From positions 1-33,786 of IMG/VR virus record IMGVR_UViG_3300028025_000012: DNA of 33,786 nucleotides; one strand, written 5' to 3'. Source of the DNA: a virus. The translations under genes and the position numbers were made by a program. The notes below the pieces were generated by a model. That model was not told where the DNA came from and made no database searches. It worked only from the letters and a program-made list of their open reading frames with translations. Shown one piece after another: positions 1 to 33,786 of this stretch; positions within the stretch are counted from its first letter, which is position 1; each line of letters begins with the position of its first letter.

Positions 1-127
1 TTGGAAATTATATATCAATTCGTTTTGTGCTAACGTTGTTGTACCAGGAATAATCCACATACGACTATACAAGGGTTCTTTCTCAGTCTCAATATCCATC
101 GTTAGCTGCGTTACATCACCGAACCCA
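1..127. repeat. Terminal direct repeat, left copy (contig circularisation overlap)
   Basis: Bases 1-127 are identical to 33660-33786. The tail gene on the minus strand reads in frame through the join, so the repeat is a redundant overlap from cutting a circle. A length of exactly 127 is also a common maximum k-mer of short-read assemblers, which favours an assembly overlap over biological packaging ends. Confidence 0.95.
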
Positions 128-690
128 TAAGAATTAATCTGTTCGTGTGCTCTTGCTATTTCTTTTAGGTCATCTAATATCAGTGCGTAATTAACTTCGT
201 TCACCGATGTTGGTAATGTTAATCCTGACACTGGTAATACGCAGTTATTGTAGTCAAATGGTTGTTCTATTGTGATGTTAAGAGTCCATCCTGCTAATAA
301 GGTCTCATATCTTTCTAAAAAAGGTTCTACTGGACTTCCCCATAATGGTTCATAATCTATACTGAACCCACCAAATGTGGCTGTATAAGACTGATATAGA
401 ATAGTCCACACATCTTTTACTATCTCCAACGTGTCAGACATTACATCTTCCTGATTGGATAGGTCATTATTTATAATATCACATATAATAATTGAGAAAT
501 TATAGTCTATTCTGTTTTGTGCGAACACTGTTTGTGCAGGTACAACGTACATTTTTGTGTAGACAGGCTCCTGTTTTGACTCAATATCCATCGTTAATTG
601 GGTAATATCACCATACCCAAACGAATTAATCTGAGGGTGGTGGTACGCAATACCACTTAAATCCTGTATAACTTGCTTATAATTGACCAT
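1..690 (-). CDS. Duplicated tail-completion-like protein, 5' part (continues at 33659-33342)
   Basis: This is the first 230 codons of a 335-residue protein. Its start codon is at 690 and its reading frame leaves base 1 and continues in frame at 33659, ending at 33342. Residues about 3-154 and about 166-306 are two diverged copies of one domain. Shared landmarks are QINSxGxGDxTQLTMDIE, IINNDLSNQ, FLERxETLLxGWTLNI and QPFDYNxCVLP. Single-domain proteins of this look, about 150 residues long, are common in Bacteroidota phages near neck and tail genes, and a tail-terminator or tail-completion role is inferred. It follows the tail chaperone with a 33-bp gap and precedes the collagen-like fibre. 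The domain duplication is the unusual feature. The call of one gene is firm; the function is tentative. Confidence 0.8.
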   Translation of the reverse strand, partial: MVNYKQVIQDLSGIAYHHPQINSFGYGDITQLTMDIESKQEPVYTKMYVVPAQTVFAQNRIDYNFSIIICDIINNDLSNQEDVMSDTLEIVKDVWTILYQSYTATFGGFSIDYEPLWGSPVEPFLERYETLLAGWTLNITIEQPFDYNNCVLPVSGLTLPTSVNEVNYALILDDLKEIARAHEQINSYGFGDVTQLTMDIETEKEPLYSRMWIIPGTTTLAQNELIYNFQ

Positions 691-723
691 TACTTATAAA
701 TATAAAAAAATCTAAATCGGTTA

Positions 724-1017
724 TTATACTGCACCTTGTGCTTGTCTTGTTAATCTATTTATTTCTTCATCATAATTTATAAGGAAAGACAATTGGTTCA
801 GTGCTTCCATCACATTACTATCGTAGACTATTTGATGTTTCGTAAAATCGTTTCCAGATAGTCGGTTGACAACAACGTACCATCCGTACGTCTTTTGAAA
901 AGAATTTGGATTATCATCTTTCTCATACTCCACATCAGTTTTATTTTCTGAATCGTCGATAGCTTCTTGATCAAATACAGCTGGGAATAACCTGAAAATC
1001 TCTTTTCTAATTGAGTA
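724..1017 (-). CDS. -1 frame extension of the tail assembly chaperone
   Basis: This is the C-terminal 97 residues reached if ribosomes slip back one base at the T7 run (minus strand, 1023-1017) in the upstream chaperone gene. The frame is open from before the slip site to the stop at 724, and a 69-residue stretch at its end would start at an internal ATG (933). After the shift the protein continues YSIRKEIFRLFPAVF and ends with a GWYVVVNRLSGNDFTKH / NQLSFLINYDEE block that looks like a genuine phage tail-chaperone C-terminus. The fused product would be 174 + 97 = 271 residues. The alternative is a single-base assembly or mutational indel in one continuous gene. It is unlikely to be an independently translated gene. 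Confidence 0.7.
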   Translation of the reverse strand, partial: YSIRKEIFRLFPAVFDQEAIDDSENKTDVEYEKDDNPNSFQKTYGWYVVVNRLSGNDFTKHQIVYDSNVMEALNQLSFLINYDEEINRLTRQAQGAV

Positions 1018-1538
1018 AAAAAAGTCTGTGCTCCGAGCACGTACCTCACGTTTAGTTTCTTCTTAAATAATTCTGCACGTTTCTTCATCGTCTTGACGTC
1101 GTACTTCTCAATATCAAAATCGTGTTCACCTCTTTCTTCCGTAATTGGTCTGTACATAATTGCAGTTAGGTAGTGCAGTGAGTCCAGTAACTCATCAGGT
1201 TTTTTAGAACTGAGTGTGTCTAAGTCCACAAACTCCGCAAACGATAGGTCCTTCCAGTTAGGGAAGAAACCATAATTAATTCCATCCAATATAAACCTAT
1301 CTTCAAACTTAGGTGCAGTTGGTATTAGATTTAATATTTCACTTGCAAGAAAGTTTATCTCTTGATAGTCATGTTCTAATAGTTCATCTTGTTTAGCACC
1401 AGTTAATAAACTAATAAGTTTAGCTGCGAAGTATTGGTCCTCAAATAAGTCCTGCATCTTATATATCTTAACGTATTGTTCTATCGTTAGATATTCAGGT
1501 AGTTTATATTCTACCTCATTCATTTTGAATTTAAACAT
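828..1538 (-). CDS. Tail assembly chaperone (zero-frame product)
   Basis: This 236-residue protein starts with an ATG at 1538, eleven bases after the large terminase stop. Residues 1-174 are acidic and helical in character, like the tail assembly chaperones that lambda-type siphoviruses make before tape-measure folding (the G/GT system). The segment KKRAELFKKKLNVRYVLGAQTFF ends exactly at the T7 slip site. Beyond it the zero frame turns into a basic, low-plausibility tail (rich in K, I, L and R), while the -1 frame looks like real protein. This is the expected layout for a G/GT pair. It is unusual that the gene lies directly after TerL and about 14 kb (along the transcript) before the tape measure. 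Family call from context and composition. Confidence 0.65.
   Translation of the reverse strand: MFKFKMNEVEYKLPEYLTIEQYVKIYKMQDLFEDQYFAAKLISLLTGAKQDELLEHDYQEINFLASEILNLIPTAPKFEDRFILDGINYGFFPNWKDLSFAEFVDLDTLSSKKPDELLDSLHYLTAIMYRPITEERGEHDFDIEKYDVKTMKKRAELFKKKLNVRYVLGAQTFFTQLEKRFSGYSQLYLIKKLSTIQKIKLMWSMRKMIIQILFKRRTDGTLLSTDYLETILRNIK
1017..1023 (-). promoter_or_regulatory. Putative -1 ribosomal slippery heptamer (T TTT TTT)
   Basis: On the minus strand the zero-frame codons are ACT-TTT-TTT-ACT. The heptamer T-TTT-TTT fits the X-XXY-YYZ slippery rule, and slipping by -1 continues with TAC into the long -1 frame that ends at 724. The signal is seen in the sequence; actual slippage is inferred. 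Confidence 0.6.
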
Positions 1539-1548
1539 ATATATATAT

Positions 1549-2883
1549 TTATTTTATAAAGGAAAGACTGTACTTCCCTGTTGATTTTTGGTTCTTTATG
1601 TGTGGGTACATACCCATCATTATCGCGTCACTTATATCGGGTGACCTTCCTAATATTCTTTTCTGTTCGTCTTTTGATATTACTGCTATCTTACCATCCT
1701 TGTCTACATCTTTTAGTTTAACTGATAATAGTTCTTGTGTGAGGTCATCTATAAGTGATGGGTCATTTATATTAATTGATATTAATCCCTGCTTAAACAT
1801 CTCACTCAACCGAACGTAACACTGACTCTTTAAGTTACTGAAGTTCTGTTCATGTAGTGCTTTACTATTGTTCACGAAATTAAATCCCCTCAACTGATCA
1901 CCAACACCTGAACCAATACCATCAGTGTCCACAATAACATTTGTAGGGTGCACACCATAAGTTGACATTAATAATTTTATTTCTTCCGATAGTTGTACGG
2001 TAGATAGTTTCCTAAACACAAATATCTCAGTGATGACTGTACCAACCCACATAACAATTACAGACCTATCCTCACCAAATCTACTTACGTCCACACTTAG
2101 TCTTTTAACATCAGTAGGGTTTGGTGCTGCACGATATACTGATTGTGTTATGGTGTCCATACTAAACAGTGCTGATATATCATTTGTATATCGCCAGTTA
2201 CCCATTAATAATCTTTCACGTTGTTGGAAAGGTAACTCTCTTAAAGTTTGTATGTAGCTTTCGGGGAGGTGCGGGTTGTCTAATGGTAAAGAAGCGATAA
2301 AGACCTTGTTGCTATCTAATGTACCTTGTTCATGTGGTAGATAAAATCTTGTGAATAACCAGTTCTGTCCTGGATTTGATGTAAGTAATATCTTAGGTAT
2401 TAAATTATATTCGTTTAGTTTAAATCTTATACGTGACTTTAATATTGAAAAGGTTGTCTCACTTATCTGTACAGCTTCATCCACATATACTGCCGTTAAT
2501 TCTAACCCGCCTAAATTATCTTTATTAACATCCGATGGTTTGTCTTCAAGGTCCTTCAATATTATTTCTGAACCGTTCTGAAACGTAAGCACATTTGATT
2601 GTGCGTTATAAGAATAATGTGTGTCCGCAGTAAGACCCATAAACTTAGGTCCCAATACCTCCATTAGCGTTTTAAAGGTGGTTTGTTTGAGTGTTGATAG
2701 TACGGTTCTACCTATCAGTGTTCTTATACCAGGGTACTTTAAACACAACGTTACAATCCAAATACAACCTAACGTACTTTTAGATCCACCGGCACTACCA
2801 CCGAAACATATCTCGTTGGTCACATCATCAGTCAAATACCTCCACGCAATAGATTGTTTAGGTAGTAAGTTTATCTCAGCCAT
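1549..2883 (-). CDS. terL: Large terminase subunit (ATPase/nuclease)
   Basis: This 444-residue packaging motor drives DNA into the procapsid and cuts it. N-terminal ATPase: Walker A at residues 28-37 (GGSAGGSKST, with a Gly/Ser-rich loop rather than the usual GRGSGKS form), Walker B AVYVDE with D135/E136, and a coupling motif TSNPG at 168-172. C-terminal RNase H-like nuclease: candidate acidic residues D265 (SVDVSRFG), D319/D321 (VIVDTDG) and D416/D419 (SPDISDA). The length is normal for the family. It overlaps the glycosyltransferase stop by one base. It is unusual to find a glycosyltransferase and a 56-residue gene between TerS and TerL. Confidence 0.95.
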   Translation of the reverse strand: MAEINLLPKQSIAWRYLTDDVTNEICFGGSAGGSKSTLGCIWIVTLCLKYPGIRTLIGRTVLSTLKQTTFKTLMEVLGPKFMGLTADTHYSYNAQSNVLTFQNGSEIILKDLEDKPSDVNKDNLGGLELTAVYVDEAVQISETTFSILKSRIRFKLNEYNLIPKILLTSNPGQNWLFTRFYLPHEQGTLDSNKVFIASLPLDNPHLPESYIQTLRELPFQQRERLLMGNWRYTNDISALFSMDTITQSVYRAAPNPTDVKRLSVDVSRFGEDRSVIVMWVGTVITEIFVFRKLSTVQLSEEIKLLMSTYGVHPTNVIVDTDGIGSGVGDQLRGFNFVNNSKALHEQNFSNLKSQCYVRLSEMFKQGLISININDPSLIDDLTQELLSVKLKDVDKDGKIAVISKDEQKRILGRSPDISDAIMMGMYPHIKNQKSTGKYSLSFIK

Positions 2884-3458
2884 TAATTATGTACGTATAA
2901 TATTTTATTTATTTTACCAACCTTGCTTGTCTTATACTTGTTGATATAATTAACGAACTTAAAGTCTGCTTGATAGCTATTGGTTATTAATCGTAGGTCA
3001 CCTATAATAGTTTTTCTTGTCATAAAGTTTCCTATATCAATAAACCCCTCAGCTATTTTAGATTTAATTGGTTGGTAGCTATCCCTTTTCATGTCGTGCA
3101 GTAAATCGCAGTAGACTAAATCTCTACCTAATTCACCCTCAGTTAAGAAATTATCTACGAAGGTTGGAATATAATAGTTGTCATCCCCTGTCATTACAAT
3201 CCATTCTTCTTGTGCGTGGTCCAATCCGTAGTTACGTGCAGTGTGACCCCAATCGTTATTAGGACCATCTACGTGGCTAAAATGGACACGTGATTCTTCC
3301 TGATACAAATCCTTCACCTCACGATAATCGTTCGTTAATCCGTCTATAACAACGTGTGCTGTCCAGTTTGGATTGGTCTGCACCATCAGTGATTGTAATA
3401 TTAATTTTAAATCCTCAGGTCTTTCCCACGTTGGGATGATAAACTCTATCTTACTCAT
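2883..3458 (-). CDS. GT2-like (GT-A fold) glycosyltransferase
   Basis: This 191-residue protein opens with the family-2 pattern EFIIPTWERPEDLKLILQSL (residues 5-24), then VVIDG (36-40) and an acidic metal/nucleotide-sugar site in TGDDNYYIPTF (90-100), the usual DxD position. That places it in the GT-A superfamily. It is short, with the catalytic core only and no membrane segment. Donor and acceptor cannot be read. It lies inside the packaging operon, overlapping both neighbours by a few bases. Possible targets are virion proteins (for example the Ser/Thr/Pro-rich fibres), modified phage DNA bases, or host surface sugars; none is shown by the sequence. Confidence 0.8.
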   Translation of the reverse strand: MSKIEFIIPTWERPEDLKLILQSLMVQTNPNWTAHVVIDGLTNDYREVKDLYQEESRVHFSHVDGPNNDWGHTARNYGLDHAQEEWIVMTGDDNYYIPTFVDNFLTEGELGRDLVYCDLLHDMKRDSYQPIKSKIAEGFIDIGNFMTRKTIIGDLRLITNSYQADFKFVNYINKYKTSKVGKINKILYVHN

Positions 3459-3621
3459 CTACTTTAACGTTTTGTAAATCGGGATAAACCTTATTTGATA
3501 AGTGCAGCAAGTACTTTACCTTTTGTTCTTCGGTCATACCCGCCATCTTTCTCATCTCTTTCTCGTACATCTTCTTGACGTCGTGTGCTTTTTTTCTCTT
3601 TAATGTTCTTTCTAAACCCAT
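3451..3621 (-). CDS. Small basic/helical protein, 56 aa
   Basis: A short gene between TerS and the glycosyltransferase. It starts MGLERTLKRKKAHDVKKM and ends NVKVDE, and its stop codon overlaps the next start (ATGAGTAA). The first half is highly basic and predicted helical (KKMYEKEMRKMAGM); the second half contains EEQKVKYLLHLSNKVYPDL. I recognise no family. Tight translational coupling on its 3' side and its place in the packaging cluster suggest it is real. A packaging accessory or DNA-binding role is possible but not shown. Confidence 0.65.
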   Translation of the reverse strand: MGLERTLKRKKAHDVKKMYEKEMRKMAGMTEEQKVKYLLHLSNKVYPDLQNVKVDE

Positions 3622-3679
3622 ATATTTTCTGTATATTTTATCTAAAAACGAAATTGTAGGGGTGGCTAACCCAAAAAAA

Positions 3680-4084
3680 TTAATCGTTTAAGTTTATGTT
3701 AATTGATATTGGTGCGCCATTAGATGTTATATCCACCTTCTTAGTCTCCAGTGAATATATCTTCGCAATAGAGTCCAGCACCTCTTTCTCAGTTCTCTTA
3801 TTATTGTCTTCACGACAGCGATTAAGTAGGTCATACAATTGTGTTAAGTGATTTTCTAATATTTCCTCAGAGTTTTGGTTAAATCTTTCCTTCATTCTTG
3901 TTCTTGCTTCCTTCCACCAATTCTCCGCAGTCCTTTCGGTTACTTCAAATTCTTTTGCTGCTTTTGCTGCAAACTCTCTATACGATAGATGTTCATACAA
4001 CATCATCTCAAATATTCGTGGCATCCTGCTTTCAAAGTCTAATTCGTTTGACTTACGTCCTCTTTTTGTTTCTTTATTTTCCAT
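3680..4084 (-). CDS. terS: Small terminase subunit
   Basis: This 134-residue protein recognises phage DNA for packaging and hands it to TerL. The N-terminus RGRKSNELDFESRMPRI is followed by a helix-turn-helix-like region (residues about 30-70, LSYREFAAKAAKEFEVTERTAENWWKEAR). A helical oligomerisation segment and a β-rich C-terminal tail (ITSNGAPISININLND) follow, which is the normal TerS architecture. Position just upstream of TerL in transcription order supports the call. The start overlaps the stop of the preceding gene by one base. Confidence 0.8.
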   Translation of the reverse strand: MENKETKRGRKSNELDFESRMPRIFEMMLYEHLSYREFAAKAAKEFEVTERTAENWWKEARTRMKERFNQNSEEILENHLTQLYDLLNRCREDNNKRTEKEVLDSIAKIYSLETKKVDITSNGAPISININLND

Positions 4085-4320
4085 TATAATAATTTTAATA
4101 CGTTACGTACATAATGATCCATCTTGATATACGCCCTGTTCTTGCAGCAGCTGTACACCACGTCCTCATTAAATATAAGTTTATATATATTGTTCGCTTT
4201 ATCCTTGTACTCTTTTGTAGCACCTGACGCTTGTAGCACCATATGTGCAAATAGAATATCCTCGTTGGATATATTACTCGTCGTCGGTTCCAGTACTTTC
4301 TGTTGTTTCGCTTTCGCCAT
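4084..4320 (-). CDS. Hypothetical protein, 78 aa
   Basis: Starts MAKAKQQKVLEPTTSN and continues with a helical segment (NEDILFAHMVLQASGATKEYKDKANNIYKLIF) and a C-terminus with two adjacent Cys (SCCKNRAYIKMDHYVRNVLKLL). Its first codons overlap the end of the 39-aa Cys peptide gene in another frame, and its stop overlaps the TerS start, so it is embedded in the packaging operon. No family recognised. Confidence 0.7.
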   Translation of the reverse strand: MAKAKQQKVLEPTTSNISNEDILFAHMVLQASGATKEYKDKANNIYKLIFNEDVVYSCCKNRAYIKMDHYVRNVLKLL

Positions 4321-4393
4321 TTGTTTCTGTTTGAATTACCTCAGGGGTTGGTTTAGGGTTTCTAACCACTGGTTGCTTACATCCACATCCCAT
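4274..4393 (-). CDS. MGCGCK mini-protein, 39 aa
   Basis: A short open frame starting MGCGCKQPVVRNPKPTPEV and ending in an acidic Glu/Thr/Ser tail (ETTESTGTDDE). It begins three bases after the sigma factor stop and overlaps the next gene by 47 bases. Short peptides beginning MGCxCK recur in Bacteroidota phages near terminase genes, from general recollection, not a search. Two Cys at positions 3 and 5 and a charged disordered tail are visible. The function is unknown; a metal-binding or lipid-modified anchor would be speculation. Confidence 0.6.
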   Translation of the reverse strand: MGCGCKQPVVRNPKPTPEVIQTETNGESETTESTGTDDE

Positions 4394-4395
4394 CT

Positions 4396-4917
4396 TTATC
4401 TATTTAATTTTAAGTTTATATCTTCTTTAACTATCTTTCTTATTTCATTAATATAACGAGAAATACTTGTTTTTGGTATATTTGTTTTTCTACTCACTGC
4501 GTTCATACTTCTATTGAGAGAGAGGTACATATCTAATAAACTCTTCTTGAACCAATCCAATTCTGCGTAGTTCTCTTCCAATAGTTGATATACTCTTTCT
4601 GTTTCAAACTCTTGTTGTTCGTATGATATATCCCAGCAGGTTGCAACATCCACATTCATCGTTTGTCTTTCCCTTCTTATACGATAGTGGAAAGGTGACG
4701 TCTTACTAAAATAGTTTATTCTCATCACCGCAACGATGTAGTACTTAATACTGTTCTCATCGTAGTTCTTCAAGGTTATAACCTCCTTATCGTAAAGCTG
4801 TAATATACATTCGTGCAGCAGGTCTTTTGTTAGTGGGTCCTGCTTCGTCATCTTCAGTGCTATATTGTATAGTTGGTAGTAGTTGGTGGACAGGTAATTT
4901 TCTATTTCTTTAATCAT
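4396..4917 (-). CDS. Sigma-70-family RNA polymerase sigma factor (phage)
   Basis: This 173-residue protein has the two-part layout of small (ECF-like) sigma factors. The N-terminal region 2-like helices (residues about 1-85) contain YNIALKMTKQDPLTKDLLHECILQLYD, with the acidic DLLHEC core, and then YYIVAVMRINYF. A region 4-like helix-turn-helix lies at about 130-168 (LNRSMNAVSRKTNIPKTSISRYINEIRKIV). It would redirect host RNA polymerase to phage promoters. It overlaps the preceding gene by 8 bases and sits directly before the packaging genes, which suggests middle/late timing control. No anti-sigma gene is recognised nearby. A divergent HTH regulator is the main alternative. Confidence 0.7.
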   Translation of the reverse strand: MIKEIENYLSTNYYQLYNIALKMTKQDPLTKDLLHECILQLYDKEVITLKNYDENSIKYYIVAVMRINYFSKTSPFHYRIRRERQTMNVDVATCWDISYEQQEFETERVYQLLEENYAELDWFKKSLLDMYLSLNRSMNAVSRKTNIPKTSISRYINEIRKIVKEDINLKLNR

Positions 4918-5182
4918 TAACCATTTTCTTTATGTCAAACAGAACACCTGCTACTTCATAATTTTCTTCGTGTTCGTTCATTATTATTGAGGCGTCTATA
5001 ATCTTGTTGAGGATATTAAATCTATTAATCTCAGGGTCTGTATGTTTTTCAAGTAGGTATAACATACTTTCCAATATTGAGTTACATATTACTTCTTTTT
5101 CATCCACTGGTAATGTAAAATAATCTACTGGTACGTCTAAGTGTCCTATCTTAACTATCTTTTTTTTCACGATAAAAATCAT
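4910..5182 (-). CDS. Hypothetical protein, 90 aa
   Basis: A small acidic helical protein with a β-like start (KKIVKIGHLDVPVDYFTLPVDEKEVI) followed by helices (LESMLYLLEKHTDP, ILNKIIDASIIM). The ATG at 5182 lies inside the upstream zinc/HTH gene (32-base overlap); a GTG at 5170 is an alternative start. It overlaps the sigma gene start by 8 bases, so the three genes are probably co-translated. No family recognised. A role as a partner of the sigma factor or zinc/HTH protein is only suggested by position. Confidence 0.65.
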   Translation of the reverse strand: MIFIVKKKIVKIGHLDVPVDYFTLPVDEKEVICNSILESMLYLLEKHTDPEINRFNILNKIIDASIIMNEHEENYEVAGVLFDIKKMVND

Positions 5183-5831
5183 TTACTATCTTTCTTAGTG
5201 TGGTATGGGAACAACAATAAATATACGCAAGTTCCTCATAAGTCATCCCTTCCTCCTTTTGCTGGACTATTTCCTTGATGTAATTGTGTACCCCATGTTT
5301 CTTTCGCACTATAACCCCATTAGGACGTCGTTTAGTTCTCGGTTGAGGAATTATATTTAACCACACATTATCTGCTGTTTTTACACCCTCTTTTGACCAT
5401 ACACCATTATCGTTGTACTTCCAACCTAATCGTTCAAGAACCATAAAGGTTTGTGCTTTCTGATATTCATCAGCGTACGTATTTGGTTTTTGACAAACTC
5501 TTTCACTACCACCTTCACTCATAACTCTATTATAATTTCTTTCGTTCTGATTTTTTCTTATACAACTTATACAATATCTACCTTGTACTTCTTTACCGCT
5601 ATCGTAGTAACCACTAATTGGTATATCTTTTTTACAACAAGGACAATATTTTTTAGGTTCTTCTTTTACCACTGCAGGATTATTCTTTACCTTACGTTTA
5701 TATTCTCTTACCTGTTCTCTTGTACATACTAAACATACATTCCTTGTTCTATATTTCTGTTGTGTTGAGTGCCAATATGTATAGTACTCATCATCATTCC
5801 TTTCCACCTTACACTTGCTACAAATCTTCAT
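5151..5831 (-). CDS. Double zinc-ribbon protein with C-terminal helix-turn-helix
   Basis: This 226-residue protein has two N-terminal CxxC-pair modules: C4/C7 with C33/C36, and C63/C65/C66 with C87/C90. Each has the layout CxxC...F/Y...CxxC seen at the front of phage HNH-type and DNA-binding proteins, but no HNH catalytic segment follows. Residues 118-170 contain a Trp-rich segment (VLERLGWKYNDNGVW), and residues 185-222 form a probable HTH (EEGMTYEELAYIYCCSHTTLRKIVNDFY). A DNA-binding regulator is the best guess. An attenuator-like hairpin ends five bases before the start codon, suggesting controlled or autoregulated expression. Confidence 0.65.
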   Translation of the reverse strand: MKICSKCKVERNDDEYYTYWHSTQQKYRTRNVCLVCTREQVREYKRKVKNNPAVVKEEPKKYCPCCKKDIPISGYYDSGKEVQGRYCISCIRKNQNERNYNRVMSEGGSERVCQKPNTYADEYQKAQTFMVLERLGWKYNDNGVWSKEGVKTADNVWLNIIPQPRTKRRPNGVIVRKKHGVHNYIKEIVQQKEEGMTYEELAYIYCCSHTTLRKIVNDFYREKKDS

Positions 5832-5837
5832 ACTAAT

Positions 5838-5885
5838 AAAAAACCCAGTACTTTTGGAAATGGGAGTAACCTTCGGTACTGGGTT
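5838..5885 (-). terminator. Intrinsic terminator/attenuator before the zinc-ribbon/HTH gene
   Basis: A perfect 10-bp inverted repeat AACCCAGTAC / GTACTGGGTT (5842-5851 and 5876-5885) encloses a 24-nt loop. In the minus direction it runs straight into a T6 tract that stops six bases before the ATG at 5831. It would terminate the upstream transcription unit or act as a leader attenuator for the downstream gene. Confidence 0.7.
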
Positions 5886-5909
5886 GAGGAGGTATTTAAC
5901 CTACTATTA

Positions 5910-5939
5910 TAAATATATCAAATTTTTAGAAAATCTAAA
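5910..5939 (-). promoter_or_regulatory. Possible promoter before the attenuator hairpin
   Basis: The minus strand has TTTA-N18-TATATTTA, close to the Bacteroidota form TTTG-N19-TAnnTTTG but with an imperfect -33 box and a short spacer. If used, the transcript would begin at about 5903 and its leader would contain the 5842-5885 hairpin. Confidence 0.3.
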
Positions 5940-6354
5940 CAGTTGGATAATTTATTTTTTCTGTAATATTCTTAGCCCAACCTAATGGTAGGAAAGCTAC
6001 CTTCTTGTAAGTTTCCTGAATATTACGATGGTAGTGTGTTGAAGCGTTACCAATAAACACTTCTCTCCACCAATCATCAGGTACTCTTGTAGCCATCTCT
6101 CTTAAATCAAAAGACCAGCATCCCTTCGGTGTTGAGACTATATATCTCAATTCCTTGTTACCAGGTAGTGCGAATAACTCATCCCATTTTTTTCTTTCAA
6201 TCATTACTCTACCGTAGTGTTTGCTTATACATTTTAGTTCTGCTTCTACATTTAGTTCTGCAGAATAAAAATCACTGGGATCAAACTCCCCGTTTCTTGT
6301 TGCGTCAGGGACCAAATTGTCCTTGATTAAGTTGAACAGTATTTCTTCGTTCAT
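5935..6354 (-). CDS. Putative PD-(D/E)XK-type nuclease, 139 aa
   Basis: Residues 25-41 (FDPSDFYSAELNVEAELKC) place Asp25/Asp28 before an E39-x-K41 signature, the usual PD-(D/E)XK spacing. A strand-helix pattern with IERKKWDELFAL follows, then IVSTPKGCWSFDL (about 72-84) and a C-terminal Trp/His-rich block. This layout matches a small nuclease type common in Bacteroidota phages as I recall it. It could resolve DNA junctions or process packaging intermediates; the substrate is not shown. It is the only enzyme of DNA metabolism in the window apart from terminase. An inactive structural relative is the alternative. Confidence 0.5.
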   Translation of the reverse strand: MNEEILFNLIKDNLVPDATRNGEFDPSDFYSAELNVEAELKCISKHYGRVMIERKKWDELFALPGNKELRYIVSTPKGCWSFDLREMATRVPDDWWREVFIGNASTHYHRNIQETYKKVAFLPLGWAKNITEKINYPTV

Positions 6355-6395
6355 GTTTTACGTTGGTTACCTATACACCAGCAGGTTTTTAATTG

Positions 6396-6623
6396 TTATT
6401 TATTAATTCTTGTATTGTAAGATTTAATACATCCTGTCCACCACTTTTCTGCTACCTGTACATCCTCATCAATTAATAATAATGATTGATAATACTTGTA
6501 ACAACCTATCAACCATTTTTCAGTCATCGTAGGTTCTCTTAGTTCATTTTGTTGAGATAGTTGTATTACCTCGCTGTACGTCCTTGTTTTTTGTACTGGT
6601 ACCTTTTTTGTTTTACTTTTCAT
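6396..6623 (-). CDS. Hypothetical protein, 75 aa
   Basis: A small basic protein starting MKSKTKKVPVQKTRTYSEVI. The start at 6623 follows an A-rich leader; an in-frame ATG at 6650 would add nine residues and overlap the upstream stop. The middle has RYSEVIQLSQQ-like helices and the end is Trp/Lys-rich (VAEKWWTGCIKSYNTRINK). It resembles small phage accessory proteins but I recognise no family. It belongs to the leading group of small leftward genes. Confidence 0.55.
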   Translation of the reverse strand: MKSKTKKVPVQKTRTYSEVIQLSQQNELREPTMTEKWLIGCYKYYQSLLLIDEDVQVAEKWWTGCIKSYNTRINK

Positions 6624-6639
6624 ATCTATATTGTTTTTT

Positions 6640-6828
6640 TTATAATTCAAGAAACTTTACTGGTTCATCATTATTCTTACTATACCTGTTTAATAATATT
6701 ACATCCATACTACTTCTTTCTTCTTCTTTCAGTTCAACTATCTGTTGGATATATTCATCCTGCAGTTGTTTTGGTAGTTTATAAAACTCAGGTAGTGACA
6801 ATTCATTATCTCTCCATTTCCAACCCAT
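6640..6828 (-). CDS. Hypothetical protein, 62 aa, first gene of the leftward set
   Basis: The start at 6828 (MGWKWRDNELSLPEFYKLP) was chosen because the 40 extra codons back to 6948 are Ile/Tyr-rich translation of AT-rich leader, and a promoter-like element lies between. The protein is acidic and helical (KQLQDEYIQQIVELKEEERSS) and ends in EPVKFLEL. No family recognised. It is the first protein-coding gene of the leftward transcription direction. Confidence 0.6.
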   Translation of the reverse strand: MGWKWRDNELSLPEFYKLPKQLQDEYIQQIVELKEEERSSMDVILLNRYSKNNDEPVKFLEL

Positions 6829-6849
6829 ATTGTAATAATTTGTTATAAT

Positions 6850-6881
6850 GTAATATAAATAAATTATTTCAATAAACCAAA
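6850..6881 (-). promoter_or_regulatory. Possible Bacteroidota-type promoter for the leftward genes
   Basis: The minus strand has TTTG-N20-TATATTAC ending at 6850, an imperfect match to TTTG/TAnnTTTG, about 22 bases before the ATG at 6828. It is plausible by position, but the -7 box is weak. Confidence 0.4.
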
Positions 6882-6899
6882 TCCCATCAGGCGTTCTCA

Positions 6900-7200
6900 A
6901 CAGGGCACAATTATTTCTCCTACAGATTATGAAGTAAAACTTCAACACACCCCTGAGGTTTCGTAAGACCAGTCTAAATTGATTATGTGACTCCCAATCC
7001 TTGCCCCATATCTTACTTATATCTCAAGACCTTTTTTGTGGTCGGTACGTTCCTCAATTAATCTGCGTAACTGGTAATGTATATCCACCGATAAGACCCC
7101 TTCTGATGCACGTATATACTCTCAACGTGACTACCTTGAAACTCCTCCAGGGCGATAGTCATCCTTTTCCTGTCGGATGACCCACATAAAATAAATAGGT
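6900..7200. other. Gene-less GC-elevated block with competing inverted repeats
   Basis: GC is about 42% over 6961-7200, against about 18-25% on either side. Inverted repeats: 6954-6971 with 7039-7056 (14 pairs in three blocks, TGAGG/CCTCA, CGTA/TACG, GACCA/TGGTC), a local hairpin GACC 7028-7031 / GGTC 7040-7043, TGACTACCT 7128-7136 with AGG 7149-7151 plus TAGTCA 7156-7161, GTCATCC 7158-7164 / GGATGAC 7175-7181, and TCCTCAATT 7051-7059 / AATTGAGGA 7207-7215. Several share bases and so are mutually exclusive. No credible gene is present. A structured RNA or leader (strand unknown), a regulatory site or an origin component are all possible. Confidence 0.55.
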
Positions 7201-7268
7201 AAAAAAATTGAGGAATCCAAATATTGATAAAAATATTTCCGTATTTCGTAAATTAATTATACAACCGA

Positions 7269-7345
7269 TGTGGAAAAGTATATATCTATATATTTTTTTT
7301 TATCAGATATTCTATATATATTTTAGTATTATTCACTTAAAAAAT
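7269..7345. other. DnaA-box-like 9-mer next to a very AT-rich tract (candidate origin element)
   Basis: TGTGGAAAA at 7269-7277 is TTTTCCACA on the minus strand, fitting the DnaA-box consensus TTWTNCACA. The next roughly 70 bp (7278-7345) contain only about 12% G+C, like a DNA unwinding element. The tract also serves as leader for the first rightward gene. Origin function is inference. Confidence 0.35.
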
Positions 7346-7350
7346 ATGAA

Positions 7351-7587
7351 ATGGCAGCAGCAAAAGATAATCAGGAGATTATCGTTAGACAATCCCAATT
7401 GCAACGTGCAATAGAACTATTCCAATTAATGGGTATTAAACCATCAGTAAGAGAGGTCTGCAGACTATCGCAGATCCTAACTCAATTTATATTTGATGGT
7501 GACCAGAACCATCCTGAGATAAAGCAGTTTGAACAGGTGATGGGTATTAAGCCACACGCAAGTTATAAATCAAAACAAAAACAATAA
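7351..7587 (+). CDS. Hypothetical early protein, 78 aa
   Basis: First gene of the rightward set. The start is the ATG at 7351, because an out-of-frame ATG five bases earlier opens only a short frame. The protein is helical (VRQSQLQRAIELFQLMGI) and carries the motif MGIKP twice (about residues 26-30 and 65-69) with REVCRLSQILTQF between, which hints at a small HTH-like or repeat fold. It ends in a Lys/Gln-rich tail. No family recognised; probably an early host-directed or regulatory gene by position. Confidence 0.65.
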   Translation: MAAAKDNQEIIVRQSQLQRAIELFQLMGIKPSVREVCRLSQILTQFIFDGDQNHPEIKQFEQVMGIKPHASYKSKQKQ

Positions 7588-7588
7588 T

Positions 7589-7759
7589 ATGGGAGAAGAT
7601 TTAATTATGATTGAGGTAACTAAGTACGTTACCAACAACTACAACGGGTTATGGGAGATTTACTCAACAAAAGTAGACCAGGACAAATATAGTTTTGATG
7701 ATTTTTGTATGATGATGTATATTGCAAACCTTAAAAACAATACCGATGAGAAAGCCTGA
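7589..7759 (+). CDS. Hypothetical protein, 56 aa
   Basis: Starts MGEDLIMIEVTKYVTNNYNG one base after the previous stop and overlaps the next gene start by 14 bases. The pattern is β-like at the start, with an acidic mid-section (EIYSTKVDQDKYSFDDF) and a Met-rich helix (CMMMYIANLK). No family recognised. The dense packing supports its being real. Confidence 0.6.
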   Translation: MGEDLIMIEVTKYVTNNYNGLWEIYSTKVDQDKYSFDDFCMMMYIANLKNNTDEKA

Positions 7760-8162
7760 TTTAAGTCCACACGAACAAGCGATTTGGAACACCATTACAA
7801 AAGCGCAGCAGGACGTCGTTACCATCTTAGTTCAGAACTGCTACGAGGTAATGGAGTTAGAAGAAAATACAGGGATGTTTGATGTAATACACATCAACGA
7901 GGTAGACGCTGCTACCTACACAACAGTGGACCAGTACCTTGTATGGCGCAGTATTACGTTGTGGCAAAAAAATATGATTATGTTAGCGTTTGCTAAAATG
8001 AAAGAACTAAATGGTCCAGACCTTATGTTGAAGTACGATGAGGACGAAGTCTATAACTACCCGATGGATTTTGATGTGTTTGTTCTGTACAACACATTTA
8101 CCATCATGAACAACGATAATGACAATCTTAGATTTACATTTTTTAACAATCAAAATCAATAA
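7746..8162 (+). CDS. Hypothetical acidic protein, 138 aa
   Basis: The start is taken at 7746 (MRKPDLSPHEQAIWNTITK); an in-frame ATG at 7722 would add eight residues deep inside the upstream gene. The protein is acidic, with helical segments (AQQDVVTILVQNCYEVMELEE, WRSITLWQKNMIMLAFAKMKEL) and an aromatic, Asp/Asn-rich C-terminus. No catalytic motif is visible and no family is recognised. The length and composition suggest a small soluble protein made early. Confidence 0.65.
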   Translation: MRKPDLSPHEQAIWNTITKAQQDVVTILVQNCYEVMELEENTGMFDVIHINEVDAATYTTVDQYLVWRSITLWQKNMIMLAFAKMKELNGPDLMLKYDEDEVYNYPMDFDVFVLYNTFTIMNNDNDNLRFTFFNNQNQ

Positions 8163-8163
8163 A

Positions 8164-8328
8164 ATGAAAGAACAGTACACTACCTTTACGGTAACAGACC
8201 CAGTAACAAACAGAAAGGTCTACATCCCAATGTCGCACAAGGACCTGCGCACTAAAACTCAAGACGAGATTTTAGAAATTGTACAAGCTATTATTGAATC
8301 AACATTAAATAAAAAGAAAAAGAAATGA
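8164..8328 (+). CDS. Hypothetical protein, 54 aa
   Basis: The start at 8164 (MKEQYTTFTVTDPVTNRKVY) follows the previous stop by one base; an upstream in-frame ATG at 8119 lies inside the previous gene and is rejected. A β-like N-half is followed by a helix (QDEILEIVQAIIEST) and a Lys run at the C-terminus. The stop overlaps the next ATG (ATGA). No family recognised. Confidence 0.6.
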   Translation: MKEQYTTFTVTDPVTNRKVYIPMSHKDLRTKTQDEILEIVQAIIESTLNKKKKK

Positions 8329-8456
8329 AAGAAGAACTAACAGGTGAGGAAATACACCTTATCAAACACGCACTAAACGTTGTAGGTCAACAAGACCAAA
8401 CATACGAAACAACGCAGCTAATATTTAGTATATTAAATAAAATTACTAAAAAATGA
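8325..8456 (+). CDS. Hypothetical protein, 43 aa
   Basis: A short helical protein, MKEELTGEEIHLIKHALNVV..., joined by ATGA overlaps at both ends to its neighbours, which strongly suggests translational coupling. It shares the opening style (TGEE / LTEEE, then a helix) with the next gene and with the 57-aa gene at 8966, so these three may be distant paralogues. No function assigned. Confidence 0.6.
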   Translation: MKEELTGEEIHLIKHALNVVGQQDQTYETTQLIFSILNKITKK

Positions 8457-8638
8457 TAAACTTAAACTTAACCGAAGAAGAAAGCAAAATGACCTGCGGG
8501 TTTCTACAAGCTGTATTAGAAATGGTAGCTGAAAGACCACGTCTAACATTATTAGATAAAGAACATACAACAGCAGTACTCACAAATGTAATGAGTAAGT
8601 TAGAAACAGAAATTAATTTACAATTTGAAACAGTATAA
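8453..8638 (+). CDS. Hypothetical protein, 61 aa
   Basis: MINLNLTEEESKMTCGFLQA begins in an ATGA overlap with the upstream gene. It has a helical body (VLEMVAERPRLTLLDKEHTT, then NVMSKLETEINLQ). The LTEEE...helix...DKE...helix layout resembles the neighbouring 43-aa gene. No family recognised. Confidence 0.6.
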   Translation: MINLNLTEEESKMTCGFLQAVLEMVAERPRLTLLDKEHTTAVLTNVMSKLETEINLQFETV

Positions 8639-8639
8639 T

Positions 8640-8960
8640 ATGGAAGTAATAACAATAGTAACTGACGCAGCGATAAACTTCGCTGACTCTAACCCAACGT
8701 CAAAAGATATTTTACTGGACGTCTTTAATAAGATCTTTCAGCACGAGAACGTAACTGATGGTAACCCTGACGATTTTGAGGTGTGTTATTCAAATAATGA
8801 ACCTACCAACGATTTTGCTGGTATGTTTATCACAAGTTGCTACGGAACCTTTCTGCTGCACGATATTCGTGTTGAGGAAGTCGTTTGTGATGAGGAGGAC
8901 CAAATTGAGTGCACCATCTTATTTTATACACTATCAAAAATATCATTCTTTAAAAATTAA
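8640..8960 (+). CDS. Hypothetical acidic protein, 106 aa
   Basis: The start at 8640 (MEVITIVTDAAINFADSNPT) lies one base after the upstream stop; an in-frame ATG at 8625 is inside the previous gene. The N-terminal half is helical (TSKDILLDVFNKIFQHENV) and the C-terminal half β-like and very acidic (HDIRVEEVVCDEEDQIECTI), with four Cys. The high net negative charge is typical of small phage inhibitors or DNA mimics, but nothing specific is recognised. Confidence 0.6.
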   Translation: MEVITIVTDAAINFADSNPTSKDILLDVFNKIFQHENVTDGNPDDFEVCYSNNEPTNDFAGMFITSCYGTFLLHDIRVEEVVCDEEDQIECTILFYTLSKISFFKN

Positions 8961-8965
8961 TTAAT

Positions 8966-9139
8966 ATGAAAAAAGAAGCTAACAAGACGTTGTACTTGAC
9001 CAGACAAGAAAAAAAAGTAATAGTAGGTATTTTAACCCTGCGCTTAAAGGAACTAAAAAAGTGGGACGCAGAAATGGTGGAGATGTACATGTTTGAGTCC
9101 ACCATCAACGACATTATAAAAAAACTTGATGAGTGTTAA
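8966..9139 (+). CDS. Hypothetical protein, 57 aa
   Basis: Starts MKKEANKTLYLTRQEKKVIV after a TTAATTAAT leader and ends KKLDEC. It is basic in the first half, with helices (EKKVIVGILTLRLKELKKWD, STINDIIKKL). It is the last gene before the non-coding interval at 9140-9440. No family recognised; possibly related to the 43- and 61-aa genes upstream. Confidence 0.6.
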   Translation: MKKEANKTLYLTRQEKKVIVGILTLRLKELKKWDAEMVEMYMFESTINDIIKKLDEC

Positions 9140-9156
9140 AAAAAAGATTATAGATA

Positions 9157-9188
9157 TTTGGAAATTCGGTGATAGTTTCTTATATTTA
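9157..9188 (+). promoter_or_regulatory. Bacteroidota-type promoter for the candidate ncRNA
   Basis: TTTG (9157-9160), a 20-bp spacer and TATATTTA (9181-9188, 7 of 8 to TAnnTTTG). The expected start is at about 9194, exactly where the 10-bp inverted repeat begins, and no reading frame follows. Confidence 0.55.
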
Positions 9189-9193
9189 TAATA

Positions 9194-9332
9194 ACAAGGG
9201 TGGAAGATTTTTTTATTGATATTGCCATTTCGTAAATAGAGTTTGTTATACACACACCACCCTTGTTTTATTTAGTCCGTTTTACACAGTTGAATATACA
9301 CACCCTGCGGTTTCTACTGCGGGGTTTTTTTT
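9194..9332 (+). ncRNA. Candidate phage small RNA (~140 nt)
   Basis: A non-coding unit between its own promoter (9157-9188) and an intrinsic terminator (9303-9332). A perfect 10-bp inverted repeat, ACAAGGGTGG at 9194-9203 and CCACCCTTGT at 9257-9266, would close a 53-nt AU-rich loop at the very 5' end of the transcript. No ATG-initiated frame of useful length is present. The function is unknown; an antisense regulator, a polymerase-binding RNA or a packaging-type RNA are all open. Confidence 0.45.
9303..9332 (+). terminator. Intrinsic terminator
   Basis: Stem CCCTGCGG (9303-9310) / CTGCGGGG (9317-9324), eight pairs including two G-T, loop TTTCTA, followed by T8. It is nearly the same sequence as the terminator at 10332-10359. 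Confidence 0.85.
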
Positions 9333-9352
9333 GTGGATAAGTATGTGGAAAA
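9332..9352 (+). other. Two tandem DnaA-box-like sites
   Basis: TGTGGATAA (9332-9340) is the perfect complement of the consensus DnaA box TTATCCACA, and TGTGGAAAA (9344-9352) is that of TTTTCCACA. They share one orientation and lie 12 bp apart, in non-coding DNA between a terminator and a promoter. They may mark a host-DnaA-dependent origin or a DnaA-regulated promoter; neither is proven. Confidence 0.45.
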
Positions 9353-9358
9353 GTTTTT

Positions 9359-9389
9359 TTTGGTAGTTTGAAAAAAGGTTTTATCTTTG
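9359..9389 (+). promoter_or_regulatory. Consensus Bacteroidota promoter
   Basis: TTTG (9359-9362), a 19-bp spacer and TATCTTTG (9382-9389) match the -33/-7 consensus TTTG/TAnnTTTG at every defined position. It drives the 51-aa gene at 9441 with a leader of about 45 nt. This is the clearest promoter in the window and the strongest pointer to the host phylum. Confidence 0.8.
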
Positions 9390-9440
9390 TGGAACAAAAG
9401 ATAAAAACGGGGACAGGTCACAATCTGAACACCAAATAAG

Positions 9441-9596
9441 ATGACTGAAAAACAATCACAAGAAATTGTAGAAGCAATTCAAGATTTAACCGAAGCAGTG
9501 AAAGACATTACCTATTACCTGAAAGGAGATGGTGGACACTCACTCGGAGACAGCGTAGAAGGAATTATGTTACAATTACTAAAAGAAAAAAAGTAA
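9441..9596 (+). CDS. Hypothetical protein, 51 aa
   Basis: MTEKQSQEIVEAIQDLTEAV opens an acidic amphipathic helix (residues 4-28) followed by YYLKGDGGHSLGDSVEGIML and a Lys tail. It has its own consensus promoter (9359-9389), so it is probably strongly expressed early. The heptad-like spacing of I/V/L residues suggests oligomerisation through a coiled coil. No family recognised. Confidence 0.65.
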   Translation: MTEKQSQEIVEAIQDLTEAVKDITYYLKGDGGHSLGDSVEGIMLQLLKEKK

Positions 9597-9600
9597 AAAA

Positions 9601-9632
9601 ATTGGTGGGGGATTAAAAGTCCCCTACCTTTA
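9601..9632 (+). promoter_or_regulatory. Probable Bacteroidota-type promoter
   Basis: ATTG (9601-9604), a 20-bp spacer and TACCTTTA (9625-9632, 7 of 8 to TAnnTTTG), 18 bases before the ATG at 9651. The -33 box is one base off consensus. Confidence 0.45.
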
Positions 9633-9650
9633 CACTCTAAACTAAATAAC

Positions 9651-10034
9651 ATGAAAAGTTTTAAGATTAAGATGACCCACACAAAAGACAGGGAAAAGTT
9701 TATGGATGAGATAGTTTGTATTATGAACAGCTTCTCACACAACAAAAAGTATTTGATTGACGTTTATAGTCAAATGGAAGACGTTATGGCTAAGGAAGAA
9801 AATTTAAACCCTGTTCCATTTGAGTCCGCAGCGGTAGCGTTTATTGAACAAAATAATGGTCTTAATTACAAATATTCAACAGCACTATACAATTTTATCT
9901 ATTTGGAGTATGACTATATTACTCACGACAATAAGGGTGAACCATTTATGTACGACTGTCTAAAACACGCTATCAATTATGTAGAGTGCAACGGATTGTC
10001 AGCGTTTCAAAAGAAATACACTAAACTTAAATAA
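9651..10034 (+). CDS. Hypothetical protein, 127 aa
   Basis: MKSFKIKMTHTKDREKFMDE begins a mostly helical protein with HNKKYLIDVYSQMEDVMAKEE, an aromatic-rich middle (LNYKYSTALYNFIYLEYDYI) and a C-terminal helix with two Cys (MYDCLKHAINYVECNG). It has a probable promoter of its own and lies one base before the next gene. No catalytic motif is visible and no family is recognised. Confidence 0.65.
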   Translation: MKSFKIKMTHTKDREKFMDEIVCIMNSFSHNKKYLIDVYSQMEDVMAKEENLNPVPFESAAVAFIEQNNGLNYKYSTALYNFIYLEYDYITHDNKGEPFMYDCLKHAINYVECNGLSAFQKKYTKLK

Positions 10035-10035
10035 T

Positions 10036-10320
10036 ATGACACAAGAAGAATCACAAGAATTATGGGACGAACTTCAAACAAGAGTCCAAAACCATAACCA
10101 GCAGATTGCTGAAAAAGGTACATTAGAAAATCACTTGCACCTTGAAGTAATTGAAAAACTTAGTTTTGGTGGTGTTTTATGTAAAGGCACTGCTGGTCAC
10201 TTATCAATTATGTTTGACATTGGACATAACGTAGGAGATATTATATCCTTCCTACCAACAGGTGAAAAAAATGGTGACGCAGTTGGAGTCAACCTCGTTA
10301 ATAAAACAAGTAATAACTAA
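10036..10320 (+). CDS. Hypothetical protein, 94 aa
   Basis: MTQEESQELWDELQTRVQNH is an N-terminal acidic helix, followed by a β-rich, Gly-rich domain (LSFGGVLCKGTAGHLSIMFDIGHNVGDII). The domain has several His residues that could bind metal, but no known motif is matched. It is the last rightward gene and is closed by the terminator at 10332. Confidence 0.65.
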   Translation: MTQEESQELWDELQTRVQNHNQQIAEKGTLENHLHLEVIEKLSFGGVLCKGTAGHLSIMFDIGHNVGDIISFLPTGEKNGDAVGVNLVNKTSNN

Positions 10321-10331
10321 CCCTGACACAG

Positions 10332-10359
10332 ACCCTGCAGTTTATACTGCGGGGTTTTT
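10332..10359 (+). terminator. Intrinsic terminator closing the rightward genes
   Basis: Stem CCCTGCAG (10333-10340) / CTGCGGGG (10347-10354), eight pairs with one G-T, loop TTTATA, then T5. It overlaps the stop codon of the convergent leftward gene. In the minus direction the hairpin is not followed by a T tract, so it works for the plus strand only. Confidence 0.8.
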
Positions 10360-10636
10360 ATTTGTCCTTAATTGGCACACAATTGGGTACCATACGACCA
10401 TCTACTTCTTTAAGTCCTACCGCTTCGTAACCTTCCCAACAGGCACCTTCTAAGCTATCACCTTCAGCAAACGACTTCTTCATACCTGCTTTAATTGCAC
10501 CGCACACCTTCTTAGCTGTTTCCTCATCACCATATCTTTCCATTTGGTCTGCCATACAATCATCCCAGGGATATTTTTCCATTTCTTCTTTTGGTGCTTC
10601 ACCAAACTTCAACTTTACAATTTGTTCTAATTTCAT
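10358..10636 (-). CDS. Conserved-type phage protein with WDDC and VPNC motifs, 92 aa
   Basis: Last gene of the leftward set. Motifs: EKYPWDDCMADQMERYGDEE, then AKKVCGAIKAG, GACWEGYEAVGLKEVDGRMV and a final PNCVP. Four conserved-looking Cys (WDDC, KVC, GAC, PNC) could form disulfides or bind metal. Segments of the form YPW-x-C-x-ADQ and GYEAVGxK-x(2)-GRxVPNCVP recur in Bacteroidota phage structural loci, from recollection. The role is unknown; a small virion-associated protein is plausible. It overlaps the holin-like gene by 4 bases (ATGA). Confidence 0.65.
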   Translation of the reverse strand: MKLEQIVKLKFGEAPKEEMEKYPWDDCMADQMERYGDEETAKKVCGAIKAGMKKSFAEGDSLEGACWEGYEAVGLKEVDGRMVPNCVPIKDK

Positions 10637-10893
10637 AATCCGTTGTATTTTTTTAATTTTTTATTCTCAGCCATCAAATCCTCTACCTTCTTTTCAAGTT
10701 GCTGCACCTGAATATTAAGGTCGTGTATTTCCCTCTTTAAATCGTCTATAATCTGCTTATAAAGGTTCACTGATAGTTCAAGGTTGCGCAAAACTTGATT
10801 GTCTGTTTCTGCGTCAGAACGTCTCTTTCCTACTAAGAAAGCTGCTACACCTGTAAGTGCGTTAGATATTAATAATAATATTTCTGTTGTCAT
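10633..10893 (-). CDS. Small membrane protein with coiled coil (holin- or spanin-like candidate)
   Basis: This 86-residue protein has one N-terminal membrane segment (ILLLISNALTGVAAFLVG, about 5-22) followed by a basic stop-transfer KRR. A long coiled coil (about 30-82) follows, with leucine/isoleucine heptads (VNLYKQIIDDLKREIHDLNI, VQQLEKKVEDLMAENKKL). In phages a small single-span protein at the end of the late genes often belongs to lysis, but no endolysin is recognisable next to it. Alternatives are a membrane anchor or a small virion protein. Confidence 0.5.
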   Translation of the reverse strand: MTTEILLLISNALTGVAAFLVGKRRSDAETDNQVLRNLELSVNLYKQIIDDLKREIHDLNIQVQQLEKKVEDLMAENKKLKKYNGL

Positions 10894-10902
10894 ATAATGT
10901 GT

Positions 10903-11532
10903 TTAATATCCGCAGTCAGAACAAGGAGGGTTATAGTGTGCTTGATCAGAATATACTTCTAAGTTTCTCATCGTTTGTGCTAAACTGTAACCATATCTTG
11001 ATGTGTGGTTAAGATAGATTGGTGAGTTGTATTTTTCGCTTCTATTCGCGACCATACCATCAATCGTAGATTGACTGTTGTACTGAGGGAACTTGTTTTG
11101 ACCGCGTCCAGTAAGAAGATAATCTTGTAGACGCATCATGTAAAAGTCTGCACGTTGTTTTTGAATTGTACGTAAGTACTTCATCGTTTCAATATCAACA
11201 CCATCACGTCCACCATCAACTGCACCAGCTTTAACAATACCCACGTTCATCGTTCTAAAATGTATGTGTGGGATCATCTCGTAGTAACTCATTTGTATGA
11301 GGTAGTTGGAAATATAATCGTTGACAAGGATTAACTCATCAGCGTTAAAAGTATTTCCTGTTGCACTTACTTGATCCAATAAGTGATTGTAGAATAAAGT
11401 CCCCAGCAACGGTTGGAGATGAAGGTCCTGCGCAATACCTATTTCAGCACGTATTGCGTCTATGTCCACGTTTTTATTTAAATTTGTGAACGCTTTTATT
11501 TTGTTCTCACTTACAAGTAGTACGTTAGCCAT
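10903..11532 (-). CDS. Head-tail connector / head-completion-like protein
   Basis: This 209-residue protein immediately follows the portal. The mostly helical N-terminal half (IDAIRAEIGIAQDLHLQPLLGTLFYNHLLDQV, ADELILVNDYISNYLIQMSYYE) resembles the DUF6712/gp6-like connector type found beside portals in Bacteroidota phages, as judged by eye. The C-terminus has SDCGY with the pair CSDC. It would bind under the portal to close the packaged head and receive the tail. Confidence comes from position and fold style, not a specific motif. Confidence 0.55.
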   Translation of the reverse strand: MANVLLVSENKIKAFTNLNKNVDIDAIRAEIGIAQDLHLQPLLGTLFYNHLLDQVSATGNTFNADELILVNDYISNYLIQMSYYEMIPHIHFRTMNVGIVKAGAVDGGRDGVDIETMKYLRTIQKQRADFYMMRLQDYLLTGRGQNKFPQYNSQSTIDGMVANRSEKYNSPIYLNHTSRYGYSLAQTMRNLEVYSDQAHYNPPCSDCGY

Positions 11533-11533
11533 A

Positions 11534-12697
11534 TTATATTTGTGTTGGGGTTTCTGGAGTGTCTACTACGGTAGGTTGTTCAACTAAATCACCTACTAAA
11601 TACACACTCATTGGTTTTATTTCTAATGTTGTTGGTACACCTGTTTTAAGTGTCAATAGCTTGTCAAATACACCCAATAATTGTTTTTGGTATGGTTGTA
11701 TTACTGACTTACGTATGTACTCAATATGGGTATTAATTTCATCTTTACTGCCCAACTTGTTTGCAGTGCTAATTCCAAATAACTCACCACTTGATATACG
11801 ATGACCTGATAAAATAGAACGTACAATATCGTCATAAATTGTCTGATAGTACTGGTCGTTACCTGATGTAGCTATTTGTGTTATTTCAGGGCTTAATTCC
11901 TTGCTTTCGTTGAAGCTGATAATAGGTCTACCTGCGTTATTTACACTGGTAAATTGAGACTCTAACGCACGTGTAACAATACGTTGTTCTTCTTCACCAG
12001 GGATTCCGTTATTCATGTTAATCCATAATGACGGCAACATCCCGTTCTTGAGGTTGTTTGCGTGAAACTCCTTGATATTTACGTCAATTTCAATTGCACT
12101 TAGTGCACCACTATAATCAGGGTGTGGGTAGTACGATTGAGATGGTGAATATTGTTTGTAGTAATAGATTTGATTTGGGTCACTTTCTTTCTGACTGAAA
12201 GCTGGATATTCTTCTACCTTGAATTTCTTAGTATTAGACCAGTCTGCGCAGTAGTAATATTTTTCTATCTTATCTGTTTCAGGATTAATCTTACCACTTC
12301 TAATTCTACTAAAATCAATATGGTATATTTCTGCAATACTCTTTCTATCTTTTGACCATATTACATTTAAACTAAACCCACCGAATAATACTAAATCCAA
12401 CGCACACTTTTCAATTACGTCAGCAACATCTTCACTATCGTTAATTAAATTGATAGTAACCATCGGGTTGTTTAAACTCACAATACCATCACCTAATATC
12501 TGTTCTTTCTTAGAGGTTATAATTGCTTTATGGATAGCACAATTGTTGTACCTTGATATTAAAAATTGTGGCATCAGGTTCGTCTCTCCGTAAAGAACGT
12601 AGTCCAAACGATTAAGTACTTCACTAAAAATAGGAAGTAATGGTTCTTGTCTAAAGTCTGATTTTGCTAATTGATATTTTTGTTTTTCTTCACTCAT
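11534..12697 (-). CDS. Portal protein
   Basis: This 387-residue protein is the dodecameric DNA gate of the capsid vertex. Features of the portal family are CAIHKAIITSKKEQILGDGI (about 52-71), LFGGFSLNVIWSKDRKSIAEIYHID (about 104-128), the RSGK loop, YYYKQYSPSQSYYPHPDYSG, and the long C-terminal helical region SGELFGISTANKLGSKDEIN near 306-325. The length is typical of small Bacteroidota phage portals. It is unusual that it follows the capsid gene in transcription order instead of following terminase. Confidence 0.85.
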   Translation of the reverse strand: MSEEKQKYQLAKSDFRQEPLLPIFSEVLNRLDYVLYGETNLMPQFLISRYNNCAIHKAIITSKKEQILGDGIVSLNNPMVTINLINDSEDVADVIEKCALDLVLFGGFSLNVIWSKDRKSIAEIYHIDFSRIRSGKINPETDKIEKYYYCADWSNTKKFKVEEYPAFSQKESDPNQIYYYKQYSPSQSYYPHPDYSGALSAIEIDVNIKEFHANNLKNGMLPSLWINMNNGIPGEEEQRIVTRALESQFTSVNNAGRPIISFNESKELSPEITQIATSGNDQYYQTIYDDIVRSILSGHRISSGELFGISTANKLGSKDEINTHIEYIRKSVIQPYQKQLLGVFDKLLTLKTGVPTTLEIKPMSVYLVGDLVEQPTVVDTPETPTQI

Positions 12698-12699
12698 AA

Positions 12700-13071
12700 T
12701 TAATCTTGTATGTATATATAATTGCTATTATCTTCGTCAGGAGAGACGTATGAAGTAAATGTATTTCCTTTTTCAGTGGTACCTAATAATCTCGCCATAC
12801 CAGTAAATACTTTTGTAGTACCATTACCAAATATGTCTAATTGATATTGTCCTTCGTAGTTTAAATCGTCAGTATAAAAATCTAATACTATCTCGCAGTA
12901 CCTAATATTTTCTGCGTATTGCAGTGGATTAGATGTGCTAACAGTATAGGACTTTTCTTCCTGCGATAGAATATGTAAAAATGTTAAGGTATAACCCGAA
13001 AAGTCGGTTCTTGAGTTATTGTTGATGTTTAACACCAACTCATTAACTTCACCCTTTTGTAGTATTATCAT
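12700..13071 (-). CDS. Small β-rich virion protein, 123 aa
   Basis: MIILQKGEVNELVLNINNNS and the following alternation of polar and hydrophobic residues (GYTLTFLHILSQEEKSYTVS, YEGQYQLDIFGNGTTKVF, TGMARLLG) give an immunoglobulin-like β pattern with no Cys pair. It lies two bases before the portal gene and after an intrinsic terminator, so it starts a new segment of the leftward transcript. It could be a head-surface or adaptor protein. No family assigned. Confidence 0.55.
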   Translation of the reverse strand: MIILQKGEVNELVLNINNNSRTDFSGYTLTFLHILSQEEKSYTVSTSNPLQYAENIRYCEIVLDFYTDDLNYEGQYQLDIFGNGTTKVFTGMARLLGTTEKGNTFTSYVSPDEDNSNYIYIQD

Positions 13072-13115
13072 ATATACTAAATATAAAAAAAATCAAGTTG
13101 GAAGTGTATATATAT

Positions 13116-13136
13116 AAAAAAAGGGTCCGAAGACCC
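13116..13136 (-). terminator. Intrinsic terminator with TTCG tetraloop
   Basis: In the minus direction GGGTC-TTCG-GACCC is followed directly by T7. It lies between the tube-like gene and the 123-aa gene, so it would reduce transcription of the portal segment relative to capsid and tube genes. Confidence 0.85.
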
Positions 13137-13183
13137 TCTTTTCATTAGATTTAGATATAGAAAGTGTCCTAAAGGACGAACAT

Positions 13184-13753
13184 TTAACCTACAATCGTTG
13201 ATTGTGTAAATACAGCTGCGATTAAAGCCTCAGGAGTATTACCTGAATAACCTGCTGGTGCTGCCAATAATCTTGATGGCTCTTGCTCCTGCGCGGTCAT
13301 TACAAGGGTCATACCGTTTCTGTCAGCCAACGCCAAACCAGTTTGTGCGTCACCACCTGATAAGTAAGAATAGTTCACTTGACCCATTACATACACATTA
13401 TCATTTTGGTCCACAACTAAAACTTGTAGTTGATCGTTTTGACCTAAGATTTTTAATTGGTTGCGTTTTTCAGCGTCCATTTTATTTAATACTGCAGTAA
13501 GAACTTGCTCCCAATAAACGGTGCCGTTCTCATAATTTTTTGTGGTAGTTTGCACATATGAAGAAACACCTCTCTTCATATCAAAAGCGTAGTAAGAAAC
13601 ATCACCGCTATCTGTTGCACCAGTAATTGAACCATCAGCGTTGTATGTGTAACCTGATGTAAAACCAGACTGACCTGCAACATATATCTTGCGTACGCCT
13701 CCGATTGAGTCACTACAACCAATTGCTACTCCACTTGAAATAAAACAACTCAT
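13184..13753 (-). CDS. Tube-like structural protein (probable major tail protein), 189 aa
   Basis: The β-rich protein starts MSCFISSGVAIGCSDSIGGV. Its core has YYAFDMKRGVSSYVQTTTKN, YENGTVYWEQVLTAVLNKMD and AEKRNQLKILGQNDQLQVLV, then VYVMGQVN and GMTLVMTAQEQEPSRLL. This order (an FDMK strand, a GTVxWEQ strand, then a KRN helix) matches a family next to the capsid gene in Bacteroidota phages that I take to be the tail tube. A capsid-decoration role is the alternative. It sits between capsid and a strong terminator, suggesting high expression. Confidence 0.55.
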   Translation of the reverse strand: MSCFISSGVAIGCSDSIGGVRKIYVAGQSGFTSGYTYNADGSITGATDSGDVSYYAFDMKRGVSSYVQTTTKNYENGTVYWEQVLTAVLNKMDAEKRNQLKILGQNDQLQVLVVDQNDNVYVMGQVNYSYLSGGDAQTGLALADRNGMTLVMTAQEQEPSRLLAAPAGYSGNTPEALIAAVFTQSTIVG

Positions 13754-13786
13754 AATATTTTAATTTATTTTTTTTTAATTTATGTT

Positions 13787-13808
13787 AAAGGGGACTTTCA
13801 CCCCTTTT
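13787..13808 (-). other. Stable intercistronic hairpin after the capsid gene
   Basis: AAAGGGG (13787-13793) and CCCCTTT (13801-13807) are perfectly complementary around a 7-nt loop. In the minus direction no T tract follows, so it is not a standard terminator for the leftward mRNA. It may stabilise or process the capsid message. On the plus strand it would be terminator-like. Confidence 0.5.
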
Positions 13809-13831
13809 GTTTTTTTAATTTTTTTTTAATA

Positions 13832-14800
13832 CTAAGCTACGTTGTTAGTTGCGAAATAATTCACACCTGCAAAAGAAGCAATATTCGCCGCGTATGAGTA
13901 ATTGGCCTTAATTTTTAAAACATCAAAATCGCGGCTCCAGAAAGCGTCCATCTTTTCGTGATCACTCATTAAATCGAAGCCACAAAAAATGTAGCTTGCA
14001 GGTCCAATTACAACTTTACCAGAACCCGCCAAACCTAATGTAGGTAAGACTTTCACGTTAGTCGAAGGATGAATCGCAGACATGTTACTTGTTACGTTAG
14101 TTGTTCCAATATAGTTTTGGAAGAAGTTAGCTTTTACAAGAGCTTGATTGTATAAACGGAAGTTAGAGTATGACATAAATACTACTAAATCGTCAAATAC
14201 TAAAGCGTCATCAGATAAAGCAGAAATTAATTTATCTACTTCAGTGATTGGGTTACCGTTTGTACCGTAAGCTGCAGTTGAACTAAATGTTGTTCCTGAT
14301 GCTGAAGCTGCTACTGATGTTTGACCAGTTGAAATTAAGTAATTGAAACCGTTGAAAGCGTCACCACCAGCAACTGTTGCAGTCCATAATTTTGTTTCAA
14401 TACGTTGTTGAATTTGCTTCACTTTAAGGTCAATTATCTGTGAAAGGAAAGGCACAGTTTCAGGATCTTGTCCTGCTGGTAACAATAAAGATTGATATGT
14501 ATCCCAAAGCTGTTGGAAACATAATTCTTCCTGCACTTTCTCATGTTGTGAAGCTAAACTTACTTGTGTGAAAGTTGTAGTACCACTCGCGTTCCAACCA
14601 CACTCACCTGTTTGATAAACTGGAGCTGAGTTTAATAATTGGATTTGTTGTGTTCCGCGGACCCCGAGCTTGATCGTAGTGTTGGCAGGGGTTGTAGCTC
14701 CAATAAGAGCTTTTGCAATAATTTCTTGTGATGACTGATCTGTGAAACCAGTGATACTTGAAACTACGTAGTTAAATTCGTCTTTTGAATAAATTTTCAT
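13832..14800 (-). CDS. Major capsid protein
   Basis: This 322-residue protein shows the composition and motifs of a capsid shell subunit (HK97 fold by inference). It has an N-terminal helical arm (FNYVVSSITGFTDQSSQEII), then EKVQEELCFQQLWDTYQSLL, LSQIIDLKVKQIQQRIETKL, a Ser/Thr/Ala-rich loop (about 178-200), and a C-terminal β-part (VKVLPTLGLAGSGKVVIGPA). It follows the scaffold-like gene and the head protease, the standard head-gene order. No separate delta domain is visible, consistent with an independent scaffold gene. Confidence 0.85.
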   Translation of the reverse strand: MKIYSKDEFNYVVSSITGFTDQSSQEIIAKALIGATTPANTTIKLGVRGTQQIQLLNSAPVYQTGECGWNASGTTTFTQVSLASQHEKVQEELCFQQLWDTYQSLLLPAGQDPETVPFLSQIIDLKVKQIQQRIETKLWTATVAGGDAFNGFNYLISTGQTSVAASASGTTFSSTAAYGTNGNPITEVDKLISALSDDALVFDDLVVFMSYSNFRLYNQALVKANFFQNYIGTTNVTSNMSAIHPSTNVKVLPTLGLAGSGKVVIGPASYIFCGFDLMSDHEKMDAFWSRDFDVLKIKANYSYAANIASFAGVNYFATNNVA

Positions 14801-14823
14801 AATTCGTTTTTTTTGTTTTTTAA

Positions 14824-15564
14824 TTATTTTTTATTTGCGTTTCTGAAAGCTATTAACGATGACACTTTATCATCACTTTCTACTGAAACTTTATTAAATT
14901 CTGTTTTACCATCACCAATTTTTTTAGCTGCTGGTTCTTTTTTAAATGAGTTAAAATCATTTTCAACTTCACTCATCTTAACTTCCATCTGAGACATTTT
15001 CTCAGACATTTTTTTCATAAAGTCTTTTAACATTTCTATTAATTCAACTTCAATTGCTGGACCACCATCACCTTCAACATCATCAGATTTTTCATCTTCC
15101 ATTTCACCTTCAGCAGGTTTAACAGAAACAATCATACCTTCTTTTGTCTCAATTTCAGTGCCATCCTCTAACAAGTGCAATCCATCAGGAGCCGCTATCC
15201 CGTCCGGCATCTCTTCAGTTACTACTTTAACAGCAGCACCTTCAGCCAAACCTTCACCTTCTACCTTAACGATTGTACCATCTTTCAATTTTGCTTCCAT
15301 AAAAATTTCTTTAACTGCAGTAATTTTACCTTCAGAAACTTCAACTTCAAAGTTCTCTTTTAATTTGTAAGTACCATCTTCTAATGACACTACTTCAAAC
15401 GCTTCATTAATCTTACTAATTGATTTACCAACTTCTAATTTCTCAGCGTTGATTATAGTATTATCTTGTAGCTTAAAAGACATTGGAGTATTTTCCTCAT
15501 TCATAAAACCGAACTGTACCATTAATTTCTTAATCTCATTTACAGCGTTTTTTGATTTAGACAT
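14824..15564 (-). CDS. Scaffold-like protein upstream of capsid
   Basis: This 246-residue, strongly acidic protein opens with a helix (AVNEIKKLMVQFGFMNEENT) and continues with repeated short β-hairpin units of the type xLxDGTxIxxExxxVxVG (about 28-150). It ends with a Met-rich amphipathic coiled coil (LKDFMKKMSEKMSQMEVKMS) and a basic tail. Low aromatic content, high charge and the place just before the capsid gene fit a scaffolding protein processed by the protease encoded before it. Confidence 0.6.
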   Translation of the reverse strand: MSKSKNAVNEIKKLMVQFGFMNEENTPMSFKLQDNTIINAEKLEVGKSISKINEAFEVVSLEDGTYKLKENFEVEVSEGKITAVKEIFMEAKLKDGTIVKVEGEGLAEGAAVKVVTEEMPDGIAAPDGLHLLEDGTEIETKEGMIVSVKPAEGEMEDEKSDDVEGDGGPAIEVELIEMLKDFMKKMSEKMSQMEVKMSEVENDFNSFKKEPAAKKIGDGKTEFNKVSVESDDKVSSLIAFRNANKK

Positions 15565-15604
15565 AATCTATTTGTTTTTATTTATTTATTAATTCTACTT
15601 CTAA

Positions 15605-15622
15605 ATATACATTTATGTATAT
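15605..15622. promoter_or_regulatory. Perfect AT-rich palindrome before the scaffold gene
   Basis: ATATACAT-TT-ATGTATAT is an 18-bp perfect inverted repeat in the only sizeable gap between the protease and scaffold genes. On the minus strand it overlaps a TATATTTA element (possible -7 box), so it could be an operator over an internal capsid promoter. No good -33 box is present. Confidence 0.35.
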
Positions 15623-15632
15623 ATTCCCACTT

Positions 15633-17567
15633 TTATTCGTATTTTTTCAATATTTCTACTACTTTATGTAAGAACATCTCCTCACGACAGAACGCTGCTA
15701 CCTCTTCAAACCAACCTGAGACACTATATCCAGCTAATTCACCTGACTTTACCATCTCCCAAACTCTATCACCCTCAGGAGTTTTAGCACACTTCATCGC
15801 AACAAACCACGTACCCACTGGTAAATCACCATAACCATACTTAGTAGATTTATCGTTCTCATCTTCTTTAATCCAACTCTCTACCACATATACGTCTTTA
15901 ACTGCTGTACCATCGTGCATCAGGTCGTTATTACGTGTGTATTGGTTCTTCATGTACTTGTCTGCTATCATTGAGATTGTTTCCTTAGTAAAGAACACTT
16001 CGTAAAAATCTCCATCTTTTGTACGTCTTCCAATACGTAAATCAGGTACCATCGCTGGACCAATAATTATACGTTTTTCTTCATCAGCAGCGAACTTCTT
16101 TTCTTTCTTTTTCTTCTTCTTTACACCAGGATTTTCATATCCACCAATAGTTGAGACGTCATAACCAAAATCGTTCAATTTACTTTCAGCCCAACTTAAA
16201 GCACTCTTACCGCCCCAGCTGTCGTACATCAACTTTCCGCAACCATCACCATATCCTTTACTACTTTCTAAATCTACTTCGTGTCTTGATAAGTAACTAT
16301 ACATACGTTTAACGGTGTCAAGTGATATTGCTTCACCATTAGCTAATTGATTAGCACGTATTTTTCCTACCTCAGTTCCACAATCACCCCATCCATTTTC
16401 TTCCACATACTTCAATACTGCTTTTGCGTTGTTACTAACACTTTCAGGATAGTCACTTACACTTTCAAATTCACCTTCGTGATATAGATATTCACTATCT
16501 TCAGTATGTACTGCACCAGTCATCAATCTACCATTAGCGTCCTTATGTACTGGTCCTTCATATAACTTACCATCTTCGGTATAATGTGCTACACCCTCCG
16601 CAAACTTTTGTGCTCTAATAAGTGGTGCGTTCTTTTTTATTTCTTCTATTTCCTCGTTACTATTATCAATATGTCGTTGGATGTTTAACTCTCTTAATTT
16701 TCTCCATTTTGGTAACCCGTTGGTGTTATATATCTTATCAATACCAACCTCTTTTGCTACCCTTCTAACGTCATTTAATTCACTATCTCTACGTCTTGTT
16801 ACCACCACAAGTTCTTTTCCTTCCAATAATAATCTTCTTGCGAGGTCTTTACCACGTTGAGTAGATAATGTGTCATCATAATCAATAGAAACTCTCTCAA
16901 ATCCTTGTTTAGAAAATGATGGATGTGCTGGTACAACTGTTGAAGGTTGTTCCATTCCTAATACTCTTGTGTCTAATGGTGCTTGTGGGTCAATTTTACC
17001 CCTATTTACGGACGCTTTATTTCTGATGGTGTCATCGTAGTTATATTCAATACGAGCCCATAAATGGCGACAATTATAGCCACCACGCCATACTAAAGCA
17101 CTATCACCCTCATCATTTGTAAGTGCGTCTAAATCTTCCAATCTCCACACGTAATTCTTTTGTACCAATTCCCTACAAAAATCTCTTGTAGTGTCTATAA
17201 CAGGTTGTGTACCTGCTGCTGGATTTAATACGTACTTATATCTAACTCTATATTCCTTCTCATTTTCTGATGATGGACCATTTGGGTCTGGTGCAGTAAT
17301 AAAACCTTCCTTACCTAATGGAGTTACTTTTGAAACCACCCAACCTTCGTCAAGTAATTCCTGTTCGTCTTGTGCAATAGATTTTAATTTCTCCAAATAC
17401 TTGTCATCCTCATTATCAGGAATATGAAATTCATGTGCTTTTTCCTTGCTGAAGTACATCCAGTTAATTTCAATTGCGGGCTCATCCACTAATGATATAC
17501 TATCTATACCACTAACTTCATCATCTTCCTCAATCTTTAATTCATATACTTTATCTTTTTTAATCAT
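15633..17567 (-). CDS. Multidomain head protein: MuF-tail-like + HAD-like + XkdF-type maturation protease
   Basis: A 644-residue fusion. Residues 1-40 carry a SISLVDEPAIEINW opening typical of phage head proteases. Residues about 127-175 (DFCRELVQKN ... WRGGYNCRHLWARI) match the C-terminal Cys/His segment of Mu F-like minor head proteins. Residues 224-312 carry HAD phosphatase motifs: DYDDT (D229/D231), T257 in VVVTRR, K287 and HIDNSNEE near 299. Residues about 379-470 are a GWGDCGTEVGKIRANQLANG-type domain. Residues 500-622 resemble XkdF-type proteases, with H551 (LMHDG) and S615/S617 (GYSVSGWF). It should cleave scaffold and capsid. The HAD domain is unexpected and its substrate unknown. 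Confidence 0.75.
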   Translation of the reverse strand: MIKKDKVYELKIEEDDEVSGIDSISLVDEPAIEINWMYFSKEKAHEFHIPDNEDDKYLEKLKSIAQDEQELLDEGWVVSKVTPLGKEGFITAPDPNGPSSENEKEYRVRYKYVLNPAAGTQPVIDTTRDFCRELVQKNYVWRLEDLDALTNDEGDSALVWRGGYNCRHLWARIEYNYDDTIRNKASVNRGKIDPQAPLDTRVLGMEQPSTVVPAHPSFSKQGFERVSIDYDDTLSTQRGKDLARRLLLEGKELVVVTRRRDSELNDVRRVAKEVGIDKIYNTNGLPKWRKLRELNIQRHIDNSNEEIEEIKKNAPLIRAQKFAEGVAHYTEDGKLYEGPVHKDANGRLMTGAVHTEDSEYLYHEGEFESVSDYPESVSNNAKAVLKYVEENGWGDCGTEVGKIRANQLANGEAISLDTVKRMYSYLSRHEVDLESSKGYGDGCGKLMYDSWGGKSALSWAESKLNDFGYDVSTIGGYENPGVKKKKKKEKKFAADEEKRIIIGPAMVPDLRIGRRTKDGDFYEVFFTKETISMIADKYMKNQYTRNNDLMHDGTAVKDVYVVESWIKEDENDKSTKYGYGDLPVGTWFVAMKCAKTPEGDRVWEMVKSGELAGYSVSGWFEEVAAFCREEMFLHKVVEILKKYE

Positions 17568-17582
17568 AATAATAAATATAAG

Positions 17583-17708
17583 TTATTTTCCTTGACCCCT
17601 GTAGAGTTTAGGTTTAGGATTGTGTTTATTGTAGGACTTTTTTGCTGACCCACATTTTCTTTTCCCGAAAGAAACCTTGTTGTTGTTTGATGATTTACTC
17701 TTAGCCAT
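17583..17708 (-). CDS. Basic mini-protein, 41 aa
   Basis: A short gene between tape measure and head protease, two bases after the tape measure stop. The product is Lys/Arg/Asn-rich: MAKSKSSNNNKVSFGKRK, then CGSAKKSYNKHNPKPK and YRGQGK at the end. Peptides of the form VSFGKRK...GxAKK...YRGQG recur next to tail genes in Bacteroidota phages, from recollection. The strong positive charge suggests nucleic-acid or capsid-interior binding. The function is unknown. Confidence 0.65.
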   Translation of the reverse strand: MAKSKSSNNNKVSFGKRKCGSAKKSYNKHNPKPKLYRGQGK

Positions 17709-17710
17709 AA

Positions 17711-20700
17711 TTATAATGTTGAAAGGTCTTTAAGACGTGCTTGTTTATTCATTTGTGAAACCATATCTTTTTCTACCACGTAAGTTTTAACCACTATTGG
17801 TGCTTGTTCTTGTGCTGGATTGGATAATATTGGATTGTCTTGTCTTGTTGTTAATAGATTGGAATTAAAAGATGTTCCACCACCCGCTTGATTCATCATA
17901 CTTAACATCGGACCGAATAGTGAAACTGCCCCACGTGTCATAATAGCCTCACCCTGCTCCGCTTCAATTAAAGTTCCACCTTGTGCGTGTCTTCTTCCAC
18001 CGATCATACCACCTTTTTCCATACCTCTTGTAGTTGATGATGTTGATTGTCCTGAACCTCCACTATCACTACTTCCTATTTCTTTTAACTTACCAATACC
18101 CGACGCAATAATTGTTGCGATTGAAAGTCCTGCTGCTACTTTAGCTTTTACAGCGTAACCTGCTGCGATTGGAACACCTGCTGGACCTAATGGTGCAACT
18201 GACGCACTAAACGCAATAATAGCACGTTGAGTGTCAACAATAATACGTGCAATAGACACACCTGCTTCAACAATAGCTGCTGCAACCTGTAAATCTTTAC
18301 TTCTCTTATCTAACGCACCTAACAATCCTACTAAGTTCTGACCGATTTGGATTGTCATGTCCGCACTTGCACGTTTGCTATCTACCTCTAACTTATCTAA
18401 CTCTAATTGTTTTGCAGTGTTCTTTTCTGCTGATGCTGTTCTTCTATTATTTAAATCAACAATTTGATTCTCATACGTCTCTCGTGTAATAATTTTAGCA
18501 CCGAGATTTGCTTTAAGTTTTTCTTCTTCTTGATTATATCTAACTACGTCATTATCATACTCCTCTTGATAGGCTTTTCTAATATCAACGAAGTACTTTT
18601 CATATATTCCTTTAAGTCCTTTATTACCAAAAAAGAAGTCACCAAATACCTCATTAAACTTAGTTTTATCATCAATACGTTGTTGGTCTGTTGCTAATTC
18701 TTGTTCAACGTTCTTTAAACGTAATTCTTTTTCCCTTTCGTAAGCCTCTTGTTCTTGTTTAAATCTTTTTTGGAAGAACTTGTCCCTGATGTTTAATAAA
18801 TCCCTGTCAGTTTGTATTTGCAAATTCTTTACCGCTTCATCAAACTCCTCTTGTGTTTTGAATTGTTCTTGTAAAGCTATCTTGTCATAATATAACTGAT
18901 TTGACCTTGCTGCTAATTCACGTTCTTCTTCATCATCTATTGCTGCTACTCTAAGTTCTTCAGCTTTCTTTAATTTCTCTTGTAATACTTTATTGTCGTC
19001 ATTTAAAGCAGACTCAATCTTCTTACTATTTTCTGCTTTTAGTAATTCAACTTGAAAATATGTCAACTTATCGTGATCGGTAATTAACTTTCTTTTTAAG
19101 TCTAATAATTTTTGTAATACATCCCTTCTTGTATTTTCTTTATCTATTTCTAACTGTATTTGTGCGTCCAAATCCTTCATAAGATTTTGGAAAGCACTAT
19201 CATCTTTAGCACCTGCACCTGTCTTCTTTTCTTCTTTTGGTTTGAAGCCTGTTTCTAAAAGTCCTGCTTGTGCAATAAAATTACTTGCACGATCCCTAAT
19301 TCGTTGTGCTTCTTCAAGAAGTTTTGCACCTCTTTCTTCAAGTTCACCTTGTCTACCTAAAAGTCTATCAATTGCGTTTGCTTTACCTCTTGATTGGAAT
19401 AATCCTCTATCAAAACTAAAAAATCCTTTTTCTTGTGCAGTAATTGCTTCAGCAGCTTTTTGTGCGGCTATTCTAAATAACTCTTGTGCTTCAGCCCTTA
19501 ATCCAGTAGCTTTAATATAATTTTCTGTATTGTCTTTATATAGTTTTTCAGCTTCAGCTAAGGTTTCTGCTTTACCAATTGTTCCACCTAATATTTCATT
19601 ATACTTATCTAACGCTACCTTTTTATCTATCGCACCTTTTTTTGCTTGTTGAAAAGCAACACCTACCTCTATAATTTTATTCCTTGCTTCTTCAGCTGCG
19701 GTAGCGTTTTTAATTAATGTTGTTTTAAACGTTTTAGTTGCTTCTTCCGCTGCGTTAGTTGCAGTTAAATAATCATATAGTTTAACACCTAAAAGAGCAA
19801 GACCACCAATAAAAGCGGTAACAACTACAAATGTTGATGTTAATATTGTACCTAAAGCCCTTAAAGCAGCAGTAAGAAAGCCTGTTGACGCAGCTGCTGC
19901 TTCATTTGCTACAGCTAAATTACCTGCTGCTACGGCTGCTGCACCATTTGCTTCAACTACACCTAATGTTGCTGCTTGTTGTAAAATTTCTGATTTAGTT
20001 AATTCTACTGTTGTTCCATCAGCAAGAACCATCGTAACAATATTTCTTTTATAAGACGCATCAACAGCACCTAAAGCAAGTGCAGTTGTTTCAATAGTAG
20101 CTGCTAATTTTCTACCTGATAAAACGTTCAATTCTTGTGCTGCTATATTTTCTACATTAGCAACTATATTTTCTTCTTGTGCTACTGTATTTGCTTTTAC
20201 CGCTACTGTTGAAGCTACTGTTGCTGCAGCACCTGCTGTTGTTGCTTCCGCTAAACCACTTACTGCTCCTGACGTCGCTTCTACAGTTGCTTTTACATTT
20301 TTACCACCAACATCATCTAATCCTTTATTTAAATCAAAAAGATTATCAGAAATATCTGAAAAATCATCAAAAGTTTCTTTAAGTTGGAACCTTAAATCTT
20401 TTAGTGAAAATCCTGAGAACGTTTTTAATAGTGCAATAGCACCATTTATTTGTGACGCAAAATCACCAATAGGACCAGGTAATAATTGAAGTGATGTAAA
20501 TAAGTCACCTGACTTTACTTTTGTTCTTGCTAAACCATCTTGTACTTCACCTAATTTTGATGACAACAACTGAAACTCAGCAGTACCTTCCTTAGTTTTT
20601 CTAAGTTCACCAAGTAATATTTTAGATTGTTTCTGTAAGTTGAGTGTCTTATCAATAACGACGTCTATTGGTTTCCCATCAATATCGTATTGTATTTGTA

Positions 20701-20800
20701 GACCCCTACCTAAATCCTTTAACTGACCTAATTTCTGTACGGCACTATCTACCTGATCGGTCTTTACTTCGGTTTCAATTATTAATTTTTTACTCGCCAT
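17711..20800 (-). CDS. Tail tape measure protein
   Basis: This 1029-residue protein sets tail length. By the usual ~0.15 nm per residue it predicts a tail of about 150 nm. It has an Ala/Val-rich helical N-half, a membrane-like segment at about 311-341 (AALRALGTILTSTFVVVTAF), a long charged coiled coil at about 560-800 (KLKKAEELRVAAIDDEEERE and similar), and a second hydrophobic stretch near 880-940. The Gly/Ser-rich C-terminal region includes GGMIGGRRHAQGGTLIEAEQ. The presence of hydrophobic spans suggests a part in DNA passage through the host membrane. The 67-aa gene before it overlaps its start by 11 bases. Confidence 0.9.
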   Translation of the reverse strand: MASKKLIIETEVKTDQVDSAVQKLGQLKDLGRGLQIQYDIDGKPIDVVIDKTLNLQKQSKILLGELRKTKEGTAEFQLLSSKLGEVQDGLARTKVKSGDLFTSLQLLPGPIGDFASQINGAIALLKTFSGFSLKDLRFQLKETFDDFSDISDNLFDLNKGLDDVGGKNVKATVEATSGAVSGLAEATTAGAAATVASTVAVKANTVAQEENIVANVENIAAQELNVLSGRKLAATIETTALALGAVDASYKRNIVTMVLADGTTVELTKSEILQQAATLGVVEANGAAAVAAGNLAVANEAAAASTGFLTAALRALGTILTSTFVVVTAFIGGLALLGVKLYDYLTATNAAEEATKTFKTTLIKNATAAEEARNKIIEVGVAFQQAKKGAIDKKVALDKYNEILGGTIGKAETLAEAEKLYKDNTENYIKATGLRAEAQELFRIAAQKAAEAITAQEKGFFSFDRGLFQSRGKANAIDRLLGRQGELEERGAKLLEEAQRIRDRASNFIAQAGLLETGFKPKEEKKTGAGAKDDSAFQNLMKDLDAQIQLEIDKENTRRDVLQKLLDLKRKLITDHDKLTYFQVELLKAENSKKIESALNDDNKVLQEKLKKAEELRVAAIDDEEERELAARSNQLYYDKIALQEQFKTQEEFDEAVKNLQIQTDRDLLNIRDKFFQKRFKQEQEAYEREKELRLKNVEQELATDQQRIDDKTKFNEVFGDFFFGNKGLKGIYEKYFVDIRKAYQEEYDNDVVRYNQEEEKLKANLGAKIITRETYENQIVDLNNRRTASAEKNTAKQLELDKLEVDSKRASADMTIQIGQNLVGLLGALDKRSKDLQVAAAIVEAGVSIARIIVDTQRAIIAFSASVAPLGPAGVPIAAGYAVKAKVAAGLSIATIIASGIGKLKEIGSSDSGGSGQSTSSTTRGMEKGGMIGGRRHAQGGTLIEAEQGEAIMTRGAVSLFGPMLSMMNQAGGGTSFNSNLLTTRQDNPILSNPAQEQAPIVVKTYVVEKDMVSQMNKQARLKDLSTL

Positions 20801-20993
20801 AAGTCAAACTATCTTTTAATTGGTCTTCAAATGATAAGTTTATTATATTCTTATCACCTACTATTGATTTAATACTACTAAAATCAATTTTATTTTCTTT
20901 TTTAATACTTCTACCCATCTCAACTAACTCACCATAATCAGTGATAAAAATGTGGTCTAAGTTAAACTCCATATCTTTTCTATATATACTCAT
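20790..20993 (-). CDS. Hypothetical protein, 67 aa
   Basis: MSIYRKDMEFNLDHIFITDY begins a small acidic protein that overlaps the tape measure start by 11 bases. The β/α pattern (GELVEMGRSIKKENKIDFSS) is not recognised. The position just before the tape measure is where a tail chaperone often sits, but it is too short, and the better chaperone candidate is at 828-1538. It may help tape measure assembly. Confidence 0.6.
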   Translation of the reverse strand: MSIYRKDMEFNLDHIFITDYGELVEMGRSIKKENKIDFSSIKSIVGDKNIINLSFEDQLKDSLTYGE

Positions 20994-21003
20994 AATCTAT
21001 TTT

Positions 21004-22641
21004 TTAAGGACAAACAACTACGCTGCTTGTATTTCCTGTATTACTTACATTACCAACCCATTTATTACTTAAATTGCTTGTTGGTGCCCAACAATATTTG
21101 TTACCATTACCTGTAAATGTTGTTGTCAATCCTAAATCTGTAAAGAATTGAGTTACCGCGTTTGGTGATGATGTAGCAGCGTACACTGGTGTTTGTGGGT
21201 CAATATCAAAATTATTACACGCATCTAACGCTGAACCATAATCAGGTCCAATATAAAACTCATTACCTACAACAGTTGCAGTTGGGGTTGGTGTACTCGT
21301 TGGTGGAACACCTGTTGCTGTTGGCGTAGGAGTTGGTGTTGCAGTTGGTGGAACACCTGTTGCAGTCGGAGTTGGCGTTGGCGTACTTGTTGGAGGAACA
21401 CCAGTCGCTGTTGGTGTCGGAGTAGGAGTTTGAGTCACCACAATATCAGTAGGACATGTTCCTGCACTACAACTAAATCCTGATGCAATACTTATTGTCA
21501 TTCCATTATAACCAAACTCTTGTATTACACCGCCTGTATAATCCATACATCTATATCTAATACCGTTTGTTGCAAACACTTCACCTACTTGAACACTATT
21601 ACAATTATTATAAATAATACCTGCTGTTACAGGTTCAGGTCCACTTGTTGCACCTGTTACATTTAACTCAACACATACACAAGGTACTGATGGTGTTGAT
21701 GTTATAGTAGGAGTTGGAGTCGCAGTTCCAGTCGGAGTTGGTGTTGGAGTACTTGTTGGAGGAACACCTGTCGCAGTCGGAGTTGGAGTCGGTGTACTTC
21801 CTGATGGTACGTAACCTGTACAATCATAACCTGTAAGACAGTTACCAACACCTGGAATTACTATATAACTTGTGTCAATTCCACTTGTTCCTTCGGGAAA
21901 CCACTGAGGTACACCGAGAACTGTTTGGATACACTGTTTGTATGTACCTGGTCCAACTGTGAAAGCTCTTATTGTTCTTACACCATTACAATCATTATAG
22001 TCTAATGACGCAATCGTTCCACCTTCAGGAGGCGGTAAAGTGCTACCTGTTACTACAATCTCATAACAATAACAAGGATTTTGTGGTGTTGGTGTTGGAC
22101 CAGGAGTCGCAGTTGGAGTCGGCGTAGGGGTCGGAGTTGGAGTTGTTATATTAACATTTACTGCTGAACATATCTTATATAAACACTTCTCAGCAATAAA
22201 TCTAAACTCAAAAAAATACGTACCACTACTAAAACTTGCTAAACCATACTGTGCAGGTGTTATTGTGAACGTGTCACCAGTCCACGAACCTGTTGTTGGT
22301 AGAGTTGGTGGTATGTATGTCGTACCTCTTGTGTCCACAACCCTCCACGTGTTCATGTAAGTTTGGTTTGGAACCTGACAGTGTACGGATAAGTATGGAA
22401 CATTTATTATAGGTGTTATTATTGGACCTTTAAACGGATCAGTACCATTAAAATTAAAAGAACCATTATAAGTAAAGGTAATACTACTTGATGAAACGGT
22501 TGTAGCACTGAAACTTGTTACAGTACCTGAAATACACCTATTATTAATGTCGTGCACAATTTCCACGTCATATTCAGTCATCTCGTAATTTGGATATACG
22601 AAGTTTTGATTATTTACCTGTCCTACATATTGTCTACTCAT
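21004..22641 (-). CDS. Pro/Thr-linked, Cys-rich modular surface protein
   Basis: A 545-residue bead-on-string protein. An N-terminal β domain (1-165) is followed by a Pro/Thr linker (166-188), a Cys domain (190-281), a linker (282-318), a second Cys domain (319-403), a linker (404-456) and a C-terminal β domain (457-545). The two Cys domains are related: each starts CxC, then has a YNxCN motif (DYNDCNGV, IYNNCNSV) and later Cys. The linkers repeat TPTPTPTATGVPPTS. It is probably a flexible virion appendage or receptor-binding protein. Each mature domain has few charges, typical of exposed structures, and the linkers are candidate O-glycan carriers. Confidence 0.7.
   Translation of the reverse strand: MSRQYVGQVNNQNFVYPNYEMTEYDVEIVHDINNRCISGTVTSFSATTVSSSSITFTYNGSFNFNGTDPFKGPIITPIINVPYLSVHCQVPNQTYMNTWRVVDTRGTTYIPPTLPTTGSWTGDTFTITPAQYGLASFSSGTYFFEFRFIAEKCLYKICSAVNVNITTPTPTPTPTPTATPGPTPTPQNPCYCYEIVVTGSTLPPPEGGTIASLDYNDCNGVRTIRAFTVGPGTYKQCIQTVLGVPQWFPEGTSGIDTSYIVIPGVGNCLTGYDCTGYVPSGSTPTPTPTATGVPPTSTPTPTPTGTATPTPTITSTPSVPCVCVELNVTGATSGPEPVTAGIIYNNCNSVQVGEVFATNGIRYRCMDYTGGVIQEFGYNGMTISIASGFSCSAGTCPTDIVVTQTPTPTPTATGVPPTSTPTPTPTATGVPPTATPTPTPTATGVPPTSTPTPTATVVGNEFYIGPDYGSALDACNNFDIDPQTPVYAATSSPNAVTQFFTDLGLTTTFTGNGNKYCWAPTSNLSNKWVGNVSNTGNTSSVVVCP
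21274..22146 (-). repeat. Three Pro/Thr linker repeat blocks
   Basis: DNA encoding linker 3 (21274-21432), linker 2 (21688-21798) and linker 1 (22078-22146). In each, GTTGG/GTCGG-type units on the plus strand encode TPTPTPTATGVPP repeats. The units are near-identical in protein but vary at third codon positions, pointing to older duplications kept by selection. Related short tracts occur at 24947-25003 and 30376-30413. Confidence 0.8.
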
Positions 22642-22679
22642 ACTATTAAATATAAATTATTGATTATCGGTTTCTTAAT

Positions 22680-24392
22680 TTAGTTAATTTGAGACCAACT
22701 TGACCCATTATGATAAAACAAGTTAGAACCACTCACAGCTAATGAACCTACACTTCCTGTTGGTAAAGTTGATTGTTCTGCTAAAGTCATTACACTTGTA
22801 ATATTAGCTGAACCTGTAACATATACAGAACCAGTTACATTTAATGAACCTGTAATTTCTAAACTATTTGTAAATTGTGGTACAGAACCTGTTATATTAT
22901 TATTCTTTCTAAAAAAAACAGAAGTACCATCATCAATCGTAAAGTCATTTTTTGTTTGTGAAAATAAAATTCTTTTAGCAATTGAACCAGAAATATTTAC
23001 CATACGTAAATATGATGCACCAGCGTCACCTGATTGTAAATTCAATTCATTATTTGGACCACTTAAATAATTTTGTGTTAATGTATTACCTGTTTTATTT
23101 TGAAGTATAATATCTGTAAAAGTGTTAGAACCTGTTATTCTAAGTGGTCCCTCAATATTTACTGAACCACTAACATTTAACGAACCTGTTATTTGGGTAT
23201 TATTTGAAATAGTTGTTGCTGCGTTTAATCTTAATGTTTGATTTGCAACAGTCCCATTCATAACACCATAAATCAATCCTTCATTTTGATAATTTGTTCT
23301 TAATAAACTATCAATAACTAATGTGTTATTTACTGTACCTGTTAAGTTTGTACCAGCGTAATATCCTAAACCAATATTATTTGACCCTGTCATATTTGCA
23401 AACGCACCACCTCCAATAATTGTATTATTTGAACCAGTAAGAACATTCTGCATCGCGTAACTACCTATTGCAATATTTTCAGCACCACTTTCTAATCTGT
23501 TTAATGTAAATCTCGGACCAATACCCATATTATTAAATCCGTCACCTCTATAATTTGCTAACGTTGAAGTACCAATAGCCATTGTTGATGAACCAGTTGC
23601 CATTAAACCTAAATTGGAAAAACCAATTGAAGTATTTTCATTTCCAGTTCTTAAATTACCTAAATTACTTGCACCAATCGCGGTATTAAATGAACCACTG
23701 ATATTATTAGCTAAATTTGACGCACCAATAGCTGTATTTGAACTACCTACTGAATTATTGGTTAAATTTGAACGACCAATTGCTGTATTAGCTGTGCCAG
23801 TTGCACCTACACCAGTAAAGAGTAACGAGTTATTTCCTACTCTTGTATTTGTAACACTTGTACTACCTGCTGCCTTTCCAACAACAACACTATTAAAAGT
23901 ACTATCTGACGTGGAAGTAATAGAACCACTAACAGCAACTGAACCTGATATATCAACTCTATTTGCTAATGTAGTTAAAGTATTTCTGCTGAACGCAATC
24001 GTGCCGAAGTCTGAACCGCTACCAAAATATAAACTATCTTCTTGTAATGATGAAATTATAGTTCCAGTAGAGTTTTGAAATGTTATACCACCACCATTTA
24101 AAGCTGTTATGTCATTTGATATTGTATTACGTAAGGTTAATGAACCTGTTATACCAACGTTATTTGTTGTGTTCCATACGCTACCTGTTAGTGCAAATAA
24201 ACTATCACCACTTGTCCCTGATGAACCAGCAGCACCTGAACTTCCACTCGTTCCTGAGGTTCCTGACGCACCGATAATATTTTCTCTTGTTACTTTAAAA
24301 GTGGTTGTTTGACCACTATTGTTCATTACCAAATACGCACCTGCTGTGTTTCCCGTAAATAAAGGTAATTCTGAAATTTTTGTATTAGCCAT
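22680..24392 (-). CDS. Tail/head fibre with YadA-head-like repeats
   Basis: This 570-residue protein has an N-terminal attachment domain (MANTKISELPLFTGNTAGAY), a short collagen-like tract (GTSGTSGSSGAAGSSGTSG, about 44-62), and GDSLFALTGSVWNTTN. Many copies of a 14-15-residue repeat of the type GSxNTAIGxSNLxNN follow (about 175-330), as in the β-roll heads of YadA-type trimeric adhesins. It then has a TGSL-rich β region and a C-terminal PTGSVGSLAVSGSNLFYHNG motif also found in the 961-aa fibre. It is probably a trimeric fibre. The large plus-strand frame inside it is a shadow of repeat composition. Confidence 0.75.
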   Translation of the reverse strand: MANTKISELPLFTGNTAGAYLVMNNSGQTTTFKVTRENIIGASGTSGTSGSSGAAGSSGTSGDSLFALTGSVWNTTNNVGITGSLTLRNTISNDITALNGGGITFQNSTGTIISSLQEDSLYFGSGSDFGTIAFSRNTLTTLANRVDISGSVAVSGSITSTSDSTFNSVVVGKAAGSTSVTNTRVGNNSLLFTGVGATGTANTAIGRSNLTNNSVGSSNTAIGASNLANNISGSFNTAIGASNLGNLRTGNENTSIGFSNLGLMATGSSTMAIGTSTLANYRGDGFNNMGIGPRFTLNRLESGAENIAIGSYAMQNVLTGSNNTIIGGGAFANMTGSNNIGLGYYAGTNLTGTVNNTLVIDSLLRTNYQNEGLIYGVMNGTVANQTLRLNAATTISNNTQITGSLNVSGSVNIEGPLRITGSNTFTDIILQNKTGNTLTQNYLSGPNNELNLQSGDAGASYLRMVNISGSIAKRILFSQTKNDFTIDDGTSVFFRKNNNITGSVPQFTNSLEITGSLNVTGSVYVTGSANITSVMTLAEQSTLPTGSVGSLAVSGSNLFYHNGSSWSQIN

Positions 24393-24412
24393 AATATAAT
24401 TTTTTTTTAATT

Positions 24413-27400
24413 TTAATTTTGTATATCAATATTATTTCCGTCTTCGGTTGTTAGTTCGTCACCATCTTCACTTAGTAAGTGGAAAGTAGGTGCGGTGTCT
24501 GTAAATAGTACCTCAACATCAAACTCAAAATGGTATATTGTATTTCTTGCTGTTGTTGGTGGTAATGGTGGTGTAAAATCAGGTATAGGAACGTTTTGTG
24601 CAATTACACCTGAACCTAAACCTGGTATAAATTGAACCGTCGATCTTGTATATATTAATTGTCTTACAATACCCTTATCACCATCTTCTTCATCTTGTGT
24701 ATAATATTTCTGATATATATTTATTGTTGCACCCTTAAATCCTGCTGTATTACCTACAATAGCTATAATATTTATGTTAGTAATACCAGTAAATGTATAT
24801 TGATATAACTTATCAATCTCACTATATCGTTGTTGTCCTAACAATACATAACTTAAATCAGGTAATAACGTTTCGTAATAAGGAGTTTTAGTTATTGTTA
24901 AATTAATACTTCTTGTATTAAGATTTAATCCTGATGATGTAGGTGTTATTGGAATTGGCGTTGCAGTTGGAGTCGGAGTAGGAACAGTTGGGATTGTTGA
25001 TCCTGTTGTTATTACACCTAACGCTGTTGCTGCACTTGTGAACGCTGTACATCCTGTAAATACGTTTAACCTTGCTTGTGTTTGTCCACTATTAATTAAG
25101 AACACATCGTTCTGTTGATTGAATATTGTTGTTACTGGTTCATCTTCTAATTGTGCTAAGAAGAAAAAGCGTTGCGGGTCATAATTCCAATCTATAAGTC
25201 CACCATTATTATAGGTATTTTCAGTTATTTCATTTATACTAAACGGTATGTATGGTGCTGATGCACCACTACCAAATTGAATTGAACTTGTATATCCTGT
25301 TGCTGCACCACCTAACGCACCAATAAAATAATCGTACAATATACTCCAATAATATAAACTATCATAAACCGTTTCAGCACTAAAATCTGTCTTAAACTTA
25401 TATATATAAGATGGTTGATCACAATAATAATATTGGAAATACCTTTCAGGGAACTGTTTTGGTGTAGAGTTATACTGCACTAATTGTACTTGTGTCAACT
25501 CATAATTCGTTAAGTTGAAGTTGTTAATACTATTCCACGTGAAGTACTGGTTGTTGATTTTAATTAAATCGTTCACCTTCAAGTTCTTTACATCATTTAA
25601 CTTCAAATCAAAATAACCATCTATAAATCTTGTTTCCTTGTTGAATATATTACCCACCCTATTTTCGTAGAATAGATTATACATACCATTATTGGTATAA
25701 GTGTTATAACTTATAATTGCTTCGTTAGGATTGATGGAAGTTTTTTCTGATTGGAATAAGTTACATATACTATCGTTTGTAATTTTATTACTATCAGGGT
25801 TTCCCATCGGCATCGTATGGCTAATTACAGGTGAAATAAGAGACCCTGATGGTGCAGTACCACTTGCGTTAGTTACCTTAAAATAGTTCGTTGTTACCCC
25901 CGTTAAACCGATTGTAGTACCTGTTGCTAAGAAAGGATTGAAGTTACCTAAGTTAAAGAATAATTTAGGTTTGGTTTTAACACCTTTATAAATCCAATCC
26001 ACCGCAGTTCCAACCTCTTGTGAACTTTCTGCGTAGTTAATACCTAATGGTATTTTAACTGCACCTGCTGGAAAGTCAGGATTGTTGTTTGGGTTCCACT
26101 GTCTAATCATCTCAGGTGAGAAAGTGGTTTCAATCTTTTTAGTTTGTGCTTTAAAATCAGTAGCGTTCACCTGCTTCAAGTAACCATAAACAAATCCCTT
26201 GCTATCTTTCCAGTCCTTGTTACCTTGATCCCCGTCCTCTAAGTCAGTTAATATCAATTCGCTTTCTACGAAGTTCTGCGCAGGTTGTACTTTAAATCCT
26301 TTATCATAAGATAGTTTGTCTGTCCAATCATATATATTACCTGTACCAATATAATAGTCATAACTTTCTACATTAATTTGTAGTGGGTCATCCTCATCAG
26401 GTATAAATAATAAATTGAATTTCTTAGCTATTGAACTAAGTATATCTATCTGTTTAATATTCTTATCTATCACCTGTCCAAAATCTACATAATTTCCCTC
26501 GTCAATCCCAATAATTTGATTTGTTTGACCTGGTAAAAAGGACATAGGTTGATTTGATATTGGAACTGTTGCACTTGAACTGTAATAGGCTTGACCTGCA
26601 CCAAATGTTTTTGTAAATCCTGTTGTCAGTGGTGGTATGTTAATTACATAATCATCAAATCCACCAAAAGGTAAAAAGCGTAATGTAAGGTAACCCGTAA
26701 TTGTGTCACTACAAAAGGCTGGTGTACCTGTATTTGCTCTAACAACATAAGCGTTCCATATTCTTGTTGCACCTGAGGTCGTTAAGGTCCATCTTAACTC
26801 AACACCATCCGATGTAAAGGTTTGTGGTGGCTGAGTTTGAAAGGATAGTTTAGCACTGTCATCACTGAAGTACCCATACATGTATAATAATTTGAACCAG
26901 GGTATTTTCTTGAACGAACCACCTATCTTATATCCATTTTGATTGAATATCATTTCCATCAAGGAGTATATATTCATTGATGGCTTCAATTGGTTGTCCC
27001 TAATACCATCTTCAGGTGAATTAATTCTATATCTGTCTGCACCTGCTGAATAAGCAGCTGCTGCGTTTGCAAAACTACCTGTAATAGTAGTTGTATATAA
27101 AGATGTACCTGTTGTTCCTGTAAATAATACGTTATTAAAGCTACCTGATGTAGCGTAATTGTAACCATTATGTACGACAGGGTACATAAAGTTAGATGGA
27201 ACTTCTCCTGGACTTTTTAAAGTTTCATATCTCCACTTACTTAACACATTATCCTGCGTAAAATAGTGGTTCATATAAAAATCTACGTCCCTAAAATCAA
27301 GGTCTTTCAATAGTTTTGTTCCCACATTACCATATAAATCGCCGATGTTTGAGTATAATGTTACATCATATTCTATCTTGCTATTCAATACGGACACTGA

Positions 27401-28108
27401 GTTTAACTTCATGTACCCAATAAAGTAACTTACATCGTCAAGTAATACGTTACACTGCACCTTTTTTAGTACATCAAAATATAAACCTATACTATCCACG
27501 TTAAAAAAGTCCTCAAAAAACCTATTGTTCTTTTTAGAACCAGGTAATTTAAGTCCTACTGAATAGTCTGAGTTTCTTTTACTTATGTCCTCAATTTCTG
27601 CGAAGGATTTATTGATTGTAATTGGTATATCATCATACAAATCTAAAAAGTCATATGATGGTACTGAAAAATCTGTTAGCTGTTCGTTAGGTATAAAATA
27701 TATATTAAACGTTCCACCTGATGTTGGGATTCCAGCTTGTCTAAAATATAATATATCGTTTGATAATACGTTTGTATAGTCCACGTTAAATTGTGACCAA
27801 CTATCAAATACCTTTTTTGTAAATGGTTCGTCAGGATGTTTAACTGATATTGAAAAATAGTTTGAACCTATTGTGGTTTGATATAATCTACAATTCCAAT
27901 AAACCGTACCAGGACAATTTGCTTTAATACCAATATATCCTGTACTTGTTCCAAAAGAACCTACGTATGGGTCTGTAACTGTACCTGTACCTGTATAACC
28001 TGATGTTGCACCAGCAGTTTCTACAACTGTAAAAGCTGTATTACCTGTTACTGTAACACTTGATGGTCTATTTGTTCTTACTCTTAATACTGTTTGTTGT
28101 TGACTCAT
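24413..28108 (-). CDS. Large tail-tip (hub/receptor-binding) protein
   Basis: A 1231-residue protein. The segment SKRNSDYSVGLKLPGSKKNN (about 175-200) followed by FFEDFFNVDSIGLYFDVLKK is the signature of a large tail-tip protein common in Bacteroidota siphophages, judged by eye. The rest is aromatic, Asn/Ser/Thr-rich β structure. A Pro/Thr linker (PTVPTPTPTATPIPITPTSS) near residue 1040 separates a C-terminal domain with a final acidic LLSEDGDELTTEDGNNIDIQ. It probably forms the central tail hub or host-binding tip together with the 527-aa neighbour, four bases upstream. Confidence 0.65.
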   Translation of the reverse strand: MSQQQTVLRVRTNRPSSVTVTGNTAFTVVETAGATSGYTGTGTVTDPYVGSFGTSTGYIGIKANCPGTVYWNCRLYQTTIGSNYFSISVKHPDEPFTKKVFDSWSQFNVDYTNVLSNDILYFRQAGIPTSGGTFNIYFIPNEQLTDFSVPSYDFLDLYDDIPITINKSFAEIEDISKRNSDYSVGLKLPGSKKNNRFFEDFFNVDSIGLYFDVLKKVQCNVLLDDVSYFIGYMKLNSVSVLNSKIEYDVTLYSNIGDLYGNVGTKLLKDLDFRDVDFYMNHYFTQDNVLSKWRYETLKSPGEVPSNFMYPVVHNGYNYATSGSFNNVLFTGTTGTSLYTTTITGSFANAAAAYSAGADRYRINSPEDGIRDNQLKPSMNIYSLMEMIFNQNGYKIGGSFKKIPWFKLLYMYGYFSDDSAKLSFQTQPPQTFTSDGVELRWTLTTSGATRIWNAYVVRANTGTPAFCSDTITGYLTLRFLPFGGFDDYVINIPPLTTGFTKTFGAGQAYYSSSATVPISNQPMSFLPGQTNQIIGIDEGNYVDFGQVIDKNIKQIDILSSIAKKFNLLFIPDEDDPLQINVESYDYYIGTGNIYDWTDKLSYDKGFKVQPAQNFVESELILTDLEDGDQGNKDWKDSKGFVYGYLKQVNATDFKAQTKKIETTFSPEMIRQWNPNNNPDFPAGAVKIPLGINYAESSQEVGTAVDWIYKGVKTKPKLFFNLGNFNPFLATGTTIGLTGVTTNYFKVTNASGTAPSGSLISPVISHTMPMGNPDSNKITNDSICNLFQSEKTSINPNEAIISYNTYTNNGMYNLFYENRVGNIFNKETRFIDGYFDLKLNDVKNLKVNDLIKINNQYFTWNSINNFNLTNYELTQVQLVQYNSTPKQFPERYFQYYYCDQPSYIYKFKTDFSAETVYDSLYYWSILYDYFIGALGGAATGYTSSIQFGSGASAPYIPFSINEITENTYNNGGLIDWNYDPQRFFFLAQLEDEPVTTIFNQQNDVFLINSGQTQARLNVFTGCTAFTSAATALGVITTGSTIPTVPTPTPTATPIPITPTSSGLNLNTRSINLTITKTPYYETLLPDLSYVLLGQQRYSEIDKLYQYTFTGITNINIIAIVGNTAGFKGATINIYQKYYTQDEEDGDKGIVRQLIYTRSTVQFIPGLGSGVIAQNVPIPDFTPPLPPTTARNTIYHFEFDVEVLFTDTAPTFHLLSEDGDELTTEDGNNIDIQN

Positions 28109-28111
28109 ATA

Positions 28112-29695
28112 TTAGAAACCTTTATTCACAAAAAAGTTATTTGCAACCTTCATCGTGATTTTATATTTATTTAATTTTTGGTGCTTCTTAGTGATTGTTT
28201 CCACCTCAGTTGATAATACTTGTACTGGATTTAAATCCTTATACACTTTATCTTGTCTATCCATCGGTGATATATAATCAGGTTTCATGATGTAGACTTG
28301 TGGAGAGTAGAACATTTCTTCTAACCACTGACCTACTGAAACTGAAATAAAATCTGTTTCTAATACAATCTCTTGCTCAATATCTGTTGCAAAAGTCTTA
28401 ATGGTTCTACCCACATTTCTATCGGGAGAAGCAAGATTGGTTGAATAATATCTACTATCATATGTTTGTCTTGATATTTTTTTAGTGTCTTGTCTGTAAG
28501 CTGTTACAGTATAATAATCATATCCACCTCTTGTATTTAACCATACTAATCTTGTATTTTGAGGTAGACAGTTTTGATTTATGTAGAAATAGAACAACTC
28601 ACTGATTGGTCCTATTGGTCCAGCAGTAGTTCTATTACCGCTGTTTGTAGCCCATCCATAACATAATTGAACTGTATAATAAGCTACGTTGGTGAAGTCT
28701 ATTGTTGCGAATATATTGTTAATATCAACTGGTCCACAAGGTAGTGCGTTGATTGTTACAGTGTCAGTATAACCTGTTGGTGATGGATTTTGTGCTGCGA
28801 AATTCAATTGTTGCCAAAAGTATTGTACTCGGTTATTGTTCTCATCGTAAAATTGGAAGTAACAAAAATCTGTTTCAGTATATTGTCTATCACCAGTTAA
28901 ACCGTTTAGATAGTATAATACATAATTTTCATCAGTTTGTATATACTGCACACGTGGTGCATCGGTAAGAAACCTTGATGTTTCACTTGCTTCAGGTAAT
29001 GATGGTCCACTCATTAAGAACTGACTCATCGGTGATAAGTTTAAGTTACTATCAATTGTTGCACTATAACCACCATTCAATTCAGCAACCTGTCCTACTG
29101 TTTGATCGTAGTTAGGTAATATATATTTGTCATATAATTGGAAAGTGCCACCGAATAAATCAAAATACTTACCTGTATTTGTGTAGCCACTAAACGTGTC
29201 ATATACAGTAGGACAATCAGGTACTGGTGACCAGTGTTCAAAATCGTTTGTTGGTGTTCCACCAGTATATTCTGTTACTAATGTTGTGCCACTCAAATAT
29301 CTATAACCATACTTGAAGTTAGCTGTAATATTATTTTTATACGTATTGTTGATATTGATTTGTGTATTGGTTGTCTGCCAATCGTTTAACCAATAAAATG
29401 TGTAGTGTTCTGCTTGAATATAATTTGATAGATAGTCATAAGGTCTTACATTAAAGTTGTAGGTGTATGTCGCACCATTTTGTGACACGTTATACGGAAC
29501 TACAGCCATACTACCAACCTTGCTATCATCAGCGTATAGGTCAACAACCATTTCCATTGAGGGAACATATGTGGTCCCTGTTAGATTTATATTGTATGTG
29601 TTACCACGTTGGTAAATCATGTCTGCTGATCTTCTCACTTGTGAGTAGCTGTTAATTGGACTACCACTTACTATTCCTGAATATCCAAAACTCAT
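28112..29695 (-). CDS. Tail-tip / distal tail structural protein, 527 aa
   Basis: Starts MSFGYSGIVSGSPINSYSQV. A β-rich N-terminal domain is followed by repeated immunoglobulin-like strands rich in Tyr and Asn, and by a lysine-rich end (TITKKHQKLNKYKITMKVAN). Only a few Cys are present. It overlaps the neck gene start by 4 bases and precedes the 1231-aa tail-tip gene, so it is probably part of the distal tail. No diagnostic motif seen. Confidence 0.55.
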   Translation of the reverse strand: MSFGYSGIVSGSPINSYSQVRRSADMIYQRGNTYNINLTGTTYVPSMEMVVDLYADDSKVGSMAVVPYNVSQNGATYTYNFNVRPYDYLSNYIQAEHYTFYWLNDWQTTNTQININNTYKNNITANFKYGYRYLSGTTLVTEYTGGTPTNDFEHWSPVPDCPTVYDTFSGYTNTGKYFDLFGGTFQLYDKYILPNYDQTVGQVAELNGGYSATIDSNLNLSPMSQFLMSGPSLPEASETSRFLTDAPRVQYIQTDENYVLYYLNGLTGDRQYTETDFCYFQFYDENNNRVQYFWQQLNFAAQNPSPTGYTDTVTINALPCGPVDINNIFATIDFTNVAYYTVQLCYGWATNSGNRTTAGPIGPISELFYFYINQNCLPQNTRLVWLNTRGGYDYYTVTAYRQDTKKISRQTYDSRYYSTNLASPDRNVGRTIKTFATDIEQEIVLETDFISVSVGQWLEEMFYSPQVYIMKPDYISPMDRQDKVYKDLNPVQVLSTEVETITKKHQKLNKYKITMKVANNFFVNKGF

Positions 29696-30336
29696 ATTGT
29701 TTCTGTTTTAGTGCTGATAAAAATAGTGTCTACCATATCTACAAACTGTTCGAACGTATATTGTTCTAACGCGTCCATAAACACCGGACTTGACTCTAAT
29801 TGATCATAAAATTTATCTTCTATATTTGCTGGTAAAATACCAAACTCTTTTATGTTCTTTTGTATAGCGAACGCCATACCTCGTTGTAAGTCTATATTAA
29901 ACCTTACATTTTTTTCTTTTATCCAATCAAGCAATACTTTCATTGGTAGTGCTTTCTTTCCTTTCTTAATACGTGACCTATTGATAATATACGCAGTAGA
30001 AACTTGTGATTGTAGTGATTTATATTTTACATTCGTATTATCTGTTGCGAATATTCCCCTCGCAGTCATCCAATCTAATATCGCATCAATAGGTACGCCT
30101 TTCTTTCCCTTTTGTCTACCTGACTGCACCCACTGGAAATAGTCATTAGCGAATATTTGGAAACTTATAACTCCCTTACGTGATGTGGGTTCTACCATAA
30201 TAGACGCACGAAGTGAACCAGTAGCAACTTTATTGCCAGTTCCAAATCGTTGTTTTGCTGAATAGGGATATTCTTTAAGGTCTAATACCCCTTTCAACAC
30301 ATCATCCATTATACTTGTTATAGTTTCTATATCCAT
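29692..30336 (-). CDS. HK97-gp10-like neck / head-tail joining protein
   Basis: This 214-residue protein contains ATGSLRASIMVEPTSRKGVI, FANDYFQWVQSGRQKGKKGV and two similar IDAILDWMTARGI / MKVLLDWIKEKNV segments. It ends its core with RGMAFAIQKNIKEFGILPAN, like the AxAIxKxIxEKGIxP helix of HK97 gp10-type tail-completion proteins. It should act at the head-tail interface. It overlaps the next gene by 4 bases and follows a 26-aa Pro/Thr mini-frame. Confidence 0.65.
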   Translation of the reverse strand: MDIETITSIMDDVLKGVLDLKEYPYSAKQRFGTGNKVATGSLRASIMVEPTSRKGVISFQIFANDYFQWVQSGRQKGKKGVPIDAILDWMTARGIFATDNTNVKYKSLQSQVSTAYIINRSRIKKGKKALPMKVLLDWIKEKNVRFNIDLQRGMAFAIQKNIKEFGILPANIEDKFYDQLESSPVFMDALEQYTFEQFVDMVDTIFISTKTETI

Positions 30337-30347
30337 TATATTATTTA

Positions 30348-30428
30348 TTAATCTTCATTATACAACTCATCAGGAAAAATTGGTGCTGGAGTTGGGGTCG
30401 GGGTTGGGGTTATTTGTATTTCTATCAT
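30348..30428 (-). CDS. Pro/Thr mini-frame, 26 aa
   Basis: A short frame, MIEIQITPTPTPTPAPIFPD followed by ELYNED, lies between the collagen-like fibre and the neck gene. It carries the same TPTPTP tract as the linkers in the 545-aa and 1231-aa proteins, joined to an acidic end. It has an A/T-rich leader and normal stop. It may be a real peptide, or a remnant of linker DNA moved by recombination between repeats. Confidence 0.45.
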   Translation of the reverse strand: MIEIQITPTPTPTPAPIFPDELYNED

Positions 30429-30440
30429 ATTGTTTTATTT

Positions 30441-33326
30441 TTATATTACTTGTGTCCACGCACCGTTATAGAAAAATAAATTGGAACCACTCACCGCTAA
30501 GTCACCAATATTTCCTGCTGGTAATGGGTTTTGTGGTGTCAAATTCATTTTTTCTGTTACGTTAATTGAACCTGTTATTGTAGTGTCACTTACAAATGTT
30601 AATGGGTTATTGTCATTTTTATATATAAATGAATCTCTTCCTTCAGTACCTATTGAAAATAAATTACTATAATCAGTACCATTGAATAAAATATTATTAA
30701 AATTACCTAAAATAAAGTTACCTGTACCACCTGTAAATTGAGGTGATGTTCCAATATAAGTATTAAAACTACCACTTTTTAAAGCACCGCCTGAACCAAT
30801 AAAAGTATTGTTACTACCACTTCTAAAAGTAAGAGTATTACCACCAACAACAGTTAAATTAACACTATCAGCAGTTACACCAAATGGTGTATTTACCTGG
30901 TCCATATTACAGTTACCACCTAATAATAATTTACCACTACTTTCTTTTTTGTATAAAGCGTTACGATTAAAATAGTCAGTAATTCTTGCAGCATCATTAC
31001 CATCATCCAATAACAACGAACCACTATTCATTCTTAATGAACCTGTTAATTGTTGTGTGCCACCAATTGAACCTGTTGTGATTAATCCATTTCTATCTGA
31101 ACTAACAATTGCCACACCATTTAATGTTAATGAACCTGATATATTAACTGAACCTGACAAGATTGTATTATTACTATTATCTACTTCAATTGCGTTTCTT
31201 CTATCACCTGCACCTGTACCATTACCAACAACAAATATCGTATTACCTGTGATTGATTTGTTCCACTTACCAAATACAGCCATACCATCAATAGTTTGAC
31301 GTGGATTGATTGAAAGGTTATTACCATATACAATTGAACTAAATACATCAGTATTAGAACCTGTTGCGTCCATATTAACGATATTGTTAATACCACCTAA
31401 CATATTTGTACTAAATGACCTTGCAGTGTTTGTTGCAGGGTTACCACCAAATTGAACGTGGTTACTAAAACCACCAATAATGTTTTGGTTAAAGTTAGTA
31501 TTATTGTTTGAACCTGTTTGAAAAAATGAGTTTGTTACAAATGTATTTTGACCGAATATAATATTACCAGCAGCAGATATTGATGAACTAACATTATTAA
31601 ATGTTATATTACCAACAAAATTGTTAGAACTAATGTTTGATTGACGTGCTACATTAATACTACCTGTTAATAAATTGGTATTTTGATTTATTGTTACGAC
31701 GTTATTATTAAAATTACTTGCGTAAAAAAGTGAACCTGATTGTGAATTGACTGTAACATTACTATAAATAACATTATTTTGAATTTGTGTATTAACACTT
31801 CCAGTAATAAGATTTATTGTCAACAAACCATTCAATTGATTATTTAATATTGTTGGTCTTAATAATGAACCTGTATTTAATGTTGGTATTGTTGAAACAA
31901 TATTATTACCACCTAAATAACCATATGACCCAGCAAAAGGTGTTGGTATTGTATTGTTCCTAAATGGATTGAATATAATATTATTAGAACCTGATATAAC
32001 GATTGAACCTGTTTGAGTTGCAATAATCGCAGGTCCACCATTTAATAATAAGTTAGATTGTGAAACTGGTGTTGATGATGTTATATTCAATTGAACTGAA
32101 CCACTTAATCTTGCTTCCGATACTAAGTTTAATAAACCATTATTAATTGTGTTAGTAATTAATGAACCTGATATAATTGTGTTAGGTAATATTAATGAAC
32201 CGCTTATAGCTTGTGTTGAAGTGTATGAACCTGTATTAACAAATCCTAACTCCGCACCTGTCTCATTTACCCACTGACTTGAACCTGAACGATAAACCAA
32301 TAGGTCACCATTCACTGGACTTGTAATATCCACGTCGTGAAGTTCCGATAATTCGTAACCATTATCCACGCTAATATAAGCTGAACCATTATTTAATTGT
32401 GGTCTTAATACTTGACCTAATCTTACTTCGTGATATGGTGCTGGTGGTATTACATTTGTATATTGACCTGATGATGATAAGTATAACATTTGTCCTGCGG
32501 TCATCCCATCAGTATTAATTCCAATTACTGTACCTTGTGCTACTATATTTGCAAAAGCGTTTGGTGCAACATCCGCAGTCAACATACCTAATGTGTTTGC
32601 TGAGTTTGCGTCATCAGTCCAACTTGCAGTGTCAAATAATGGATTATCACCATTCGCACCTACTATTCTAACTATCGTACCTTTTGTTAATGTACCTGCG
32701 TTATTATTCTTACCATAAACTACTAAGTCAAATGATATTGATGATGTTACTGCGTTTGTTATTGAACCTGATATACCACCTGTTACACTTAATGAACCTG
32801 TTATTTGTACATCATTTGTTGTAGCCCAAAACGATCCTGTTTGTGCAAATAAACTATCGCCACTTGTACCTGACGAACCTGAGGTTCCACTTGAACCTGA
32901 AACACCTGATGTTCCTGATGAACCATTTACACCGCTACTTCCTGACGTTCCTGAACTACCTGAACTTCCTGTTCCACCTGATGTTCCACTTGAACCTGAT
33001 GAACCTGAGGTGCCACTACTTCCATTTGAACCTGAACTACCTGATGTTCCAGCAGAACCTGACGAACCTGAGGTCCCACTTGATCCTGCCGTACCACTTG
33101 AACCACTCGTTCCTGAGGTACCATTTGTTCCGTTTGTGATTGGAACGTTGTTTATAAAAAATGAACCTGAGATATTCACCTCAGTGAAACTCATTTGTAA
33201 TGGACTATTATCTCCATCACCTGTTTGTATTGTTTGTAATGTATTGGTTAAACCTTGTGTGCTATCGGTCATTTTTAAAAGACCTTGATAGCTACTACTT
33301 ACATATTGATTTGTTAATTGACCCAT
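30441..33326 (-). CDS. Collagen-like fibre, 961 aa
   Basis: A virion fibre with an N-terminal domain (1-65), then 31 Gly-X-Y triplets (66-158) made almost only of GSS, GTS and GTA/GSN, with no proline. GDSLFAQTGSFWATTNDVQI links to a β domain ending VRLGQVLRPQLNNGSAYISV. A LHDVDITSPVNGDLLVYRSG motif follows, then long Asn-rich β-helix repeats (about 430-760). The C-terminus PAGNIGDLAVSGSNLFFYNG is shared with the 570-aa fibre. Trimerisation is expected from the Gly-X-Y tract and C-terminal domain. It probably mediates attachment. Confidence 0.8.
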   Translation of the reverse strand: MGQLTNQYVSSSYQGLLKMTDSTQGLTNTLQTIQTGDGDNSPLQMSFTEVNISGSFFINNVPITNGTNGTSGTSGSSGTAGSSGTSGSSGSAGTSGSSGSNGSSGTSGSSGSSGTSGGTGSSGSSGTSGSSGVNGSSGTSGVSGSSGTSGSSGTSGDSLFAQTGSFWATTNDVQITGSLSVTGGISGSITNAVTSSISFDLVVYGKNNNAGTLTKGTIVRIVGANGDNPLFDTASWTDDANSANTLGMLTADVAPNAFANIVAQGTVIGINTDGMTAGQMLYLSSSGQYTNVIPPAPYHEVRLGQVLRPQLNNGSAYISVDNGYELSELHDVDITSPVNGDLLVYRSGSSQWVNETGAELGFVNTGSYTSTQAISGSLILPNTIISGSLITNTINNGLLNLVSEARLSGSVQLNITSSTPVSQSNLLLNGGPAIIATQTGSIVISGSNNIIFNPFRNNTIPTPFAGSYGYLGGNNIVSTIPTLNTGSLLRPTILNNQLNGLLTINLITGSVNTQIQNNVIYSNVTVNSQSGSLFYASNFNNNVVTINQNTNLLTGSINVARQSNISSNNFVGNITFNNVSSSISAAGNIIFGQNTFVTNSFFQTGSNNNTNFNQNIIGGFSNHVQFGGNPATNTARSFSTNMLGGINNIVNMDATGSNTDVFSSIVYGNNLSINPRQTIDGMAVFGKWNKSITGNTIFVVGNGTGAGDRRNAIEVDNSNNTILSGSVNISGSLTLNGVAIVSSDRNGLITTGSIGGTQQLTGSLRMNSGSLLLDDGNDAARITDYFNRNALYKKESSGKLLLGGNCNMDQVNTPFGVTADSVNLTVVGGNTLTFRSGSNNTFIGSGGALKSGSFNTYIGTSPQFTGGTGNFILGNFNNILFNGTDYSNLFSIGTEGRDSFIYKNDNNPLTFVSDTTITGSINVTEKMNLTPQNPLPAGNIGDLAVSGSNLFFYNGAWTQVI
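32856..33131 (-). repeat. Collagen-like Gly-X-Y repeat tract
   Basis: On the plus strand a near-continuous run of ACCTGA(A/T)GTTCC-type units encodes 31 triplets. X and Y are almost always Ser, Thr or Ala, proline is absent, and third codon positions vary. A shorter copy of the same type lies in the 570-aa fibre gene at about 24207-24263. Confidence 0.8.
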
Positions 33327-33341
33327 ATTAATATTTTTGTT

Positions 33342-33786
33342 TTATACTTTTCTCCATACAGTTGATATTGTGTTCCATAACTGATCCAATTCGTACCACT
33401 TCTTATTTGTTACTACGAAAGGTAATTCAGGTAACACACACCTGTTATAATCAAATGGTTGTGTAACTTGTATATTCAACGTCCACCCACCCAATAAGGT
33501 TTCAAACCTTTCAAGGAAGGGATCACATGTTGCGTTCCAATTCAACTCATACTCACTCAAATAAAGAATCGTGAATATGTCATTACAAATTTCAAGACCA
33601 TCACTCATCACATCACGTTGATTTGATAAGTCATTATTAATTATATCTGTTATTACTATTTGGAAATTATATATCAATTCGTTTTGTGCTAACGTTGTTG
33701 TACCAGGAATAATCCACATACGACTATACAAGGGTTCTTTCTCAGTCTCAATATCCATCGTTAGCTGCGTTACATCACCGAACCCA
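33342..33786 (-). CDS. Duplicated tail-completion-like protein, 3' part (continues from 1-690)
   Basis: This segment holds the C-terminal 105 codons (33659-33342) of the 335-residue protein whose first 230 codons lie at 690-1. Bases 33660-33786 repeat codons already in 1-127. It contains most of the second domain copy (IINNDLSNQRDVMSDGLEIC, FLERFETLLGGWTLNI, QPFDYNRCVLP) and a short C-terminal tail (ELDQLWNTISTVWRKV). The stop lies 15 bases before the collagen-like fibre start. Confidence 0.8.
   Translation of the reverse strand, partial: GFGDVTQLTMDIETEKEPLYSRMWIIPGTTTLAQNELIYNFQIVITDIINNDLSNQRDVMSDGLEICNDIFTILYLSEYELNWNATCDPFLERFETLLGGWTLNIQVTQPFDYNRCVLPELPFVVTNKKWYELDQLWNTISTVWRKV
33660..33786. 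repeat. Terminal direct repeat, right copy
   Basis: Identical to bases 1-127. Removing one copy gives a closed circle of about 33,659 bp. See the left copy for interpretation. Confidence 0.95.

Follow-up and report, generated by a model that had tools for sequence, protein, structure and literature searches.

A probable programmed -1 frameshift, with dual coding downstream of the slip site, in a tail-assembly-chaperone-like gene of Bacteroidota phages

The gene that directly follows the terminase large subunit (TerL) gene in the virus record IMGVR_UViG_3300028025_000012 very probably uses a programmed -1 frameshift, most likely ribosomal, to produce a short and a long isoform of a tail-assembly-chaperone-like protein. 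Slippage at U_UUU_UUU would allow one gene to encode both products. Most ribosomes presumably keep the zero frame, yielding a 236-aa protein with an N-terminal domain and a basic 62-aa tail as the predominant form, while a fraction would move back one base and make a 271-aa protein in which the same N-terminal domain is followed by a 97-aa C-terminal domain. Comparison of sequences across two clades establishes that the frames are offset, that the heptamer is in phase and that both downstream frames are real.

The window, by which we mean the whole stretch of 33,786 bases that was analyzed, is AT-rich and carries a direct terminal repeat of 127 bases (1-127 = 33660-33786), and the record is therefore a circularly complete map (circular permutation). 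The features relevant to this study are listed below, where clade 1 is the clade of the window and clade 2 is about 30% identical to it.

828..1538, minus strand: zero-frame open reading frame (ORF) for the short, G-like isoform of 236 aa, made up of the N-terminal domain (1-174) and the basic 62-residue tail
1017..1538, minus strand: N-terminal domain of 174 aa, common to both isoforms (AlphaFold2 pLDDT 89)
1017..1023, minus strand: slippery heptamer T_TTT_TTT, in phase, invariant in 103/103 clade-1 and 65/65 clade-2 loci
724..1017, minus strand: -1 frame extension of 97 codons and a stop (YSIRKEIFRLFP...QAQGAV), the C-terminal domain of the long, GT-like isoform of 271 aa
828..1016, minus strand: dual-coding overlap, 62 zero-frame codons and a stop lying over the -1 frame, both apparently selected
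1549..2883, minus strand: TerL, directly upstream of the frameshift gene
1..690 and 33342..33659, minus strand: downstream neighbor gene with two tandem copies of a phrog_30964-type domain, 335 aa on the circular map
17711..20800, minus strand: probable tape measure protein of 1029 aa, long and helical with hydrophobic segments, assigned from reading of the sequence

The zero frame at the site reads ...CAG ACT TTT TTT ACT..., with the T7 at 1023..1017 of the minus strand in the phase X_XXY_YYZ. After a -1 slip, residues 1-174 continue into a further 97 codons with a stop at 726..724, for a total of 271 aa. The initial annotation had described the same ACT-TTT-TTT-ACT frame, the T7 at 1017-1023, the junction to 97 codons ending at 724 and products of 236 and 271 aa; its ORF reading agrees with ours and all of its coordinates and lengths were correct. 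The neighbor gene, cut at both record ends (690..1 and 33659..33342), forms a single 335-aa ORF; related viral contigs encode proteins of the same length class (335-339 aa), and the phrog_30964-type domain that is paired here is single in gp41 of Nonlabens phage P12024S and in a Galbibacter prophage. The minus strand also encodes low-complexity, virion-like proteins, with collagen-like GTSGSSG repeats at 30441-33326 and 22680-24392 and PTPTPTATG repeats at 21004-22641.

The T7 motif alone is not beyond chance, since TTTTTTT occurs 51 times in the window as compared to 36 +/- 9 times in shuffles, the genome is AT-rich, and two other genes on the same strand contain an in-phase T7. Conservation of the motif together with the offset, however, does exceed chance. 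Viral contigs were scanned with each of the two parts, N and C, and with alignments, resulting in 103 distinct clade-1 loci, and the only loci lacking the C part were those on contigs ending there. In 103/103 loci the C part is offset by -1 from the N part, and the junction heptamer is an in-phase TTTTTTT in every one of them, within a full T-run of T7 (n = 15, window included), T9 (n = 87) or T10 (n = 1). Clade 2, found by a scan with the Galbibacter sequence, has the -1 offset and an in-phase T7 inside a T9 or T10 in all 65 distinct loci. All 49 non-redundant relatives use TTTTTT for the Phe-Phe pair at the site; elsewhere in the same proteins such pairs read TTCTTT in 35 of 47 cases and 27% of other Phe codons are TTC, so that an invariant TTTTTT has a log10 P of about -13 from codon usage when the sequences are treated as independent. 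Total run lengths across the 103 and 65 loci are 7, 9 or 10, never 8; the lack of T8 might hint at polymerase slippage, but we put this reading aside, as the flanking codons probably account for it.

A homopolymer error in sequencing or assembly could split a single continuous gene in this manner, homopolymers being error-prone and the homologues from Duneviridae being continuous. The relatives refute this explanation, the chance of which we consider negligible: the 103 and 65 distinct loci, which come from many metagenomes, all have the same offset, as do an isolate genome and a cultured phage, and the downstream zero frame is itself kept stop-free. On this comparative evidence an assembly error is excluded.

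More distant relatives carry the same arrangement. Four loci in Bacteroidota bacterial genomes, one of them from the isolate Galbibacter pacificus CAA-3 (Flavobacteriaceae), encode relatives of 28-32% identity with the same slip, and two flavobacterial prophages keep the in-phase T-TTT-TTT and the -1 offset in the same place. In the cultured phage P12024S, gp38 lies directly after TerL with the site CTT TTT TTT TAT, and its -1 frame leads into the ORF annotated as gp39; we read these two hypothetical proteins (JQ823122, 23136-23830) as a single frameshifted gene. Matches to phrog_32199 were found for P12024S gp38 and the Galbibacter protein, and a weak one for the window protein.

The separate annotation of gp39 is what might be expected of two independent, overlapping genes, the -1 ORF being translated from its own start. 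This is very improbable. In 49/49 relatives, the -1 frame contains no ATG, GTG or TTG between its upstream stop and a point 20 codons beyond the slip, so that the C domain as a whole cannot be initiated separately; the slip is exactly where the -1 frame starts to be conserved; and the fusion is one continuous protein in Duneviridae. The homologue in these phages (23T, FPSV-F7, laban6-1, Ingeline_1) is a single ORF of 293-301 aa without the slip site. Profile comparison (hhalign) found it colinear with the fusion (94.7% probability, E 5.9e-8, 164 columns) from midway through the N domain, across the junction and over the C domain. The two domains are thus parts of a single protein, and the fused protein appears to be real.

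These comparisons bear out what the initial annotation had claimed of a programmed -1 frameshift at the T7 and of a -1 frame that is real protein, a conserved C domain; its proposal to look among homologues for both frames and for the T7 found both conserved in two clades. It had also named an uninterrupted homologue as a ground for refutation. Such a homologue exists in Duneviridae and lacks the slip site, but it is distant and colinear and supports the fused reading. Elsewhere in that group, the homologue of Flavobacterium phage 6H (KC959568, 10352-10927) stops at 191 aa with different junction bases, while the near-identical phages 23T and FPSV-F7 have one 293-aa ORF; 6H is either a variant or a sequencing error. 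Flavobacterium phage 11b and Cellulophaga phi10:1, the nearest cultured phages by TerL, were set aside as they have the portal, not the frameshift gene, after TerL.

The basic zero-frame tail had been dismissed as implausible at the outset, a judgment that the relatives overturn in both clades. After the slip, every clade-1 locus that is not truncated keeps the zero frame open for 62-72 codons, and every complete clade-2 locus for 56-87 codons. The overlap contains 0 stops in 2940 zero-frame codons (49 non-redundant clade-1 loci), whereas the corresponding frame has 8.9% stops in the N domain and 10.9% past the zero-frame stop; clade 2 has 0 stops in its first 1220 codons, versus 11%. With random synonymous recoding of the -1 frame, the zero frame stayed open for a mean of 15 codons, giving the observed length a P of 0.0075 per sequence; P was 0.08 when the codons of each sequence were shuffled among themselves, a test weakened by the bias that these codons already have. 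The open zero-frame length is by itself not significant in P12024S (25 codons) and other single distant members.

Synonymous codon identity between clade-1 pairs was 73% in the overlap (51% expected), 58% in the N domain (48% expected) and 49% past the zero-frame stop (46% expected), with the constraint lying mainly over the overlap and stopping where the zero frame stops. Clade 2 gave 0.68 for the overlap (0.48 expected) and 0.55 for the N domain (0.46 expected). Residue similarity in the zero frame (mean BLOSUM62) was 2.8 versus 1.4 in simulations forbidding stops alone, the matching N-domain control being 2.3 versus 1.9. All of these selection statistics come from related sequences and are not independent trials, but N-domain synonymous sites are near saturation and the two clades agree.

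Since the zero frame is kept stop-free in both clades and synonymous codons are constrained over the overlap, both frames appear to be under selection, and the short product would carry its own selected C-terminal tail, which is strongly basic (net +8 to +15). We lean towards the view that the slip site chooses between two different C-terminal domains with the same coding nucleotides. The -1 domain, uninterrupted in Duneviridae, would be the older, and the basic zero-frame tail of 56-87 residues would have been overprinted on it and would now serve the short isoform alone as a functional domain under selection. The gene would then provide two isoforms with alternative C-terminal domains from the same DNA, both selected, and a natural case of overprinting in which the older frame can be identified and for which cultured material exists (P12024S and the Galbibacter pacificus prophage).

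It is highly likely that ribosomes, and not RNA polymerase, do the slipping, because the T7 members, the window included, keep exactly the in-phase heptamer. Were the slippage transcriptional, RNA polymerase would add a base on the T-run, and the extended mRNA would be translated without a ribosomal shift. Runs of T9-T10 are long enough for this in some bacterial systems, and T9 or T10 is present in 88/103 clade-1 and 65/65 clade-2 loci; an RNA stimulator was not seen, pseudoknot-free RNA folding around the site giving no signal on either side of the slip. The window and 14 other distinct loci, however, have only T7, short for polymerase slippage and always in the T_TTT_TTT register that is a ribosomal requirement, which makes transcriptional slippage improbable as the general explanation, while for the T9-T10 members both kinds of slippage are possible. 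A Shine-Dalgarno-like sequence occurs in 26/49 relatives; the GGAG upstream of the site is present in the window and is not general. Known phage frameshift cases do not always have a stimulatory RNA element (PMC3091744).

The protein probably acts as a tail assembly chaperone, as its architecture, the frameshift and the position of the gene suggest. Among phage genes, those for tail assembly chaperones are the best known for this arrangement, and two isoforms made by frameshifting within the tail module are their signature (PMC5009743; PMC12846349), on which the assignment is based. By analogy with lambda gpG/gpGT, the shared domain would coat the tape measure and the extra domain of the long form would recruit tail tube subunits. 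The proposal of the initial annotation thus holds as to frameshift architecture and gene position, but not as to resemblance: hhalign comparisons with lambda G, HK97 gp13 and P2 E found nothing, and Pfam, PHROGs and PDB sequence searches of both parts found no named family. The best chaperone fold match, HK97 gp13 (2ob9), had an insignificant E of 3.3, and the match of a single member to Phage_TAC_19 (E 0.12) was not significant either. The AlphaFold2 model of the N domain matches only unnamed viral proteins, P12024S gp38 among them, and the C part alone was poorly modeled (pLDDT 59).

The gene order is TerL, frameshift gene, phrog_30964 protein. As the initial annotation had noticed, the gene is next to TerL and not to the tape measure gene, an order common to the relatives, whereas a chaperone gene would be expected close upstream of the tape measure gene. 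The probable tape measure of the window, for which no family match was found, is about 13.6 kb downstream across the circular join. The zero-frame tail likewise departs from the short chaperone pattern (5-6 codons in lambda and P2), with 56-87 codons in the two clades and 25 in P12024S.

A real programmed frameshift could also serve some other protein that needs two isoforms, such as a neck or packaging protein, and the constant place directly after TerL and the lack of detected homology to known chaperones would fit such a protein. We regard this as unlikely, as the genes downstream include neck- or tail-completion-like and tape measure families, and chaperones are the class best known for the arrangement. 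In P12024S and the Galbibacter prophage, phrog_29822 comes next after the phrog_30964 protein, the P12024S copy weakly resembling HK97 gp10 / neck. Tape measure candidates that match TMP families lie further on, five genes downstream of the frameshift gene in the Galbibacter prophage. In Cellulophaga phage Ingeline, the Duneviridae homologue is between neck genes and tape measure, three genes before the annotated tape measure. If a chaperone role is accepted, a large group of Bacteroidota phages, most of them uncultured, would be added to those with frameshift-encoded tail-chaperone-like genes; where the genes of this group are annotated, it is as a single hypothetical protein or as two.

We found no report of the frameshift gene in the part of the published literature that was surveyed, and a similarly long overlap may be known elsewhere. 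Among close comparisons, the phrog_32199 family of P12024S has a homologous gene with the same slip site in the same place after TerL, gp39 being the rest of the fusion, but differs in its annotation as two hypothetical proteins and in a tail of only 25 codons. The proteins of Flavobacterium phage 23T, of laban6-1 and of Cellulophaga phage Ingeline are colinear with the fusion protein but are each one continuous ORF without a slip site.

As in lambda gpG/gpGT, slippage by -1 at a heptamer extends an N domain common to both products with a C domain, and a tail module lies downstream. In contrast to lambda, the slip is on T_TTT_TTT in place of GGGAAAG, the gene adjoins TerL, and homology is not detectable; the lambda zero frame ends 18 bases past the heptamer, stop included, for a tail of 5 codons versus 62 here. 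P2 E / E+E' resembles the window gene in its T-rich heptamer, slipping on TTTTTTG with no RNA structure reported (PMC3091744), but it lies beside the tape measure gene and not TerL, and its zero-frame tail has 6 codons, ending 21 bases past the heptamer, stop included. Before the zero-frame stop, the -1 frame is open for 21 codons in lambda, 12 in P2 and 17 in HK97, as compared to 78 here, and it is this long dual coding that sets the window family apart from all three.
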